A DNA stretch of 64,000 nt from the NCBI GenBank assembly GCA_021815405.1, contig JAKAGV010000013.1:1-64000 (forward strand), given 5' to 3'. The translations under genes and the position numbers were made by a program. The notes beneath the pieces were generated by a model. The model saw nothing but the letters and a program-made list of their open reading frames with translations, was not told where the DNA came from and made no database searches. Origin of the DNA: Bacteroidota bacterium. Its GTDB lineage: Bacteria; Bacteroidota; Ignavibacteria; Ignavibacteriales; Ignavibacteriaceae. This document shows positions 1 to 64,000 of this stretch, one piece after another. How positions within the stretch are numbered: position 1 is the stretch's first letter; every line of letters begins with the position of its first letter.

Positions 1-391
<391 letters not shown>

Positions 392-470
392 AGAGTTTAA
401 TATTTGTGTAATCTTGGCGTTAGACGCTTAGTTGAAACCATTTAACATTGACTGGTTAAATGCACTCACT

Positions 471-511
471 CTTTCAAAGAACTTACATTAAAAACCCTCA
501 TTAATTGAGGG
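471..511 (-). promoter_or_regulatory. rRNA leader: boxA-like site and 5' hairpin
   Basis: Between the predicted promoter and the 16S 5' end, the minus strand reads GTTCTTTGA at 482-474, resembling the boxA antitermination element found in many rRNA leaders. Just upstream, 495-500 and 506-511 form a 6-bp stem (CCCTCA/TGAGGG) with a 5-nt loop, close to the predicted transcription start. The boxA reading rests on similarity and position; the role of the hairpin is unknown. Confidence 0.5.
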
Positions 512-514
512 CTT

Positions 515-545
515 CAAATTTACTCTCTATTTGATCTAAAGTCAA
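515..545 (-). promoter_or_regulatory. rRNA operon promoter
   Basis: On the minus strand TTGACT (545-540) is followed after 17 bases by TAAATT (522-517), and 522-515 reads TAAATTTG, which also fits the Bacteroidota TAnnTTTG -7 element. This predicts a start near 510 and a leader of ~120 nt carrying the boxA-like site. Two further TTGACA hexamers lie upstream on the same strand (602-597 and 654-649), and another TAAATTTG at 618-611, so tandem promoters are possible. The region 546-724 is otherwise very AT-rich without a gene. Confidence 0.6.
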
Positions 546-724
546 TAGATTGTTTCAGAATTTCAAAATAAAATTTGATTTTTTTAATTTCTTGCGTGTC
601 AATATTAAATCAAATTTAGCCTAACAAAAATATCATATATTAAATAAATGTCAAGTAATTTCAGAATAAAAAATTTTAATTTTTTCTTTTTTTAATCTAC
701 TTGGCAATCCAAAGTAATTTTTAA

Positions 725-2158
725 TTAGAGTCCTTTTAACAATAGATAAATAGTTGCTAAACTTCCAACAATTCCTAGATAGGTTGCAGCCTCTCTAACA
801 TAATAGAAAAATTCATGATTAGGATTCTTTGGAACATAAATATAATCACCCGGATTTATAGAACCATCATTTTTTGCATTAATCCATGCTCTGGATCCAC
901 CTTTAATAATCGATACATTCCCTTTATTCGCTAACTCTCCATAACCACCGGCTTTTCTAATATAAAATGAGAAATCCTTTCCATTTACAAATTCAATGTT
1001 ACCGGGCTCTTTCACCTGTCCGTATACATAAACCGAATTGACCTTCTGAGGAATAAAAATAATATCGCCGTCCCTTAATATTGTGTTTCCAATAAATGAT
1101 GCTGGATCAAGTGCACTATCAAGATTAACAGTTGTTTCATTCAATGTTTGTCTTACAAGTTCATCAATAGAAAATGATCCAGTGTCCGCTTCTGTTAAAG
1201 TTGTCATTCTAAGCATTTTAGCTTTTTCATAATCATATATTAAAGGATTAGGATAATCACTAAAAAATTTTGATTGTTGATCTAAGTTTAGTCCTAACTG
1301 ATCTTCTAACACAAACCTAAGGTTGGTACCTCTAATTAATTTTGCTCGTCTTAACCAGGCTAAATCAGTAAATCCGCCTGCATCATTTATCGCTTCTCTC
1401 AGAGTTGTGTTATCTTTGGTTATAGGAATTTGACCGGGACTTTTTACTTCTCCGAGTATCAAAACAGAAAATGCTTTCTTTTGAGTTTCATCAGCTTGCA
1501 CAACTACTCGGTCGCCTCTCTCTAAGGGGAGGTTGCTGTTTAAGTCAACAACCATCTTTTTCATTTTTTCACCGTTGTAACTCAAACGATAAATAGCCGC
1601 CTTATTAACATTTTCATAAGCTTTATTTATTCCTTGTGCCAGTTCAAGAGCATCCGATAATTTATCTCCGTCAACAAATGGAAATTTTCCGGGATTATTT
1701 ACTGCGCCTTCAACTGTAAAGAAATCTCTTGTTATATCATAAGGAGCAAAAATTAATACATCATCATTTTTTAGATAGGGATCGTCTGCAAAATCTCCGG
1801 TTAATCTAAATTTCATTAAATCTAAATGAAGAACGGTGCCATCGGCTCTTTTTAGAGTAATATTTCTTAAAGAAAAATCTTCTAATTTTTTATTTATAGT
1901 TTGCAAAAGTTTGGGATCGGTAATGTTTCGTAATGCATATTCGCGAGCCTGGTTGTACATACGTGTTACGAAGGCATCAACCCTTTCGCTCATATATGCC
2001 GGAAATGTACCGGTTATTATGAAATCACCGCCAATTGTTACGCTAATGGCAGAAGGAGTCGATATACTAAAAGAGCTGCCGGAAGTTTTACTTGTCTCCT
2101 GCGCATTTGCAAAGCTTATAAAAAGGAATAGAGAAAATAAGAGAATACTTTTTTTCAT
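725..2158 (-). CDS. SLBB-domain polysaccharide export protein
   Basis: A 477-residue envelope protein probably involved in moving polysaccharide across the periplasm and outer membrane. Residues 1-19 are a signal peptide ending in ANAQ. Three SLBB (beta-grasp) units can be recognised by their GxVxxPG signatures near residues 150, 236 and 380 (EGAVNNPGKF, GEVKSPGQIP, GQVKEPGNIE). A hydrophobic segment at 453-474 near the C terminus could anchor the protein. The N-terminal part (about 40-110) resembles the extension of Bacteroidota SLBB proteins more than the classic Wza poly_export domain. It follows rfbB with a 19-nt gap and is the last gene of a three-gene operon, consistent with surface polysaccharide work. 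The exact substrate cannot be told. Confidence 0.85.
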   Translation of the reverse strand: MKKSILLFSLFLFISFANAQETSKTSGSSFSISTPSAISVTIGGDFIITGTFPAYMSERVDAFVTRMYNQAREYALRNITDPKLLQTINKKLEDFSLRNITLKRADGTVLHLDLMKFRLTGDFADDPYLKNDDVLIFAPYDITRDFFTVEGAVNNPGKFPFVDGDKLSDALELAQGINKAYENVNKAAIYRLSYNGEKMKKMVVDLNSNLPLERGDRVVVQADETQKKAFSVLILGEVKSPGQIPITKDNTTLREAINDAGGFTDLAWLRRAKLIRGTNLRFVLEDQLGLNLDQQSKFFSDYPNPLIYDYEKAKMLRMTTLTEADTGSFSIDELVRQTLNETTVNLDSALDPASFIGNTILRDGDIIFIPQKVNSVYVYGQVKEPGNIEFVNGKDFSFYIRKAGGYGELANKGNVSIIKGGSRAWINAKNDGSINPGDYIYVPKNPNHEFFYYVREAATYLGIVGSLATIYLLLKGL

Positions 2159-2177
2159 TTACAATCCTGATTCTTGA

Positions 2178-3191
2178 TTAAAAATTTTTATACTGAGTTT
2201 GATAATATTTTTGATACTCGCCTGTTATAATTCGTTCCCACCAAGATTTATGGCTTATATACCAGTCAACTGTTTGAGCAATTGCTTCATCAAAAGAATA
2301 CTCCGGCTTCCATCCAAGTTCATTTTTTATTTTGGATGAATCGATTGCATATCGTCTATCATGCCCCGGACGATCTTTAACGTAGTGAATTAAATCTTCA
2401 GGCTTCTTTAGATGACGTAAAATCAATTTTACAATTTCAATATTTGGCATTTCATTGCTGGCACCAATGTTATAAACGTTTCCGGGTGTTCCTTTTTCTA
2501 GCACAAAATCTATAGCGTTGTTATGATCAATTACATAAATCCAATCCCGGACATTCAATCCATCTCCATAGACCGGCAGTTTTTTATTGTTTAATGAATT
2601 AATAATCATTAAAGGAATAAGTTTTTCCGGAAACTGCAGCGGACCGTAATTGTTTGAACATCTAGTTACAACAACCGGCATACCGAATGTATGGTGAAAG
2701 GCTAATGCCATCATGTCTGCGGCAGCTTTGCTTGATGAATACGGACTGTTCGGAGAAAGCGGAGTGGATTCTGTAAATAATCCTTCCCTGCCTAAACTTC
2801 CGTAAACTTCATCAGTAGAGACTTGTAAAAATTTTTCCGCTTCGTATTTGCGAGCTGTTTCAAGCAAAACATTTGTTCCAATTACATTTGTCTGATAAAA
2901 TATTTCTGAGCCTAAAATGCTTCTATCGACGTGCGATTCAGCAGCAAAGTTAATTACATATTTTATCTTGTATTTTTGAAAAATGAAATCAACTAATTCG
3001 GAGTTAATTATGTCTCCTTTAACAAATTGATAGTTCTTTTTTTCTTCTGATGGTTTTAAATTTTCAAGATTGCCTGCATAAGTAAGCTTGTCAAAGTTAA
3101 CAATAAAGTAATCATCTCTCTTTTGTAAAATAAAATTGATGAAGTTGCTGCCAATAAATCCGGCACCACCGGTAACTAAAATATTTTTCAT
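2178..3191 (-). CDS. rfbB: dTDP-glucose 4,6-dehydratase
   Basis: A 337-residue short-chain dehydrogenase/reductase that converts dTDP-glucose to dTDP-4-keto-6-deoxyglucose, an early step towards dTDP-rhamnose and other deoxysugars; cytoplasmic. The NAD-binding GGAGFIGS motif is at residues 8-15, the STDEVYG catalytic segment at 125-131, and the YSSSK Tyr/Lys pair at 151-155, all as in RfbB/RmlB. Length is normal for the family. It lies 7 nt behind an outer-membrane-like protein and 19 nt before an SLBB exporter protein, so sugar supply and export look co-transcribed. The other rml genes are not in the window. Confidence 0.96.
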   Translation of the reverse strand: MKNILVTGGAGFIGSNFINFILQKRDDYFIVNFDKLTYAGNLENLKPSEEKKNYQFVKGDIINSELVDFIFQKYKIKYVINFAAESHVDRSILGSEIFYQTNVIGTNVLLETARKYEAEKFLQVSTDEVYGSLGREGLFTESTPLSPNSPYSSSKAAADMMALAFHHTFGMPVVVTRCSNNYGPLQFPEKLIPLMIINSLNNKKLPVYGDGLNVRDWIYVIDHNNAIDFVLEKGTPGNVYNIGASNEMPNIEIVKLILRHLKKPEDLIHYVKDRPGHDRRYAIDSSKIKNELGWKPEYSFDEAIAQTVDWYISHKSWWERIITGEYQKYYQTQYKNF

Positions 3192-3198
3192 CTAACTC

Positions 3199-3972
3199 CT
3201 AAAAAGAAAATATTCCTATTAAAACTCCTGCTTGGACATAAAAACTATTCCCGTTAACAGACGACGGTGCTCCAGTCAAATCCTGGTCATTATCATAAGT
3301 CCATTTATCTCCAAAGGTAATTTGATAGCCGCCGCCAATTCTAAAGCACAATAAATGGAAAGCCGGAATATCAACATTCAGCATCGGTGTGAAAATCCAA
3401 TAATCATCCTTAAGAGTACCACTAAAGTTTGAAGGTGAATGGTTGTCTGCATTACTCCAGTAATTCTGCCAGTTCATTACGCCGGCATTTTTATAAAGTT
3501 CAATGCCAAGGCTTCCTCTTCCTATAAGTGCGCCTACAGAAATTCCGAAATTTCTGACAAACGGTAATGTATATTCTATAGTAACACCGCCACCGCTTAA
3601 AGAAAAAACAGCTTCGGTATTCATTCGAATAATTTTATCTGAAGCACCGTCTACGCCTGTCAGAATTTCATTTAAATTGCCTGAACTCGAAACACTTCCG
3701 CTGAACCCGGAACCGCCTATTCTAAAATTTTTTAATATTCCCAGATAAATAAATCCGGAAATACCTGAAGTGAAAAAACCGGTTTTTTGAAAATCAGGTA
3801 CACCGAAGCCCTTCAATTGATTATTAACTCCATATACATGAGGGAAAATCCAACCTGGAGTATATCCAATGCCTCCGCCAAATGGTGCATCATAAAATGA
3901 TGATTCCTCCTGCGGAAGAGCAGATGTATTAATCAAAAAAAATAAAATTATAGTAGCAAAAATTTTATTCAT
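3199..3972 (-). CDS. secreted or outer-membrane beta-barrel-like protein, unknown function
   Basis: A 257-residue protein I do not recognise at family level. Residues 1-20 are a clear signal peptide (ends SALPQ). The mature chain is rich in Gly, aromatic and alternating hydrophobic residues, with short beta-strand-like segments and a C-terminal strand ending in Phe (VLIGIFSF), which fits a small outer-membrane beta barrel. It is the first gene of a tight operon with rfbB (7-nt gap) and the SLBB protein, suggesting a link to surface polysaccharide or envelope, but no function can be assigned from sequence alone. Confidence 0.7.
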   Translation of the reverse strand: MNKIFATIILFFLINTSALPQEESSFYDAPFGGGIGYTPGWIFPHVYGVNNQLKGFGVPDFQKTGFFTSGISGFIYLGILKNFRIGGSGFSGSVSSSGNLNEILTGVDGASDKIIRMNTEAVFSLSGGGVTIEYTLPFVRNFGISVGALIGRGSLGIELYKNAGVMNWQNYWSNADNHSPSNFSGTLKDDYWIFTPMLNVDIPAFHLLCFRIGGGYQITFGDKWTYDNDQDLTGAPSSVNGNSFYVQAGVLIGIFSF

Positions 3973-4191
3973 AAATTCTTACAATTGGATAATAAATTTA
4001 TCAAAGCTATTATGAAAAACCAAAGAAAGATTGGGCAATTTATAATGGATTTGTATGAAAACGGAAAAGATAAATTGAATGCTAACTGGAATTAGGAATT
4101 CTGAAAAGAAGGTTAATATACCATTCAATCAATTGTTTTATTTATCTGAAGGATAAGTACCTGAAATTATGTATTAAACGAATACTAAAAA

Positions 4192-4656
4192 TTAATGAAC
4201 CACATTTTCCTGAGCGTTAACAACCTGCCATTTACCATTTCGCTTTTCAAAAACATCCGTAAAGATTGATTTGTAAATTGAATTCCCTTTATTATTAAAT
4301 GTTTCAACAATACCGTTTGCAACTCCGGTGTTGCCGAAAATTCTAACAAAAAGCGTGTCGAATTTTTGACTAAAACCAACTGGTAGAGGATGCTTTACCT
4401 CCCATTCAATGTGTTCTTCTTTCGTAATGAAAATGCCTTGAGGAAGAACGTGAATAAAATCGGGAGCTAAAATAGAATCTAAAGCAGTTTTGTTATGAAG
4501 ATTTTTTAACCAGCTTTTTTCAAGCTTAATAACTTGTTGCCTATTTTCATTTGAATCATTTCTTGATGTGCTTGGATTTTTAGAAAAGCAAAATTTATTT
4601 GTTGTAAATATGAATAAAAATATTCCCCCAAAGATTGACATTCGTTTTATCTTCAT
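4192..4656 (-). CDS. secreted NTF2-like (DUF4440/SnoaL-type) protein
   Basis: A 154-residue protein with an N-terminal hydrophobic signal segment (about residues 8-24) followed by an NTF2-fold pattern. This has an early helix with EKSWLKNLHNK, a strand with APDFIHVLPQG, and the late W-Q-V-V-N ending, as in DUF4440 proteins. Such domains bind small molecules or act as enzymes in different contexts; nothing here identifies a ligand. It is not closely coupled to its neighbours: 38 nt separate it from the DUF1460 gene upstream. A gene-poor stretch of ~220 nt lies between it and the polysaccharide operon. Confidence 0.7.
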   Translation of the reverse strand: MKIKRMSIFGGIFLFIFTTNKFCFSKNPSTSRNDSNENRQQVIKLEKSWLKNLHNKTALDSILAPDFIHVLPQGIFITKEEHIEWEVKHPLPVGFSQKFDTLFVRIFGNTGVANGIVETFNNKGNSIYKSIFTDVFEKRNGKWQVVNAQENVVH

Positions 4657-4693
4657 AGGTATTCAAAATTGAAGTTTGAATTTTTTAGTACTT

Positions 4694-5545
4694 TTAACTT
4701 TGCGGTTCAAGTGCACGTAAAACAATTATACCGGTATCTTTTTTAACATCTTCAAGATATTCAGTAAGCGGCTGTTTATTAATTTGAACTTTATATCCGA
4801 CATTAGGCGCATTAAGTAAATGTATTTTACCGTCTTTCATCCTTACAGCAATACCGACATGGTTAATATCAAGCCCTTTAATTGCGGATGTAAATGCAAT
4901 TAAGTCGCCGCTTTCAATTTTGTTTTCAATCTCAGGAACCTTCATTTTCGGAATATAATAATACGTCCTCTTACTAATTTCTTCTTCCTGAGATTTTATT
5001 ATCGGAATAAACTTAGGATTTTCCTTTAAAGCTTTGTAAGCGTCGGGATGTGTTGACATAAAATTAACTTTAAAATTAATCGGCACACCACCAAGTTCTT
5101 TGGAAATGTTTTTTACAATGCCTTTTTTTTCATTATCATAAATCCAGTCAGAAAAATAATTTAGTCTGGAAGGATATTGATTTATGATTCCATCCCGGTA
5201 ACGGATTTTGGTTAATTCTCTTTCATAATCTTCAAATGAATTTTTCTTTTCCTTAATAAGTCGTGCAAAGGCTAAAGTGTTTTCAAGAAAAGTTGTGCAG
5301 TCTAAACCGGTGAGATTGATAACAAGAGATTCAGTCTTCCCTTTTTCCAATGTATGTGCTTCATAATTGGTACCGATAAAGCTTTTGCCTACCTGCACAA
5401 TTACCTCGCCGATAGGTTTATTCTCTATGTTTTTCTCAACTGCTAATTGAAATTTATTCTTGCAGATCTGAACATCGTTACTAGAATAAATTTGTGCATG
5501 CAGACTTGCTGCAATAACTAAAAATATTAAAACAAGCTTTACCAC
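4694..5545 (-). CDS. DUF1460 N-acetylmuramoyl-L-alanine amidase-like protein
   Basis: A 283-residue secreted protein with a signal peptide (about residues 1-17, ending LHAQ). It has the DUF1460 layout: a Cys in LTGLDCTTFLE, which by analogy with NlpC/P60-type cysteine peptidases would be the nucleophile, and a His in INHVGIAVR followed by a strand ending NAPNVGYKV. Family members are thought to act on cell-wall peptides, and this one would work in the periplasm. Length is normal. It sits 37 nt downstream of dnaB and 37 nt upstream of the NTF2-like gene, with no clear functional link. The peptidoglycan role is inferred from the family. Confidence 0.8.
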   Translation of the reverse strand: MVKLVLIFLVIAASLHAQIYSSNDVQICKNKFQLAVEKNIENKPIGEVIVQVGKSFIGTNYEAHTLEKGKTESLVINLTGLDCTTFLENTLAFARLIKEKKNSFEDYERELTKIRYRDGIINQYPSRLNYFSDWIYDNEKKGIVKNISKELGGVPINFKVNFMSTHPDAYKALKENPKFIPIIKSQEEEISKRTYYYIPKMKVPEIENKIESGDLIAFTSAIKGLDINHVGIAVRMKDGKIHLLNAPNVGYKVQINKQPLTEYLEDVKKDTGIIVLRALEPQS

Positions 5546-5582
5546 AATTTTGAATTTTTAATTTAAAATTTTGAATTGTTAT

Positions 5583-7013
5583 TTAGATAATATCTTCATC
5601 AGTCGGAGTAACAGTATATTCTTCAATTTGTCTTGCATGAGCAAGGTTTTCAAACCGGGCATATTCTTTAACAAATGCCAAACGAACTTCGCCGGTAGGA
5701 CCATTACGCTGCTTGCCGATAATTACTTCTGCAACGCCTTCTGTTGGAGTAGCGTCATCAGGAAATGTTTTTATACCATAATACTCTGGTCGATTTAGAA
5801 ATAAAACTACGTCGGCATCTTGTTCTATCGATCCGGATTCACGAAGGTCTGAAAGCTGCGGACGTTTATCGGTTCTTGTTTCAACGGCACGGTTCAACTG
5901 AGCAAGTGCAATTACCGGAATGTTCAATTCTTTTGCTAAAGATTTCAACGAACGTGAAATATGAGAGATTTCCCGTTCACGGCTTTCAGAACTCGCTGGA
6001 CCTTGCATAAGCTGCAAATAATCGATTATAATCATCCCAATATTTTTTTCAACTTTTAATCTTCTTGCTTTGGCTCTGATTTCCAAAACTGTCTGAGCCG
6101 GCAAATCATCAACATAAATCGGCGATTCAATTAATTTATGAGCATTCTTACTAAGCTTTACTCCTTCTTCGTGAGGAAGCTTTCCGGTGCGGACCAAATG
6201 CGCATTTAATCTTCCTTCGGCACAAAGCAAGCGAATGATAAGCTGCATGGTTGACATTTCTAAGCTGAAAATTCCAACAGGAATCTTATGGTCAATGGCT
6301 GCGTTACGCGCAAGAGTAAGCGCGAAAGCCGTCTTTCCCATGGATGGTCTTGCTGCAATAATAATTAAATCAGATTTCTGAAATCCGCCGAGCATTTCAT
6401 CAAGTTCATAAAAGCCGGTGGGAACGGAAAAAGATTGCCTTGTGTTCGAATGGATTGCCTCAATATATTCTAGCGCATCGCGTACCGCTCTATCCATTCC
6501 CTGGAAAGACTTTTTAAGATGAGTTTCCGTAATCTCAAAAATTTTCCTTTCAGCTTCATCAAGAATATCAAATGCATCTTCAGTACCTTGATAAGCTGCT
6601 TGCGCAATTTCATGCGAACTGGTAATAAGACCACGAAGTATCTGTTTTTCAAGAATTATCTTTGCATGGTACTCAATATTAGCCGCAGAAGAAATATTCT
6701 GCGATAGTTTGCTTAGATAAACCGCTCCTCCCGCTTCCTCAAGTTTTTCTCTCTTTTTCAATTCTTCATAAAGAGTAACTGTATCGATAGGCTCACCTGC
6801 ATTGAACAGTGATATCATCGCTTCAAAAATCAAGCGGTGTTCTTTTAGATAAAAACTTTCAGGAGATAAGAGCTCAATTGCCTTTGGCACTGCTTCTTTT
6901 TCAATTAACATTCCGCCAAGCACCGAAGCCTCTATTTCCGGCACTGCCGGAGGCTTCCTATCGGATGGAATAATTTGGTCAAGTGTAATTTTCTGTAGCT
7001 TATTCTTTGCCAT
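5583..7013 (-). CDS. dnaB: replicative DNA helicase
   Basis: A 476-residue DnaB, the hexameric 5'-3' helicase at the replication fork. The N-terminal primase-interacting domain (about 25-125) is followed by a linker and a RecA-like ATPase domain. Walker A reads ARPSMGKT at 221-228, Walker B is in IGMIIIDYLQLM, and the later ESGSIEQDADVV and arginine-finger region are intact. No intein interrupts it and the length is usual. Its first 14 bases overlap the end of the uracil-DNA glycosylase gene upstream, so the two are probably translated from one message. Confidence 0.98.
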   Translation of the reverse strand: MAKNKLQKITLDQIIPSDRKPPAVPEIEASVLGGMLIEKEAVPKAIELLSPESFYLKEHRLIFEAMISLFNAGEPIDTVTLYEELKKREKLEEAGGAVYLSKLSQNISSAANIEYHAKIILEKQILRGLITSSHEIAQAAYQGTEDAFDILDEAERKIFEITETHLKKSFQGMDRAVRDALEYIEAIHSNTRQSFSVPTGFYELDEMLGGFQKSDLIIIAARPSMGKTAFALTLARNAAIDHKIPVGIFSLEMSTMQLIIRLLCAEGRLNAHLVRTGKLPHEEGVKLSKNAHKLIESPIYVDDLPAQTVLEIRAKARRLKVEKNIGMIIIDYLQLMQGPASSESREREISHISRSLKSLAKELNIPVIALAQLNRAVETRTDKRPQLSDLRESGSIEQDADVVLFLNRPEYYGIKTFPDDATPTEGVAEVIIGKQRNGPTGEVRLAFVKEYARFENLAHARQIEEYTVTPTDEDII

Positions 7014-7836
7014 TAGTTAAAACAATATCTTCATATAATTTTCTGAACTTTTTTACATCTTCCCAGCAGTCTCTTTTCCAATTTGGATTTCGAAGCAGTG
7101 CTGCGGGATGAAATGTAACCATTACTTTCACATTTTCAAAATCGAATACTTTACCGCGCATGCTTGTAAGTGAATCTTTTTTCTTTAAAAGACCTAGAGC
7201 AGCGGTTAAACCGAGGCATAAAATCAATTTCGGTTTTATCAACGAAATCTGCTTTTTTAAATACGGCATGCAAGCTTCCATTTCTTGAGGCAAGGGAGTT
7301 CTATTTCCGGGCGGACGACACTTAACAACGTTAGCAATGTAAACTTCGTCGCGTTCAAATTGTATTGCCTTTAAAATATCGGTCAACAATTTTCCGGCAC
7401 GACCAACGAACGGTAAACCTTGAGCATCTTCATCGGCACCTGGTCCTTCTCCAATTACCATTACGTCCGCACCAGGATTGCCGGAACCAAAAACAAATTT
7501 ATTTCTCGTCGTTCCAAGCTGGCACTTATGACAATTACAAATCAATTTATTAAGATCTTCAAGATTAGCTGCAAGCTCCCAATTATCCTTAGGTGCTTCA
7601 AATATATTTTTGTCGTCTATTTTTAATTTCTTATCTTCTTTGACAAAAACTGGAAGTCCAACTTCAGCTTTCGGCGATGGTTTTTTATTAGTATTAAATT
7701 TTAATTCAGATTTTACGGAAGGACTGGTAACAACTGAAGTCTTTTTAATAATTTTTCCCTCGAAAATTTCATCACCGAAAATTTCTTTCTGGTCCTTCAG
7801 AGCTTCAATTAATTGTTTTTTGATTGATTCTTTCAT
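7000..7836 (-). CDS. family 4 uracil-DNA glycosylase (4Fe-4S)
   Basis: A 278-residue DNA repair enzyme that removes uracil from DNA. The core has the family-4 motif GEGPGADEDAQG (129-140) followed by PFVGRAG, the loop residues TFHPAA (His243), and four cysteines placed as the iron-sulfur ligands of this family (C102, C105, C173, C189). The first ~90 residues form a charged, low-complexity extension not needed for the fold and longer than in minimal family members. It overlaps dnaB by 14 nt, coupling a repair enzyme to replication. Confidence in the family is high. Confidence 0.93.
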   Translation of the reverse strand: MKESIKKQLIEALKDQKEIFGDEIFEGKIIKKTSVVTSPSVKSELKFNTNKKPSPKAEVGLPVFVKEDKKLKIDDKNIFEAPKDNWELAANLEDLNKLICNCHKCQLGTTRNKFVFGSGNPGADVMVIGEGPGADEDAQGLPFVGRAGKLLTDILKAIQFERDEVYIANVVKCRPPGNRTPLPQEMEACMPYLKKQISLIKPKLILCLGLTAALGLLKKKDSLTSMRGKVFDFENVKVMVTFHPAALLRNPNWKRDCWEDVKKFRKLYEDIVLTNGKE

Positions 7837-7926
7837 TGCGTAAATCTAAATGATATTTACCTAACTTCAAACTTCTTAGTTTGTAAACTAGTTAAAAACT
7901 ATGATTAATCTTTTAGGAAAGAACTA

Positions 7927-9144
7927 CTAAGAATTTATGCATTCTAAAATTTCAGAAAGTATTTTGTGTGCCGCCTGAAATTTTGACATCAGAGGAAGCT
8001 CGATGGTTTTTCCGGTTTTGTGGATAATCGTAATCTTGTTTGTATCAAACTCAAATCCACTCTCTTTATCTTTAAGTGAATTCAGAACTATCAAATCCAG
8101 ATTTTTTTTCTTAAGCTTATGCGAAGCATTCTTTAGCTCATCATCTGTTTCAAGCGCAAATCCTGCTGCAATTTTATTCTTCTTATCAAGTGAAGCAAGA
8201 ATGTCCGCCGTTTCTTCCAGTTTTATTGAATTGAGTTTATCTTCTTTTTTAATTTTTTTATCCGATGCAGAAACAGGCTTGTAATCAGCTACTGCGGCAG
8301 ACATAATTAAAATATCCGTTTGTTCAAATTCCTGCTCAACCGACTTTTTCATTTCTTCGGCGGATCTGATTTTTAATAATTTGATTTCCGGATAGCAAAC
8401 CTCGTTTGAAGGACCGGATATCAAAGTTACCTCTGCTCCGCGAATATAGGCAGCCTTGGCTATTTCAAATCCCATCTTACCGGAAGAACGGTTGCCAATA
8501 AATCTTACAGGATCAATATCTTCATAAGTCGGACCGGCAGTGACTAAAATTTTTTTGCCGGATAAATCTTTTTTGAAGCCTGTTACAATCAATTCAACTG
8601 CGTCAATTATTTTATCAACTTCAGGCAGTCTTCCTTTGCCTCTCAAGCCGCTGGCTAATTCACCTTCCTCTGCTTGAAGGACATAATAACCGGTATCTTC
8701 CAGTTTCTTAATATTCTGCTGGGTAATTTTATTATTATACATATCAACGTCGGCAGCGGGAGAAATTATTAGCGGACATCTTAATGCCGGCACAAGCGTA
8801 GTTAAAGCATTATCTGCAAATCCATGTGCAATCTTTGCTACGGTGTTTACCGTGCACGGTGCAATTACCATCAAATCTGCCCACAGTGCAGTTTCAATAT
8901 GCCAGGTAGATAATGAAGTTCCATTTTTCTGAGAAGATGGGAAAGTGTTAACTATAACTTCGTTTTGGGAAAGAGTTGAAAGAGTAAGCGGAGTTATAAA
9001 TTCGGTTGCGGAAGGAGTCATAACCACTTTTACTTCCGCTTTCCTTTTAACAAGCTCTCGAATAATAAACGCGGATTTATAAGCAGCGATACAGCCGGTT
9101 ACTCCCAAAATTATTTTCTTTCCGGCAATAATATCAGTGCTCAT
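7927..9144 (-). CDS. coaBC: bifunctional phosphopantothenoylcysteine decarboxylase/phosphopantothenate-cysteine ligase
   Basis: A 405-residue coenzyme A biosynthesis enzyme. The N-terminal flavin domain (1-185) has GVTGCIAAYK and the catalytic His in STWHIETALWAD. The C-terminal ligase domain starts near 195 with KKILVTAGPTYEDIDPVRFI and continues with NRSSGKMG and AAVADYKP. At the flavoprotein active site the usual PAMN is PAAD, and the Cys seen in E. coli is Ser in ELASGLRGKG; I believe such changes occur in related phyla. It is followed by nothing close in the operon and preceded, after 58 nt, by rpoZ, a common order in bacteria (gmk-rpoZ-coaBC). Confidence 0.95.
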   Translation of the reverse strand: MSTDIIAGKKIILGVTGCIAAYKSAFIIRELVKRKAEVKVVMTPSATEFITPLTLSTLSQNEVIVNTFPSSQKNGTSLSTWHIETALWADLMVIAPCTVNTVAKIAHGFADNALTTLVPALRCPLIISPAADVDMYNNKITQQNIKKLEDTGYYVLQAEEGELASGLRGKGRLPEVDKIIDAVELIVTGFKKDLSGKKILVTAGPTYEDIDPVRFIGNRSSGKMGFEIAKAAYIRGAEVTLISGPSNEVCYPEIKLLKIRSAEEMKKSVEQEFEQTDILIMSAAVADYKPVSASDKKIKKEDKLNSIKLEETADILASLDKKNKIAAGFALETDDELKNASHKLKKKNLDLIVLNSLKDKESGFEFDTNKITIIHKTGKTIELPLMSKFQAAHKILSEILECINS

Positions 9145-9202
9145 TTTTAATCTCGAATCATTCGAAAATATTTTAATCTAGTTTTTAAAATTGAACTAAA
9201 TT

Positions 9203-9502
9203 TTAATTCTGAACTTCTTTGTAGCGATATTCTATTTTTCCGTCGAGTAATTCCTTCAGTGCCTGAATTTGCGGTTTGTCTCTCTTTTCAAAATCGAGAG
9301 CAATCTTTAACTGAGCTGGATTTTCAATATCCTCATTCTCTTCTTCAGTACCGACAACTGGAATTGTGCTTACCAAAGCATTAAATTCGATTTTGTTATC
9401 GTCATTAATCTTTCTAGCCTTCTTGGATGCAACGATAATACCTTCGTAAACATTAGCTGAACGCTGGTCTATAACACGTAAATCAACTGGTTGAATTCCC
9501 AT
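9203..9502 (-). CDS. rpoZ: DNA-directed RNA polymerase subunit omega
   Basis: A 99-residue small subunit. The core signature is weak but recognisable: RSANVYEGIIVASKKARKIN matches the helix that carries the conserved A-x-x-A-R motif of omega/Rpb6. The rest is acidic and divergent, as in Bacteroidota-type omegas. The decisive support is the gene order: it lies 3 nt after gmk and before coaBC, the classical yicC-gmk-rpoZ-coaBC string. The start ATG at 9502 follows a TTTCCTCC-complement (GGAGGAAA) that overlaps the end of gmk and serves as a strong ribosome binding site. Confidence 0.85.
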   Translation of the reverse strand: MGIQPVDLRVIDQRSANVYEGIIVASKKARKINDDNKIEFNALVSTIPVVGTEEENEDIENPAQLKIALDFEKRDKPQIQALKELLDGKIEYRYKEVQN

Positions 9503-9505
9503 TAA

Positions 9506-10081
9506 TTATTTTCCTCCATAAATTATTTTTTTTATTAAACTCTTTGTCTCAGAAACTGCATTTTCAAGAACTTTATTCTCTACAAAATAATCAAATTTTT
9601 CTTTAAGTCTCAATTCCATTTGGGCACGCTCTATCCGCTTCTTAAAGTCCGCATCGTTCTCGGTATTTCTTTTCTTTAATCTTTTTTCAAGTTCATCAAA
9701 ACTTGGCGGATAAATAAATATCAAAACCGCTTCCGGGTAAATCTTCTTTAATGAAAGAGCGCCTTTAACATCAATCTCGGCAATAACCGATTTACCATTA
9801 TTTATGTTATCTTCAATAAAACTTTTATAAGTACCGTAATAATAATCGTAAAATTTTTCCCATTCTACAAATTCATTATCGGCAATTTTCTTCTTAAACT
9901 CTTCTTCTGTGATGAAGAAATAGTCAACGCCTTCTTTTTCATTCTCTCTCTTTTTTCTTGTAGTAGCCGAAACAGAAAAAATCAGTTCAGGAAAATCCTT
10001 CAAAATTTTTTTTAGAATTGTCGTCTTACCTGTTCCGCTTGGAGCAGAAACTGCAATGATTGCACCTTTTTTATTTGCCAA
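9506..10081 (-). CDS. gmk: guanylate kinase
   Basis: A 191-residue enzyme that phosphorylates GMP to GDP with ATP. The P-loop SAPSGTGKTT is at about 12-21, followed by SVSATTRKKRENEKEGVDYF, the GMP-binding segment with the conserved RxxR-like and Tyr residues, and EIDVKGALSLKK, the lid-proximal strand. Length is typical. It sits 16 nt after the YicC-type gene and 3 nt before rpoZ, so nucleotide and transcription genes share one operon. Confidence 0.97.
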   Translation of the reverse strand: MANKKGAIIAVSAPSGTGKTTILKKILKDFPELIFSVSATTRKKRENEKEGVDYFFITEEEFKKKIADNEFVEWEKFYDYYYGTYKSFIEDNINNGKSVIAEIDVKGALSLKKIYPEAVLIFIYPPSFDELEKRLKKRNTENDADFKKRIERAQMELRLKEKFDYFVENKVLENAVSETKSLIKKIIYGGK

Positions 10082-10097
10082 ACGCTAAACCGGTTTT

Positions 10098-10973
10098 TTA
10101 TTCAATATTTTGAATCTGTTCACGAATCTTTTCAATTTCTTCTTTAATGAAAACCGTGTTGTGCGTTATTAAAGTTGAAATAGTTTTGGAAGAAATAGTA
10201 TTTGTTTCGCGGTTCATCTCCTGGCAAAGAAAATTCATTTTGCGTCCCGGATCAGAATCTTTATCCAAACTGTCAATAAAGAATTTCAAATGACTTCTTA
10301 GCCGCACGCACTCTTCAGTTATATCTGCTTTATCTGCTATAATTGCAAGTTCCATTTCAAGTCTATTACTGTCAAATCTGGAATCATCAATCAGCAGTCT
10401 TACCTTCTCTTTAAGCTTTTCATAATATTCTTTTACACTTGAAGAAGATTCCTTTTCAATTTCATTAAGTTTAGCTTCAATAAGTCCTATCCGCTTTTTA
10501 AGATCCTTCGATAATTCCTTCCCCTCGTTTAATTTCATTTTCTGCAATTCATTTAAGGCAGTATCTAAAGTATTCTTAATAACATCAAACTCTTCCTCAG
10601 ATAAATCCGCTTCATTGGATTCAAAAATTTCTTTATTTGCAAGAAGATGTTCAAGCTTAATTTTCTCAGTTATCTTTGCGGTCTTCTTTAATGATTTTAT
10701 TAAAGATATATAATTTTTAAGCTTATCTTTATTCACGGTTAAAACGGTATCGCCAAAACCGCTATTCTTGATTTGAATTATAACTGATAGCTTCCCGCGG
10801 TTGATTTTATTTTTTATTATTTCGCGTAAATCGAGTTCTTTACTCATCAAAGATGACGGCAGCCTAAGGGCAATATCCAAATACCTGCTGTTAATACTTT
10901 TTACTTCTACATCAACTTTGATTTTACCGTTTTCGGCAGAACTTTTGCCATAGCCGGTCATACTGTATATCAT
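10098..10973 (-). CDS. YicC/YloC-family endoribonuclease
   Basis: A 291-residue protein with the invariant N terminus MIYSMTGYGKSS and the C-terminal block that includes EMELAIIADKADITEECVRL and the metal-site-like segment RKMNFLCQEMNRE. E. coli YicC has been reported to act as an endoribonuclease; the middle of the chain (about 110-210) is a charged coiled coil as in the family. It heads the conserved yicC-gmk-rpoZ-coaBC string. Length is standard. Substrate RNAs are unknown here. Confidence 0.92.
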   Translation of the reverse strand: MIYSMTGYGKSSAENGKIKVDVEVKSINSRYLDIALRLPSSLMSKELDLREIIKNKINRGKLSVIIQIKNSGFGDTVLTVNKDKLKNYISLIKSLKKTAKITEKIKLEHLLANKEIFESNEADLSEEEFDVIKNTLDTALNELQKMKLNEGKELSKDLKKRIGLIEAKLNEIEKESSSSVKEYYEKLKEKVRLLIDDSRFDSNRLEMELAIIADKADITEECVRLRSHLKFFIDSLDKDSDPGRKMNFLCQEMNRETNTISSKTISTLITHNTVFIKEEIEKIREQIQNIE

Positions 10974-11135
10974 AATTTGCCTTAATTAAAGATTACAAAA
11001 ATAAGTATTTAATTTTTGGCATACAATAATTAACCGTGTATAAATTCTTGGATCTTGGAGATGATTTGATCGGCAATATCCTGTTTATTCTGTTATTAAA
11101 CTACTTTTTAATAAAAACAAGTAAACAAATTGAAA

Positions 11136-13127
11136 TTAAAATGCCTCTCCAAGTCCGAAGTTAATAACAACATGCTGTATAACATGATCTTTCTTTTCCC
11201 ATAAAAATTCATGACTGTTTGGATCATAGAATTTAAAGCCAAAATCCACTCTGAATGGTGCGACAGGAGTATAATATCTTAGACCAAAGCCTACAGCAAC
11301 AGCAACAGAATTCCAGCTGAACTGGTTATAGCCCAGCCATGTGTTTCCAAAATCTGTAAAAAGAGCATAACCGACATTTTCCCAAAATCTACGACGAAAC
11401 TCCATAGAACCTTCTATAAGAAAACTCCCGCCTTCAATATTGTAATTTGTTATACCGGGTATGGTTCTAAGCCGTGGGCTAGCCGGTGGAACAAGCTGGT
11501 TGCTGCCCCATCCTCTGATAGAGGTACTTCCGCCTGCAAAAAAGGTTCTATTGATTGGCACGCCTGCAAAACTACCGTAATACACCTGTATGTTTCCGAC
11601 CTTTAATTTAAAGGCTGCAATGGAATTTTGATGCTTATCAAGAGAAAGATAATAAGAACCTCCTAATTGGAGTTTGTAAAAACCGGCGCTACTGGCATTT
11701 TTTTGAGGAAACGAATTACCTTCTTCAATATGAAAAGAAAGGTTATAACCACGGGTTGGAAAAAGTATGTTATCTGCGGTAGTAGAGGCAGCATCGGCAG
11801 CAATGTCTGAAACTAACTTGATGGCAAGACTATCGGGCAAAGTACGATAATCTTCTTTTGATTGCTCAACTGTATAAGAAGCACTTAGGTGGTTCAAGAA
11901 TGTATAAACAGGCATCTCAAAATCAAATGTAAATTTGGTACCTAAGAGAGTGTTATAATAATATGGCTGTTTATTAATTGTTGCATAAGTTTCCCACGTA
12001 GCAAATATCGGTTTCTCAAAAACATAAGGTTGATCAAGAATAATTCTAGAATCAACATAACCATTAAGTGTTGTATCATAAATCGAAAATCCTTTTACAA
12101 GATTTCCAAAGTCTACTTTATAAATATCTTGAACACCGAATGAGGTACTAATTGTTAACTTTCTAGCATCTCCAAAAAAATTCTTTCTGATATAAGATAC
12201 TCCAAGACCGGCATTGAAAGCATTATGCTGGTTGTTAAGAATTATTTCAGGGTCCATTTCATTCAGCAATCCGATATTTGCACTCATCTCAATGGGAACC
12301 AAGCTATCGGTTGTGTCGCTTTCCTTTGGCAAGAGCATTACGGAATTAAATAACCCGGTCTGATATAACCTTAACTGGCTTTGCCTCAACTCATCAAGAT
12401 TATATAATTGCCCACTTTCAATTCCGGAAATATCACGCAGTAAACCATCTTTTACAAAATCAGAACCGGCACCGGTTTTGTTAACCAAAACAGTATCTAT
12501 TCTATACAAATTGCCAAGTGAAAAATAAATATTAACATTAGCTTTATATTTAATCGTATCTTTAAGAACGACGGTGCTATCTAATTTCACATACATGTAG
12601 CCGTTGTTCAGCATATAGTTAATAAATTTTGTTGTATTATTCTGAACAACTTCTTGCGAAAATCTTTGGTTGGTATCAAGTGCAATATCATTGTAAACGT
12701 TATTGTAAAGATATTTGGGTAGTTTATCTATTCCATAAATATTTAACTTGCCGAAATTGGAGGGACGGTTTTCATCAATAATATAATAAAGACCGACTTT
12801 TTTATCGGTAGTATCAACCGTGTATTTATATCCAAACTTGGCATCAAAGAAGCCGTTGGAGTTATAGTATTCTTTTAAAGCAGTTAAATCAATTTGGATA
12901 TTAGTTGAATCGAAGTAAACCGGTTCTTTACCTAAACTAGAAAATGAATGAAGAAATTTCCAGAACCACCATGGAGTTGGACGTGAGTAGATTAAATCTG
13001 CTAAAGTTGAAGATGAGAAATAACGATTGCCAACAAAATTGATAGAACTAAGTTCATATCTTGCCCCAGTCTGGGCAAATAGTTTTAAGCTAACTATAAA
13101 AAATAGAATGAGTACTTTCAGCTTCAC
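11136..13127 (-). CDS. BamA/TamA-like outer membrane protein with POTRA domains
   Basis: A 663-residue Omp85-superfamily protein. Residues 1-18 are a signal peptide (ends LFAQ). About 20-270 contains three POTRA-like units (for example LSSINFVGNRYFSSSTLADL and FGKLNIYGIDKLPKYLYNNV), shorter than the five of E. coli BamA. The rest is a 16-strand-type barrel. The surfactant-antigen signature is present: FAGGSTSIRGWGSN, close to the VRGF/Y-like motif in loop 6, and the last residues (VVINFGLGEAF) end in the usual aromatic. It may insert outer-membrane proteins (BamA) or do a TamA-like job; the lower POTRA count leaves this open. The lipoprotein and L,D-transpeptidase-like genes are just upstream. 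Confidence 0.85.
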   Translation of the reverse strand: MKLKVLILFFIVSLKLFAQTGARYELSSINFVGNRYFSSSTLADLIYSRPTPWWFWKFLHSFSSLGKEPVYFDSTNIQIDLTALKEYYNSNGFFDAKFGYKYTVDTTDKKVGLYYIIDENRPSNFGKLNIYGIDKLPKYLYNNVYNDIALDTNQRFSQEVVQNNTTKFINYMLNNGYMYVKLDSTVVLKDTIKYKANVNIYFSLGNLYRIDTVLVNKTGAGSDFVKDGLLRDISGIESGQLYNLDELRQSQLRLYQTGLFNSVMLLPKESDTTDSLVPIEMSANIGLLNEMDPEIILNNQHNAFNAGLGVSYIRKNFFGDARKLTISTSFGVQDIYKVDFGNLVKGFSIYDTTLNGYVDSRIILDQPYVFEKPIFATWETYATINKQPYYYNTLLGTKFTFDFEMPVYTFLNHLSASYTVEQSKEDYRTLPDSLAIKLVSDIAADAASTTADNILFPTRGYNLSFHIEEGNSFPQKNASSAGFYKLQLGGSYYLSLDKHQNSIAAFKLKVGNIQVYYGSFAGVPINRTFFAGGSTSIRGWGSNQLVPPASPRLRTIPGITNYNIEGGSFLIEGSMEFRRRFWENVGYALFTDFGNTWLGYNQFSWNSVAVAVGFGLRYYTPVAPFRVDFGFKFYDPNSHEFLWEKKDHVIQHVVINFGLGEAF

Positions 13128-13177
13128 GAATTTTAATTAATATTTTTCAACTAATCTTTTTAAGATCAAAGTCTTAG

Positions 13178-13798
13178 TTAATATTTCAAAACCACATCAT
13201 TCGAAACTACCTTGAGCGACGGATAATCCCGTTTAAAGATACTAATTAAGAAACCTTTAACCTGCGGGATATCAATATTATTCGATAGGTAGAGAGAAAT
13301 AGGTTTGTTCGGCTCAGTAACTAAATGAGCATAATATGTTTCTTTCTTATTGAAATTAACCAGATAAGAATATACTTCACCACCGCCGCTTCCTAAAAAA
13401 TAATCTTGTGAATTGTAATAAATTAATTCATGATCGAAAAACGGGAATTTAATTTTTTGTACCAGACATTGCTTAAATGAACCGTTAAGTAGCGGCGTTT
13501 GATATACAACTTTAAGTTGGTCGCCGATCATCTTTAAAAAATAAAATTTGATTCCCCACTCCTTAGGAGACTGTGTCTCGATTCCGGCTACAATTTCAAT
13601 CACTGTGTCCATGTCAAATCTGCCTTTGTACGCAAAACTGACAGCGGGACCAAGTATTTCTTTTGCCTTTTGTAAAACGATCGATGGATTTTCATAATCT
13701 ATAGCTTGATCATTTTCCTGGTTAGATTTTTTTCCCGAACAAGAAAAAAATATAACCGAAAAGGCTAGGGCTAAAAAGATTGAATATTTATTTAACAA
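13178..13798 (-). CDS. putative lipoprotein, unknown function
   Basis: A 206-residue protein with a lipoprotein signal: a hydrophobic run of about 15 residues ends in FFSCSGKK, giving lipid-modified Cys20. The mature part shows a FDMDTVIEIVAGIETQSPKEWG segment and alternating strands reminiscent of VCBS/WD-like or FG-GAP-like quantity-reporting domains, but I cannot assign a family. It overlaps the L,D-transpeptidase-like gene upstream by 11 nt and lies 50 nt before the BamA-like gene, so the three probably form one envelope operon. Confidence 0.7.
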   Translation of the reverse strand: MLNKYSIFLALAFSVIFFSCSGKKSNQENDQAIDYENPSIVLQKAKEILGPAVSFAYKGRFDMDTVIEIVAGIETQSPKEWGIKFYFLKMIGDQLKVVYQTPLLNGSFKQCLVQKIKFPFFDHELIYYNSQDYFLGSGGGEVYSYLVNFNKKETYYAHLVTEPNKPISLYLSNNIDIPQVKGFLISIFKRDYPSLKVVSNDVVLKY

Positions 13799-14483
13799 CG
13801 ACTACAGTTCCTTTCTTTACTACTGAGTATAACTCATCCATATCCTCGTTGCTGATTGCTATTGAGCCATCAGTCCAATTATAATTAAATGGCAGATATC
13901 TGAAAATAAAATTCAACCTGCCAATTCCTTGAATTCCGATATCGCCGCCTAGAACAGTATTTGAGGGCGGACAGTTACCTAAATCAATTTCATACTTTAT
14001 ACTATCATATTGAGTTTGAGTAATTATTCCTTTACGTAACGCATTTGCCGCATCATTCAAATTAGGATAATTCAACTTAAAGAATTTATAGTATTTATTA
14101 ACTGTATCAATCTCACAAATTTTATAATTGCCTACCGGAGTTGATAAGTCCCCGGCTTTGGATTTAGGTGTATTAACATTACGCCCAAAGTTAGCTCTAT
14201 ATGATTTTATTAAAACAGAATCCTCATACAAATCCAGAGTGTATGACTGCCGATCAATTACTATGTATGGTTTTTTTAATTTCGAAAATCCTTTTTCAGC
14301 CATTGCTTCGTTTAAAGGAATTTCTCTAATGTTTAAGATGATACCGTAAACAATACAACCAGAAATAAATAATATTATTCCTCCGCTGAAAAATACAATG
14401 TTTCTTAACAAACTCTTATTCAGATAGGAGGAAAAACGTGAGTCCTCCGGTACAGATGTATTGGAATCCTTATTATTCATCAA
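13788..14483 (-). CDS. L,D-transpeptidase (YkuD-fold) homologue lacking the catalytic Cys and His
   Basis: A 231-residue membrane-anchored protein: one TM segment at about 31-52, then a periplasmic YkuD-like domain. The beginning of the domain is typical (PYIVIDRQSYTLDLYEDSVL, then TPVGNYKI). Active L,D-transpeptidases have IGIHG and a SxGCI motif; here the matching positions read IGIQGIG and TDGSIAISNEDM, so the His is Gln and the catalytic Cys is Ser (codon TCA). The reading frame is otherwise intact with the closing GTVVVV strand. It is therefore likely a pseudoenzyme binding peptidoglycan or partners, or uses Ser chemistry. It overlaps the lipoprotein gene by 11 nt. Confidence 0.82.
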   Translation of the reverse strand: MMNNKDSNTSVPEDSRFSSYLNKSLLRNIVFFSGGIILFISGCIVYGIILNIREIPLNEAMAEKGFSKLKKPYIVIDRQSYTLDLYEDSVLIKSYRANFGRNVNTPKSKAGDLSTPVGNYKICEIDTVNKYYKFFKLNYPNLNDAANALRKGIITQTQYDSIKYEIDLGNCPPSNTVLGGDIGIQGIGRLNFIFRYLPFNYNWTDGSIAISNEDMDELYSVVKKGTVVVVK

Positions 14484-14588
14484 TTATAATTTCATAACAA
14501 AAAGAACCAGCTCTGATTTATCCTTTTAAAATTTAAGAAAAAAAATTATAAAATTTAAATAAAAACTTCTACTTGATAAAAATAAAAA

Positions 14589-14616
14589 AGCCCAATTCCG
14601 CCTTAGAAATTGGGCT
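14589..14616 (-). terminator. intrinsic terminator after frr
   Basis: The arms AGCCCAATT (14589-14597) and AATTGGGCT (14608-14616) form a 9-bp GC-containing stem with a 10-nt loop. On the minus strand it is followed by TTTTTTATTTTTAT. It sits 25 nt past the frr stop and separates pyrH-frr from the envelope operon downstream. Confidence 0.9.
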
Positions 14617-14640
14617 TAAAAACGAGATCATCAATTCCTG

Positions 14641-15195
14641 CTACACTTCCATTATTTCTTTTTCTTTATGTTTCAGAAGATCATCAATCTTGTGGATATG
14701 TTCATCGGTTAATTTTTGAATCCTGTCTTCTGCTTCTTTTAATTGATCTTCCGAAATTTTTTTATTCTTTTCTTCTCTCTTTAAATGTTCGTTTGCATCT
14801 CTTCTGATATTCCGAATAGCAATTTTATTATCTTCACCAAATTTTTTTACGAGTTTAACAAGATCTCTCCTTCGCTCTTCATTTAATGGAGGGACCGGAA
14901 TTTTCAAATTGGTTCCGTCACTAACCGGATTGAAACCAATATTAGCTTCAAGTATTGCCTTTTCAACCGAAGATAGTACCGATTTATCCCATGGAGTTAT
15001 CGAAAGAGTATGCGCATCCATTACAGTAATATTTGCAACTTGATTTATTGGCATACTGCTTCCGTAATAGTCAACTTTTATTCCGTCAAGCAGGGCGGTT
15101 GTAGCTTTGCCGCTTCTTATCTTTGCAAGTTCACCTCGCAATGCTTCAAGTGATTTATCCATCCGCGATCTTGCGTCTTTTAACGTGTCTTCCAT
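14641..15195 (-). CDS. frr: ribosome recycling factor
   Basis: A 184-residue protein that, with EF-G, splits post-termination ribosomes. It shows the family pattern throughout: RMDKSLEALRGELAKIRSGKA near the N terminus, the hinge and globular domain (SMPINQVANITVMDAHTL, ITPWDKS), and the final helical arm with RRDLVKLVKKFGEDNKIAIRN. Length is usual. It lies 50 nt after pyrH, and a strong terminator follows. The pyrH-frr order is conserved in most bacteria. Confidence 0.98.
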   Translation of the reverse strand: MEDTLKDARSRMDKSLEALRGELAKIRSGKATTALLDGIKVDYYGSSMPINQVANITVMDAHTLSITPWDKSVLSSVEKAILEANIGFNPVSDGTNLKIPVPPLNEERRRDLVKLVKKFGEDNKIAIRNIRRDANEHLKREEKNKKISEDQLKEAEDRIQKLTDEHIHKIDDLLKHKEKEIMEV

Positions 15196-15245
15196 AAATT
15201 CCTCGCTTTTTGTTAATAAATTTTTAACGAGAATCTTCTAAAATA

Positions 15246-15968
15246 TTAATTAGTGTCTTTTATAACTGTTCCGACGTTTTCACCGGAAACAAGTTTCAAT
15301 AAGTTATCAGGTACATCCATGTTGAACACAACCATCGGTAAATTATTTTCCCTGCACAAACTTACTGCTGTTAAATCCATTACTCTGAGATTTTTTTTGA
15401 GTATATCAAGATACGAGATATTTTCAAATTTAAAAGCACCAGGATTTTTTTCAGGATCTGAATCAAAAACACCGTCTACTCTTGTTCCTTTTATAATAGC
15501 ATCAGCTTCAATCTCAACAGCCCTTAACGATGCAGCGGTATCTGTGCTGAAATAAGGATGACCGGTACCAGCGCCAAAAATAACAACTCTACCTTTTTCA
15601 AGATGACGGATTGCCCGCCGTCTAATATAAGGTTCTGCAATTTCTTCCATGTGGATTGCGCTCATCAATCTTGAATAAATTCCTTTATGCTCAATTGCAT
15701 TTTGAAGAGCAAGTGAATTAATCATAGTTGCCAGCATCCCCATCTGGTCGCCGGTTACTCTGTCTATACCCTGATCTCCAGCGCTTAATCCGCGGTAAAT
15801 GTTTCCACCGCCAATTACAATTCCAAGCTGTACACCAATGTCATGAACCTTTTTTATTTCAGTAGAAAAGAAATCCAGCACGTTATGGTCAATACCGAAA
15901 CCCTTTTTACCCATCAAGGATTCGCCGCTTAATTTTAATAAGACTCTTTTATATTTCAATTTACTCAT
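15246..15968 (-). CDS. pyrH: UMP kinase
   Basis: A 240-residue amino-acid-kinase-fold enzyme that phosphorylates UMP to UDP in pyrimidine nucleotide synthesis. Seen: [14 protein letters not shown] at the N terminus, [12 protein letters not shown], the [11 protein letters not shown] segment, and [19 protein letters not shown], all diagnostic for bacterial PyrH. Length is typical. It is the start of the pyrH-frr unit. Upstream lies an imperfect 10-bp inverted repeat (15997-16006/16013-16022) between it and the tsf terminator. Confidence 0.98.
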
Positions 15969-15996
15969 TCTATTTTAAAAAGAATTTTTGCACACA

Positions 15997-16022
15997 TTGA
16001 CACTTTTTTCCTAAAGTGACAA
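15997..16022 (-). promoter_or_regulatory. inverted repeat in the pyrH upstream region
   Basis: TTGACACTTT (15997-16006) and AAAGTGACAA (16013-16022) form a 10-bp stem with one A-A mismatch and a 6-nt loop, 29 nt upstream of the pyrH start. It may be an operator or a leader hairpin; on the minus strand TTGTCA at its edge could also be a -35 element. No T-run follows, so a terminator is unlikely. Confidence 0.3.
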
Positions 16023-16053
16023 AAATTTTTATAATTCACCAAATAATATAAAA

Positions 16054-16080
16054 AAAGGTCTTAAAATTATTAAGACCTTT
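16054..16080 (-). terminator. intrinsic terminator after tsf
   Basis: An 11-bp perfect stem, AAAGGTCTTAA (16054-16064) with TTAAGACCTTT (16070-16080), loop of 5 nt. On the minus strand it is followed by a run of T (TTTTATATTATT). It lies about 10 nt past the tsf stop and ends the rpsB-tsf unit. Confidence 0.88.
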
Positions 16081-16090
16081 TAAAGAAAAA

Positions 16091-16948
16091 TTATTTTTTC
16101 TCGTCGCCGAGATGGAACCGCCGGAAAAGAGCAATTTTGATTTGTGTACCCTGTTTGGAGTTAAACTCCTTAATTAAATCTCCAACGGTTTTGGTATTAT
16201 CCTTAATGAAAGCCTGCTCTACCAAACAATTTTCCTGGTAGAATCTATTAAGTCTGCCTTGAGCAATCTTTTCCAGAATCTGTTCGGGCTTTCCTTCTTT
16301 ACGTGCAAGCTCTTTATAGATATCCATTTCTTTATCGATAATATCTTTTGAAACTTCTTCCCGGTAAACACAAATCGGTTTCATTGCTGCAACCTGCATT
16401 GCAATATCCTTACCGATTTCCGCAAATTCATTCTTGCTTTTATCAAAATTATCAAATTTAATAAGTACCCCAAGCTTGGAGCCGAGATGTATATAATCTA
16501 CCAGCAATCCATTCGGAGCTGTTTCTATTGCGAATCTGGATATTTGAATTTTCTCGCCAATCTTTCCGATTACATCCGTAAGCTTGCCTTGAAGATCCGG
16601 ATTCTTCTCCAGCAAATCATTTACGTTTGCCGGCTTGGTCGAGTAAACAGTCTCTAAAACTTCGTCAGCAAAATTAATGAAGTCATCGCTTCTTGCGACA
16701 AAGTCTGTTTCGCAATTTACTTCAACAATAACGCCTGTTTGCTTGTCTTCAGAAATCTTTGTGCGCACCAATCCTTCGTTAGCCGTTTTTTCAGCTCTTT
16801 TAGAAGCGACAGCAGCACCTTTCTTTCTTAATAATTCAATAGCCTTTTCAAAATCTCCGTCAGCCTCGGTAAGTGCTTTTTTGCAATCCATCATACCGGC
16901 ACCGGTTTTCTGTCTTAATTCATTTACTTGAGCAGCAGTTATAGCCAT
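16091..16948 (-). CDS. tsf: translation elongation factor Ts
   Basis: A 285-residue guanine nucleotide exchange factor for EF-Tu. The N-terminal UBA-like domain carries VNELRQKTGAGMMDCKKAL and the core has VEVNCETDFVARSDDF, the EF-Tu contact segment. The C-terminal part (KIALFRRFHLGDEKK) is as expected. It follows rpsB after 22 nt in the conserved rpsB-tsf order, and ends at a strong terminator. Confidence 0.98.
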   Translation of the reverse strand: MAITAAQVNELRQKTGAGMMDCKKALTEADGDFEKAIELLRKKGAAVASKRAEKTANEGLVRTKISEDKQTGVIVEVNCETDFVARSDDFINFADEVLETVYSTKPANVNDLLEKNPDLQGKLTDVIGKIGEKIQISRFAIETAPNGLLVDYIHLGSKLGVLIKFDNFDKSKNEFAEIGKDIAMQVAAMKPICVYREEVSKDIIDKEMDIYKELARKEGKPEQILEKIAQGRLNRFYQENCLVEQAFIKDNTKTVGDLIKEFNSKQGTQIKIALFRRFHLGDEKK

Positions 16949-16970
16949 AAATCATTCTTCCTCTTTGAAA

Positions 16971-17813
16971 TCATTCAATAGGAGCATTCTCTCCTTTGAC
17001 TTTTTTCTCTTTCTTCTCTTCAGATTTTTTTGAAACAGTTTCTTTATTTTCTTCTGCTGATTTTTCTTCAGCTTCTTTTTCTTTTCGCTGTCTTTCATTT
17101 TCGGCAGCTTCCTGAGCTTTTAACTCTTTGCCTTTCGCTTCGCCTTCAATTATTGCATCCGCCATGCATTTAACAATTATTTCAATTGTCTTTACCGCAT
17201 CATCATTCGCCGGAATTATGTAATTAATCGGGTCAGGATCGCAGTTTGTATCTACAATAGCAAACACAGGAATATTTAATCTTTTGGCTTCCTTTACTGC
17301 TATTGCTTCCTTCTTGATATCCACAACGAACATTGCGCCTGGCAAGCGGGACATAGTTTCTACACCTTCAAGAACTTTTTTTAACTTATCCTTTTCTCTT
17401 GATAAGAATAATCTCTCTTTCTTTGTAATCTTATCAAAAGTTCCATCGGTTTCCTGTTTTTCAATGTTGTTAAGTCTCTTGATACTTTTTCTAATTGTAG
17501 AAAAATTAGTAAGCATTCCGCCGAGCCATCTTTCGCTAACCCAATTGGTGTCGCATCTTCTAGCTTCAGCTTCGATTATACTCTTAGCTTGTTTTTTTGT
17601 TCCAACGAACAAAACCTTTTTACCTTCAGCTACCATCTTTGATAAATTATCAGCAGCTTCGGCAATCATGCCTTGAGTTTTCTTTAAATCAATTATATGA
17701 ATCCCATTTTTTTCCATGAAGATGTAAGGCTTCATTTTGGGATTCCAGCGGCGAGTTAAGTGTCCGAAATGGGCACCGCCTTCAACGAGTTGAGCTATAT
17801 CTATTTTATTCAT
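16971..17813 (-). CDS. rpsB: 30S ribosomal protein uS2
   Basis: A 280-residue S2 protein. The body (1-225) is standard: [57 protein letters not shown] and [10 protein letters not shown] are all present. The last ~50 residues are a low-complexity Lys/Glu tail, longer than in E. coli but common in S2 of several phyla. It begins the rpsB-tsf unit after an intergenic stretch of 173 nt that holds the rpsI terminator and a palindromic repeat. Confidence 0.98.
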
Positions 17814-17831
17814 TTTTACTCCTGTTTTTCT

Positions 17832-17893
17832 ACCGATTTTATCGGGTTCTTCTACTTTCCTCAGCTTTACCTTTCATCCCGATTAAATCGGGA
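17832..17893. repeat. pair of CCCGAT-type palindromes between rpsI and rpsB
   Basis: Two near-palindromic segments, CCGATTTTATCGGG (about 17833-17846) and CCCGATTAAATCGGG (about 17878-17892), lie ~45 bp apart just upstream of rpsB. Each can fold on itself and the two can pair with each other. The same CCCGAT core appears elsewhere in the window (for example near 21549). They look like a small dispersed repeat; a regulatory role for S2 is possible but unsupported. Confidence 0.4.
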
Positions 17894-17941
17894 CACAGGA
17901 GGTAAATCAGAAAGTATGATTTGTTTATGATTAAGTGAAAA

Positions 17942-17977
17942 ATTAAGTTCAAAAAAAATATTATCCTTGAACTTAAT
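17942..17977 (-). terminator. intrinsic terminator after rpsI
   Basis: ATTAAGTTCAA (17942-17952) pairs with TTGAACTTAAT (17967-17977), an 11-bp stem with a 14-nt loop. On the minus strand it is followed by TTTTTCAC. It lies 9 nt past the rpsI stop. The stem is AT-rich, so termination may be partial and allow some read-through to rpsB. Confidence 0.65.
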
Positions 17978-17986
17978 CTTAGTAAT

Positions 17987-18373
17987 TTATCTCTTAGAAA
18001 ATTGAAATCTTTTTCTTGCTTTCGGCTGTCCGTATTTTTTACGTTCAACCATTCTGGGATCGCGAGTAAGATAACCTTCTGCTTTTAATGCTGGTCGATA
18101 ATCAGGGTTAAGATTAATTAGCGCTCTTGCAATTCCTAAACGAATAGCTTGAGCCTGACCGGTTGTACCGCCGCCGTTTACTTTAATCGCTACATCAAAT
18201 TGCCCTAATGTCTCAGTAGCTTTAAATGGATTTAAAATATCCTCTCTGCTTAAAAGTTCAGGAAAAGCATGTTCGAATTCTTTTCCGTTTACAGTTATCT
18301 TACCATTACCGCTTCTTAAAATTACTCTTGCTACGGAAGTTTTTCTTCTTCCCACATGGATTTGATCAGCCAT
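17987..18373 (-). CDS. rpsI: 30S ribosomal protein uS9
   Basis: A 128-residue S9. Recognised by [20 protein letters not shown] at the start, [20 protein letters not shown] in the middle and the basic C terminus [16 protein letters not shown], whose end reaches the ribosomal P site. The start ATG shares one base with the TAA stop of rplM (TAATG), so the two are translationally coupled, in the universal rplM-rpsI order. Confidence 0.98.
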
Positions 18374-18822
18374 TATTTCTCCGTTAAACTAATTGGTTCC
18401 GGCTTCTGTGCAGCATGCGGATGAGCATTGCCAGCATAAACTTTTAATTTCTTAATTAATTTTTTGCCTAATCTGTTTTTCGGCAGCATACCTTGAACAG
18501 CACTTTCAATTATAAATTCCGGCTTCTTAGCCATCAACTCTTCAAAGCTTCTGGTCTTTAATCCACCCGGATAACCGGAATAATGGATATATTTTTTCAA
18601 AAACTCTCTTTTGCCGGTTACTTTTACTTGTTCAGCATTTATAACTACAACAAAATCACCTGTATCGGCATTAGGAGTAAAAACGGGTTTGTCCTTTCCG
18701 CGAATTATTCTTGCAACCTTTGTAGCAAGTCTGCCCAACACCTGATCTTTTGCATCAACAACATACCAGCGTCTATCGGCTTCTTCTGTAGATATAAATT
18801 TAGTCATTTGGACTTTTTTCAT
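18373..18822 (-). CDS. rplM: 50S ribosomal protein uL13
   Basis: A 149-residue L13. The chain has [21 protein letters not shown], the [17 protein letters not shown] block and [13 protein letters not shown], all diagnostic. An in-frame ATG exists farther upstream at 18864, but I prefer the ATG at 18822. GGAG lies 8 nt before it, and the predicted transcription start (near 18860) is downstream of the longer start. This also gives normal length. It heads the rplM-rpsI operon. Confidence 0.95.
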
Positions 18823-18866
18823 TAAAGCGTCTCCAAAATCAAATATTCTTTTTAATAAAGGCAATA

Positions 18867-18895
18867 AAATTAAGTTATATAGAAAAGAAAGTCAA
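18867..18895 (-). promoter_or_regulatory. promoter of the rplM-rpsI operon
   Basis: On the minus strand TTGACT (18895-18890) is separated by 17 bases from TAATTT (18872-18867). The predicted start near 18860 leaves a leader of about 40 nt that contains the GGAG ribosome binding site of rplM. No L13-binding structure is obvious. Confidence 0.65.
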
Positions 18896-19060
18896 GAATT
18901 TTAAATAATAGGCTTTACAAAAACTTTTAATAAGAGTTGAGCTTTTTAAAAAAAATTGGAAAACTCTGTAAAATGGTTTAAAATTCAGTATTTTTTCTAC
19001 GAAGCATTGAAAATTTAAATATTTTTTCGATATTTATAATATTGAAAGATTTACTTTTGA

Positions 19061-20575
19061 ATGGAAAAAAACGAAATCAAAAATAACGATTACAAATTTT
19101 CTTTGTTGAATGCTACTTTAAATGCAATAGATGAGGGAGTACTGGTAATTAATCTAATGGGGGAAGTAGTATTTTATAATACAAAATTCCTTGACATCTG
19201 GTCACTCACCAAAGAGAAAATGAATGACAGAGGTTCTCAGGAAATTATCAAAATTGCCACCAAGATTCCTGTGACGGAAGAAAATTCCTTCAAACAAATT
19301 GAAAATTCAAACATCAATATAAACCTTGAATTAAAAGATGTGATGAATTTTAATGATGGAAAAATTATCGAAAGATATTCCCGGCCGGAAGTAATTAGCG
19401 GTGAAATGGTCGGGCGTGTCTGGACATATAAAGATATTACTGAAATAATTTCGACTGAAAGGCAGCTTTATCAAGAAAAGGACTTTTTACAGGCGTTAAT
19501 GGATAATATCCCGGATATGATTTATTTCAAGGATACTAAATCCAGATTTACAAGAATTAATAAAGCTGAAGCCGGATTGCTCGGTATTGACAATCCGGCA
19601 GAGGCTTATGGAAAAACAGATTTCGATTATTTCGATCCTGTTCATGCAAAAGTTGCTTTTGAGGATGAGCAAAAAATTATGCTTGACAGAAAAGGCATGG
19701 TATCAAAAGCTGAAAAAATAAGACGTGCAGGTAAAGAATATATTTGGGTAACTGCAACAAAGGTTCCTATCCTCGATAAAGAAAATAATGTAATTGGTAT
19801 AGTTGGAATTTCGAGAGATGTTACGGCAAGTAAACTGGATGAAGAAAAGCTGAGAAAGTATTCTGAAGAATTAAATGAATTAAATATGGGCAAGGATAAA
19901 TTTTTTTCGATATTAGCACATGATTTACGAAGCCCACTCAGCCCCCTGCTAGGTCTTTCGGAAGTTCTTACAAAAGATTTTGATAATTTATCATACGAAG
20001 AGATCAAAGAATTCACCAAGGATATATACGAAGCAATTAAGAGACAATTCAATCTGCTTGAAAATCTTCTTAGCTGGTCAAGAATGCAGACAGGCAAAAT
20101 GGTTTGCAGCCCTGTTGAAATAAAGTTATATGAAAAAGTAAACAGTGTTGTCTCTTTGCTTAAAGAAGCTGCAAGAGACAAAAAGATATCCTTAAAAAAT
20201 TTAATAAATCCCGATTTATTTGTTTATGCAGATTCTGATATGCTGCATTCCATTCTTCAAAATTTAATTTCTAACGCAATTAAATTTACTTATCCGGAAG
20301 GTGAGATTGAGATCCTATCAAGAGAGGACGGCAGCTTCGCTGAGATTATTATTAAAGACAACGGTATTGGCATAAAGGAAGAAGATCTTGCTAATATTTT
20401 CGGATTAAATTGTTTTACAACATACGGTACAAATAAGGAAAAAGGCACGGGACTAGGATTACTAATTTGTAAAGAGATGGTGGAACGAAACGGTGGTAAA
20501 ATTAGAGTTGAAAGTGAATATCAAAAGGGAAGTAAATTTATTTTTTCATTACCTGAGTTCGTTCTAAAAAGCTAA
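19061..20575 (+). CDS. cytoplasmic PAS-PAS sensor histidine kinase
   Basis: A 504-residue kinase with no membrane segment. Two PAS domains are visible: 15-130, and 140-260 with the DNIPDMIYFKDTKSRF start and IGIVGISRDVT end. The HisKA box ILAHDLRSPLSPLL puts the phospho-acceptor at His287. The HATPase domain (about 385-500) has the N box LQNLISNAIKF, G1 DNGIGIKEED and G2 GTGLGLLICKE. It would sense an internal signal or bind a cofactor through PAS. No response regulator is adjacent, so it is an orphan. The upstream spacer to rplM is shared by divergent transcription; the ribosome binding site is weak. Confidence 0.92.
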   Translation: MEKNEIKNNDYKFSLLNATLNAIDEGVLVINLMGEVVFYNTKFLDIWSLTKEKMNDRGSQEIIKIATKIPVTEENSFKQIENSNININLELKDVMNFNDGKIIERYSRPEVISGEMVGRVWTYKDITEIISTERQLYQEKDFLQALMDNIPDMIYFKDTKSRFTRINKAEAGLLGIDNPAEAYGKTDFDYFDPVHAKVAFEDEQKIMLDRKGMVSKAEKIRRAGKEYIWVTATKVPILDKENNVIGIVGISRDVTASKLDEEKLRKYSEELNELNMGKDKFFSILAHDLRSPLSPLLGLSEVLTKDFDNLSYEEIKEFTKDIYEAIKRQFNLLENLLSWSRMQTGKMVCSPVEIKLYEKVNSVVSLLKEAARDKKISLKNLINPDLFVYADSDMLHSILQNLISNAIKFTYPEGEIEILSREDGSFAEIIIKDNGIGIKEEDLANIFGLNCFTTYGTNKEKGTGLGLLICKEMVERNGGKIRVESEYQKGSKFIFSLPEFVLKS

Positions 20576-20584
20576 AAAAAACGA

Positions 20585-20660
20585 AATGTCATTAGCACAA
20601 AAGTGGGAATCTATTCGATAATCAAAATTTCAAGATTACCGTTTTCACGGGAATGACCTT
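20585..20660. repeat. MITE-like inverted-repeat element between convergent genes
   Basis: The left arm 20585-20612 starts with AATGTCATT and ends GGGAATCT. The right arm 20633-20660 is its imperfect complement (complement starts AAAGGTCATTCCCG and ends GGTAATCT). Together they make a 76-bp element with ~28-bp arms and a 20-bp centre. The GTCATTCCCG...GGGAATC end pattern is like dispersed intergenic repeats known in many bacteria. It sits between convergent genes and could double as a bidirectional terminator. Confidence 0.6.
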
Positions 20661-20701
20661 TTTAGACTGCACTCATTACCTAAAACAAAATCATTTACCG
20701 A

Positions 20702-21448
20702 CTAAAACAAACTTCGTCCAAATTTAAAAGATTTAATCATTCCATAGAATACCGGTTGAAATGATTTGAAAGCATCTTCACCTTCCATAATTAATTCAAA
20801 ACTGAAATCCTCATCGGAGTTTGTCCGGATGTATAATGTCTGAGAAATCTGTCCTTCAAGTTTTTCCGGATTGTTGTAATAAATAGTGTAACTGTTCATC
20901 TTCACTTTATATTTGTAACGGCTTGCTGAGAAAAGATCTTTATCTTTTACTTCAAGATGAACATAAGGAGGCGGATTATAATTGCCAAGACTGGACCAGA
21001 AAGTTACGCCGTCTAATTTATTCCTAACATCTTGATCAACATATGTCCATCCCGCCGGATACTTAATAGAAACGTTTAATGTAGGTTCCTTGTAAACCTG
21101 ATTCAATCCCGAAGTATCTATTTTAACATTTGAAAAACTGTAATAGGCTGCGTTAGTAGTAAGTTCTCTTTCATTTTTGGATTTATTCTGCTCTCTATCT
21201 TTATTTATTAACTTTTCTGATTTACTATTTTTCTTCGGTATATTTTTTTGATCAGCATTATTTAAAGTTCTGGAATTTAAATCCTGCGTAGTAACTTGAA
21301 CAAAAGGCGGATTTACTCTTGCGGACTCATTTGCAGCATTTAACAAAATTAAAATTGAAAAAAGTATACCGGCATGTATCAGCACAGATACCGTAGTGCT
21401 TACAACATCAGGACGGTTGTTTCCAATTTCAATTTTGAAAGACTTCAT
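20702..21448 (-). CDS. membrane-anchored protein with a C-terminal PsbP-like domain, unknown function
   Basis: From the ATG at 21448 the protein has 248 residues: a short basic start (MKSFKIEIGNNRPD), one TM segment (about 15-38) and a polar Asn/Lys-rich linker (45-105). A globular domain of ~135 residues has a LNVSIKYPAGWTYVDQ opening and a LYIRTNSDEDFSFELIMEG segment. The fold pattern (YPxGW, then strands) recalls PsbP/LpqN-type domains; I do not know its function. The frame stays open to 21622, but the extra 58 residues are coded by a GC-richer segment unlike the gene; AAGAG just before 21448 supports the shorter start. It ends convergently with the kinase. Confidence 0.65.
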   Translation of the reverse strand: MKSFKIEIGNNRPDVVSTTVSVLIHAGILFSILILLNAANESARVNPPFVQVTTQDLNSRTLNNADQKNIPKKNSKSEKLINKDREQNKSKNERELTTNAAYYSFSNVKIDTSGLNQVYKEPTLNVSIKYPAGWTYVDQDVRNKLDGVTFWSSLGNYNPPPYVHLEVKDKDLFSASRYKYKVKMNSYTIYYNNPEKLEGQISQTLYIRTNSDEDFSFELIMEGEDAFKSFQPVFYGMIKSFKFGRSLF

Positions 21449-21640
21449 AACTCTTTTAAAAGTACAACTAAATTTAATCATCATTTTATAATTAAGCACC
21501 AATCCAGATTTTCCATATGCCGAACAATCGGAACTAAAAAGCAAAGATCGGGACAGGCACCGGGCAAATACCAAACGCCGCTTTGAGATATGCTCTACTT
21601 TGCCAAAGCTCTGATGCTGCATACGGTTTATTCGGTTTTA
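21449..21640. other. GC-richer stretch of uncertain nature upstream of the PsbP-like gene
   Basis: About 150 bp (roughly 21500-21630) are clearly richer in G+C than the surrounding intergenic DNA and stay open in more than one frame on the minus strand. In frame with the downstream gene it codes a basic, Cys/Ser-rich peptide unlike normal proteins (for example FARCLSRSLLFSS). A CGGGACAGGCACCGGG block lies at about 21549-21564. It could be a dispersed repeat, a gene remnant or a structured leader; I cannot decide. Confidence 0.35.
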
Positions 21641-21697
21641 GTTAGAATTTAGTTAAAGGAAATGCAGCCCAAGGAATTCATAAAGTTAGTTGAATCG

Positions 21698-21910
21698 ACA
21701 TGAATGGAAATTTTTATTCCCTAAATAGAATATTTAATGCCCTTATTTGTAAATTTAATAGCATAAATAGTATATTTATCAACGTAAATTAAATATTAAT
21801 AACTCTAAATAGTAATTTTATCCACATAAAAAGAATATCAATTAACAAAAATAGAAATAAATATTTCCTAAAATGAAATAATGATGACATATAAGGTGAG
21901 TAAATAAGTC
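21698..21910. repeat. array of ten 21-bp-phased imperfect boxes
   Basis: A 10-bp box, roughly [AC]C[AC]TAAATAG, recurs at exactly 21-bp steps. It starts at 21698, 21719, 21740, 21761, 21782, 21803, 21824, 21845, 21866 and 21887. Examples are CCCTAAATAG, GCATAAATAG, CTCTAAATAG, ACATAAAAAG, ACAAAAATAG. In the 21-bp unit the G at the box end is kept in nine of ten copies and the C near its start in most, while the intervening 11 bp are variable A/T. A period of two helical turns places all boxes on one face of DNA. The array ends ~140 bp before the XRE-type gene start. No coding frame runs through it. Confidence 0.7.
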
Positions 21911-22046
21911 GATTTTGTATTTCGGAATGTATTTTTTCACTATTTTGAAGGATTTTTCTTAATTATGAAGTAATTCATAGTTGTCATTCAGCGAATCAAA
22001 TGATAATTTTCATCAGGAAATTCAAAATATACGAAGGAGAACCTTT

Positions 22047-22400
22047 ATGCTTAAATATAATCTTTCAAAAATCTTTGCGGCAAGAGGAATAGTTTATAAA
22101 ACTGCTTACCTAAATAAACTTGGATTTTCCCCGAGGGTATCAAACAGAATTGCAAGCGGCGAATTTGTTAGCCTGTCACCTTATCATTTGGAAGTCTTAT
22201 GCCTCGGGCTAAACTGCACGCCGAATGATTTAATGGAATGGCAGCCGGATAAACCCGAACTTTTAAATGAAGATGTGCAACTAAAAAAATTATTAAGCAC
22301 GGAGAATAATTATAATATTCTGAGAATAATAAACGGTGTTCCGATTGATAAGATGGAAGAGTTTTCTAAAAAGATAGAAGAAGTGAAGAAGAATTTGTAA
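22047..22400 (+). CDS. small XRE-type (HTH_26-like) DNA-binding protein
   Basis: A 117-residue protein. The first ~68 residues form a Cro/C1-type helix-turn-helix: YNLSKIFAARGI, then AYLNKLGFSPRVSNRIASGE as the recognition region, then LEVLCLGLNCTPNDLMEWQPD, the usual end of this domain class. The C-terminal 45 residues are a charged helical region (KMEEFSKKIEEVKKN) that may dimerise. The ATG at 22047 is preceded by AAGGAG at proper spacing; an upstream TTG start would add 22 residues without an SD site, so I reject it. The protein follows the phased repeat array and is the natural candidate to bind it; that is inference. Confidence 0.82.
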   Translation: MLKYNLSKIFAARGIVYKTAYLNKLGFSPRVSNRIASGEFVSLSPYHLEVLCLGLNCTPNDLMEWQPDKPELLNEDVQLKKLLSTENNYNILRIINGVPIDKMEEFSKKIEEVKKNL

Positions 22401-22448
22401 GCAGATATAAAATCTTTACTTTTTACTCTTTTAAAATATAGTAAAAAA

Positions 22449-22543
22449 TGAAAATGGAATTTGAGAACAGAAGTCAGAGGTCAGTCTAAATGACTTCTTG
22501 TAGAAGTCGGTATCTGATCTCCGACAACTGATCCTTATTTTCA
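22449..22543. repeat. 95-bp imperfect inverted-repeat element
   Basis: TGAAAAT (22449-22455) and ATTTTCA (22537-22543) bound an element. Its arms pair imperfectly: GAACAGAAGTCAGAGGTCAG, about 22465-22484, against the complement of 22514-22533 (15 of 20 positions). In the centre GACTTCT (22492-22498) and AGAAGTC (22502-22508) make a perfect 7-bp stem with a 3-nt loop. It sits between the XRE gene and the response-regulator gene and looks like a miniature inverted-repeat element rather than a terminator, since no T-run follows. Confidence 0.5.
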
Positions 22544-22591
22544 TTCTCTTTTCATTTTAACTGATTATTTTTGTGAAAAGATTAAATTACT

Positions 22592-23275
22592 ATGCGTGTA
22601 CTTTTAGTTGAAGATGATAAAAAAATAACCGCTGCTCTTTCAAAAGGATTGAGGGCGGAAGGATATGCTGTTGATTCTGCTGCTGATGGTGTGAAAGGCG
22701 AAGAACTTGCAACAATAAATAGTTATGATCTAATTATTCTGGATATTATGCTGCCCAAGCAGGATGGCTGGCAAACATGCGACAATCTTCGCAAAGCAAA
22801 AGTACTTACTCCTATTATTATGCTTACTGCTCTTGATGATGTTTCAGATAAAATAAAAGGCTTGGACAGCGGTGCTGATGATTACCTTGCAAAACCTTTC
22901 CACTTTGGTGAACTGCTTGCCCGAATGCGCGCTCTTCTTAGAAGAGGTAATGAAATTAAATCTTCGGTGCTTGAAAAATTCGGATTGAAACTTGATTTAA
23001 ACACTCACATAGCCAGCCGGGAAGGCAGAGAAATTCTGCTTTCCACCAAAGAATTTGCTCTACTTGAATTGTTTATGATGAACCCGAATAAAATTTTATC
23101 ACGGGAAACAATATCAGAACATTTGTGGGATATGAACTTTGACCCGCGCAGTAATGTTATTGAGGCGTTCGTAAAATTTTTACGTCAGAAAATTGATAAA
23201 GATTTTGATAAACAGCTTATTCAAACAGTAAGGGGCTCCGGATATATTTTTAGAGAAGATGATGTTCTCTATTAA
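22592..23275 (+). CDS. OmpR/PhoB-family response regulator (CusR-like)
   Basis: A 227-residue two-component regulator. The receiver domain (1-118) has the acidic pair ED at 7-8, phospho-acceptor Asp51 in LIILDIMLP, Thr79 and Lys101. The winged-helix DNA-binding domain (about 128-224) has LLSTKEFALLELFM and VRGSGYIFRE. Its nearest relatives by pattern are CusR/PcoR-type metal-response regulators, but the signal here is unknown. Its last 17 bases overlap the histidine kinase gene that follows, so the pair is coupled. A TonB-type receptor and an efflux set lie downstream and may be its targets. Confidence 0.94.
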   Translation: MRVLLVEDDKKITAALSKGLRAEGYAVDSAADGVKGEELATINSYDLIILDIMLPKQDGWQTCDNLRKAKVLTPIIMLTALDDVSDKIKGLDSGADDYLAKPFHFGELLARMRALLRRGNEIKSSVLEKFGLKLDLNTHIASREGREILLSTKEFALLELFMMNPNKILSRETISEHLWDMNFDPRSNVIEAFVKFLRQKIDKDFDKQLIQTVRGSGYIFREDDVLY

Positions 23276-24644
23276 ATCAAAAATAATTTTGGCTTACACG
23301 TTAGTTTTCGGACTTATGCTTACCGTCTTTGCATTTATAATTTATCATAGCACAAAAGAAGCAGCATTTCTAAAGCTTAATACAAACCTGAAAGCTTATT
23401 CAATTTCCTTGCGTGCCGAAATAGAGGATGAACTGGATGATTCTGCGTCATTAAATTTAAAAAGATTATCTTCCATTAAATCTAAAGGTTTAATAGGAGA
23501 AAGATTTCAGTTATTTAACATTCAAGGAAATATTATAATCTATGATTCAGTGCTTTCAAAGGCTTCTATGCCTAACATGGATAAAATTTTGAACGAATCA
23601 TATGAAATAGATAGACAGAAGATAGGTCACCGTAGATATCATATTTTATGGAGTAAATTCGAGACTGAAAATGATTCGGTTTATATCCTCGAAACTGCGG
23701 CATCGGTTAAAGATGTTTTCGATGAATTAGATCGATTATTTTATTTATTTATAATTATAATTCCTGCCGGATTAATCTTAACTGGGTTTGCAGCATATTT
23801 TATTTCTAAAGCTGCATTTAAACCGGTGAATCAAATGGCGGAAACAGCTAAAAATATTTCCGGTGTAAACCTTGAACAACGCCTTGAACTTCCAAGAGCT
23901 AAAGACGAGGTAAGAGCTTTAGGCGAAACTTTAAATGAAATGATTGAAAGAATTGATAATGCATTCCGGAGCCAGAAAAGGTTCGTCGCTAATGCCTCTC
24001 ATGAAATTAGAACGCCGCTAACAGTAATTCAAACCGAACTTGAGATCTTAGAAAAAAGATTAAATGATAATGAATCCAAGGAAAGTATAAAGAATGCACT
24101 CTCGGAAATTGAAGACCTTACCAAACTTACTAATTCACTATTAACAATTACAAAGCTTGATTCTTCAGAAACTAAATTGAATATAAGCCGCGTAAGAATT
24201 GATGAACTACTTGCCGATTGCGTCCAGGCTATGAACCAATCTGCAATTAAGAAAAATACTCAACTGAATTTATCGATTGAGGATGCAATCGAAATTAATG
24301 CCGACAAAGAAAAGTTGAAAAGTGTTTTCTTAAACTTAATTGATAATGCAATTAAGTATTCGCCGGAATGTTCCAGTGTTTCAATAATACTTGAAAAACT
24401 TAATGATAATAAAATAAAAGTCAGCGTGGAAAATACCGGCACAGGAATATCGCCGTCCGATATTCCTTATATCTTCAACAGGTTTTACAGGTCGAATGAA
24501 ATCCGTTCCGAAGTAAGCGGCAGCGGCTTGGGGCTGGCAATCGCAAAAGAAGTTGTGGAATTGCATAGAGGAGAGATTAAGGCTGAAAGTAAAGTTGGGG
24601 AAAAAACAATCTTTAGTGTTATACTTCCGGAAATTAATGCTTAA
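23259..24644 (+). CDS. two-TM sensor histidine kinase (CusS-like)
   Basis: A 461-residue kinase. TM1 (about 8-30) and TM2 (about 161-184) frame a periplasmic sensor domain of ~130 residues; a HAMP domain follows (185-237). The H box is NASHEIRTPLTVIQ, the N box LNLIDNAIKYSPE, the G boxes NTGTGISPSDIP and GSGLGLAIAKEV. It pairs with the overlapping OmpR-type regulator. Two adjacent ATGs start it; either is possible. The periplasmic domain has no obvious His/Met/Cys clusters, so a metal signal, suggested by the CusS-like build, is uncertain. Confidence 0.92.
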   Translation: MMFSIKSKIILAYTLVFGLMLTVFAFIIYHSTKEAAFLKLNTNLKAYSISLRAEIEDELDDSASLNLKRLSSIKSKGLIGERFQLFNIQGNIIIYDSVLSKASMPNMDKILNESYEIDRQKIGHRRYHILWSKFETENDSVYILETAASVKDVFDELDRLFYLFIIIIPAGLILTGFAAYFISKAAFKPVNQMAETAKNISGVNLEQRLELPRAKDEVRALGETLNEMIERIDNAFRSQKRFVANASHEIRTPLTVIQTELEILEKRLNDNESKESIKNALSEIEDLTKLTNSLLTITKLDSSETKLNISRVRIDELLADCVQAMNQSAIKKNTQLNLSIEDAIEINADKEKLKSVFLNLIDNAIKYSPECSSVSIILEKLNDNKIKVSVENTGTGISPSDIPYIFNRFYRSNEIRSEVSGSGLGLAIAKEVVELHRGEIKAESKVGEKTIFSVILPEINA

Positions 24645-24855
24645 TATAAATAAGTTAAATTGTTGCCTAAAATAATTTTCCTAAAAGTTTTCCGATTCAT
24701 TTTTTAAACTTAAAAGGCTTTAACTTTGTCATAGTCACAAAATCTTAATGATAGTTAACTTACTTTTAAACTTTTCATCTTATTTTCATCTGGAAAAATT
24801 AAATTAACGCTCCATTTAAGGGTAAGATATTATAATTATTATATACTGATATACT

Positions 24856-27291
24856 ATGCTCAAACGAAATATTACTGTTATAATCTTCACAATTATTTTA
24901 AGCAATTTATTATTCGCTTACCAAAACATGAATTCAAATAATTCCGGGACTATTACCGGAAAGGTTATTGACTTATCTACTAAAAAGCCGATAGAATTTT
25001 CCAACGTCATTCTATTCAATCAAAAAGATAGCACTCAAATCACCGGAGCAGTTACCGACAAGAATGGAAGTTTCGTCTTAAGAAATCTTAATGAAGGCAA
25101 ATATTATCTATCTATACAATTTGTCGGGTATACAAGAAAAGTAGTAAGAAATATTTTGATTTCGAATGAAAGCCGTAATAAAAATTTAGGTGATATATAT
25201 CTAAACCCGACTGCCATAACATTGCAAAATGTTGTGGTTCAGGGAAAGCGGAATCCTATTTCATATGAGCTTGATAAACAAGTAATCGATGTAAGCCAGA
25301 TTCACACAGCTATGTCAGGTACTGCAGCAGACGTACTTGAAAACGTTCCCTCAGTCAGCGTTGATATTGATGGAACTGTCAGTCTTAGAGGCAGTACAAA
25401 TTTTCAAGTGCTGATAAACGGACGACCTTCAGTTATGGATGCACAGGATGCATTGCAGCAAATCCCTGCCAGTTCAATTAAAAGTATAGAACTGATGACA
25501 AATCCATCTGCAAAATATGATGCAAGCGGCACTGCCGGTATTATTAATATTGTTCTTAAGAAAGACAGCGACCTTGGTTTAAGCGGTATTGTAAATGTTA
25601 TGGGAGGATTAAACGATAAATACGGATCGGATTTTCTTTTACAGTATAAAACCCCTGCTGTAAGCTATGATTTCGGTGCGTACTTTTACCGCCGTTCTTT
25701 TCCCGGCTCAAACCTTCAGGAGAAACAATTTATTATCGGAAATAATACTTCGTACCTTAACTCTACCGGCAGCTTTCTCTGGCAAAGGATCTATTCCGGC
25801 ATAAGAGGAGGCTTAGAGTTTAATCTTAGCGAGAATGACAACCTTTCATTAAGCGGCAGGTATGGTTCCGGACAGTTCCATAGAAATTCAATATTAAATT
25901 ACGATCAATGGTCAAATACAGATCCTCAACAGTTGTATTATTTGAGCAATACAAACGGAAACCATTACGGTACATACTATGCTGTGAATACAAATTACAT
26001 CCACAAGTTTGAAGTAAAAGGCGAAGAGTTAACAGCTGATATTATGTTCCATCATAATAATTCTAATGAATCTGCGTTGACTTCTGCAACTGAAAACAAC
26101 ATTCAATTAAATGGTACCGAAACAACAGAGCTTGGACCAAGCAGTGAGATTAGAGGCAAGATGGATTATACTTTGCCCTTTACCAAGTTTGAAAAATTTT
26201 CAGCGGGAACAGAATACTTCAGCAGAATAAGCCAAGATATAAACGGACTTTATAATTTTGATTCGACTAACTACAGCTACCAATTTCAGCCAAAGTTCAG
26301 CAACACAAACGATTTTAACCGCACACGATTTGCCGCTTACGCGATGTTCTCAAATCAATGGGATAGTCTCGGAGTACAGTTGGGGTTCAGAACCGAATAT
26401 ACTTATCAGCTTGTAAAATTAGAAGAGACTAATCAACAGTATGCTTTCAGCAGATGGGATTACTTCCCTTCTGTTCATGCTTCATACAATTTTGCCGGCG
26501 GTACTCAAATAATGGCTAGCTATACTCGCAGAATTAATAGACCAGATGGCGGAGACCTTGAACCATTCTATACCTGGTTCAACGCCAACAACGTAAGAAT
26601 TGGAAATCCAAATCTAAGACCGGAGCTGATTGATTCTTATGAATTAGGATGGCAAACGTTTTTTGGTCCTATCTCCTTTTCAAATGATTTTTATTACCGG
26701 TTTACTCACGATAAAATCGAGCAGATAAATTCAGTTTATGCTGAAGATGTTACACTCAACTCAATAGCTAATGTTGGAACAGATTATTCACTTGGCGCTG
26801 AATTTATGATTATGTTCAAACCAATTCATTTTTGGGATTTCAATTTGATGGGCGATGTTTATGACTACAGAATCAGCGGTGCATTGTTTAACCAGTCATT
26901 CGCAAGAGAAAGCTTCAACTGGAGTATAAAGAATAATAATGTATTTAAAATAAGTTCTACAACGGATATACAACTGAACACAAGATATTTCAGCCCGTCC
27001 GTTACGGCACAGGGTAAATGGAATGGATTCTTTACAACTGATCTTGGAGTAAAGCAGGATATAATTCCAAAGCGCTTGTCTCTGGTGCTGCAGGTAAATG
27101 ATTTATTCAGAACAGGTCATCGTGAGTTTACTTCTCAAGGGATAGATTTTTATAATTATAATTATTTTACAAGGAAGTCTCCTATGGTTGTCCTGAATTT
27201 GAAATATATCTTTAACAATTTTGATGAACGTAAACAGTCAGGCAATAACATGGACGACAGCGGAAGCGGCGGAGGAGGCGAGCAGCAGTAG
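24856..27291 (+). CDS. TonB-dependent receptor family, outer membrane beta-barrel (OMP_b-brl_3)
   Basis: An 811-residue outer-membrane protein. Signal peptide 1-21; a carboxypeptidase regulatory-like beta-sandwich (about 33-115, with GKVIDLSTKKPIEFSNV); a plug domain (about 122-235, with GTAADVLENVPSVSVD and GTAGIINIVLK); then a large barrel ending near residue 790. Family members lack a clear TonB box and are common in Bacteroidota. The substrate is unknown. The chain ends in a hydrophilic Gly/Ser-rich tail (SGSGGGGEQQ) instead of a terminal aromatic strand residue, which is unusual. It follows the CusRS-like pair on the same strand after 211 nt. Confidence 0.9.
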   Translation: MLKRNITVIIFTIILSNLLFAYQNMNSNNSGTITGKVIDLSTKKPIEFSNVILFNQKDSTQITGAVTDKNGSFVLRNLNEGKYYLSIQFVGYTRKVVRNILISNESRNKNLGDIYLNPTAITLQNVVVQGKRNPISYELDKQVIDVSQIHTAMSGTAADVLENVPSVSVDIDGTVSLRGSTNFQVLINGRPSVMDAQDALQQIPASSIKSIELMTNPSAKYDASGTAGIINIVLKKDSDLGLSGIVNVMGGLNDKYGSDFLLQYKTPAVSYDFGAYFYRRSFPGSNLQEKQFIIGNNTSYLNSTGSFLWQRIYSGIRGGLEFNLSENDNLSLSGRYGSGQFHRNSILNYDQWSNTDPQQLYYLSNTNGNHYGTYYAVNTNYIHKFEVKGEELTADIMFHHNNSNESALTSATENNIQLNGTETTELGPSSEIRGKMDYTLPFTKFEKFSAGTEYFSRISQDINGLYNFDSTNYSYQFQPKFSNTNDFNRTRFAAYAMFSNQWDSLGVQLGFRTEYTYQLVKLEETNQQYAFSRWDYFPSVHASYNFAGGTQIMASYTRRINRPDGGDLEPFYTWFNANNVRIGNPNLRPELIDSYELGWQTFFGPISFSNDFYYRFTHDKIEQINSVYAEDVTLNSIANVGTDYSLGAEFMIMFKPIHFWDFNLMGDVYDYRISGALFNQSFARESFNWSIKNNNVFKISSTTDIQLNTRYFSPSVTAQGKWNGFFTTDLGVKQDIIPKRLSLVLQVNDLFRTGHREFTSQGIDFYNYNYFTRKSPMVVLNLKYIFNNFDERKQSGNNMDDSGSGGGGEQQ

Positions 27292-27327
27292 ACCCGCTGT
27301 AAAAAGTTTTTAATACCAATATAAATT

Positions 27328-27434
27328 AGTATATAGTATAAGGTTATACAGGTATATGGTTGAAGTGCTTATTACTTATCGCTTATAATAGACCTTATAT
27401 CGTATACCGCTATAACTTATACCGTTATACCACT
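27328..27434. repeat. imperfect inverted repeat between receptor and YVTN genes
   Basis: The segment 27328-27360 (begins AGTATATAGTATAAGG, ends GGTATATGGT) is largely complementary to 27400-27434 (starts CGTATACCGC, ends TTATACCACT), with ~40 bp between. The right arm also contains two direct copies of TATACCGyTATA. The intergenic space has no gene. It may be a transcript-stabilising hairpin, a weak terminator or a small repeat element. Confidence 0.45.
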
Positions 27435-27465
27435 ATTCTCAATTTACAACAAAAGCGAGCTTAGC

Positions 27466-28452
27466 ATGAAAAAATTTATCCTTTTTCTTTGTTCCGTAAT
27501 TATTCTTATACCGGCAGTTTTATTTTCTCAGAATTCTGGCTATAAAGTTTCCGGTATCATTAACATAGGCGGAAAAGGCTGGTGGGATTACGCTTCCATT
27601 GATGAACCGATGCAAAGACTTTACATTTCTCACGCCGACCATATTCATGTAATCAATTTAAAAACAAATAAAGTTGTTGGTGAAATTGACGGGCTTAGCG
27701 GAGTTCACGGCGCAGTGTTTGACGATGCACTAGGAAAGGGATTCATCAGCAACGGAAGAAGCGACACCGTTACAGTCTTCAATTTAAAAACTTTAAAGAA
27801 GATTGCAGAAATTCACGTAACCGGAAAAAATCCTGATGCGATTGTTTACGACCCCTTCACACAAAGAGTGTTTACGATAAACGGACGGAGTTCAAACATA
27901 ACTGCAATTGATGCTAAAACCGATAAAGTTGTGGGAACTATTCCCCTTAACGGAAGTCCGGAGTTTTGTGTAACCAACGGTAAAGGCTCAATGTTTTTAA
28001 ATATTGAGGATAAAAATCAAATTGTAGAATTCAATCCGAACACGTTAAAGACTGTAAAAGAATGGTCTGTCGCTCCGGGAAAAGGTCCAGCCGGCTTAGC
28101 TATCGATGTAAAGCATGATATTTTATTTTCAGGATGCCATAACAATCTGATGGTAATTAGCAACGCAAAAACCGGGAAGGTAATTACCACTCTTCCGATT
28201 GGCGGACATGTAGATGCTTGCCGGTTTGATCCTAAAACAAATTTTGCTTTTAGTTCTAACGGCGAAGGGACATTAACTGTTATTCACGAAATATCTCCAA
28301 AAGAATTTAAAGTAATTGATAATGTTGCGACTCAGCAAAGCTGCAGGACAATGGAGATTGATTTGAAGAACCATAATATTTATTTACCAGGCATGCTTGA
28401 TGGAAAAGATAATACTAAAAGCTTTGGAGTGCTGATACTCGAAAGGAAATGA
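27466..28452 (+). CDS. secreted YVTN-family beta-propeller protein
   Basis: A 328-residue periplasmic or surface protein. Signal peptide about 1-21; the rest is made of ~42-residue beta-propeller blades with the typical pattern I-x-V-I-N-L-K-T-x-K-V-V-G-E-I (residues near 58, 100, 145, 230). The family often serves as a surface scaffold or, in some members, a quinoprotein-like propeller; no cofactor residues were identified. It lies between the TonB-type receptor and a PepSY-like gene, all on the plus strand, possibly one regulon of the CusRS-like pair. Confidence 0.88.
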   Translation: MKKFILFLCSVIILIPAVLFSQNSGYKVSGIINIGGKGWWDYASIDEPMQRLYISHADHIHVINLKTNKVVGEIDGLSGVHGAVFDDALGKGFISNGRSDTVTVFNLKTLKKIAEIHVTGKNPDAIVYDPFTQRVFTINGRSSNITAIDAKTDKVVGTIPLNGSPEFCVTNGKGSMFLNIEDKNQIVEFNPNTLKTVKEWSVAPGKGPAGLAIDVKHDILFSGCHNNLMVISNAKTGKVITTLPIGGHVDACRFDPKTNFAFSSNGEGTLTVIHEISPKEFKVIDNVATQQSCRTMEIDLKNHNIYLPGMLDGKDNTKSFGVLILERK

Positions 28453-28535
28453 TTACGAAATAATTCTTTCATCTTGATTTCATAATCGTTCTTTAGATTA
28501 GTTATGCAAATAATAAAATTAATTTAGGAGCGATT

Positions 28536-29036
28536 ATGAAATTATTAAAAATTTTCTTAGCATTTTTTGTCCTTTCAATTTTTCTATTCGCTGCATATTC
28601 AAGCGGCTTTGCACAAGATAAAAAGATATCTAAGAAAAATGTACCCCAAACCGTATTGAACTCATTCCACAAAACATATCCAAAAGCCGTAATTAAAGGG
28701 ATGAGCACAGAGACCGAGAAAGGCAGAACGTTTTTCGAAATCGAAAGTGTTGATAGAAATGTAAATAGAGACCTTCTCTATACGGCAGCCGGAAAAATTG
28801 CCGAGATTGAAGAGACAATCCCATCCTCCGAACTGCCTAAAATGTCAATACAGTCAATTGAAAAGAAATTTCCCGGTGCAAAGATTGAAAAAGCAGAAAG
28901 AAATACCAGCGGTTCAAAAGTAACTTATGAACTGGCTGTTAACGCTAAGAAAGGTAAATTCGTTGTAGTTCTCAATAAAGCAGGAAAGCTTATTAAGAGC
29001 CAAAAAGCGTCTGCCGAAGAAAGCGATGGAGATTAA
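28536..29036 (+). CDS. secreted PepSY-like (DUF2874-type) protein
   Basis: A 166-residue secreted protein with a signal peptide (about 1-27, ends GFAQD). Two tandem PepSY-like units follow: the first has VPQTVLNSFHKTYPKAVIKG, the second IQSIEKKFPGAKIEKAER, each followed by strands that end in a G-K-x-VVVL type turn. Such BLIP-like folds are found in periplasmic proteins of Bacteroidota, often near two-component systems. A strong terminator follows at 29054-29086. The binding partner is unknown. Confidence 0.82.
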   Translation: MKLLKIFLAFFVLSIFLFAAYSSGFAQDKKISKKNVPQTVLNSFHKTYPKAVIKGMSTETEKGRTFFEIESVDRNVNRDLLYTAAGKIAEIEETIPSSELPKMSIQSIEKKFPGAKIEKAERNTSGSKVTYELAVNAKKGKFVVVLNKAGKLIKSQKASAEESDGD

Positions 29037-29053
29037 TTGTACTCACTAGGTTA

Positions 29054-29086
29054 TAAGGGCAAAGGACGTTAAACGCCTTGCCCTTA
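29054..29086 (+). terminator. intrinsic terminator after the PepSY-like gene
   Basis: TAAGGGCAA(A)GG (29054-29065) pairs with CCTTGCCCTTA (29076-29086), 11 bp with one bulged A and a 10-nt loop, followed by TTTCTTTTATAA. It separates the receptor-YVTN-PepSY group from the TolC/HlyD/RND operon. Confidence 0.85.
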
Positions 29087-29204
29087 TTTCTTTTATAATA
29101 CAGAACATAGAAGACGAAATCTTTTTCCAGAATTTTTTTAGAAAAAATCCTCTACTTAACAAATTAACATAACTTGTAAACAATAAAATTCTTTATTCAA
29201 TACC

Positions 29205-30467
29205 TTGCGGAAAATAATATTAATACTTGCATTACTAAGTAATTTTGCCTTTGCTCAGTATAATCTGAATTACTTTATTGACAAGGCGATGAATAACTCC
29301 CCGGTTGTTAAAGATTTTGGCAATTTATATTTAATAAACAACCTCCAGAAGAAATTAGACTACGCACAGAACTCTGCTTTTCAAGTTTATCTGTCGAGCA
29401 ATTTACTGTTTTCTCCGTACTTTAATAATGGCGGAGTTTTGTTTACACCCAACCCGGATCCAAATGCGATTGGATATGATGCGGCAGTTACGAACGGCGG
29501 GCTGTATTCTGCCCAGATAAATTTTGAAAAAAATATTTTTAACGGCGGTTTGCTTGACGCTTTAAATGAACAGAGACAAATTCAGGGGAAAAGCTATGAA
29601 AATAAATCCGAAGTAGAAAAACATGATCTTAAAAAGCAGGTAACCGATCAGTACCTAAACACACTTCAGTATCTCCAGCTTTATCATCTTTCAAAAAGTG
29701 TTGAAGGCAATCTTAACAGCCAGTTAAAGATTACCGGCGACCTTGTTAAAAAAGGCTACGCGAAAGCTTCTGATTATCTTCAGCTTAAAATTGAGATGAA
29801 GACTCAAGCGATAGATATGGATCAGACTTGGCAAAACTACAAGAGCGGACTTGCACACCTTTACTCTCTCTGCGGTATAAAAGATACTCAAACAGTCATT
29901 ATTGATACTGTAAATTTAAGTCTCGTTAAGCCGGATGAGTCTTCAAACTTTTTAACGCAATATAGATTAGACAGCTTGAACGCTGCCGCACAGCAAAATG
30001 TTTTTGAAACCAAATATATGCCGCAGGTAAACTTGTTTTTTAATGCCGGGTTAAATGCAGTTGAGCTAAATGGTATTGACCGTAAGTTCGGAATGAGTGC
30101 GGGAATAAATTTCGCGCTTCCGATATTGGATGGGAACCAGCGAAGCATTACACGGCAGCAGACGCAATTGTCCGAAGAAACACTTTCGGATTATAAAAAT
30201 TATCTGGCTAAGAATATATCCGTGCAAAGGATGGATTCTGAAAACCGGATTGCATCACTTAAGAAAAATCTTGACGACTTAAATATTCAACTTGCAGATT
30301 ATGAGAAGCTGATTAATCTTTCCGAAAGTCAGCTCCAGCAAGGAAATCTTTCGATGATAGAATATTTAACTATTCTAAGAAATTATTTCGATATGCAGAA
30401 GAATAAAATTACAACTGAAATAAATTATCAGCTTGAAATTAGTAACTACAATTATTGGAATTGGTAA
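29205..30467 (+). CDS. TolC-family outer membrane efflux protein
   Basis: A 420-residue outer-membrane channel component. Signal peptide 1-18 (ends AFAQ). Two long helical repeats (about 95-215 and 305-410) with the typical LxxA/N-x-Q pattern identify the TolC/OEP family. The only reasonable start is a TTG codon at 29205; there is no ATG before the signal peptide and a stop lies 21 nt upstream in frame. It is directly followed by an HlyD-type adaptor and an RND pump, forming a tripartite exporter. Confidence 0.88.
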   Translation: MRKIILILALLSNFAFAQYNLNYFIDKAMNNSPVVKDFGNLYLINNLQKKLDYAQNSAFQVYLSSNLLFSPYFNNGGVLFTPNPDPNAIGYDAAVTNGGLYSAQINFEKNIFNGGLLDALNEQRQIQGKSYENKSEVEKHDLKKQVTDQYLNTLQYLQLYHLSKSVEGNLNSQLKITGDLVKKGYAKASDYLQLKIEMKTQAIDMDQTWQNYKSGLAHLYSLCGIKDTQTVIIDTVNLSLVKPDESSNFLTQYRLDSLNAAAQQNVFETKYMPQVNLFFNAGLNAVELNGIDRKFGMSAGINFALPILDGNQRSITRQQTQLSEETLSDYKNYLAKNISVQRMDSENRIASLKKNLDDLNIQLADYEKLINLSESQLQQGNLSMIEYLTILRNYFDMQKNKITTEINYQLEISNYNYWNW

Positions 30468-30474
30468 AATTAAA

Positions 30475-31509
30475 ATGATTACGAAATCAAAAGCACTCAT
30501 TAAAAAAGATTGGACATTTCTCTGCGTCTCTCAGTATAATAAAAAGAAGTTACACAGAGAGCCACAGAGTACCTCGGAGAGCCACAGAGGATATGAATAT
30601 GCAATCATTTTTTCCTTTATAATGTTTATGTCGCTTCTTCAAATTTCATGCGGAAGTAAAGGAAGCGATGATTCCGCTGATGTTAACAATGGAACTCCGG
30701 TTACAATTACACATCCCGTTTTAATGAATATGGATAATTATCTTAATCTAAACGGTAACACTGTCTTCTTAAGCAAAGAAATTATCAGGTCTACATTCGA
30801 TGGTTTCATTGTAAAAGTATTTAAAAACATCGGCGATGCTGTAAAGACAGGCGATAAATTATTTATTATTAGAACAAAGGAATCTGCTGCGAGCGATACT
30901 TTAAACTTTAGGCTTGGTAATCAATTATTTCAAGGTGCGGTATACATAAGCGCTAACTCCAAAGGAATTCTTTCAGAATTAAATTATCATTCAGGAGATT
31001 ATGTAACAACCGGCGAACAGATCGCTGTTGTTTCAAATCCTTCTTCATTAAGAATAAAATTGAATGTACCTTACGAAGATGTTTTAAATGTTAGAATAGG
31101 AAATCAATGTCAGGTAAATCTTCCCGATGGAATAACTGTATCTGGTATTATAGAAAACAATGTTCCGGCAGTTGACCCGGTTACGCAAACTCAAATTTAT
31201 TATGTCAAACTTTTGAAATATAAAACGGTTCCGGAAAACTTAAACGTAATGGTAAAAATTCCGTTTGAACATTTTAATAATACAACTGTGCTTCCGAAGT
31301 CTGCTTTAAATACCGATGTAACGGAATCAAATTTCTGGATAATGAAACTGATAAACGATACCACCGCAGTAAAAGTTGATGTTAAGAAAGGAATTGAGAA
31401 CGACAGTGTCGCACAGGTTTTAAGTCCGAAGCTTGATACTACTGACAAAGTAGTTTTAACAGGTGCTTACGGATTACCGGACACAGCAAATGTTGAGATT
31501 GTTAAATGA
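30475..31509 (+). CDS. HlyD/CusB-type periplasmic adaptor, probable lipoprotein
   Basis: Membrane fusion protein of a tripartite exporter. The core has a barrel-sandwich lipoyl part (GFIVKVFKNIGDAVKTGDKL, then GILSELNYHSGDYVTTGEQI) and a beta-barrel part (PYEDVLNVRIGNQCQVNLPD). A hydrophobic stretch ends in the lipobox-like LQISC, but it starts ~38 residues after the ATG at 30475 instead of at the N terminus. The DNA coding the odd N-terminal part contains a 74-bp repeat-like segment (30517-30590), so the start may have been altered by insertion; in-frame ATGs at about 30619 give a very short signal. No long hairpin helix domain is seen. It overlaps the RND gene by 4 nt. Confidence 0.8.
   Translation: MITKSKALIKKDWTFLCVSQYNKKKLHREPQSTSESHRGYEYAIIFSFIMFMSLLQISCGSKGSDDSADVNNGTPVTITHPVLMNMDNYLNLNGNTVFLSKEIIRSTFDGFIVKVFKNIGDAVKTGDKLFIIRTKESAASDTLNFRLGNQLFQGAVYISANSKGILSELNYHSGDYVTTGEQIAVVSNPSSLRIKLNVPYEDVLNVRIGNQCQVNLPDGITVSGIIENNVPAVDPVTQTQIYYVKLLKYKTVPENLNVMVKIPFEHFNNTTVLPKSALNTDVTESNFWIMKLINDTTAVKVDVKKGIENDSVAQVLSPKLDTTDKVVLTGAYGLPDTANVEIVK
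30517..30590. repeat. CTCTGCGTCTCT / CACAGAGAGCCACAGAG repeat inside the adaptor gene start
   Basis: TTTCTCTGCGTCTCTC (30517-30532) and a run of CACAGAG-type units (CACAGAGAGCCACAGAG at about 30553-30569, then GGAGAGCCACAGAGG ending at 30590) form an imperfect inverted repeat. Sequences of this kind occur as dispersed intergenic repeats in many bacterial genomes. Here the segment lies within the 5' part of an open reading frame. Confidence 0.55.
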
Positions 31510-34500
31510 ATTACTTCTTTGAAAAATACAAAAGCCCGATTGCAGTAATATTATTTATTATTCTGTTAGGAGGCGTTTATTCTTTTCTGCATATTCAGTC
31601 CGCATTATTTCCCAACATAACATTTCCAAAGATAAAAATAATAGCCGGCAACGGCGAACAGCCCGTTGATAAAATGACTGTTACCGTAACAGTACCTTTG
31701 GAGAATGCGATAAAGAGAGTCCCCGGCATAACTCTGATTAGAAGTATAACCAGCAGGGGAAGTTGCGAGATTTCAGCATTCTTCAATTGGAATACGGATA
31801 TTAATTTAGCTAAGCAGAGGATTGAAGCAAGAGTTAGCGAAGCAAAACAAGACCTTCCGCAAGGAATTTCTATTGCAATCGAGCGGATGAATCCTTCGAC
31901 AATACCGGTAATGGGTTATTCAATTTCCGGGAAAGGCTATAGCCAAATTGATTTAAGAAATATCGCGGAATACACGGTTAAACCTTTTTTATCCAGGATA
32001 CCAGGTGTATCCGAGGTTGGTGTAAGCGGAGGAAAAGTTGAAGAATACCATGTTATATTAAATCCCGCCAGACTTATTACAATGCATATTACACCGCAGA
32101 TGGTTGCGGATAAAATACAAGCTTCAAATTTTATTTCTTCTACCGGATTTATAAATGACTACGACAGGCTGTATTTAACTTTAAGCGAAGCGACTCAGAC
32201 AAGCAAAGAAGATCTTGCAAACCTTGTTATAATTAATACTCCGCAAAGAGTTATAAAGCTAAAGGATATTGCAAAAGTTGAAATAGGCTCCGAAAGAAGT
32301 TATGAAATGATAATGGCGAATGGTAAAAACGTTCCTAAGATTGATATCCTAAAACAACCTAATGCAAACCTTTTGGAAGTTACAGGTTCGGTTCAAAAAG
32401 AAATACCCGCCCTCCAAAAAATTCTGCCTCATGGTGTTAAGCTTGAGCCATTTTATAACCAAGGAGAATTTGTTTCCGACGCAATAAGAAGCGTAAGAGA
32501 TGTTGTATTGGTAGGTCTTCTTCTGGCAATACTAATTACGGTTCTTTTCTTAAAATCTTTTAAAGCAAGCTCAGTAATATTAATTACTATTCCAGTTACA
32601 CTAAGTCTTACCTTTATCATTTTATATGCAATGGGCTACACGATTAATATAATGACGATAGGTTCCATTGCCGCTGCTGTCGGTCTTATTATTGACGATG
32701 CCATTGTAATCGTAGAGCAGATTCACCGGACGCACGAAGAGAACCCAGCAGAGAACAGCGATACACTTGTAGGTAAAGCGATAAAATATTTATTCCCGGC
32801 GATGGTTGGCTCGTCTTTAAGTACTATAGTTATTTTTATACCGTTTTTCTTGATGGGCGGTTTAGCCGGCGCTTACTTCAAAGTGATGACTAATGCCATG
32901 ATTATTATACTTGTGTGTTCTTTTTTTATTACATGGCTTGGACTACCGGTTATTTATTTGCTGCTTACCAAAAAAGGATCTTCGCTGGGCAAGCATAAAG
33001 CAGTAAAGCAAAGAAACTGGGTTTACTTTTTTATTCGAAAGGCATGGTTATCAGCTGTCTTCATTATAATTCTGATTGCTTTTTCAGTTTATATAATTCC
33101 CAAACTGCCTTCCGGATTTTTACCGCAAATGGATGAAGGCTCTATAGTTTTAGATTTCGTAAGTCCGCCCGGCAGTTCTCTGGAATCTACAAACAAAATG
33201 CTTGATGTTGTTGATCATATTTTACAAACTACACCTGAGGTTCAGTCGTTCTCACGGGAAATAGGAAACCAGAACGGATTTTTTATAACAGAACCTAATA
33301 GCGGTGATTATACTATTCAGCTCAAGAAAAACAGAAAGCTTACTACAGATGAAGTGTCTGATGAAATTCGTAAAAGGATTGAAGCAAAGTTGCCTGCGCT
33401 TCAAGTAGACTTTGGACAGATAATTGAAGATATGCTCGGCGATTTAAGCAGCACCAAGCAGCCTATATCTATTAGAGTTTTTGGAGATGATCAAACATTG
33501 CTTCAAAAGTATGCAAAGCAAATTGCGGATATCGTTCAAAACACAAGAGGTACCGCAGATGTATTTGATGGAATTACAATTGCCGGTCCGAATATAATAT
33601 TTCAACCTAAAAATGCCGCACTGGCTCAATACGGCTTAACACCGAGCGAGCTGCAATATCAGCTTAATACGAAAATAAAAGGAACTGTTGTCGGAAATGT
33701 TTTAGGTCAAAATCAGCTATATAATATTAGAATGTTCGACGGTAAGCTGTTAAACTCGCTGGATGATATTAAGAACAGCTTTATCTTTCTTAACAACGGC
33801 TCTGTCAAGCCGGTAAGTGAATTTACAAAGCTGAAATTTATAAAAGGTGTTGCCGAAGTTGACAGAGATAATCTTAAACAAGATTATGGCGTGGTTGCAA
33901 GATTAAATAACCGCGACCTCGGAAGCACTATCGCTTCTATTAAAAAGAAAATCAGCAAAGAAATTCATTTGCCGCCGGGTTATGAGATTGTTTACGGTGG
34001 CGCCTATGCAGAGCAGCAGCAAGCTTTTGGTGATTTAATAAATATTTTAGTCTTAGCTATACTTTTAGTTTTCACGGTTTCTCTATTTCTCTTTAGAAAA
34101 ATAAAAATCTCACTCGCAATAATTTTTGTTTCCATTCTGGGAATAGCGGGAAGCTTCCTGGCACTTTTTATTACCGGCACGCCTCTTAATGTTGGAAGTT
34201 ATACCGGTATTATTATGATAGTTGGTATCATAGGTGAAAATTCTATTTTCATTTATCTTCAATATGCGGATTCAATGAAAAGGATAGTTAATAAGCATGA
34301 TTCTATTGTTAATGCAATTTCATTAAGGATGCGTCCAACCTTAATGACAGCATTGGGAGCCATTACTGCCTTACTGCCTTTAGCATTCGGCATCGGCACC
34401 GGCGCGCAGATGCACCAGCCGCTTGCCATTGCAATCATCGGCGGATTTATTATCGCGATGCCGCTTCTGCTGATTGTGCTGCCAACGATTTTGAGGATGA

Positions 34501-34511
34501 TTGAGGAATGA
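31506..34511 (+). CDS. RND efflux transporter, inner membrane pump
   Basis: A 1001-residue proton-driven pump of the AcrB/CusA superfamily. TM1 (about 11-30), the large periplasmic loop, TM2-6 (about 330-480), TM7 near 510, the second loop and TM8-12 (about 840-995) are visible. The TM4 motif region reads AAAVGLIIDDAIVIVEQI, with the two Asp residues of the proton relay. The porter domain is short for the family, and the selectivity (metal, drug or lipid) cannot be told. ATGA overlap with the adaptor gene shows tight coupling; the TolC protein is two genes upstream. Confidence 0.93.
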   Translation: MNYFFEKYKSPIAVILFIILLGGVYSFLHIQSALFPNITFPKIKIIAGNGEQPVDKMTVTVTVPLENAIKRVPGITLIRSITSRGSCEISAFFNWNTDINLAKQRIEARVSEAKQDLPQGISIAIERMNPSTIPVMGYSISGKGYSQIDLRNIAEYTVKPFLSRIPGVSEVGVSGGKVEEYHVILNPARLITMHITPQMVADKIQASNFISSTGFINDYDRLYLTLSEATQTSKEDLANLVIINTPQRVIKLKDIAKVEIGSERSYEMIMANGKNVPKIDILKQPNANLLEVTGSVQKEIPALQKILPHGVKLEPFYNQGEFVSDAIRSVRDVVLVGLLLAILITVLFLKSFKASSVILITIPVTLSLTFIILYAMGYTINIMTIGSIAAAVGLIIDDAIVIVEQIHRTHEENPAENSDTLVGKAIKYLFPAMVGSSLSTIVIFIPFFLMGGLAGAYFKVMTNAMIIILVCSFFITWLGLPVIYLLLTKKGSSLGKHKAVKQRNWVYFFIRKAWLSAVFIIILIAFSVYIIPKLPSGFLPQMDEGSIVLDFVSPPGSSLESTNKMLDVVDHILQTTPEVQSFSREIGNQNGFFITEPNSGDYTIQLKKNRKLTTDEVSDEIRKRIEAKLPALQVDFGQIIEDMLGDLSSTKQPISIRVFGDDQTLLQKYAKQIADIVQNTRGTADVFDGITIAGPNIIFQPKNAALAQYGLTPSELQYQLNTKIKGTVVGNVLGQNQLYNIRMFDGKLLNSLDDIKNSFIFLNNGSVKPVSEFTKLKFIKGVAEVDRDNLKQDYGVVARLNNRDLGSTIASIKKKISKEIHLPPGYEIVYGGAYAEQQQAFGDLINILVLAILLVFTVSLFLFRKIKISLAIIFVSILGIAGSFLALFITGTPLNVGSYTGIIMIVGIIGENSIFIYLQYADSMKRIVNKHDSIVNAISLRMRPTLMTALGAITALLPLAFGIGTGAQMHQPLAIAIIGGFIIAMPLLLIVLPTILRMIEE

Positions 34512-34517
34512 GAATTC

Positions 34518-34571
34518 TTATTTAATCTTTTTGAATATTATTAAGAAGATATCTCTAAACAACTTTAGCAT
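34518..34571 (-). pseudogene. truncated start of a PIN-type toxin gene (probable vapC remnant)
   Basis: After GGAGG and a TGATG overlap with the antitoxin remnant, a 17-residue frame begins MLKLFRDIFLIIF and stops. PIN toxins of this arrangement often begin with MLKLFLDTNIxxD, so this looks like the first residues of a VapC-like toxin whose remainder has been lost; the RND gene ends 6 nt beyond. The match is short and from memory of the family, so the call is tentative. A real small peptide is the alternative, favoured by the intact ribosome binding site. Confidence 0.4.
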
Positions 34572-34828
34572 CAACTACCTCCATATTTGTCCCAAACAGC
34601 TAAAGCCCATGCTTCTTTTTCTTTAGTAATCAGCTTAAGATTTTTGTATTTATGAATCATACCGTCGGCATTCTTTTTAGATTTAGTTTCAGATGAATTT
34701 CTTTCTCGCTGAGTCTAATCAGGTTAGATAATTATTATTATCTCTACTTCTTTTCTTTTAAATCCATCCAGTTTATCTATTACTATTCCGAAACAATTAA
34801 TTTTCTTCTTAATTTTTATTACTTCCAT
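34571..34828 (-). pseudogene. broken antitoxin-like gene of a type II toxin-antitoxin module
   Basis: From ATG 34828 a frame codes an N-terminal antitoxin-like part (MEVIKIKKKIN, GIVIDKL, KEVEIIII) and is then cut by TAA and, three codons on, TAG. The same frame continues with a 47-residue C-terminal part (NADGMIHKYKNLKLITKEKE, then AWALAVWDKYGGS) and ends at TGA 34573-34571. The overall length (85 codons) and the pattern of a short strand-rich N terminus plus a helical tail match small antitoxins encoded before PIN toxins. The overlapping toxin start supports it. I read it as a decayed module, not an active one. Confidence 0.5.
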
Positions 34829-34900
34829 TTTTCAGGACAATTTTACGGAAAATAATATTCTAAAAAAAAGTTTGTATAACTCCCCTGTTTTGGCTTAGCA

Positions 34901-36589
34901 TTAGGCTTCACTATTTATAAAATGCCCATCATGCCTTCTCTTAGATTTTCCTTTTTCAATTTGATTTCTATGTATTAAAATCTCTTTACTTTTTCTTTCT
35001 ATACTTTCCGGATGCACATCATTAGAAATCTTGAATTTCGAAACTAACTGTTCAAGATTGCTCGTCAGCCTGTTTAAATCTTCCGATGCTTTTGCTATAT
35101 GCTGTACTCCGGAAGTACTTTGCTGAGTGACATTACTTATCATTTCAATATTCTTGCTTATCTGTTCTGATGCCGCTGACTGCTCTTCACTTGCTGCCGC
35201 TACTTGAGTAATAATGTCAACTACTTCGCTGGCACCGCTTATTATCTGCTTTAATGACTCTCCGGCTTTATCAGCTAGCTGCTTTCCCTTTTCTACTTCT
35301 TTCGTGCCTTCTTCCATCGAGACTACCGCACCTTCGGTATCTTTTTGTATTTGTTTTATCATCGTTGCTATTTCTTTGGTTGCTTTTGTAGTTCTCTCTG
35401 CAAGCTTTCTTACCTCATCGGCTACTACGGCAAAACCGCGTCCTTGTTCGCCTGCTCTTGCTGCTTCAATCGCGGCATTTAGTGCAAGCAGATTTGTCTG
35501 GTCAGCTATGTCATCGATAACTTGAATTATCTCGCCAATCTGTTCGCTGCTTTTTCCAAGCTGCTGTACTGTATCGGAAGACTTCCTGACTACTTCGTAA
35601 ATCCTATTCATACCCTGTATAGTTTCATTTACTGCCTTCCCGCCTTCAGTTGCTATATTCCCATATCCCTTCGATACATTAGTTGCATGAATTATATTTT
35701 TAGTTGTTTCTAGAATTGTTTTAGTCATCTCTTCTACAGCGCTGGCAACTTCAGTTGTTTGTTGGCTAAGCTCATGTGAGCCATTTGCAATCTCTGCAGT
35801 ACTTGCTGTTATTTCTTCGCTTGCACTTGCAGTAGATGCTATTGCATCGGATACTTCCCAAACCAAATTCCCCATTGATTCGCCGAGATTATTAATATGG
35901 TCCTGATATCTTTTATAGTTGCCTTTATAATCTCCCTCAACTCTGGCAGTCAAATCTCCGCTTGTAAACTTCTCCATTGCAGAATAGCCGCTCCTGACTA
36001 TCATTACTATCTCGTTAACCGTAATGTTAAATTCGTCCAATATTGCCTTATATGCGCCTTTAAATTTATTTGATTCTGCTCTATAACTTGTATCCCCTTC
36101 ATGAGAGGCTTGTTCATAAAGGTCTGCTTCCTTCTTCAACTCATTAAGGTTTTTTACAATTAAGTTTAATGCGGCATCAATTTCGTCATTCTGATTATTT
36201 AATACATTTGAATTATTCAGATCACCTTCGGAAATTTTTTTCATTCTATCGATGTAATTTTTCTGAAGGTCATCTGCAAACTTGTCAATGGCATCTGCCA
36301 TAATTCCAAATTCATCCCCGCGCTGAATTTTCAACCTTCCGCGAAGATTTCCTTTACCCATCTCTTTCATCATTAAGACTGTCTGCTTCAGCGGTGCTGT
36401 AATTTTACCTGAAATATAAAATCCTAATATTAATGCGGCAATTAAATTTACAGTTGTAGTAATAAATAAATAGTTTGCACTTCCGGTAAAGTAATTAGTT
36501 AAGTAACTGATAATAGCTGATATAAAAATTATCAGAACAAAGCTTAGCGTCAATTTGGTTCTTACAGTTAAATCATTTATCCTCTTCAT
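34901..36589 (-). CDS. methyl-accepting chemotaxis protein with minimal periplasmic part
   Basis: A 562-residue chemoreceptor. Two TM segments (about 12-31 and 36-58) are joined by only a few residues, so there is no periplasmic ligand domain. A HAMP domain follows (about 59-112), then a helical region, and the cytoplasmic signalling domain with the hairpin tip [19 protein letters not shown] (near 365-383). No NWETF-type CheR/CheB tether is seen at the C terminus. Sensing is probably internal or via the membrane. Its presence implies flagellar, gliding or pilus-type taxis. It stands alone, flanked by gene remnants on both sides. Confidence 0.93.
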
Positions 36590-36890
36590 ATACGAATCCT
36601 CTGATTAATTATAGATTCATTATCGAATATTTTTATAGTTTATTGAGCTAAATAATTAATTTTTTAGTAAGCTAATTTTATAAGAAAGAATTTTTTTTGA
36701 TTTGGCGGGCAGTTATTCAATAATTTTTACTTTTGATGAATACACCTTATCTCGGCGACTGCCTTGAAGTACTAAGATGGAACATCCCCGATAATTTTTT
36801 GATCTAATTAAATATGGTCCTATGTTTAATAGAAGTTGTAAATCATTTTCCCATCGGAATAATCATTAATTATCTTTCATCATTTGATAT
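36590..36890. other. gene-free spacer between the chemoreceptor and response-regulator genes
   Basis: About 300 nt, AT-rich, between two minus-strand genes. It should hold the chemoreceptor promoter near its left end, though no convincing -35/-10 pair was found. The only coding-like content is the short methyltransferase-start remnant on the plus strand (36736-36807). Confidence 0.5.
36736..36807 (+). pseudogene. remnant of the start of an adenine-type DNA methyltransferase gene
   Basis: A 23-residue frame, MNTPYLGDCLEVLRWNIPDN plus three residues, ends at TAA. It closely follows the first residues of site-specific N6-adenine methyltransferases (M-x-x-x-Y-x-G-D-x-L-E-V-L-R-x-x-I-P-D-x-S-I-D-L), but the expected DPPF/Y motif does not follow in any frame. 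I read it as the leftover 5' end of a restriction-modification methyltransferase. It is too short for certainty. Confidence 0.45.
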
Positions 36891-37316
36891 TTAAAATATA
36901 TCAGCAGACATTAAAATATTCTGAACGAGTGTAATTAGAAATGCCAGTCCTAATGGTTTATATAATAGCCCTTCAAATAAGTTCGTATCGGCTGCTTCGT
37001 AAAAGTATTCTCTATCCTTCTCCGTCATTGCTATAATTGGAACATCCCGGTAGGGGTTCATATTCTTTATTAATTTGGTAGTCTGTAATCCTGAAATGCC
37101 CTTATCCAGATGAAGGTCCATCAATATTAAACAATATTTATTTGATCTTGCTTTTTCAATTGCGGATTCCCCGTCTATTGCAAAATCAATGATGTACTTA
37201 TCTTTTAGAAATTTGTAAATCTTTCTGATTATACTTTTATCATCTTCGACAACTAAAATTTTCAGCTTTTCTTTTTCGCCTTTATGACTTTTTTCCATTT
37301 TATTTTTATTAGTCAT
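36891..37316 (-). CDS. single-domain response regulator
   Basis: A 141-residue receiver protein. After an 18-residue charged lead, it has ILVVEDDKS (acidic pair), phospho-acceptor Asp67 in LILMDLHL, Thr98 in IIAMTEKD and Lys in LLYKPLG. There is no output domain, so it passes phosphate on or acts by protein contact. It belongs to a group of signalling genes on the minus strand with a RR-PAS-GAF protein, an Rcp1-like regulator and a large hybrid-style kinase, but is separated from them by ~300 nt. Confidence 0.9.
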   Translation of the reverse strand: MTNKNKMEKSHKGEKEKLKILVVEDDKSIIRKIYKFLKDKYIIDFAIDGESAIEKARSNKYCLILMDLHLDKGISGLQTTKLIKNMNPYRDVPIIAMTEKDREYFYEAADTNLFEGLLYKPLGLAFLITLVQNILMSADIF

Positions 37317-37622
37317 TATTATTAAAGACCTCTTGCCGTATTTTGATATCGATTTTCTAGTGTTAAACTAATAAAAAAATATATTATTTCAATGCCCATA
37401 ATTAACAAATACAATTTTTTATAATAATTCGATAGATATCTCGTGAATTATGCTCAAACGAAATTTAAGCAGAAAAAGAAGAGACCGGCAGGCTGTAATT
37501 CAGTAATTGAGAGATTAGAAATCCGGCTGCTAATGCTATAAGATATTTTTAAATTGATTTTATAGACAGAAAAAATTCTCATCTTATAGTCAATGCACAC
37601 AAATATTTTGAATTAATTCACC
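37317..37622. other. gene-free spacer of ~300 nt
   Basis: Between the single-domain regulator and the RR-PAS-GAF gene. It is AT-rich with a slightly GC-richer patch at about 37480-37540. I see no gene, RNA or clear repeat in it; it probably holds the promoter of the downstream minus-strand regulator gene. Confidence 0.5.
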
Positions 37623-38885
37623 TTAAGAATGCTTCTGTAATTTTTCATGCTCAATAGTATGAACAGCAGTGGAAAGGTCCATAGATAGATCTTCCAGCAT
37701 CTTTATTTCCTGCTCAAAGAAAAAATTCTTCTTATCTGAATAAAACGAAATTACACCAAATACTCTATTCTCTTTGAGCAAGGGTATGCTTAATACAGAA
37801 TTAAAATTTTTCTTTAATGATAAAGCGTGCAAGATTTTTATAGATTCATCTGATTGGATATCATTACTTACTTGATAATGGCTTTCTCGTAAAGATCTAC
37901 CAGCGGTTTCCAACAATTCATCATTCCCATGCAAAGTAATATGTAGACTTTCAAAAAAGTCTTCCACGTCTCCATTCCACGCTGCTGGTAAAATGGAATC
38001 ACTTACTTCATCAAATAATCCAATCCACACCATCTTATACAGATCTGTTTCAACAGCAATTCTGCAAACTTCATCAAATAATTTTTCAACTTCTCTAAAA
38101 TTAGCAATTGCTTTGTTAACGTCACTTTGAAATATGTAAATTTTATTAATCTTTTTAATTTTTTCTTCCGTTTGCTTACGGCTTGTTATATCATGAAGCA
38201 TTATAAGATATGCCGGTTCATTATCCCATTCAATATCTATTACGGTTAATTCAGCCTTACCTAGTTCACCTTTTTCTCTAAAAATGTCAAGCTCGTTTGT
38301 TTTTTCAGATTTGCTGAATTTTTGAAAATGCGTCCACATTATATCTTCGGCTTTAAGATTAATCATGTATTCTGCTTTTCTGTTTGCAAACAAAATTATA
38401 CCCGATTGATCCGTAATAATTATACCGTCTGAATTCTTGTCGACTATTGTTCGCAGATGCTTCTCGCTTAAACGAAGAGATTTTTCAGCTTCAAGCTTTG
38501 CCAGTAAATTCTGCTTATTTATCATTGCAGTATGAATTGCAGGTGCAAGCTGCCTAATATGTTCTTTGATAACATAGTCTTCAGCGCCTGCTTTAATGCA
38601 CGCAACTGCTGTCTCTTCATTCATTGATCCGGTAACAATAATAAACGGAATAGTAGGATCATATTTTTTTGCTATAGCCAAAGCCTGCATTCCGTCAAAT
38701 TGAGGTAAAGCATAATCGGACAAAATAAATTCCGGCTTGAATTCATTCATAGCATTAATAAAATCTTCCTTTGTGTCTACGCACTTAAATATGCAATTAA
38801 TTTCTGCCTTTCTAATTTCTCTTTGCATTATTTCCATGTCCGTCGGCAGATCTTCAACAACTAAAATCCTTAATGGATTTTCCAT
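37623..38885 (-). CDS. response regulator with PAS and GAF domains, no output domain
   Basis: A 420-residue cytoplasmic protein. The receiver (1-120) has Asp57 in FILSDYALP, Thr in FIIVTGS and Lys in DYVIKEH. A PAS domain follows (about 135-235, VDKNSDGIIITDQSGIILFA). The C-terminal GAF domain (about 255-415, LYKMVWIGLFDE and SVLSIPLLKENRVFGVISFY) is clearly related to the GAF of the large kinase upstream. No kinase, cyclase or DNA-binding domain is present, so it probably relays signals by binding the nearby kinase. 21 nt after the Rcp1-like gene, so the three are an operon. Confidence 0.88.
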   Translation of the reverse strand: MENPLRILVVEDLPTDMEIMQREIRKAEINCIFKCVDTKEDFINAMNEFKPEFILSDYALPQFDGMQALAIAKKYDPTIPFIIVTGSMNEETAVACIKAGAEDYVIKEHIRQLAPAIHTAMINKQNLLAKLEAEKSLRLSEKHLRTIVDKNSDGIIITDQSGIILFANRKAEYMINLKAEDIMWTHFQKFSKSEKTNELDIFREKGELGKAELTVIDIEWDNEPAYLIMLHDITSRKQTEEKIKKINKIYIFQSDVNKAIANFREVEKLFDEVCRIAVETDLYKMVWIGLFDEVSDSILPAAWNGDVEDFFESLHITLHGNDELLETAGRSLRESHYQVSNDIQSDESIKILHALSLKKNFNSVLSIPLLKENRVFGVISFYSDKKNFFFEQEIKMLEDLSMDLSTAVHTIEHEKLQKHS

Positions 38886-38906
38886 AATGTACCTTTCGTT
38901 TATTCA

Positions 38907-39347
38907 TTAATTTGGCGGCTGATTAAGAATAAGCCAATAAAATCCAATCTCTCTAATAGCTTCAATAAATTTATTTGAGTCCACAGGTTTAACAACGTAA
39001 CTGTTTACTCCAAGTTTATAACTTTTAACTACATCTTTCTCTTCTTGTGAGGATGTAACAATAACAATAGGGATAGATTTAGTTCGCTCATCTGACTTAA
39101 CTTTCTTCAGAACTTCGAGACCATCAATCTTCGGCAGTTTTAAGTCTAAGAATATTACTTTAGGACTTAGATTTAAATCTCTTCCTTCATATTCACCAAG
39201 CCCGAATATATAATTAATAGCTTCCTCGCCGTCAGTAAGCACCTGGATATGATTTAGTATTTTTATCTCTTTCAAAGCACGCAGTGTCAACTCCGCATCG
39301 AAAGGATTATCTTCAACTAAGAGAATATCTAAAACACCTGTATTCAT
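38907..39347 (-). CDS. Rcp1-like response regulator
   Basis: A 146-residue receiver of the Rcp1 type that usually partners phytochrome-like or PAS/GAF kinases. Seen: ILLVEDNPFDAELTLRAL at the start, Asp68 in VIFLDLKLPKIDG, Thr in VIVTSSQEE and Lys in SYVVKPVD. It lies 2 nt after the 886-residue kinase gene, so it is the likely phosphate acceptor of that kinase. No output domain. Confidence 0.93.
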   Translation of the reverse strand: MNTGVLDILLVEDNPFDAELTLRALKEIKILNHIQVLTDGEEAINYIFGLGEYEGRDLNLSPKVIFLDLKLPKIDGLEVLKKVKSDERTKSIPIVIVTSSQEEKDVVKSYKLGVNSYVVKPVDSNKFIEAIREIGFYWLILNQPPN

Positions 39348-39349
39348 GT

Positions 39350-42010
39350 TTAACTCCTTTTGTTTGGTAATGCAAAAAAGAATGTCGCACCTTCATTTAT
39401 TTTTCCTTCTGCCCAAACACGTCCGCCATGGCGATGAATAATCCTTTGAACAATTGCCAGACCGACTCCGGTTCCTTCAAATTCAGTTGCTTTATGCAAG
39501 CGTTGGAAAACTCCAAATAGTTTATGTACATATTGCATATCGAAACCGACGCCGTTATCCTTTATAAAATAAATATTCTCATTTTCGCCGGGGCAGCTTC
39601 CTATTTCAATAATTTGATGTTCTTTTTGCGAAGAAAATTTTAACGCGTTCCCTATTAAGTTTCTCCAAACCTGCCTCATCATTGAACTATCTCCTAAAGC
39701 ATCGGGAATATTTTGGACATAAAATTCGATATTACCTTTCTCTCCTTCTTGAACAAGCTCAGAGAAGATTGATCTTGCCATTATCTCCATATCTATTTTT
39801 GATTTATTAACTACCTGTTGGTTCAAACGTGAGAACGACAGTAGATCGTCAATAAGCATTCCCATCTTCTTTGAATTGATTATTATTATATTAAGTAACC
39901 GTTTCCCCTCATCATCGAGCTTTGAAGAATAATCTTCAAGAAGTATTTTGGCAAATCCATCCAAGGCTCTTAGTGGAGCGCGTAAATCATGAGACACGGA
40001 ATAAGAAAATGCTTCTAGTTCCCTTACGGCAGTTTCAAGCTGGGAAGTACGATGCAAAATTTTCAGCTCAAGCTCATCGTTTAATTTTTTAATTTCCTCC
40101 TCTGCTTGTTTTAGTGCCGTAATATTTCTGGCTGCTGCAAAAACTCCCGCAACATTCCCTTTCTCATCTTTATAAATAGACGCATTATATATTACCGGAG
40201 TTTTGTGTCCATCCCGATGCTTTAATTCCAAGGCAAAGTCCTGCACGAATCCATCCCGGAAAACTGTCTGATAACCTTCATTTGCTCTGTCGGGCTCAGT
40301 AAAATAATTTGAAAAATTGCTGCCGATTAATTCTTCCCTTGTAACTCCTGTAATTAATTCTACCGCTTTATTAACATCAGTAATTTTTCCATCTGCGCTG
40401 ATGGTAACAAGAGGATCAAGGTTTACTTCAAGTAAATTGCGATTGTAAGCATTAGCTAACTTTACAGCTTCCTCGGCTTTTTTGCGTTCAGTTATATCTA
40501 TTCCCATTTCCAGAATTAATCTTGAGCCATCGTTGTCGGTAAATGGAAAATCGTTAATATCATAAACTCTATTGTCCGGTCCAATCCATTCCCAATGCTG
40601 CGAAGAATTTGTATTAAAGACTTTATAGGTTTCACATTGTTCACAAGGTTCATCTAGTCCGAAAAGATATTCATAACATTTTCTACCGTTGGATTTACCG
40701 AATCGCTCCTCAAAATATTTATTTGCATAGGTTACATGATAATCTTCGTTAAGCAGAATCAAATATGCTGGAAGCATCTCCATCAAATCGTTCATTCTTT
40801 TTCGTTCGGCTTTAACTGCTTCTTCTGCCTTTTTACGTTCTGTAATATCTCTCGCTGCTGCAAATACTCCTTGAATTTCTCCTTCTTCATTTTTGTATAC
40901 TGCGGCATTATAAAGGACATCTATATTTTGTCCCGAAGTATTTTTGATTGTTAAATTGTAATCTCTAACGAATCCTTCCTTTAATACCTTCTTATAACCT
41001 TCGTTTGCTTTATCAGGCTCCGTAAAGTAGTCAGAAAAATTGCTTCCGATTAATTGTTCGCGTTTTACTCCGGTTACAGAAACAGTTGCTTCATTCACAT
41101 CAGTAATTTTACCTTCATGACTAATGGTAACTAATGGATCCAGGCTTGATTCGATGAGTCCCCTGGCATATAGAGAAGCTCTGCGGAGTTCTGTTAGGGC
41201 TTGCTGTTTTTTATTTTCGGTATTTATTGATTCAAGCGCAAAGGAAATATCTATACAAATTTCGTTAAAAAGTTTGATCTCATCTTCATTGAAGAAATTT
41301 AATTCTTGAGAGTATATATTTAATGATCCGGTAACTTTATTCTCAAAAAAAATCGGGAATGCGGCAGAAGATTTATAATTCAACTTAAGAGCTTTGTCTT
41401 TCCACGGCTCCATTCTCTTATCATTCTTGATATCATTGCAAACAAAATAATTTCCTTTTAGAATTGCTTTGCCCGTTGGTCCTTCTTTAAATCTGTTTTC
41501 TTTGATGGAAATATGTATCGCATCTAAATAATCGTCTACTACACCGAAATATGATATCGGTAAGACAACTCCTGTTTCATAATCTACTTCTCCGATCCAT
41601 GCCATTTTAAATTTTCCAATGTTGACGATGATCTTACATATTTGATCAAATAATTTTCGTTTATCATTTATCCTTACAATCGATTGGTTAATCTCTGAAA
41701 GAACGGAATAAATACTATTTAAACGGTTTAAGTTTTCTTCAGTTATTTTCCTTTTTTCGTTTTCTGCTGCAAGTTGATTTACAAATTGATTTTGCTTTTT
41801 ATAAACTACGTAAACTACCAGTACCGCTACAATTGTGGCAAAAATATCAGTAATCATCTGTGAAACTTGTAAATCAAGGTCGGGGATAACTGCTCTTTTT
41901 AGTGTTTGGAAGAAGAACATTCCAATAAAAACAATTATTACAGTATAGATTATTGTAATAACCAATTTCCGCTTAGGTTGTGAACGGGTGCTGTTATACA
42001 ATTCTTCCAT
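39350..42010 (-). CDS. membrane-anchored GAF-PAS-PAS-PAS sensor histidine kinase
   Basis: An 886-residue kinase. Two N-terminal TM segments (about 17-36 and 48-67), GAF domain (about 95-265), then three PAS units: PAS1 and PAS3 share almost the same text (GKITDVNEATVSVTGVKREQ and GKITDVNKAVELITGVTREE), PAS2 has the GRKCYEY...PCEQC cysteine pattern seen in a PAS subtype. The H box reads YSVSHDLRAPLRALDGFAK (near 670), followed by an HATPase with NALKFSS and GTGVGLAIVQRI. The GAF lacks the usual bilin Cys environment I would expect, so light sensing is not supported. Forms an operon with the Rcp1-like and RR-PAS-GAF genes. Confidence 0.93.
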   Translation of the reverse strand: MEELYNSTRSQPKRKLVITIIYTVIIVFIGMFFFQTLKRAVIPDLDLQVSQMITDIFATIVAVLVVYVVYKKQNQFVNQLAAENEKRKITEENLNRLNSIYSVLSEINQSIVRINDKRKLFDQICKIIVNIGKFKMAWIGEVDYETGVVLPISYFGVVDDYLDAIHISIKENRFKEGPTGKAILKGNYFVCNDIKNDKRMEPWKDKALKLNYKSSAAFPIFFENKVTGSLNIYSQELNFFNEDEIKLFNEICIDISFALESINTENKKQQALTELRRASLYARGLIESSLDPLVTISHEGKITDVNEATVSVTGVKREQLIGSNFSDYFTEPDKANEGYKKVLKEGFVRDYNLTIKNTSGQNIDVLYNAAVYKNEEGEIQGVFAAARDITERKKAEEAVKAERKRMNDLMEMLPAYLILLNEDYHVTYANKYFEERFGKSNGRKCYEYLFGLDEPCEQCETYKVFNTNSSQHWEWIGPDNRVYDINDFPFTDNDGSRLILEMGIDITERKKAEEAVKLANAYNRNLLEVNLDPLVTISADGKITDVNKAVELITGVTREELIGSNFSNYFTEPDRANEGYQTVFRDGFVQDFALELKHRDGHKTPVIYNASIYKDEKGNVAGVFAAARNITALKQAEEEIKKLNDELELKILHRTSQLETAVRELEAFSYSVSHDLRAPLRALDGFAKILLEDYSSKLDDEGKRLLNIIIINSKKMGMLIDDLLSFSRLNQQVVNKSKIDMEIMARSIFSELVQEGEKGNIEFYVQNIPDALGDSSMMRQVWRNLIGNALKFSSQKEHQIIEIGSCPGENENIYFIKDNGVGFDMQYVHKLFGVFQRLHKATEFEGTGVGLAIVQRIIHRHGGRVWAEGKINEGATFFFALPNKRS

Positions 42011-42789
42011 TTTTTATTTCCCTAAATTTTAACTTCATTTATTCCTTGGAGAATGATTTTTGATTGCAAATTTTTATTTTTATTTAGCAATCTCGGCAAA
42101 CATAAAATCATTTTTACTGTAGTTATTAAAATTCAGCGTTTTATTTTTTCAAGATGCACTCTGCCAACATTTCATTTATTTACAGTAAAAGAAATTTACT
42201 CATTAAAAGAAATCAAAAGTTCACAAGCTGTTCTTAATAAAATTTTTATCACTGCCCTTGTGAAAGAATTATAAAAATTTCATTTTGCATGATGGTAAAT
42301 TTCTGAAATCTTATAATGTTGGAAATACCCCCACTTTCATTCCCACCATTGCATGTTTAAAAATTATTTTTTTAAGTAATAAGTTAAATTACTTTCATTT
42401 TCTGATGATAAACTAAAAAATTGACCGGTTAATGTCAATAAATCTTTTTTTGGTAAAAATGAAAATATTTTGAGTAAAAAATAATATCGTTTACGATTTA
42501 AAAAAGTAATTATGTAGGTTGCTAGATCATATTAAAATAAGGATAAAGTTAATAAAATTTCTGCATCCGCATTCTCCCTCTAACAATTTCGAACAATTCG
42601 TTCGATAATCCATGCAAAGTTATTAAATTGAAACTAAGGACAACCATAATATAATCTTCCATAATCAAAATCGCTAATATTGATTCAATTTTCAAATATT
42701 TCAAGATGTGAGATGAATTACTTGCCAAATGAAAATTTTATATTTATTTTTCGACTTATCAAGTAAATTAGTCGATAACGAGTGCTAAA
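42011..42789. other. long divergent intergenic region (about 780 nt)
   Basis: Lies between the large kinase (minus) and TetR (plus) starts. It is very AT-rich. I see two symmetric sites (TCGAAC/GTTCGA at 42589-42605 and TCGACT/AGTCGA at 42751-42775). A short GC-richer patch at about 42315-42355 holds a minus-strand frame ending VGMKVGVFPTL that may be a gene tail remnant. The 73-codon plus-strand frame at 42053-42274 has no protein-like composition. No RNA gene was recognised. Confidence 0.5.
42751..42775. promoter_or_regulatory. probable TetR operator
   Basis: TCGACT (42751-42756) and AGTCGA (42770-42775) form a symmetric site with a 13-bp centre, 15 bp before the tetR-type start. A TTGCCA (42723-42728) with TATTTT after 16 bases could be the promoter, so the site would overlap the transcription start, the usual place for self-repression. 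Confidence 0.45.
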
Positions 42790-43398
42790 ATGTCTGAAAT
42801 TTCAAAAGAAAAAGAAAAGTCAATTTTGAATGCCGCAAGAAAAAGATTTGCACATTACGGCTTTTCAAAAGTAACAATGGATGAAATAGCCGGCGATGTG
42901 GAAATGGGTAAAGCATCGCTCTATTATTATTTTCCGACAAAGGAAGACCTTTTTAAAGCAGTTGTAGTTCAGGAACAAAGTGAGTTTGTAAATAACATTG
43001 AATCTCTTCTAAGGAAGCAAATTTCAGCTGCAGAAAAACTAAATGAATATGTCGAACAGCGCCTTAAATATTTCCGCGATTTGGTAAACCTGGGTGCTTT
43101 AAGCGTTCATTCTGTATTCGATATTAAGTCAATGTTTAAAAAACTGTTTGAAGACTTTGAAGCGCAGGAATTGATACTTCTTGGGAAAATTATCGAAGAA
43201 GGCAAAAGTAATGGAGAATTTAGTAATGATTTGTCCAAGGACTTTGTAAAAATTTTTCTCCATATTCTGCAGGGATTAAGATTCAGAGTTGTTAAACTTT
43301 TGAATGAGCACAAAGCTGATGAAGATACTTATAAAAATCTTGAATGCGAAATGAAAATCGCTACCAATTATTTAATAAAAGGAATTAGTTGTAAATAA
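42790..43398 (+). CDS. TetR-family transcriptional regulator
   Basis: A 202-residue regulator. The N-terminal HTH (about 8-55) reads ILNAARKRFAHYGFSKVTMD, EIAGDVEMGKASLYYYFPTK, as in TetR proteins; the C-terminal domain (60-200) is helical and variable, binding an unknown ligand. It is followed after 36 nt by an EmrA-like adaptor, EmrB-like pump and TolC-type gene on the same strand, so it most likely represses this exporter and responds to its substrate. Confidence 0.93.
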   Translation: MSEISKEKEKSILNAARKRFAHYGFSKVTMDEIAGDVEMGKASLYYYFPTKEDLFKAVVVQEQSEFVNNIESLLRKQISAAEKLNEYVEQRLKYFRDLVNLGALSVHSVFDIKSMFKKLFEDFEAQELILLGKIIEEGKSNGEFSNDLSKDFVKIFLHILQGLRFRVVKLLNEHKADEDTYKNLECEMKIATNYLIKGISCK

Positions 43399-43434
43399 TT
43401 TTTTAGAGAATTTAAATTCGTGAAGGAATAATAA

Positions 43435-44430
43435 ATGGCACAAAATGAAGAATTAAAAAATAAAGTAAACATTGATTCCAGGAATGGCAACAATGGTGCA
43501 GATGAAAGTATCGATGAGGTTCCGCTTTTTAAAAAGAAAAGGATGATAATTCCGTTACTCCTACTCTTGATAGCCGCTGCTGTTGGCGGATATTTTTGGT
43601 ATATAAATATGCAGGATTTCGTTTCTACCGACGATGCTTATGTAGATGCCAACAGCGTCTCCATCAGTTCAAAAATGCTTGGAAGAATTAATTATCTTGG
43701 AACAGATGAAGGAGATACTGTAAAAGCCGGGCAGGTGCTGGTAAGACTTGATGACAACGATTTAAAGGCACAGGAAGCGGCTGCAAAAGCAGGTCTTGAA
43801 TTAGCAAAGAATAGTATTCCGCTTGCACAGGTAAATTTAAGCCGAGCTCAGGATGACTATAATAGAGGTCTATCGCAATATAAGAGCGGAATAATAACGA
43901 AAGAGCAATACGATCATTTACAAAAGGCTCTTGAAGCTGCCAAAGCGGAACTCAATATCGAACTTACAAAAATTCCCGAGGCAAAAACTAGAATTGGTGT
44001 AATTGAATCCCAATTAGCTAATACCACAATTACAGCTCCGATGGATGGTGTAGTGGCTAAGAGGTGGGTTCTTACAGGCGATGTTGTACAGCCAGGGCAG
44101 CCGATATTTACAATTTATGATTTGAAAAACATATGGATAACAGCGAACCTGGAAGAAACAAAGCTTGCTCACGTAAAGCTTGGTGAACCGGTAGAAATTG
44201 ATGTTGACTCTTATCCTAATATAAAATTCTACGGCAAAGTATTTGAAATTGGTAATTACACTGCATCCGAATTTTCATTAATTCCACCGAATAATGCCTC
44301 CGGCAACTTTACAAAAGTAACACAGCGTGTACCGATAAAAATTTCAATTGACGATCCTGAAAATACTCACAACGTTCAGCCGGTATTAAGACCCGGAATG
44401 TCTGTTGAAATATCTGTGAAAGTGAAATAA
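43435..44430 (+). CDS. EmrA/HlyD-type membrane fusion protein
   Basis: A 331-residue adaptor. TM at about 35-56, then periplasmic. The family pattern FVSTDDAYVDANSVSISSKM, the coiled-coil hairpin (about 115-180) and NTTITAPMDGVVAKRW are all present; the C terminus has VLRPGMSVEISVKV. It connects the MFS pump to the TolC-type channel encoded downstream. The order TetR-adaptor-pump-channel, with small gaps, points to one operon. Confidence 0.92.
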   Translation: MAQNEELKNKVNIDSRNGNNGADESIDEVPLFKKKRMIIPLLLLLIAAAVGGYFWYINMQDFVSTDDAYVDANSVSISSKMLGRINYLGTDEGDTVKAGQVLVRLDDNDLKAQEAAAKAGLELAKNSIPLAQVNLSRAQDDYNRGLSQYKSGIITKEQYDHLQKALEAAKAELNIELTKIPEAKTRIGVIESQLANTTITAPMDGVVAKRWVLTGDVVQPGQPIFTIYDLKNIWITANLEETKLAHVKLGEPVEIDVDSYPNIKFYGKVFEIGNYTASEFSLIPPNNASGNFTKVTQRVPIKISIDDPENTHNVQPVLRPGMSVEISVKVK

Positions 44431-44447
44431 GCCGGAGACTTAAATTA

Positions 44448-46073
44448 ATGTTTGGTTCGAAAAAAAAATCTATAAGAGGCGCTGCTTTAAATCAGATATC
44501 TTCTCTTCACCATGAACACTCTTCTTACAAATGGTGGGTGCTCGGCAACGTGATGATTGGAACTTTTATGGCGGTGCTCGATGCGACTATTGTCGACGTT
44601 TCACTCCCCAAGATTATGGCTACATTTGGTATCGGAGTCGATACTGTAAAGTGGGTTGCTACTGCTTACCTGCTTGTGTTTGCAATAATGCTGCCGACTT
44701 CCGGCTGGATTGCAGACCATTTCGGTTATAAAAAAACTTATGCAACCGCACTTAGTCTTTTCACTCTTGGCTCGCTTCTTTGTTCTTTATCGTGGAATGA
44801 ATCTGTACTAATTCTGTTTCGTGTAATTCAAGGTGCTGGTGCAGGCTTAATGATGCCTGTAGGCATGGCAATAGTAATGAGAGAATTTCCGCCTGAGAGA
44901 CGAGGTATTGCCCTTGGTTTCTGGACAATTGCCGCAGCGGCATCAGTTTCACTTGGTCCAACACTCGGTGGTTATTTAATAGATAATTTCGCATGGCATT
45001 CCATATTTGATGTCAATGTGCCGGTTGGTGTAATCGGAATTTTTGCCACGCTGGTAATTCAACGTGAATATAAAACATCAACTTCCAGGAAGTTTGATAT
45101 AATAGGCTTTGTGTCAATGGCAATATTCTTAAGTGCTCTGCTGATTGCCCTCTCGGATGGAAATGCCGATTGGAATACCGGCGGTTGGACTTCACCGTTT
45201 ATTATTGCCTGCTTCACAATTTCTTTAATCGGGTTTGTAGTGTTCATGATTGCCGAAACAAACACTAAGCATCCGTTGATTGACCTCAGTCTGTTAAAGA
45301 ACTTTAACTTTGCGATGGCAAATATTATTCTATTTATTTTTGGTATGGGAATGTTCGGTAGTACATTCTTATTGCCTCTTTACTTGCAAAACGGTCTTGG
45401 ATTTACCGCATATCAAGCAGGCTCTCTATTCCTACCAGTAGGATTTTTACAGGCAACAATGTCTCCTATTGCCGGTAACTTTGCCGACAAAATTAATCCC
45501 AAAATCCCGGCTTTCATTGGAATTGTTTTATTAGCCTTAAGTCTTTTCGTTAATCACTATCTTTCCTTGTTCTCAGAAACTTCATCGATTATGGTTTCTT
45601 TATACCTGCGTGGACTGGGAATGGGATGGATATTTACGCCGCTTAGCACAATGGCACTTTCAGAAATACCAAGAGAACGAATGGCACAGGCTTCTGGTCT
45701 TTATAATATCTTGAGACAAATAGGTGGAAGCTTTGGTGTAGCCATTATGGGTACATTATTAACCGACAGAACAATCTTTCACACTACAATATATGGACAA
45801 GCAGTAAATCAATATTCACCAGTAACGAAAAATGTAATCTCCAGATTATCAATATTTGCACAGCAGGCAGTCGGCGGAACAAGTGCTCTATCTGCAATGA
45901 GGGCAAACGCTCTGGTAATTTATAATATTAGCCAACAGGCTTTTGTCTCGGCAGTAGATGATGATTTCTTTATTGCAGCATTAATAACAATTCTTTGTGT
46001 TGTCCCGATTTTGTTCTTAAGATATAAGAAAAAGAAGAAAACACCGGGCGAAAAAATTGTGGCAATGGATTAA
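44448..46073 (+). CDS. MFS drug:proton antiporter of the DHA2/EmrB type
   Basis: A 541-residue inner-membrane transporter with 14 predicted TM segments. Seen: MAVLDATIVDVSLPKI in TM1 (DHA2 motif), GWIADHFGYKKTY (motif A), and LGPTLGGYLIDNFAWHSIFD (motif C region and its end). It lies 17 nt after the adaptor and 62 nt before the TolC-type gene. Substrate is unknown; drugs, bile-type amphiphiles or fatty acids are usual for the type. Confidence 0.93.
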   Translation: MFGSKKKSIRGAALNQISSLHHEHSSYKWWVLGNVMIGTFMAVLDATIVDVSLPKIMATFGIGVDTVKWVATAYLLVFAIMLPTSGWIADHFGYKKTYATALSLFTLGSLLCSLSWNESVLILFRVIQGAGAGLMMPVGMAIVMREFPPERRGIALGFWTIAAAASVSLGPTLGGYLIDNFAWHSIFDVNVPVGVIGIFATLVIQREYKTSTSRKFDIIGFVSMAIFLSALLIALSDGNADWNTGGWTSPFIIACFTISLIGFVVFMIAETNTKHPLIDLSLLKNFNFAMANIILFIFGMGMFGSTFLLPLYLQNGLGFTAYQAGSLFLPVGFLQATMSPIAGNFADKINPKIPAFIGIVLLALSLFVNHYLSLFSETSSIMVSLYLRGLGMGWIFTPLSTMALSEIPRERMAQASGLYNILRQIGGSFGVAIMGTLLTDRTIFHTTIYGQAVNQYSPVTKNVISRLSIFAQQAVGGTSALSAMRANALVIYNISQQAFVSAVDDDFFIAALITILCVVPILFLRYKKKKKTPGEKIVAMD

Positions 46074-46135
46074 CGGAACGAGATTAATTTAATCACTATA
46101 AATTTTAGAATAAACTTTAACCAGCAGAAAAAAAA

Positions 46136-47446
46136 ATGAAATTCTATCTTAAACTTACTTTAGCTATTATATTTTATGCTTTGTTGTCAAAAGTGTTTGC
46201 ACAAACGAAACAAACAGATTCGCTCACTCTGCAGCGAGCAATTAATATGACTTTAACAAACCAGCCATTGATAAACCAGGCTGTTGAACAAATAAATGCA
46301 GTTAATGCTAGAATTAACGAACAGAACAGCAGTTATTATCCGCAGGTGGAAGGTAATCTTTCTTATGCATGGATTGGACCTGTTATTTCATTGGCGTTTC
46401 CAGGTATGGGTAATTTTGATTTCAATACGCCGAATAATTATGATATGCATGTAAGCGCCGGCTATACTCTTTATGACTTCGGAAGAAGAGATGCCGCGAT
46501 GGATCTAATTAAGTCTTACAAGCTTTCTGCCGAAGAGAAAATAAATTTGGTTAAATCTAACCTCACCTACAGCACTATTCAGACTTTCTATTCAATACTG
46601 TTTTTAAAAAAGAGCATTGCTGTTAAGAATGATCAGATAAATACTTTAAATCAGCATCTGGACATAACAAAGAAAAAGGTTGCAAGCGGAAGCGCAACAG
46701 ACTTTGATGTTCTTACAACCGAAGTTAGAGTTGCCTCCGCTGAAAACGATAAAACCGATTTGCAGAATGCATTAGCAAAAGAAGAAATTTATTTACGTAG
46801 TTTGCTTGGATATTCTTCCAGCCATCCATTAAATCTTACAGGAGACTTTTCTACGACTGGATTGGACGTGAATGAAGATTCGCTTGTCACTCAGGCATAC
46901 AACATGCGTCCTGAAATTAAGCTAGCGAAAGATGCTGAGAATAGTGCAAGACTTTCTAAGCAGGTTTCTGCATTAGGTGATAGACCTACAATTTCATTGG
47001 ACGCATCTTACGGTCTTAAAAACGGCTTCTTTCCTGATCTTGATGTTCTGCGAGGAAACTGGGTAGCAGCAATCTCGGCAAACATCCCAATCTTTAACGG
47101 ATACAGAACAGATGCAAAAGTTGAAGAAGCTGAAGCAAATTTGAAAGAAAGTACCCAAGAAATTTTAAGTCTTGAAAGAAGAATTAAAGCTGAAGTCCAG
47201 AGTGCTTATTCCGATTGGAAAACAAATTATGAAAAGTTAGACAGAACGAAACTTCAGGTAAAGCAGGCGGAAGATGCATTATCACGAGCGGAGCTTCAAT
47301 ACCGGGATGGAGTAATTACAAATCTTGATTTGATTGATTCTGAAACAGCTCTTGCCGAAGCACGCCTTCTTTACCTTCAAGTAATTTACAAAAATGTTTT
47401 AAGCAAGTATGCACTTGATAAGGTAATCGGACAAGTTTTATGGTAA
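46136..47446 (+). CDS. TolC-family outer membrane efflux protein
   Basis: A 436-residue channel protein. Signal peptide about 1-22 (ends VFAQT). Two OEP repeats: the first with LTLQRAINMTLTNQPLINQA and the second with RRIKAEVQSAYSDWKTNYEK and LIDSETALAEARLLYLQ. It completes the TetR-EmrA-EmrB-TolC export operon. A strong bidirectional hairpin follows at 47467-47510. Confidence 0.92.
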   Translation: MKFYLKLTLAIIFYALLSKVFAQTKQTDSLTLQRAINMTLTNQPLINQAVEQINAVNARINEQNSSYYPQVEGNLSYAWIGPVISLAFPGMGNFDFNTPNNYDMHVSAGYTLYDFGRRDAAMDLIKSYKLSAEEKINLVKSNLTYSTIQTFYSILFLKKSIAVKNDQINTLNQHLDITKKKVASGSATDFDVLTTEVRVASAENDKTDLQNALAKEEIYLRSLLGYSSSHPLNLTGDFSTTGLDVNEDSLVTQAYNMRPEIKLAKDAENSARLSKQVSALGDRPTISLDASYGLKNGFFPDLDVLRGNWVAAISANIPIFNGYRTDAKVEEAEANLKESTQEILSLERRIKAEVQSAYSDWKTNYEKLDRTKLQVKQAEDALSRAELQYRDGVITNLDLIDSETALAEARLLYLQVIYKNVLSKYALDKVIGQVLW

Positions 47447-47466
47447 ATTGAATAGAGTGATTTATA

Positions 47467-47510
47467 ATTTGCGCATTAGCGGCAACAAGGAAAACCGCAA
47501 ATGCGCAAAT
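47467..47510. terminator. bidirectional hairpin between the exporter operon and the minus-strand membrane gene
   Basis: ATTTGCGCATTAGCGG (47467-47482) pairs with CCGCAAATGCGCAAAT (47495-47510): 16 positions with one A-A mismatch, 12-nt loop. It sits between two convergent genes, 2 nt from the stop of the minus-strand one. T-runs are weak on both sides (ATTTAATAAC, ATAAATC), but position and strength suggest termination in both directions. Confidence 0.65.
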
Positions 47511-47512
47511 AT

Positions 47513-47974
47513 TTAATAACCAATCAAACCGATAACAGCGCCAACCAATAGTCCGTATATGATATGACCAATCCAATGAGCAACTGCAACAGAAAAGCCT
47601 GCCTCACGGAACTCTGGTAATGGGTGGCTTTCAGCAACAGCAGCAACTAACACAAATCCAACAATGGCACCATGAATAAATCCAATCAAAGTACCGGCTC
47701 CTGCTGCGCTTAAAAAGCCATGAACATTAAAATAAACAATTATAATCGCGTAGAAAAAAGCAAAGATTATTCCTGATATAGTTTGTATCATTATCCCAAT
47801 CCGGTAAGAGTTTTCCAGCTTCTTAGTAAATAAACTGCCTACCGCTCTTGCCATGTCAGCATTTGCCATCCCTGATTTAGTTATACTTTGAAGAAGAACT
47901 TCCATACCTGCAGTACCGATTATTCCAGCCCAAATAGCAATCCATATAATATGACTTATAGGAGTATGATTCAT
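47513..47974 (-). CDS. small integral membrane protein, unknown function
   Basis: A 153-residue protein with four hydrophobic segments (about 8-28, 60-82, 86-110 and 128-150). Gly- and Ala-rich helices (GTLIGFIHGAIVGFVLVAAV) and two His in or near membrane segments (HWIGHIIYG) are notable. I do not recognise the family; it resembles uncharacterised DUF-type four-TM proteins. GGAGGG with 4-nt spacing precedes the ATG, a strong ribosome binding site. No close neighbours on the same strand. Confidence 0.75.
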   Translation of the reverse strand: MNHTPISHIIWIAIWAGIIGTAGMEVLLQSITKSGMANADMARAVGSLFTKKLENSYRIGIMIQTISGIIFAFFYAIIIVYFNVHGFLSAAGAGTLIGFIHGAIVGFVLVAAVAESHPLPEFREAGFSVAVAHWIGHIIYGLLVGAVIGLIGY

Positions 47975-48280
47975 TATTCCCTCCGGGATTAGTTATTAAT
48001 TAGACTTTCCGCATCATATAAGAATTGATGACTATGAATATACAAAATTGGCTGTTTTATTTTGTATCCTGAAATACTTTCGAATTATCGATCTTGCTGG
48101 AAAGTAGATAAATAAGAAGAATGAATAGTTAGAAAAGAAAGTTGAAAACTGAATTTTGAATTCTCACAGTAAACTGTTCGGCTTTCTTAATTCGATTTGT
48201 AGTAGGAATTGATTATTGTGAATATAAAAACGGTATACGGAATTTTAGTTTCCGTATACCTTTAGATTAGAAGTTCTTTA
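47975..48280. other. gene-free spacer with a terminator
   Basis: About 300 nt between two minus-strand genes. Its right end holds the terminator of the lumazine-binding-like gene (48232-48260); the left end should hold the promoter of the small membrane protein. Nothing else was recognised. Confidence 0.5.
48232..48260 (-). terminator. intrinsic terminator after the lumazine-binding-like gene
   Basis: GGTATACGGAA (48232-48242) and TTCCGTATACC (48250-48260) form a perfect 11-bp stem with a 7-nt loop. On the minus strand it is followed by GTTTTTATATT. It lies ~20 nt past the stop codon. Confidence 0.85.
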
Positions 48281-48709
48281 CTATTTGTTTAACTGTAAAG
48301 TTGTAACCTGACCGGCAACCTTCCATGCACCATTGTCTTTAAGTAAAGTTATGAAACCAGTTTGCTTTAACCTGGGATCTGTAATATTCACTTTAGCGAC
48401 AGCGGTATTTCCTTCAACATCAACAGAGCTAATACTTAAGTTTCTAGTCCATCCGCCAGACTGTCCATTTTTAACCATATTTACATATTGATCTGTGGAA
48501 TAATGCTCAACATCTTTCTTCAAATCATTGACAATAATAATTGATCCGCCCGGAAGAACTGCTTTAGAAAGTGCATCGCCATTATTTGTATCTATGCTCT
48601 TTACATAATTAGTTACAACCGCTTCAACTCCATCTTGATCCGCTTGAGCATATAGAGATAACGAGATCAAAAAAGTAATGGCTATTGTCAAGTATTTTAC
48701 TGCTTTCAT
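48281..48709 (-). CDS. secreted NTF2-fold protein (putative lumazine-binding type)
   Basis: From ATG 48709 the protein has 142 residues: signal peptide about 1-20 (ends LYAQ), then an NTF2-like domain with VEAVVTNYVKSIDTNNGDAL, SKAVLPGG and a closing WKVAGQVTTLQ. This is the pattern of the PF12893 lumazine-binding-like family; actual ligand binding is unproven. AAAGGTG precedes this start, while an upstream in-frame ATG at 48757 would bury the signal peptide behind 16 residues, so I reject it. Confidence 0.8.
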   Translation of the reverse strand: MKAVKYLTIAITFLISLSLYAQADQDGVEAVVTNYVKSIDTNNGDALSKAVLPGGSIIIVNDLKKDVEHYSTDQYVNMVKNGQSGGWTRNLSISSVDVEGNTAVAKVNITDPRLKQTGFITLLKDNGAWKVAGQVTTLQLNK

Positions 48710-49045
48710 AATAACACCTTTATTATAGATTAATTTCAATGCGACTTTTTGAGCCACATATTTAAGTTATTTGTTCCCAAATATATTCAGGCAAAAGCCA
48801 ATGCGTTATAAAAAATTAGAGACGGTCGCATTTTTACACAAGTGGTTGCAATAATAAATAAAAGTATTATGACAATGATATACGATTTGAAAGCAATTTA
48901 TTATGAATTATCACTTTGACTTATTTAAATCATAAATGTATATTACAAATAGAAAAAACATAACACCTTAAACCATTCGGTTATTTCAGCGGCTTAAGAT
49001 GTATGGCAAGTAATTTTATTTATCCATACACTTTAGGGACAAGCC
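48710..49045. other. divergent intergenic region with the GYD gene leader
   Basis: Between the lumazine-binding-like gene (minus) and the GYD gene (plus). It holds the GYD promoter (48916-48944) and a ~95-nt leader with a small hairpin (TGTATGG 49000-49006 with CCATACA 49024-49030) just before the start codon. The rest shows no gene. Confidence 0.5.
48916..48944 (+). promoter_or_regulatory. promoter of the GYD-domain gene
   Basis: TTGACT (48916-48921) and TATATT (48939-48944) with 17-bp spacing, a near-consensus housekeeping promoter. The predicted start near 48951 gives a ~95-nt leader. Confidence 0.6.
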
Positions 49046-49342
49046 ATGAAGACATTTATATTACTTACAAAATTTTCTCCGGAAATGTATAAACAATTAA
49101 AGGACCGCCCGGCGTTAGGACGAAGCTGGCTCGACGAGGTAAAGTCAAAATGCCCGGAGGTAAAATTTATTTCTCATTATGCATTGTTAGGCTCTCATGA
49201 TTTTCTTGATATCTACGAAGCACCTGATGAAGAATCGGCAGCAAAAGTCTCTATGATAAGCCTGACTAACGGCGCTTTACAAGCCGAGAGCCTTTCTGCT
49301 ATTCCTTATAAAAGATTTCTTGAACTTGTTAAGGAAATATGA
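49046..49342 (+). CDS. GYD-domain protein
   Basis: A 98-residue protein of the GYD (dimeric alpha-beta-barrel-like) family. Seen: FILLTKFSPEMYKQLKDRPA, the GSHDFLDIYEAPDE segment (the GxYD-like motif that names the family) and ISLTNGALQAESLSAIPYK. Function of the family is not well defined; small-molecule or metabolic sensing is usual speculation. It stands alone with its own promoter and is followed by a 12-bp hairpin (49362-49392). Confidence 0.85.
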   Translation: MKTFILLTKFSPEMYKQLKDRPALGRSWLDEVKSKCPEVKFISHYALLGSHDFLDIYEAPDEESAAKVSMISLTNGALQAESLSAIPYKRFLELVKEI

Positions 49343-49361
49343 TGCTGCCTTTAAAAGTATA

Positions 49362-49392
49362 ATTCTCTCAAATTTTTTAGATTTGAGAGAAT
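49362..49392 (+). terminator. hairpin after the GYD gene
   Basis: ATTCTCTCAAAT (49362-49373) and ATTTGAGAGAAT (49381-49392) form a perfect 12-bp stem with a 7-nt loop about 20 nt past the stop. No T-run follows, so it may protect the 3' end rather than terminate alone. Confidence 0.5.
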
Positions 49393-49523
49393 GGAGATAT
49401 CGATAAACAGTATAGATGAAGTATCCATAAAAATCATAAATCTGAAATTGCGAAATAATTAGGACCTATTAAGTACTTATAATTAGATAACTTCTATATT
49501 TTAATTAATTCTAAGGAGGATTT

Positions 49524-49997
49524 ATGCCGATCAAAAAATTAAAAGAATATCTGGATGAAAATAATATAAAGTACATTACCATCAGCCATTCATCCGCTTT
49601 TACTGCGCAGGAGGTTGCTGCGCACGCTCATATCCCCGGTAAGGAATTAGCAAAGACGGTACTGGTTAAAATTAATGGGAAGATGGCGATGGCAGTACTG
49701 CCGGCATCAGATAAAGTAGATTTTGACTTACTGAAACATGCCATAGGTAATGAGAATGTGCGATTGGCTTACGAGCAGGAATTTATGGATAAATTCCCGG
49801 ACTGTGAAGTAGGTGCAATGCCTCCTTTTGGCAACTTATATGGATTGGATGTTTACGTTGCAAAGGATTTGACTCAAGATGAAGAAATCGCATTTAATGC
49901 CTGCACTCATTCCGAACTTATTAAGATGAGTTACAAGGATTATGAAAGACTTGTAAAGCCGATAATTCTTGAGTTTTCATTTCAGTCGATGCTGTAA
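49524..49997 (+). CDS. YbaK/aminoacyl-tRNA editing domain protein
   Basis: A 157-residue protein of the YbaK/ProX-like family that deacylates mischarged tRNAs in trans. Seen: LKEYLDENNIKYITISHS, AFTAQEVAAHAHIPGKELAKTV (with the key Lys), the hydrophobic MAVLPASDKVD, and GAMPPFGNLYGLDVYVAKDL. In related proteins, GxxxPFG forms the substrate pocket. Which tRNA it edits is unknown. AAGGAGG seven bases before the ATG is a strong ribosome binding site. No operon partner. Confidence 0.88.
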   Translation: MPIKKLKEYLDENNIKYITISHSSAFTAQEVAAHAHIPGKELAKTVLVKINGKMAMAVLPASDKVDFDLLKHAIGNENVRLAYEQEFMDKFPDCEVGAMPPFGNLYGLDVYVAKDLTQDEEIAFNACTHSELIKMSYKDYERLVKPIILEFSFQSML

Positions 49998-50105
49998 TTT
50001 AGTAATGCACTAACTTGGAATTAGAACAGATAAAACGATTTTTTTAAATCGGTTAACTTATCATATATAAGAGAGGGATATTTTATGTCCTTACGTTAGT
50101 CTCAT

Positions 50106-50591
50106 TCAACGTTTCATAGCCTTAATTTTTTCAGCAGATTTCTCATAAATATCTTTATTAACTTTTGCCAAAATTATTTTTTCAAGATTTCGAACGTTTT
50201 TTAGACTATTAAAAAATCCGATGCATACTTTACTCTTTCCATTACATACTTTCATTATACCGTAATTCTTTCCGTCAAATATTCCACCGCTGAGAGATTC
50301 TATATCTGAATAAAAGATGGTTAATGATTTAGTAGAAAATATGAATCCACTGCATACCATCTTCTCAGCATCAGCTTCAATTTTTGAAGGAATTATTTTA
50401 TACAGCATTAAGTAGTGTTTGTTCAGGTAATAGAGTAGCAGCAGTGTAATCAAAAACGGAATTAAATTAAATAGTGAGGCATTTAAGTTGCTTACGGAAT
50501 CGTAAAGGATAGATAAAAGAAATATCGAAGCCGGAATATTTCCATACCTATAAATTAATTTTGATAAAAAAGGATAAGTAAATGATTGCAT
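50106..50591 (-). CDS. small membrane protein with PH-like cytoplasmic part, unknown function
   Basis: A 161-residue protein with two close hydrophobic segments (about 14-32 and 38-55) followed by a strand-rich C-terminal domain (70-140). SKIEADAEKMVCSGFIFSTK, IESLSGGIFDGKNYGIMKV and SKVCIGFFNSLK resemble bacterial PH-like membrane proteins. I cannot assign a role. It lies 12 nt after the phoH-type gene and is probably co-transcribed. Confidence 0.68.
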   Translation of the reverse strand: MQSFTYPFLSKLIYRYGNIPASIFLLSILYDSVSNLNASLFNLIPFLITLLLLYYLNKHYLMLYKIIPSKIEADAEKMVCSGFIFSTKSLTIFYSDIESLSGGIFDGKNYGIMKVCNGKSKVCIGFFNSLKNVRNLEKIILAKVNKDIYEKSAEKIKAMKR

Positions 50592-50603
50592 GGTTAAAAT
50601 TCA

Positions 50604-51959
50604 CTAAAGTAGATTACTTGCTAACTCAGCAAGTTCCGATCTCTCACCTTTTTCAAGGTTAATATGTGCGTACAATTTCTGTCCCTTAAAATGATCGATC
50701 AAATAAGAAAGCCCGTTTGACTGAGAATCAAGATACGGATGATCTATCTGGTAAATATCTCCGGTAAAAACAACTTTGGATCCCTCGCCGACACGAGTAA
50801 TAATTGTCTTTATTTCGTGCGGTGTAAGGTTTTGAGCTTCATCTACAATAAAGAAAATCCTCTGCAAACTTCTTCCGCGAATATATGAAAGCGGCTCAAT
50901 TACAAGTTTCTCATCCTTTGTCATATTAGATATTAATTGACTTTGTTTGTCAGTTTCCGAAAACTGATCTTGAATTACACGCAGGTTATCCCATAAAGGC
51001 TGCATATAGGGTTCAATCTTGCTTTGAACATCTCCCGGAAGAAAACCGATATCTTTATTACTAAGCGGAACAATAGGGCGAGCAACAAAAATCTGCCTAT
51101 AAAACTTTCTAACGTGGAGTGCGCTTGCAAGTGCGAGTAAAGTTTTACCAGTGCCTGCCTTGCCTGTCAAAGTAACTAACGGAATATTAGTGTTGGTAAG
51201 AGCATCAACAGCAAAAGTCTGTTCAGCGTTGCGGGGCTTTATTCCATATATAATATTTTTGTCAACCTTGTGCAGCTTTTCCATTTCTTGATCAAGATAA
51301 GCAAGCACCGAACGGCTGGAGTTCCTCATAATATAAAATTTATTAGGAACGGCGTCACCATTTAATCTTTTAAGAACTTGCTTTGCCGGAACTTCGTAAG
51401 GAGCCTGGAATAATTGAACAATCAAATCGTCATCAAAATCTTCGATTATTTCTTTGCCGCTGTAAAGTTCCTCGATACTTGTTATTCTATCGGTAGTGTA
51501 ATCTTCGGCTAAAATACCAAGTGCTTTGGCTTTCATCCGGAGATTTACATCTTTTGATACTAGAATTACTGAAGCTTTGCTCTTGTACTTTTTATTCCAA
51601 TCGAGTGCGACTGATAAAATACGATGATCAGGAGTATCTTCTTGAAATATTTCTTTTATCTCTTGTGAAATTCCTCGTGACATACCAATACGAACTTTTC
51701 CTCGTCCCTTTCCCATTGGAACACCGCCATTAAATAATGCTGTGCCCGTCATCGAATCGAGTGTCCGCGCGAACTCTCTCGCATTTAAATTTATAACCTG
51801 ACTTCCACGCTTAAAATGATCGAGTTCTTCAATAACAGTCAACGGTATTACTACGTCGTGTTCTTGAAAATGATTTATGCTCGTTGCATCATGAAGAATT
51901 ACATTTGTATCGAGGATAAAAATTTTGGGGGACTTTTTGGATCTGGATTCTTTTGCCAT
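50604..51959 (-). CDS. PhoH-family ATPase with N-terminal PIN domain
   Basis: A 451-residue PhoH2-type protein. The PIN nuclease domain (about 10-145) has IFILDTNVILHD and acidic residues in VIEELDHFK and ILVSKDVNLRMKAK-like segments. The PhoH ATPase (about 240-445) has GKAGTGKTLLALASA (Walker A), FFIVDEAQNLTP (Walker B) and VVFTGDIYQID. Such fusions act as RNA helicase-nucleases in some bacteria, and Bacteroidota genomes usually carry one as an ordinary gene, so a toxin role is not implied. A membrane protein gene follows at 12 nt. Confidence 0.93.
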   Translation of the reverse strand: MAKESRSKKSPKIFILDTNVILHDATSINHFQEHDVVIPLTVIEELDHFKRGSQVINLNAREFARTLDSMTGTALFNGGVPMGKGRGKVRIGMSRGISQEIKEIFQEDTPDHRILSVALDWNKKYKSKASVILVSKDVNLRMKAKALGILAEDYTTDRITSIEELYSGKEIIEDFDDDLIVQLFQAPYEVPAKQVLKRLNGDAVPNKFYIMRNSSRSVLAYLDQEMEKLHKVDKNIIYGIKPRNAEQTFAVDALTNTNIPLVTLTGKAGTGKTLLALASALHVRKFYRQIFVARPIVPLSNKDIGFLPGDVQSKIEPYMQPLWDNLRVIQDQFSETDKQSQLISNMTKDEKLVIEPLSYIRGRSLQRIFFIVDEAQNLTPHEIKTIITRVGEGSKVVFTGDIYQIDHPYLDSQSNGLSYLIDHFKGQKLYAHINLEKGERSELAELASNLL

Positions 51960-52033
51960 TTTAATTCTAATAAACCTTGAGCGAATTTAATCACTTCTCC
52001 TAAATTTTTCAACTAAGTATGATATGAATCAGG

Positions 52034-52064
52034 TTGAAATTAAAAGTTCAATGCTATATATTTG
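52034..52064 (+). promoter_or_regulatory. strong promoter upstream of the carA leader terminator
   Basis: TTGAAA (52034-52039), 17-bp spacer, TATATT (52057-52062); 52057-52064 reads TATATTTG and so fits the Bacteroidota TAnnTTTG element too. Predicted start near 52070. The first thing downstream is a strong terminator at 52145-52171, not a gene. Confidence 0.6.
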
Positions 52065-52069
52065 CTAAA

Positions 52070-52171
52070 CTTTTTTTAGAGAAAATTGCACCAGATAATA
52101 ATTCAACCCAAAATAAGTTTTATTAAAAGAGTCTATGACTAAAGGTCCCGCTTTTTACGGGACTTTTTTTT
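52070..52171 (+). ncRNA. candidate ~100-nt RNA or transcription attenuator before carA
   Basis: Between the promoter at 52034-52064 and the terminator at 52145-52171 no likely gene is present; the divergent phoH-type gene reads the other way. The segment would give a ~100-nt transcript ending in a hairpin. Either it is a free small RNA, or it is the leader of carA-carB with read-through controlled by pyrimidine or arginine levels. No PyrR- or T-box-type motif was recognised, so the mechanism is open. Confidence 0.4.
52145..52171 (+). terminator. strong intrinsic terminator upstream of carA
   Basis: GTCCCG (52145-52150) and CGGGAC (52158-52163) make a GC-rich stem, extended by AAA/TTT, followed by eight T. 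It is 54 nt before the carA start codon and on the carA strand, where no upstream gene would need a terminator. Confidence 0.85.
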
Positions 52172-52176
52172 GCTTA

Positions 52177-52206
52177 TTGATAGATAATATTAGCGGATCT
52201 TATAAA
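52177..52206 (+). promoter_or_regulatory. second promoter directly before carA
   Basis: TTGATA (52177-52182) and TATAAA (52201-52206) with an 18-bp spacer give a predicted start near 52213 and a leader of only ~13 nt. It would bypass the terminator. Confidence 0.4.
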
Positions 52207-52225
52207 TATACAAAATGATGGCAAG

Positions 52226-53302
52226 ATGAATTACAAAACTAAAACGGCAAGGCTGATACTAGAAGACGGTTCCGAGTTTGCAGGAACACATTTCGGGTAT
52301 GAGAAAAATACTAACGGCGAAGTTGTCTTCAACACAGGCATGGTAGGTTATCCGGAAACAATGACCGATCCATCTTACCGCGGACAAATTTTAGTTTGCA
52401 CTTTCCCGTTAATTGGGAATTATGGAGTTCCCGGCAATGAAAGAGAAAACGGATTATTTAAATATTTTGAATCTGAAGAAATACACACCAGGGCATTGGT
52501 AATTTCAGATTACTCTCATGATTATTCACACTGGAATGCAAAGCGTTCGCTTGATGACTGGATGAAAGAACAAAAAATCCCAGGCATTTATGGTATCGAT
52601 ACAAGAATGCTTACAAGAAAGCTCCGGGAAAAAGGAACGATGCTTGGGAAAATAATCGTCGATGAGAAATCTAAAATCGATTTTGAAGATATAAATAAAT
52701 TGGATCTGGTCGGAGAAGTCAGTATAAAAGAACCGGTGGAATATTCCAGAAATAAAAAAAGAATTATTCTGGTTGACTGCGGAACCAAGAACAATATCAT
52801 CCAGGCTTTTTTAAGAAGGAATATTACTGTACTCCGGGTTCCGTATGATTATGATTTTTCCAAAGAGAAAGCGAATGGAATTTTGATCTCCAATGGACCA
52901 GGTGATCCTAAAATTTGTAAGTCAACTATAGAAAATACACGAAAGGCAATGACTTCAGGAAAGCCAATTCTCGGAGTTTGTTTGGGCAGTCAGATAATGG
53001 CGCTTGCTGCCGGCGCTGACACGTATAAATTAAAGTACGGTCACCGCGGACATAATCAGCCTTGCAATGAGATGGGGACAAAAAGGAGTTATATCACTTC
53101 ACAAAACCACGGCTTCGCAGTTAATTCTGAAACACTGCCGGAAGATTGGCGTGAGTGGTTTGTAAATGACAATGACGGAACCAACGAAGGGATTATCCAT
53201 ATTTCAAAGCCGTTCTTTGCGGCACAATTTCATCCGGAAGCATCACCCGGACCGGACGACACTGAATTTATTTTTGATATGTTTTTGAGGGCGATAAAAT
53301 GA
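52226..53302 (+). CDS. carA: carbamoyl phosphate synthase small subunit
   Basis: A 358-residue glutaminase subunit supplying ammonia for carbamoyl phosphate (pyrimidine and arginine synthesis). The N-terminal domain begins LILEDGSEFAGTHFGYE. The glutaminase domain has the catalytic Cys in LGVCLGSQIMALAAG and the His/Glu pair in FAAQFHPEASPGP. The usual His after CLG is Ser here, a tolerated position. Its stop overlaps the carB start (ATGA, 4 nt). Confidence 0.97.
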   Translation: MNYKTKTARLILEDGSEFAGTHFGYEKNTNGEVVFNTGMVGYPETMTDPSYRGQILVCTFPLIGNYGVPGNERENGLFKYFESEEIHTRALVISDYSHDYSHWNAKRSLDDWMKEQKIPGIYGIDTRMLTRKLREKGTMLGKIIVDEKSKIDFEDINKLDLVGEVSIKEPVEYSRNKKRIILVDCGTKNNIIQAFLRRNITVLRVPYDYDFSKEKANGILISNGPGDPKICKSTIENTRKAMTSGKPILGVCLGSQIMALAAGADTYKLKYGHRGHNQPCNEMGTKRSYITSQNHGFAVNSETLPEDWREWFVNDNDGTNEGIIHISKPFFAAQFHPEASPGPDDTEFIFDMFLRAIK

Positions 53303-56300
53303 TTAAGCGCGGTAAACCAAAAAAAGTTTTAATATTAGGATCAGGTGCTCTTCAAATCGGACAAGCCGGCGAGTTTGATTACTCAGGCAGCCAGGCAATT
53401 AAAGCACTTAAAGAAGACGGCATCACTTCGGTTCTTATAAATCCGAACATTGCAACAATTCAAACTTCTGCTCACTTTGCGGATAAAGTTTACTTCATGC
53501 CGATCAAGGCAGAATTTGTTGAGAAGATAATTCAGAAAGAAGAACCGGACAGCATTTTGCTTCAATTCGGCGGACAGACTGCTCTAAACGTTGGCGTTGA
53601 GCTTTACGAGAAAAAAATTCTTGAAAAGTACAACGTAAAAGTTTTAGGAACTCCAGTCGAAGCAATTGAAGCTACCGAAGACAGACTGATTTTCGCAAAC
53701 AAAGTTACTGAGATAGGATTAAAAGTTGCGGTAAGCAGAACTGCAGGCAATGTTGATGAAGCTATTGCTGCCGCTGAAAAAATAGGATTCCCGGTAATGG
53801 TAAGAATTGCTTATGCGCTTGGCGGATTAGGTTCAGGAATTGTAAACAATAAAGAAGAACTTACCGAGAAAGCACGAAGAGCCTTCACCTTTACAAATCA
53901 AATTTTAATTGAAGAATCTCTTTACGGCTGGAAAGAAATTGAATATGAAATTGTCCGCGACAGGTTTAATAATTGTATAACAATCTGTTCGATGGAAAAC
54001 ATCGATCCGATGGGAATACATACAGGCGACAGCATTGTTATTGCGCCGGTTCAAACTTTATCTGCAACAGAAAATTTTAAGCTGAGGTCCATCGGAATAA
54101 AATTAATCCGGCATCTCGGAGTAATTGGAGAATGTAATATTCAGTATGCACTCGATCCGAATTCTGATGATTATAGAATTATAGAAGTCAACGCAAGATT
54201 AAGCCGAAGCTCGGCACTTGCTTCAAAAGCTACCGGCTATCCGCTGGCATTCATTGCAACAAAGCTGGCACTTGGATATGCACTTAATGAAGTTGCAAAC
54301 ATAATTACTCAAGAAACATCCGCATGTTTTGAGCCGGCGCTTGATTACGTTGCTCTTAAATTCCCACGGTGGGATCTTCAGAAATTCAGACAGGTAAGTA
54401 CTCTGCTCGGTTCAGAAATGAAATCTGTCGGCGAGGTTATGTCTCTCGGAAGAAGCTTCGAAGAAGTTCTTCAGAAGGCAATCAGAATGCTGGACATTGG
54501 TATGAAAGGATTCGTCGGCAATCAAATTTCATTTGAAGATCTGGACAAACAATTAGCTCAGCCGACTGATAAAAGAATTTATGCAATCGCCCAAGCATTG
54601 AAAGAAGGTTATTCTGTCGATAAAATTCATGAGCTTACCAAAATAACCAAATGGTTCATCTTCAAGATGAAGAATATCATCGAAACAGAGAAGAAGCTAA
54701 CCGGAATTAAGCTTAACAAAATTTCTGTTGATCATATGCGCGAAGCGAAGATGAACGGATTCTCTGACCTTCAGATCGGTAAGCTTGTCAATGCTACTGA
54801 TTTTGAAGTCAGAAATTACAGAAAAGGTCTCGGTGTTGTTCCCGTAGTAAAACAGATTGATACCCTTGCGGCAGAATATCCGGCGCAGACAAATTATCTT
54901 TATCTTACCTATCACGGAAAAGAGAACGACATTCAACTCGGTCAAAAAAATCAAATTGTCGTTCTCGGCAGCGGTGCTTACCGTATCGGCTCATCCGTTG
55001 AGTTTGATTGGTGCTGTGTAAATGCAGTAATGAGTTTAAACAAGCTCGAATACAAAACGATAATGATCAATTGCAATCCGGAAACTGTAAGTACCGATTA
55101 TGACATCTGCGATAAACTATATTTTGAGCAGTTAACGTTCGAGCGTGTTCTGGATATTTGTGATATTGAAAATCCAGAAGGCGTAATCATTTCAATGGGA
55201 GGACAAATCCCTAACAACCTTGCCTTGAAACTGCACAATGCTGGCATAAAGATTCTTGGTACATCGGCTTTGCAAATCGATAATGCGGAAGACAGGCATA
55301 AATTTTCCCAAATACTTGATAGACTTGAAGTAGATCAGCCGGAGTGGAAAGAGCTTACAAGTTTGGAAGAAGCAAAAGAGTTTGCTAGAAAAGTTTCTTA
55401 TCCGGTTTTAATAAGACCAAGCTATGTACTAAGCGGCGCGGCAATGAGCATTGTCGTTTCTGATGAAGAACTTGAACAATACCTTAAGAAAGCTTCGGAA
55501 ATCAGCCGCGAGCATCCGGTGGTGATTAGTAAATTCATTACCGAAGCAAGAGAAATTGAAGCTGATGCAGTCGCTGAGAATGGCGAGCTTTTCTGTTATG
55601 CAATTTCAGAACATGTTGAAAATGCAGGCGTCCACTCCGGTGATGCAACAATTGTTCTTCCTCCCCAGCGGACTTACCTGGAAACAATGCGCCGCGTAAA
55701 AATTATTACAAAACAAATTGCAAGAGAACTTAAAATTACTGGTCCGTTCAACATCCAGTTTATCGCAAAGGATAACGATGTAAAAGTAATTGAATGTAAC
55801 CTGCGTGCTTCACGAAGCTTTCCATTTGTATCCAAAGTCTTAAAAATTAATTTTATAGATATTGCAACCAAACTGATGATGGGAGAAAAAGTACCGAAGC
55901 TTGACAAATCTTCTTTCGATGTCGATTATGTCGGAGTTAAAGCGCCGCAGTTTTCTTTTACAAGATTGAAAGGCTCGGATCCGATACTTGGAGTTGAAAT
56001 GGCATCAACCGGAGAAGTTGCCTGCCTCGGTGATGATTTTAACGAAGCATTCCTGAAAAGCTTTTTATCAACAGGCTATAGAATTCCGCAGAAAGCTGTT
56101 ATGCTTTCAACAGGAACCGCAAAAGATAAAGCGGACTTCCTTAACGAAACCAAGGCGCTTTCTGACATGGGCTTGAAGCTTTATGCAACTAACGGAACAG
56201 CAAGATTTTTAAGCGAGCACGGAATAATTGCTGAGGTTCTTAATTGGCCTCTTGAAAAAGAAGAACCGAATATTATTACATACTTGAATGAAGGTAAGAT

Positions 56301-56487
56301 CGATTTGGTTATTAACATTCCAAAGAATGAAGAAAAGTACGAGCTCGACAACGACTATCTTATAAGAAGAAAAGCCGTCGATATGAACGTCAACTTGATT
56401 ACAAACATTCAGGTTGCAAAGAGGTTTGTTAAATCGCTTTCGAAGTTGAAGGATCTTTCGGTTAAAAGCTGGGACGAGTACAACTAA
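53299..56487 (+). CDS. carB: carbamoyl phosphate synthase large subunit
   Basis: A 1062-residue synthetase with the duplicated ATP-grasp structure. The first half has KKVLILGSGALQIGQAGEFD and IRIAYALGGLGSGIV-type segments; the second half repeats it from about 550 (IVVLGSGAYRIGSSVEFDW, VLIRPSYVLSGAAMSIV). The C-terminal MGS allosteric domain is at about 930-1060. Length is normal. Coupled to carA by ATGA overlap; the phosphoesterase gene begins 1 nt after it. Confidence 0.98.
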   Translation: MIKRGKPKKVLILGSGALQIGQAGEFDYSGSQAIKALKEDGITSVLINPNIATIQTSAHFADKVYFMPIKAEFVEKIIQKEEPDSILLQFGGQTALNVGVELYEKKILEKYNVKVLGTPVEAIEATEDRLIFANKVTEIGLKVAVSRTAGNVDEAIAAAEKIGFPVMVRIAYALGGLGSGIVNNKEELTEKARRAFTFTNQILIEESLYGWKEIEYEIVRDRFNNCITICSMENIDPMGIHTGDSIVIAPVQTLSATENFKLRSIGIKLIRHLGVIGECNIQYALDPNSDDYRIIEVNARLSRSSALASKATGYPLAFIATKLALGYALNEVANIITQETSACFEPALDYVALKFPRWDLQKFRQVSTLLGSEMKSVGEVMSLGRSFEEVLQKAIRMLDIGMKGFVGNQISFEDLDKQLAQPTDKRIYAIAQALKEGYSVDKIHELTKITKWFIFKMKNIIETEKKLTGIKLNKISVDHMREAKMNGFSDLQIGKLVNATDFEVRNYRKGLGVVPVVKQIDTLAAEYPAQTNYLYLTYHGKENDIQLGQKNQIVVLGSGAYRIGSSVEFDWCCVNAVMSLNKLEYKTIMINCNPETVSTDYDICDKLYFEQLTFERVLDICDIENPEGVIISMGGQIPNNLALKLHNAGIKILGTSALQIDNAEDRHKFSQILDRLEVDQPEWKELTSLEEAKEFARKVSYPVLIRPSYVLSGAAMSIVVSDEELEQYLKKASEISREHPVVISKFITEAREIEADAVAENGELFCYAISEHVENAGVHSGDATIVLPPQRTYLETMRRVKIITKQIARELKITGPFNIQFIAKDNDVKVIECNLRASRSFPFVSKVLKINFIDIATKLMMGEKVPKLDKSSFDVDYVGVKAPQFSFTRLKGSDPILGVEMASTGEVACLGDDFNEAFLKSFLSTGYRIPQKAVMLSTGTAKDKADFLNETKALSDMGLKLYATNGTARFLSEHGIIAEVLNWPLEKEEPNIITYLNEGKIDLVINIPKNEEKYELDNDYLIRRKAVDMNVNLITNIQVAKRFVKSLSKLKDLSVKSWDEYN

Positions 56488-56488
56488 A

Positions 56489-57631
56489 ATGGCATTATTC
56501 TTTTCAATATTTTTTACGCTTTATGCGTTATTAAATTATTACATCTGCATTCGCGGCTGGCAGGCTTTGCAAATAGGTCCGCAGTTTAGAGTAATCTATC
56601 TGGTAGTTTTTATTTTCGCATCGCTTTCTTATCTCGTTACTAAATTCTTCACCAAATTCCTACCGGATTTTTTATATGATATAATGATCTGGGTTGGTTC
56701 CTTTTGGTTCGCTTTCATGCTTTATTTTTTTCTTGCCATTGTTTTAATTGATCTGGTTAGATTAATTAACTTACAATTCCATTTCTTACCTCAGTTTGTT
56801 CATCATAATTATCTTCAGGCTAAAGCAATAACCGGTGCAGTTGTTTTTGTTATAGTTTCATTAATTGTAACTGCCGGTTTTATAAACACAAGAGCTGTAC
56901 AAGTAAAAACTCTTGAACTAAATCTGCCGAAAAAGAACAGCGATCTTGAAAGCTTAAATGCCGTACTGGTTTCTGATATTCATCTTTCGCCAATGGATAA
57001 TGAAAAATTTCTTTCTAAAATAGTTGATAAAATAAATTCTCTTAATCCGGATATTGTTTTTATTGCCGGAGATTTGTTTGATGACAGCGCAGAAATTCTA
57101 ACAAAGCGTAATATCGGTCCGGCGCTGCTAAGGCTTAAACCAAAGTTTGGTGTTTATGCATGCACCGGTAATCATGAATTTATAAACGGTATTGACAGCG
57201 CATGTGCTTTTATAAGAAATCATGGAATCAATCTTTTACGAGATGAGACGGCAAAAGTCGGAAATTCTTTTTACATCATCAGCCGTGATGATAGAGCAAT
57301 TGCGCAGTTCAATGGAGCTAAAAGGAAATCTCTTGTAGAAGTGATGAACAATGTGGACGGTATTCTTCCGACAATTTTAATGGATCATACGCCTTTCGGA
57401 TTAGAGGAAGCAGAAGTAAATAATATTGATCTTCAGCTTTCAGGACATACGCATCACGGACAAATGTTTCCAGCCAACTTGATTACAAAAATGATTTACA
57501 AACAAAGCTGGGGCTACCATAAGAATAGCAAAACTCAATATTATGTTTCCTGCGGCGCAGGTACATGGGGTCCTCCGGTTAGAATCGGCAGCAGATCTGA
57601 AATTGTGAATTTGAAAATAAAATTTATTTAA
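56489..57631 (+). CDS. membrane-anchored calcineurin-like metallophosphoesterase
   Basis: A 380-residue protein. Four hydrophobic segments fill residues 1-140; the phosphoesterase domain follows with the metal-binding set VSDIHLSPM, FIAGDLFDD, TGNHEFI, LMDHTPFG and LSGHTHHGQM, all intact. The type includes YkuE- and UDP-diacylglucosamine-hydrolase-like enzymes; the substrate here is not known. The gene starts 1 nt after carB, so it belongs to the carAB transcript though no link is apparent. Confidence 0.92.
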   Translation: MALFFSIFFTLYALLNYYICIRGWQALQIGPQFRVIYLVVFIFASLSYLVTKFFTKFLPDFLYDIMIWVGSFWFAFMLYFFLAIVLIDLVRLINLQFHFLPQFVHHNYLQAKAITGAVVFVIVSLIVTAGFINTRAVQVKTLELNLPKKNSDLESLNAVLVSDIHLSPMDNEKFLSKIVDKINSLNPDIVFIAGDLFDDSAEILTKRNIGPALLRLKPKFGVYACTGNHEFINGIDSACAFIRNHGINLLRDETAKVGNSFYIISRDDRAIAQFNGAKRKSLVEVMNNVDGILPTILMDHTPFGLEEAEVNNIDLQLSGHTHHGQMFPANLITKMIYKQSWGYHKNSKTQYYVSCGAGTWGPPVRIGSRSEIVNLKIKFI

Positions 57632-57647
57632 CCTTACATACACAAGT

Positions 57648-57690
57648 TTCGTAATCTTAATCGAGTTATAAATCCGATTAAGATTACGAA
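57648..57690. terminator. long bidirectional hairpin
   Basis: TTCGTAATCTTAATCG (57648-57663) and CGATTAAGATTACGAA (57675-57690) form a perfect 16-bp stem with an 11-nt loop, ~17 nt after the phosphoesterase stop and between convergent genes. T-runs are absent. The perfect symmetry recalls dispersed repeat elements as well as terminators. Confidence 0.65.
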
Positions 57691-57782
57691 CAAGAGCAAG
57701 GTTAAGAATTGCACGCGCATCGTGACTTAATATATAAAGATACCGCTCAATTTATGGTTCGCTGTGTAACAAAAATTATTTA

Positions 57783-58679
57783 TTAAAACACAAACGTTAC
57801 ACCAAACTTAAACTGATCAAAAGACAAAGGTGCAGCAGTTTCGAACGGCCAGTTCATCTTATCCTGTCTCAATTCATATATGCCGTATGAGAGAGCATTC
57901 TTTAATACGAAGCTTACAATCGGTGCAGCATACGGAGACGAATCTAAAATTTGATCGACAAAACCGTCTATCCCCCACTGCCCTGCCGCTTCAACAATAG
58001 CGCTGCCAGCCCACTTCCAGAAAAGATGACGCGGAAAAATTATCGAGCGCTCGTAACCAGCTTCTATTATAAAATGCTGCAAAACTTTGAACCTAACTCC
58101 ACCTTCGGCACTGGTGCCAAATCTAAAAGATTCGTTAAACAAATTTGTAGTATTTAAACCTGCCGCTGTTGAAGGCATATCTAACATCCTCAAACGCGAC
58201 CAGTCAACCGAATACGAATAGTATGGAATTATGGCAGCGCTCCCGAGATCATATCCATATCCGGAAGATCTTCCGAATCCGAAGCGCCATAAGTCTGCTT
58301 TAAGCTCACCGGTATTTATATTCCCGCTTGAAAGATCTGTTGAAAAATTGCTGATATAAAAATATCTGAAGTTGTAGTCTAGAATGTTTTCATCAACAAA
58401 ATCATTTTTCAGTTGAGTATAACCAAGCTTTAACTCAGCTAAACCGGGATTAGCAAATGACTCGTTAAAATCTCTTAAAGCAGTATTCGAAAGCCCATAA
58501 TTAAATGATAAAGTCGGTCTGCTTCTGCTAAATCCTTCATCGAACCAGTGGAATCTGAATCGGTGATGATGTCCCCACCATTCATTATCGCTGCCGGTTG
58601 TGTCTTCATCTTGAGCAAAAGTATAAGCAAAACTAACCAAACTGAGGACTAGAATAAAAAGTATCTTGCTTCTAAACAT
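57783..58679 (-). CDS. secreted or outer-membrane protein, unknown function
   Basis: A 298-residue protein with a signal peptide (about 1-22, ends TFAQD) and an aromatic-rich mature part with many alternating strand segments (for example LELGYTQLKNDF-like and FRYFYISNFSTDL); the chain ends FKFGVTFVF, a typical outer-membrane barrel end. Early residues EWWGHHHRFRFHWFDEG contain a His-rich patch that might bind metal. I do not recognise the family. AGGAAAGGG precedes the start; TTGACT lies 45 nt upstream. Next to it, but separated by ~340 nt, is the CHASE2-sigma54 gene. Confidence 0.68.
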   Translation of the reverse strand: MFRSKILFILVLSLVSFAYTFAQDEDTTGSDNEWWGHHHRFRFHWFDEGFSRSRPTLSFNYGLSNTALRDFNESFANPGLAELKLGYTQLKNDFVDENILDYNFRYFYISNFSTDLSSGNINTGELKADLWRFGFGRSSGYGYDLGSAAIIPYYSYSVDWSRLRMLDMPSTAAGLNTTNLFNESFRFGTSAEGGVRFKVLQHFIIEAGYERSIIFPRHLFWKWAGSAIVEAAGQWGIDGFVDQILDSSPYAAPIVSFVLKNALSYGIYELRQDKMNWPFETAAPLSFDQFKFGVTFVF

Positions 58680-59023
58680 AATATCTACCCTTTCCTGTTA
58701 TTATTTATTTAGTTTTAAGTCAACTACTTATTTCAATCATTATGCCGTAATTTTCTTCTTAAATGATTATTAATTTATAATTGAAAGAATAAGCGTGAAT
58801 ATTTTTTAATACAATCACAAAATAATATTGTACACTGGTGCGCCTTCTTCTAGCTTTGACTTATAATCCGAGCCAAAAGTTACCTCAAAGTTAGGTTCTT
58901 AAATGCTGAATGATAAAGAAATCTTGTCGAATTGCAAATAATAATGAAAGGCGGTTTAATTTTTTGATGAATATAGAGCATTGCGAAGCTTTGGGAGTTA
59001 CCCTATGCGCTTAGCTATAATAA
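58680..59023. other. spacer with coding-like remnant
   Basis: About 340 nt between two minus-strand genes. The right part contains slightly GC-richer stretches. One minus-strand segment (58898-58815) reads as a smooth 27-residue protein tail (NFEVTFGSDYKSKLEEGAPV, then YNIIL and stop), preceded in frame by TAA and more coding-like text (FDKISLSFSI). It looks like the end of a decayed gene. The promoter of the outer-membrane-type gene lies at its left end. Confidence 0.4.
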
Positions 59024-61525
59024 TCAACTTTTATTTTGAAGAGAATTGTGCGCTTCTTTCGCAAGCTTTTCAAGTTCTTTCTGAATCACTTCGTCCAGGT
59101 AATAATGGAATTTATGCGGGAGGTTTTTATACTTTGAAATGAAATTATTTTTTATTACTTCAAAATCTTTAGAGGTTTCTTTTCTAATATCATTTTGAAT
59201 GTTTGAAAGAAATGTTTGCAGCTTATTCTTTACGCGGTCAATAACTTCTGTCTCTTCGCTATCTGATATTATCTTTACCGCTGCATCAAAATCAAAATCA
59301 TACTCTACAAAAGTTTTTAATGAATAACCGCGGAAGTTTTCCGAGACAACGTTTCTGCTGACGTTTCCGAGTTCTTTAGCTGTTTCAATTATAGATGATC
59401 TAGAAAACTTTTTACTTCTCAAAGATTCAACAACAATGTCTTCAAAATTAAACTTACTGTCTCTAACTATTTCTTCAGGCAAATCAGCAAGCTGGATTAA
59501 ATTTCTTCCGGATGATTTTGCAAAAATAACTGCGCGCTTTATAACGGCTTCAAGTTCACGAACATTGCCCTTCCATTCATACTTTAACATTGCTTCAGAA
59601 GCAGCTTCGGATAATTTTATATCGCTGTTTTCTTTCTTCAAGAAATAATTTGCAAGAATTAAGATGTCTTCCTTTCTATCCTTCAGCGGAGGCAGCTCTA
59701 TTTTAATTACATTTAGTCTGTAATAAAGATCTTCACGGAATTTTTTTTCTTTAACAAGATTATCAACATGACGGTTTGTTGCGGCAACAATTCTTACATC
59801 TGTATGCTGGGTTTTAGATGAACCAACTTTTTCAAAATCTCCAGCCTGGATAACTCTAAGTAATTTAACCTGAAAATTTTCTGTCGTCTCTGCAATTTCA
59901 TCAAGAAAGATTGTACCGTTATTTGCAGCTTCAAATCGTCCGATCTTATCAGCAACAGCTCCTGTAAAGGCTCCCTTAACATGTCCAAACAATTCGCTTT
60001 CCAAAAGAGTGTCGGATAAAGCGCCGCAGTTTACAGCGACAAAATTATTTTTATTCCTTTTACTTAATTGATGAATTGCCTTTGCGGCTAATTCTTTTCC
60101 CGTTCCGCTTTCGCCTAAAATTAGGACGCTTGCATCTTCCGGTGCCGCCTTCTTAATTATTTCGATTACCTTTGACATTGCTTTTGATTTGTAAACGATG
60201 TCGTAGAATTCTTTTGTTTCGCCGTTAAATGGTTCTTCTGATTCTATTGAATCGGATTTATTTTCTTTCAGCTTTTCAATATCATTCTTAAGCGTTTTTA
60301 TTTTTTCCACTATTGAGCTTGAACTTCCGTCACCGGATAAATCCAATTCTTTTTGAAGCCTTCCCAATTCAAGTTCTTTCTTATTAAGAAGATTTTTAAG
60401 AAGAACTGCTTCATCCAATACTCCTTTAAGCTGATCTTCTTTTTCAGAGAGAAAAAAGATAAAATCCGTAAAAGCAAAGAGTAAGAATGGTATAATGAAA
60501 AAAGAATAGGAAAGTTCAATGTGGAGATATGAAAATAATACAAAGGCAAAAACCAAAGTTGAAATAGATAAAATCAAATAAGAACGGAATGAATTATAAT
60601 CGGCTTTCCTCCAACCGATAAAAAGAAAGACCAGAAGAACTATCGCGAAAAATAATTCGGAAGGGAAAATAAAATTGTTATTTAACGCCCGGTTCTCAAG
60701 TAAATTATCCAGGGCAAACGCATGAAGTGCAAAGTCAGGCATGCTGTTGTCAAATGCAGTCTTGATAGTTGAAGAAACCTGCGGATCGCTTACTCCGATA
60801 ATTATGATTTTATCTTTCAGATTCTTAAGCAACGGATTGTTTTCATTGACAAGCTCAAAATACTGGAGTAGTGAATAACGCTTAAATTTTTTCCAGGACG
60901 AAATGAAATTAATTTTAATTGTCCCGTTTGTGTTCTTAAAATTATCACCTGCAAGCTGCAGAGCAAATGCTTTTACGGTTGAATGATCACTATGAATGAC
61001 TAGCGGTATTTCAATTCCGTTATTGCCAAAATAATTTAAATGACCGGTTTTTATATTCTCATCAATCAACTTTGGACTTGGGTAACTAAGAGAATCGGTA
61101 TAAAATTGATTGTTGTCTTGATAAACATTACCGGCAACTGAGCTTAAAATTACTCTGCCGGATGATTCAATTTCTTTTGTTACAAGATTATCATACAAGG
61201 TTTGAGTAACAAATTTAGCGCTTAAAAAAACTTCAAGCCCTATCTTTTTGACATTATACTTGGTTAGGCTGTTAATCAGGAGTGCATAATAACTGCGTTT
61301 GAGCGGCCAGTTGCCGAGATTGTCAATGTCGCTGGATGTAATGTCAATAAGAACAATATTTGTATCCGGCTGAAGCTGACCCCTTGTTAAAGCAAAAACA
61401 TTTTCGAAACTCTCATCGACAGATTTTCTTGTTCCCGAAAACAATATAAGAAACGTCAATGCAATGACGAATAAAATAATCTTAACGACAAGTTTATTTT
61501 TTATAAATGATAAAATATTCGTCAT
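59024..61525 (-). CDS. membrane-bound CHASE2 sigma54-dependent transcriptional activator
   Basis: An 833-residue protein. TM at about 11-30; an extracytoplasmic CHASE2 sensor domain (about 35-285, with [20 protein letters not shown] and [10 protein letters not shown]); three TM segments (about 290-370); a coiled coil (about 375-440); a sigma54-type AAA+ domain with [29 protein letters not shown] and [10 protein letters not shown]; then an HTH-like segment ([20 protein letters not shown]) and an extra ~110-residue helical tail. CHASE2 is usually joined to kinases or cyclases; here the sensor is joined directly to the transcription activator. It lies 23 nt after hslU and is likely co-transcribed with hslV-hslU. 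Confidence 0.9.
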
Positions 61526-61548
61526 AAACTGATGAATAATTTCAGATA

Positions 61549-62928
61549 TTAAAGAATGAATTTACTCAGGTCACGGTTCTTAACTATGTTGTCTAATTTC
61601 TGCTTTACAAATTTAGCTGTTACTTTTACCTTTTCGGATGGAATTTTATCCGGTGCATCAAAAAGAATTTCATCAAGCAGCGTTGTAAGTATTGTGTGAA
61701 GTCTTCTTGCCCCAATATTCTCAACTTGTTCATTAACTTCCGATGCAATGCGTGCTATTTCTCTAATTGCATCCGGAGTAAAATCCAGTTTCACACCTTC
61801 CGAATCAAGCAGAGCATTATACTGCTTTAACAAAGCATTCTCAGGCATTGTAAGAATTTTAACAAAGTCTTCCTGGGTCAAGCTTTTCAATTCAACTCTA
61901 ATCGGGAAGCGACCTTGAAGTTCCGGTATTAAATCAGAAGGCTTTGAAACATGGAACGCGCCGGATGCAATAAACAATACATGATCAGTCTTTACAACAC
62001 CGTATTTTGTATTTACGTTTGAACCTTCAACTATGGGAAGCAGATCGCGCTGAACGCCTTCTCTGGAGACATCCGGTCCCTGACCTTTTCCGCCACCGGC
62101 AACTTTATCAATCTCATCGATAAAAACTATCCCGGATTCTTCCACACGCTCTATTGCTTCCTTCTGAACAGCATCCATATCAATTAGTTTCTGCGCTTCT
62201 TCCTGTGCTATAAGGACTCTTGCCTCGGAAATTTTGGTTTTTCTTTTTTTCTTTTTCTTCGGCATAAGGTTTCCCATGATTTCCTGGAAGTTAATTCCAA
62301 GGTCGTCAAAGCCGAATGGTCCAAGCACCTGCATCCCGATAGCATTTTGAGAATTCGCATCAAACTCTATCATCTTATCATTTAGTTCGCCTGCTTTTAA
62401 TTTTTCTCGCATCCAATCACGTGTCTTTTGGTTTTGATATGCCTCGCTGTTAACATCTCCTTCTTCAGGCTGATTTACATGATTTTGTGTTTTCTTAACA
62501 GGCGGAATTAAGAGATCCAGAATTTTCTCCTCGGCAAGTTCTTCGGCTCTTGCTTGAACTTCCAGTGTCTTTTCTGATTTAATCATGTTGACAGCATAAT
62601 CTGCCAAATCCCGAATCATTGACTCAACATCTCTGCCGACATAGCCTACTTCGGTATATTTGGATGCTTCAACTTTTACGAATGGTGCATCGGCAAGCTT
62701 GGCAAGTCTTCTTGCAATTTCCGTTTTACCTACTCCGGTGGGTCCAATTAAAATTATATTGTTCGGCAGAATTTCTTCTCTTAGTTGATCTGGAATCTGC
62801 TGTCGTCTCCAACGGTTTCGCAATGCAATTGCTACCGCTCTTTTTGCCTCGGTTTGCCCTATAATAAATTTATCAAGCTCAGTTACTATTTGAGTAGGTG
62901 TTAAAGTTTTTCTGGATTTATTCTTCAT
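61549..62928 (-). CDS. hslU: HslU ATPase, unfoldase of the HslUV protease
   Basis: A 459-residue AAA+ unfoldase that feeds HslV. It begins with [20 protein letters not shown]; Walker A is GPTGVGKT at 62-69, followed by [20 protein letters not shown]; the I domain occupies about 110-245, and Walker B is [13 protein letters not shown]. The C-terminal end NRDLSKFIL is as needed to activate HslV. It starts 6 nt after hslV. Confidence 0.97.
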
Positions 62929-62934
62929 AATATT

Positions 62935-63471
62935 TTAAATGACTTCCACATTAATTTTATCGTTTGTGTAAATACAAATTTCAGAAGCTGTCTTCAACGC
63001 TTCTTCAACAATTTCTTTAGCAGAAAGATTGCTGTACTTCCTAAGCATTCTTGCTGCAGCCAAAGCATACATGCCGCCGGAACCGATTGCAACTATCTGA
63101 TCATCGGGTTCAATCACATCGCCGTTACCTGAAATAATCATTGCTTTATCTTCTGTAATAACAGCAAGCATCGCTTCAAGCTTGCGAAGAAATTTATCGG
63201 TTCGCCAATCCTTTGCAAGCTCAACCGCAGAACGGTCTACATTTCCTCTATACTGTTCAAGCTTGTCTTCAAATCTTTCCATTAAGGTAAACGCATCGGC
63301 AGAAGCTCCGGCGAAGCCGCACAAAACTTTGCCTCCGGCAAGTCTTCTTATTTTTAATGCATTATGCTTCATCACTGTGTTGCCTAGCGTAACCTGACCG
63401 TCACCGCCAATAGCAGATTTTCCGTTGTGTACAACGCCTATAATCGTAGTTGCATGCATTTTTGTTTCCAT
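62935..63471 (-). CDS. hslV: HslV peptidase subunit of the HslUV protease
   Basis: A 178-residue threonine peptidase. The active-site Thr is Thr8 in [20 protein letters not shown], so the chain carries a 7-residue leader (METKMHA) that must be removed, unlike E. coli HslV where only Met precedes Thr. The usual Lys/Arg and [14 protein letters not shown] pattern is present. GGAG precedes ATG 63471 at good spacing, supporting the longer start over ATG 63459. It is the first gene of the hslV-hslU-CHASE2 regulator operon. Confidence 0.96.
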
Positions 63472-63650
63472 TATTCAGCTCCAAACTTTCAAACTTCGGT
63501 GTAAATTAAAAACATAATTCTTAAAATCGCAATTTTTATGAGAGTATTGATCCCGAACTTTAAATATTTTTGATAAAGACAACAATAAAAATTTCGATTA
63601 AAATAAATGGATTTTTTTCAATTGGTAAAGTACAACTTTTTTTGATTATT

Positions 63651-63998
63651 TCATGAACCGGATTTTGAATTCGGAAATGCAAATGGAATAATTCTGGGAA
63701 CGGTTTTTTGATAATTCAAATATTCATCTCCGAATTTTTCCAACAGCTTCTTCTCTTCATAAAAAGAACCAATATAAAAATAAACAATAATTGCAATCAA
63801 AAATGTTAAATAGGATAAATCCATTTCTGCTCGGAATATCAAGAATAAAATTGAAAAAAGATAAATGGGATGGCGGCAAATTTTATAGGGACCTCTGACA
63901 TTTAACGTCAATTTTTCATCAAGTTCTTTCGAATCGTATTCTTTATTGAACCACCGGAAGATCTGGTTTATTCCAAGGAACTCCTTGGCATCAAAATA
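63651..63998 (-). CDS. isoprenylcysteine carboxyl methyltransferase/PEMT-like membrane protein, C-terminal part
   Basis: The frame is open from the right edge of the window; about 115 residues of the C-terminal part are visible. The methyltransferase signature is clear: NVRGPYKICRHPIYLFSILF (the GPYxxxRHPxY motif that binds S-adenosylmethionine), a TM segment (YLTFLIAIIVYFYIG) and YEEKKLLEKFGDEYLNYQKT, with the second Glu-rich motif. The family methylates lipids or small molecules at the membrane; the substrate is not known. Several N-terminal residues and the start codon lie outside the window. Confidence 0.8.
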   Translation of the reverse strand, partial: YFDAKEFLGINQIFRWFNKEYDSKELDEKLTLNVRGPYKICRHPIYLFSILFLIFRAEMDLSYLTFLIAIIVYFYIGSFYEEKKLLEKFGDEYLNYQKTVPRIIPFAFPNSKSGS

Positions 63999-64000
63999 TT

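Follow-up and report, generated by a model that had tools for sequence, protein, structure and literature searches.

Phased 21-bp arrays upstream of a family of small XRE/HTH_26 proteins in Bacteroidota, and their proposed role as cooperative operators

The window analyzed here, the whole stretch of 64,000 nucleotides, carries on its plus strand a 21-bp-phased array of about ten boxes (21,694–21,907), a leader (21,908–22,046) that extends from the array to the start codon and contains the presumed promoter and ribosome-binding site (AAGGAG at 22,035–22,040), and a gene encoding a 117-residue XRE/HTH_26 protein, the proposed binder of the array (22,047–22,400). Next on the same strand, and together spanning 22,592–24,644, lie the genes for a response regulator (22,592–23,275) and a histidine kinase (23,259–24,644), which other members of the genus keep even where the XRE gene is absent and which thus probably lie outside the unit; the region ahead of the response regulator differs among members of the genus, and no clean empty site for the window copy was found. 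The promoter consensus TAnnTTTG has no match in the window leader, and across the loci it takes no fixed place and no consistent motif was seen. No known RNA element was matched in Rfam at E values up to 0.1 (window 21,400–22,600). A dispersed repeat at 20,544–20,680 of the window has about 22 further copies among the matches listed in the same genome, at 76–88% identity, and fewer copies in congeners.

The array consists of loose variants of [AC]C[AC]TAAATAG, or CATAAATAG, each followed by an A+T-rich spacer, with no single repeated string. A reading of the sequence alone had described ten boxes at exact 21-bp steps, and the printed rows confirmed them, with starts at 21,698, 21,719, 21,740, 21,761, 21,782, 21,803, 21,824, 21,845, 21,866, and 21,887; the G that had been reported for box position 10 in nine of the ten copies is indeed missing only at 21,782. 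The first and last boxes are weak, the tenth occupying 21,887–21,907. The period-21 excess over shuffled DNA that this reading called for was also observed: over 21,698–21,910 the lag-21 identity is 0.5625, against a shuffle mean of 0.350 (sd 0.031), and the lag-42 identity is 0.567, with none of 2000 dinucleotide shuffles matching the lag-21 value, the lag-42 value, or the best value for lags 8–69. At lag 63 the identity over the same positions is 0.560, a value without a shuffle test of its own; identity that stays steady with distance is what would be expected of an old array held in register. In a window-wide scan of 213-bp stretches, the best 15 places listed all overlap the array region, where Tandem Repeats Finder reported periods of 21 and 42, and a periodic-PWM fit placed the array at about 21,694–21,891, with 9.4 units. 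No exact TAAATAG pair at 21 bp was found in the same genome. A coding repeat (21 bp being seven codons) was considered and rejected: an open frame is present in 12 of 33 arrays, with differing frames and strands, and absent from the other 21, the window array among them.

The gene following the array had been read as encoding a Cro/C1-type protein, and this agrees with Pfam, in which HTH_26 (PF13443) is the sole model passing its cut-off for the 117-residue protein, at 30.6 bits versus 22. No NCBIfam model matched the protein at E values up to 0.1, and a PDB sequence search (E up to 1) returned only an unrelated-looking TetR-type chain (E 0.68). An AlphaFold model built with 19 family sequences (mean pLDDT 79.7) predicts a confident XRE domain at residues 1–65, a low-confidence stretch, and a C-terminal helix at residues 100–116. 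Foldseek gave no match at E values up to 0.001; alignment of its list with VIA-align, in rows that cover residues 1–69 only, gave the XRE domains of SaPI2 Stl (Z 9.5, rmsd 1.7, 64 aligned), CylR2 (Z 8.8, rmsd 2.9, 66 aligned), and SinR (Z 7.9, rmsd 2.0, 64 aligned). The family protein is under purifying selection, with dN/dS values of 0.05–0.13 in six diverged pairs (one more pair being saturated) and of 0.06–0.51 in four pairs of near-identical paralogs.

The protein family is rare and patchy. Among 41 genomes, 6 had homologs, the window's own genome included. In the order, homologs at E 0.001 were present in 42 of 164 genomes; 11 of the 42 have a match with an E value of 1e-12 or better, and the others have short generic HTH matches. 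Wider samples yielded homologs in 10 of 391 genomes of the class (E 1e-12) and in 7 of 395 of the phylum (E 1e-15). The named carriers (19 loci) include MAGs of Ignavibacteria, a Marinilabiliaceae MAG, and members of Carboxylicivirga and Sunxiuqinia, with the cultured Carboxylicivirga marina and Sunxiuqinia elliptica among them. Two 71-residue proteins, L025 and L026, passed E 1e-8, and were kept as controls rather than counted as members. A pattern scan of IMG/VR confirmed no member; with one member, L055, as the query, plasmids gave no match and phages gave six partial generic HTH matches with a coverage of at most 58%.

An array of the same period was observed directly upstream of nearly all members found, as is the case for the repeated sites of multi-operator repressors. 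The best period was 21 in 37 of the 38 full-length members, not all of them independent, as they include four near-identical paralogs of one genome and the 94% identical pair L057/L058. Among 34 distinct members, for which up to 500 bp upstream (less at contig ends) and lags of 8–40 were examined, 33 have a best lag of 21, and for 31 of these 33 at most one of 300 shuffles was as good at any lag, L050 (73/300 shuffles) and L055 (22/300) not being significant on their own. L075 has a best lag of 12 and a weak lag-21 signal, the score of which was reached by 2 of 300 shuffles. Four more distant members all have a best lag of 21, with scores of 0.607–0.875 that stand without shuffles. None of 24 other HTH loci used as controls reached an array score of 0.5 at lag 21. 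The distinct fetched loci, 526 kb in all, contain 35 lag-21 arrays, and for 32 of these a family gene follows within 800 bp; these loci were mostly fetched for the gene, and so the unselected genome samples described below matter more. The phased architecture, the conservation of which near HTH_26-type genes had been set as a test of the sequence-only reading, is thus conserved in one family, and what relatives have in common is the arrangement (21 bp, usually about ten units, upstream) but not the box sequence. A DNA search of 40 relatives with the array gave, outside the window's own genome, four short weak matches (27–57 bp, E about 1e-4).

Most arrays have 9–11.5 units, as is the case for 23 of the 35 uncut by contig ends (range 1.2–23.1; L008, L062, and L064, at contig ends, were left out of this count), and the phase is kept, 320 of 334 units fitting best at offset 0 (L050 and L075 being left out here and from the box comparison below). 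The array ends a median of 59 bp before the start codon (range 11–433, n = 34; 30 bp or less at six loci), and where only 11–35 bp are left after the array, the promoter presumably lies in or before it. Related arrays agree best over about 10–14 columns of the unit, as judged by eye. Usual XRE operators are palindromic; here, palindromic units are clear in L002, L004, and L008 and weak in L059 and L063, most units are not clearly palindromic, and family-wide dyad symmetry is not significant (87/500).

These properties bear on whether specific binding by the XRE protein is needed at all to keep or generate the array, which might instead be a minisatellite arising from tandem duplication or a stretch of intrinsically bent DNA. 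Recent tandem duplication had been argued against at the outset, a claim that fits the window array but not all family arrays: the units of L074 are nearly identical (0.958), indicating that duplication does make units. Near-identical paralogs, for their part, differ in spacers. A neutral minisatellite should, however, vary, whereas the 21-bp unit recurs in nearly all members with its phase retained. Bending would be in keeping with a weak 10.5-bp A+T component in family arrays (4/1000 permutations; 14 and 7/1000 in repeat tests), as measured against a permutation null that ignores base runs; yet L074 has 49% G+C, so that A-tract bending is not common to all arrays, and the arrays without the gene described below do not have this component (862/1000). 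An origin of either kind is therefore considered very improbable. A purine profile at the 21-bp harmonic (0/1000) was set aside, because its column-permutation null likewise ignores base runs.

Box sequence and protein diverge in parallel. When the box PWMs of 36 arrays were compared (630 pairs), their similarity followed that of the proteins (0/5000 permutations), which makes the adjacent XRE protein the best candidate binder. Mantel r is 0.526 with the recognition region and 0.536 with the C-terminal part of the protein (0/5000 permutations each); the two values are equal in effect, and, given also the weight of near-identical pairs, descent alone could explain the match between box and protein. 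The ortholog L003 is 74% identical to the window protein (dS 1.81), and its boxes are similar to those of the window on the same strand and in the same phase (rank 21 of 630); the array DNA search did not report its genome. Paralogs of one genome have dissimilar boxes unless their proteins are close, and the second member in the window's own genome, L002, has its own 11-unit array with a different box.

On balance, the array is probably a cooperative multi-site operator for the gene of the adjacent XRE protein, acting in autorepression. The protein would bind about one site per 21 bp, or two helical turns, so that some ten bound units on one face of the DNA would touch one another and bind cooperatively, and the bound array, covering or flanking the promoter of the protein's own gene, would give a steep shutdown. 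Array and gene would then form a small self-contained unit in which DNA site and recognition surface diverge together, a joint divergence that would allow paralogs to operate in one cell without cross-talk; the protein may also have further target genes. Units that are mostly not clearly palindromic, arrays without the gene, the lack of a consistent promoter motif, the weak lag-21 signal of L075, and descent as a possible cause of the match between box and protein weigh against this operator reading.

Several known systems resemble the proposed unit in part. KfrA of plasmid RA3 is described as an HTH protein that acts as the repressor of its own gene at a repetitive operator, which overlaps the promoter and is composed of five 9-bp direct repeats, repression depending on repeat number and oligomerization (PMC7783346). 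The likeness, an HTH protein with a repeated operator at its own gene, is on the XRE side a proposed one, and KfrA, which is outlined as plasmid-borne and with a long helical tail, differs from the XRE unit, with its usual ten or so 21-bp units, 117-residue protein, location on chromosomal contigs, and box that is different at each locus. Autoregulation via adjacent operators is usual in multi-operator XRE repressors (phage 434/lambda type, SinR, and CylR2), generally with two or three sites. The family protein resembles them in its XRE domain and, in the predicted model, in its fold matches to CylR2 and SinR, and differs in having mostly 9–11.5 units, a fixed 21-bp spacing, and units that are mostly not clearly palindromic. 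In ParR/parC, pSK1 Par, and plasmid iterons, autoregulation is combined with arrays of direct repeats that adjoin the gene of the protein binding them; here, the array adjoins the gene of the proposed binder. Unlike in those systems, no motor or replication protein was recognized by eye beside the XRE gene, and in place of the Rep protein of an iteron replicon, only HTH_26 passes the Pfam cut-off. A partition-type centromere, which had been among the initial suggestions, is accordingly not supported: no motor gene was recognized by eye among the immediate neighbors, and plasmids gave no match for the one member searched. The ARG boxes of ArgR, at 18 bp plus 3 bp, recur every 21 bp, the same spacing of neighboring sites, and one array without the gene precedes an argC-like gene (L126, below); the window protein, by contrast, is XRE/HTH_26, and the boxes here vary between loci. 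Among the titles and starts of abstracts listed in literature searches, none described a unit made up of a phased array and an XRE gene. The family represents a regulator whose site geometry is kept over several Bacteroidota orders while the sequence changes with the protein, that is, a set of natural matched protein–DNA pairs; if binding is confirmed, XRE recognition rules could be read from it, the number of phased sites needed for cooperative assembly could be tested, and orthogonal repressors could be obtained.

Arrays of this kind also occur without the gene. A sample of the window's own genome (1.144 Mb in 55 stretches, window included) gave 14 matches each at lags 21 and 42 and at most 6 at other lags. 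Of the 14 lag-21 matches, four fall within reading frames; the ten intergenic ones are the window array and nine orphan arrays without a family gene (8 intergenic and 6 coding under a laxer ORF rule). The nine, at L126:2333-2493, L200:12095-12209, L201:13306-13766, L204:9513-9789, L209:18679-18817, L217:3793-4042, L222:17164-17255 and 17490-17741, and L228:7931-8055, include four between convergent genes in three regions (L201, L204, and L222 twice), the 22-unit L201 array nearly filling the gap between its two genes; others lie ahead of genes read as argC (L126), a NUDIX hydrolase (L228), and a 126-residue helical protein (L217). In the congener G003, in which no family gene was found, 400 kb contained two intergenic arrays (L248:4168-4387 and L255:18811-18945), one of which precedes a gene homologous to that of the 126-residue protein. 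Samples of 200 kb each gave no array in G066 and a single weak one in G713, a genome with a family gene outside the sampled part. Orphan arrays have 4.4–22 units, and their boxes are mostly unlike each other and unlike family boxes, the exceptions being the pair L222b/L255 and L179, which resembles the box of L003. The 126-residue protein (L217:4168-4548 and L248:3626-4006) is 41% identical between the two genomes, has no Pfam match over the cut-off, and has a 21-bp array upstream in both, with different boxes.

Further arrays were encountered in a regulon search with a 63-bp three-unit model, in which 150 of 10,076 candidates were scored. Three matches of the model lie in the window array itself, and the other 26 have E values of 0.005 or worse. 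Of 22 match places inspected, four have a lag-21 array of 0.5 or more, all in the window's own genome: L179:1548-1716 and L185:1459-1673, between convergent genes, the latter with TTGGAAATTTCCAA-like palindromes; L180:1498-1649; and L178:3060-3171, ahead of genes reading like cdd, tdk, and a nucleoside transporter. As a carrier of the window box, L178 was marginal (1/1000 shuffles and 5/200 column-permuted PWMs, with the L002 locus scoring equally), and no shared regulon is therefore claimed.

The existence of orphan arrays shows that the architecture is wider than the gene family and tells against an exclusive link between array and gene; those between convergent genes are not ordinary operators, and some arrays may not be operators. 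One alternative is that 21-bp arrays are a general class of chromosomal site, such as filaments that organize the nucleoid or its domains or spacers between transcription units, with another binder or binders, the XRE gene being one of several neighbors. The nine orphans of the 1.144-Mb sample, the four arrays found through model matches, the two in G003, and the array upstream of the 126-residue protein gene in both genomes where it was seen all agree with such a class. Set against them are the 37 of 38 family genes with an array directly upstream, compared with about one orphan per 120 kb in the window's own genome, a density at which less than 1% of genes would have an array within 800 bp by chance, so that the family association stands; in addition, one general binder would leave the mostly differing orphan boxes unexplained, and G066 and G713 provided none and one weak array, respectively. 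A general class is regarded as unlikely. Less certain than the operator reading and more interesting is a similarly doubtful idea, that arrays of about ten 21-bp units are a genome-wide, satellite-like class of protein-binding sites to some of which solitary XRE proteins are matched, the orphans organizing the chromosome or being non-autonomous relatives of a cassette. The analogy would be with eukaryotic centromeric satellites, in which period and rough size are fixed and sequence turnover is fast. If orphan arrays are bound too, they may represent an unnoticed layer of chromosome organization in Ignavibacteria and relatives.

The copies within one genome, G064, bear on a third possibility, that array and gene are a small mobile or selfish cassette, with an iteron- or centromere-like array serving its own maintenance or spread and the orphans as non-autonomous or decayed copies. 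G064 has eight family genes, four of them near-identical and dispersed to different places, sharing homology over the array and the gene up to roughly the stop codon. Such copies would be expected of a cassette, as would the patchy distribution noted above, the changing neighbors, and the last 49–55 bp of the gene copied beside added modules at the L002/L004 site. Ectopic gene conversion could, however, also yield the common segments; in several congeners, orthologous copies have kept their position; no transposase, integrase, motor/NTPase, or other partner was recognized among the neighbors (one on each side, read by eye); and the one member searched gave no plasmid match and only the partial generic HTH matches in phages. 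A cassette is thus held to be rather improbable, below a general class of sites. In the near-identical copies L061 and L063, the box cores are common and the spacers are not, which suggests that the arrays are renewed locally, yet both have about 11 units (11.0 and 11.4). L063 sits 72 bp before a cdd-like gene that congeners carry without the array; upstream of cdd in the G064 congeners, no lag-21 array was found, the best lag-21 scores being 0.387–0.405.

The neighborhoods of the family genes were compared by eye, one neighbor on each side. Flanking genes mostly change between loci, except at orthologous places (L001/L003, L002/L004/L008, and L019/L020/L059) and at L159 and L160, which adjoin a related gene. 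No recurrent partner gene, such as a toxin, was seen among these immediate neighbors; toxin-like genes adjoin some copies (L002, L004, L008, and L009) in a pattern that is not constant, and membership in a toxin–antitoxin system is, as judged from these neighbors, not supported.

Three further observations concern individual sites. The L019, L020, and L059 loci, which belong to three genomes, have a gene reading like UDP-galactopyranose mutase ahead of the array and XRE gene; an operon is suggested at L019 and L020, where the XRE gene and the one after it share 8 bp. At the L002 and L004 loci (L073 and L123, respectively), the XRE gene is followed directly by two small toxin–antitoxin-like modules, whose order is reversed between the window's own genome (G000) and G008 and which lie beside copies of the last 49–55 bp of the XRE gene. 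BLAST matches outside family genes, 12 in all, were confined to the 3′ end of the XRE gene, with none in its middle or at its 5′ end; three were weak and located elsewhere. Finally, an intergenic array at L138:15841-16150 has a 42-bp period, corresponding to four helical turns, and ACTCCAAAATGAGAGT-like palindromes.
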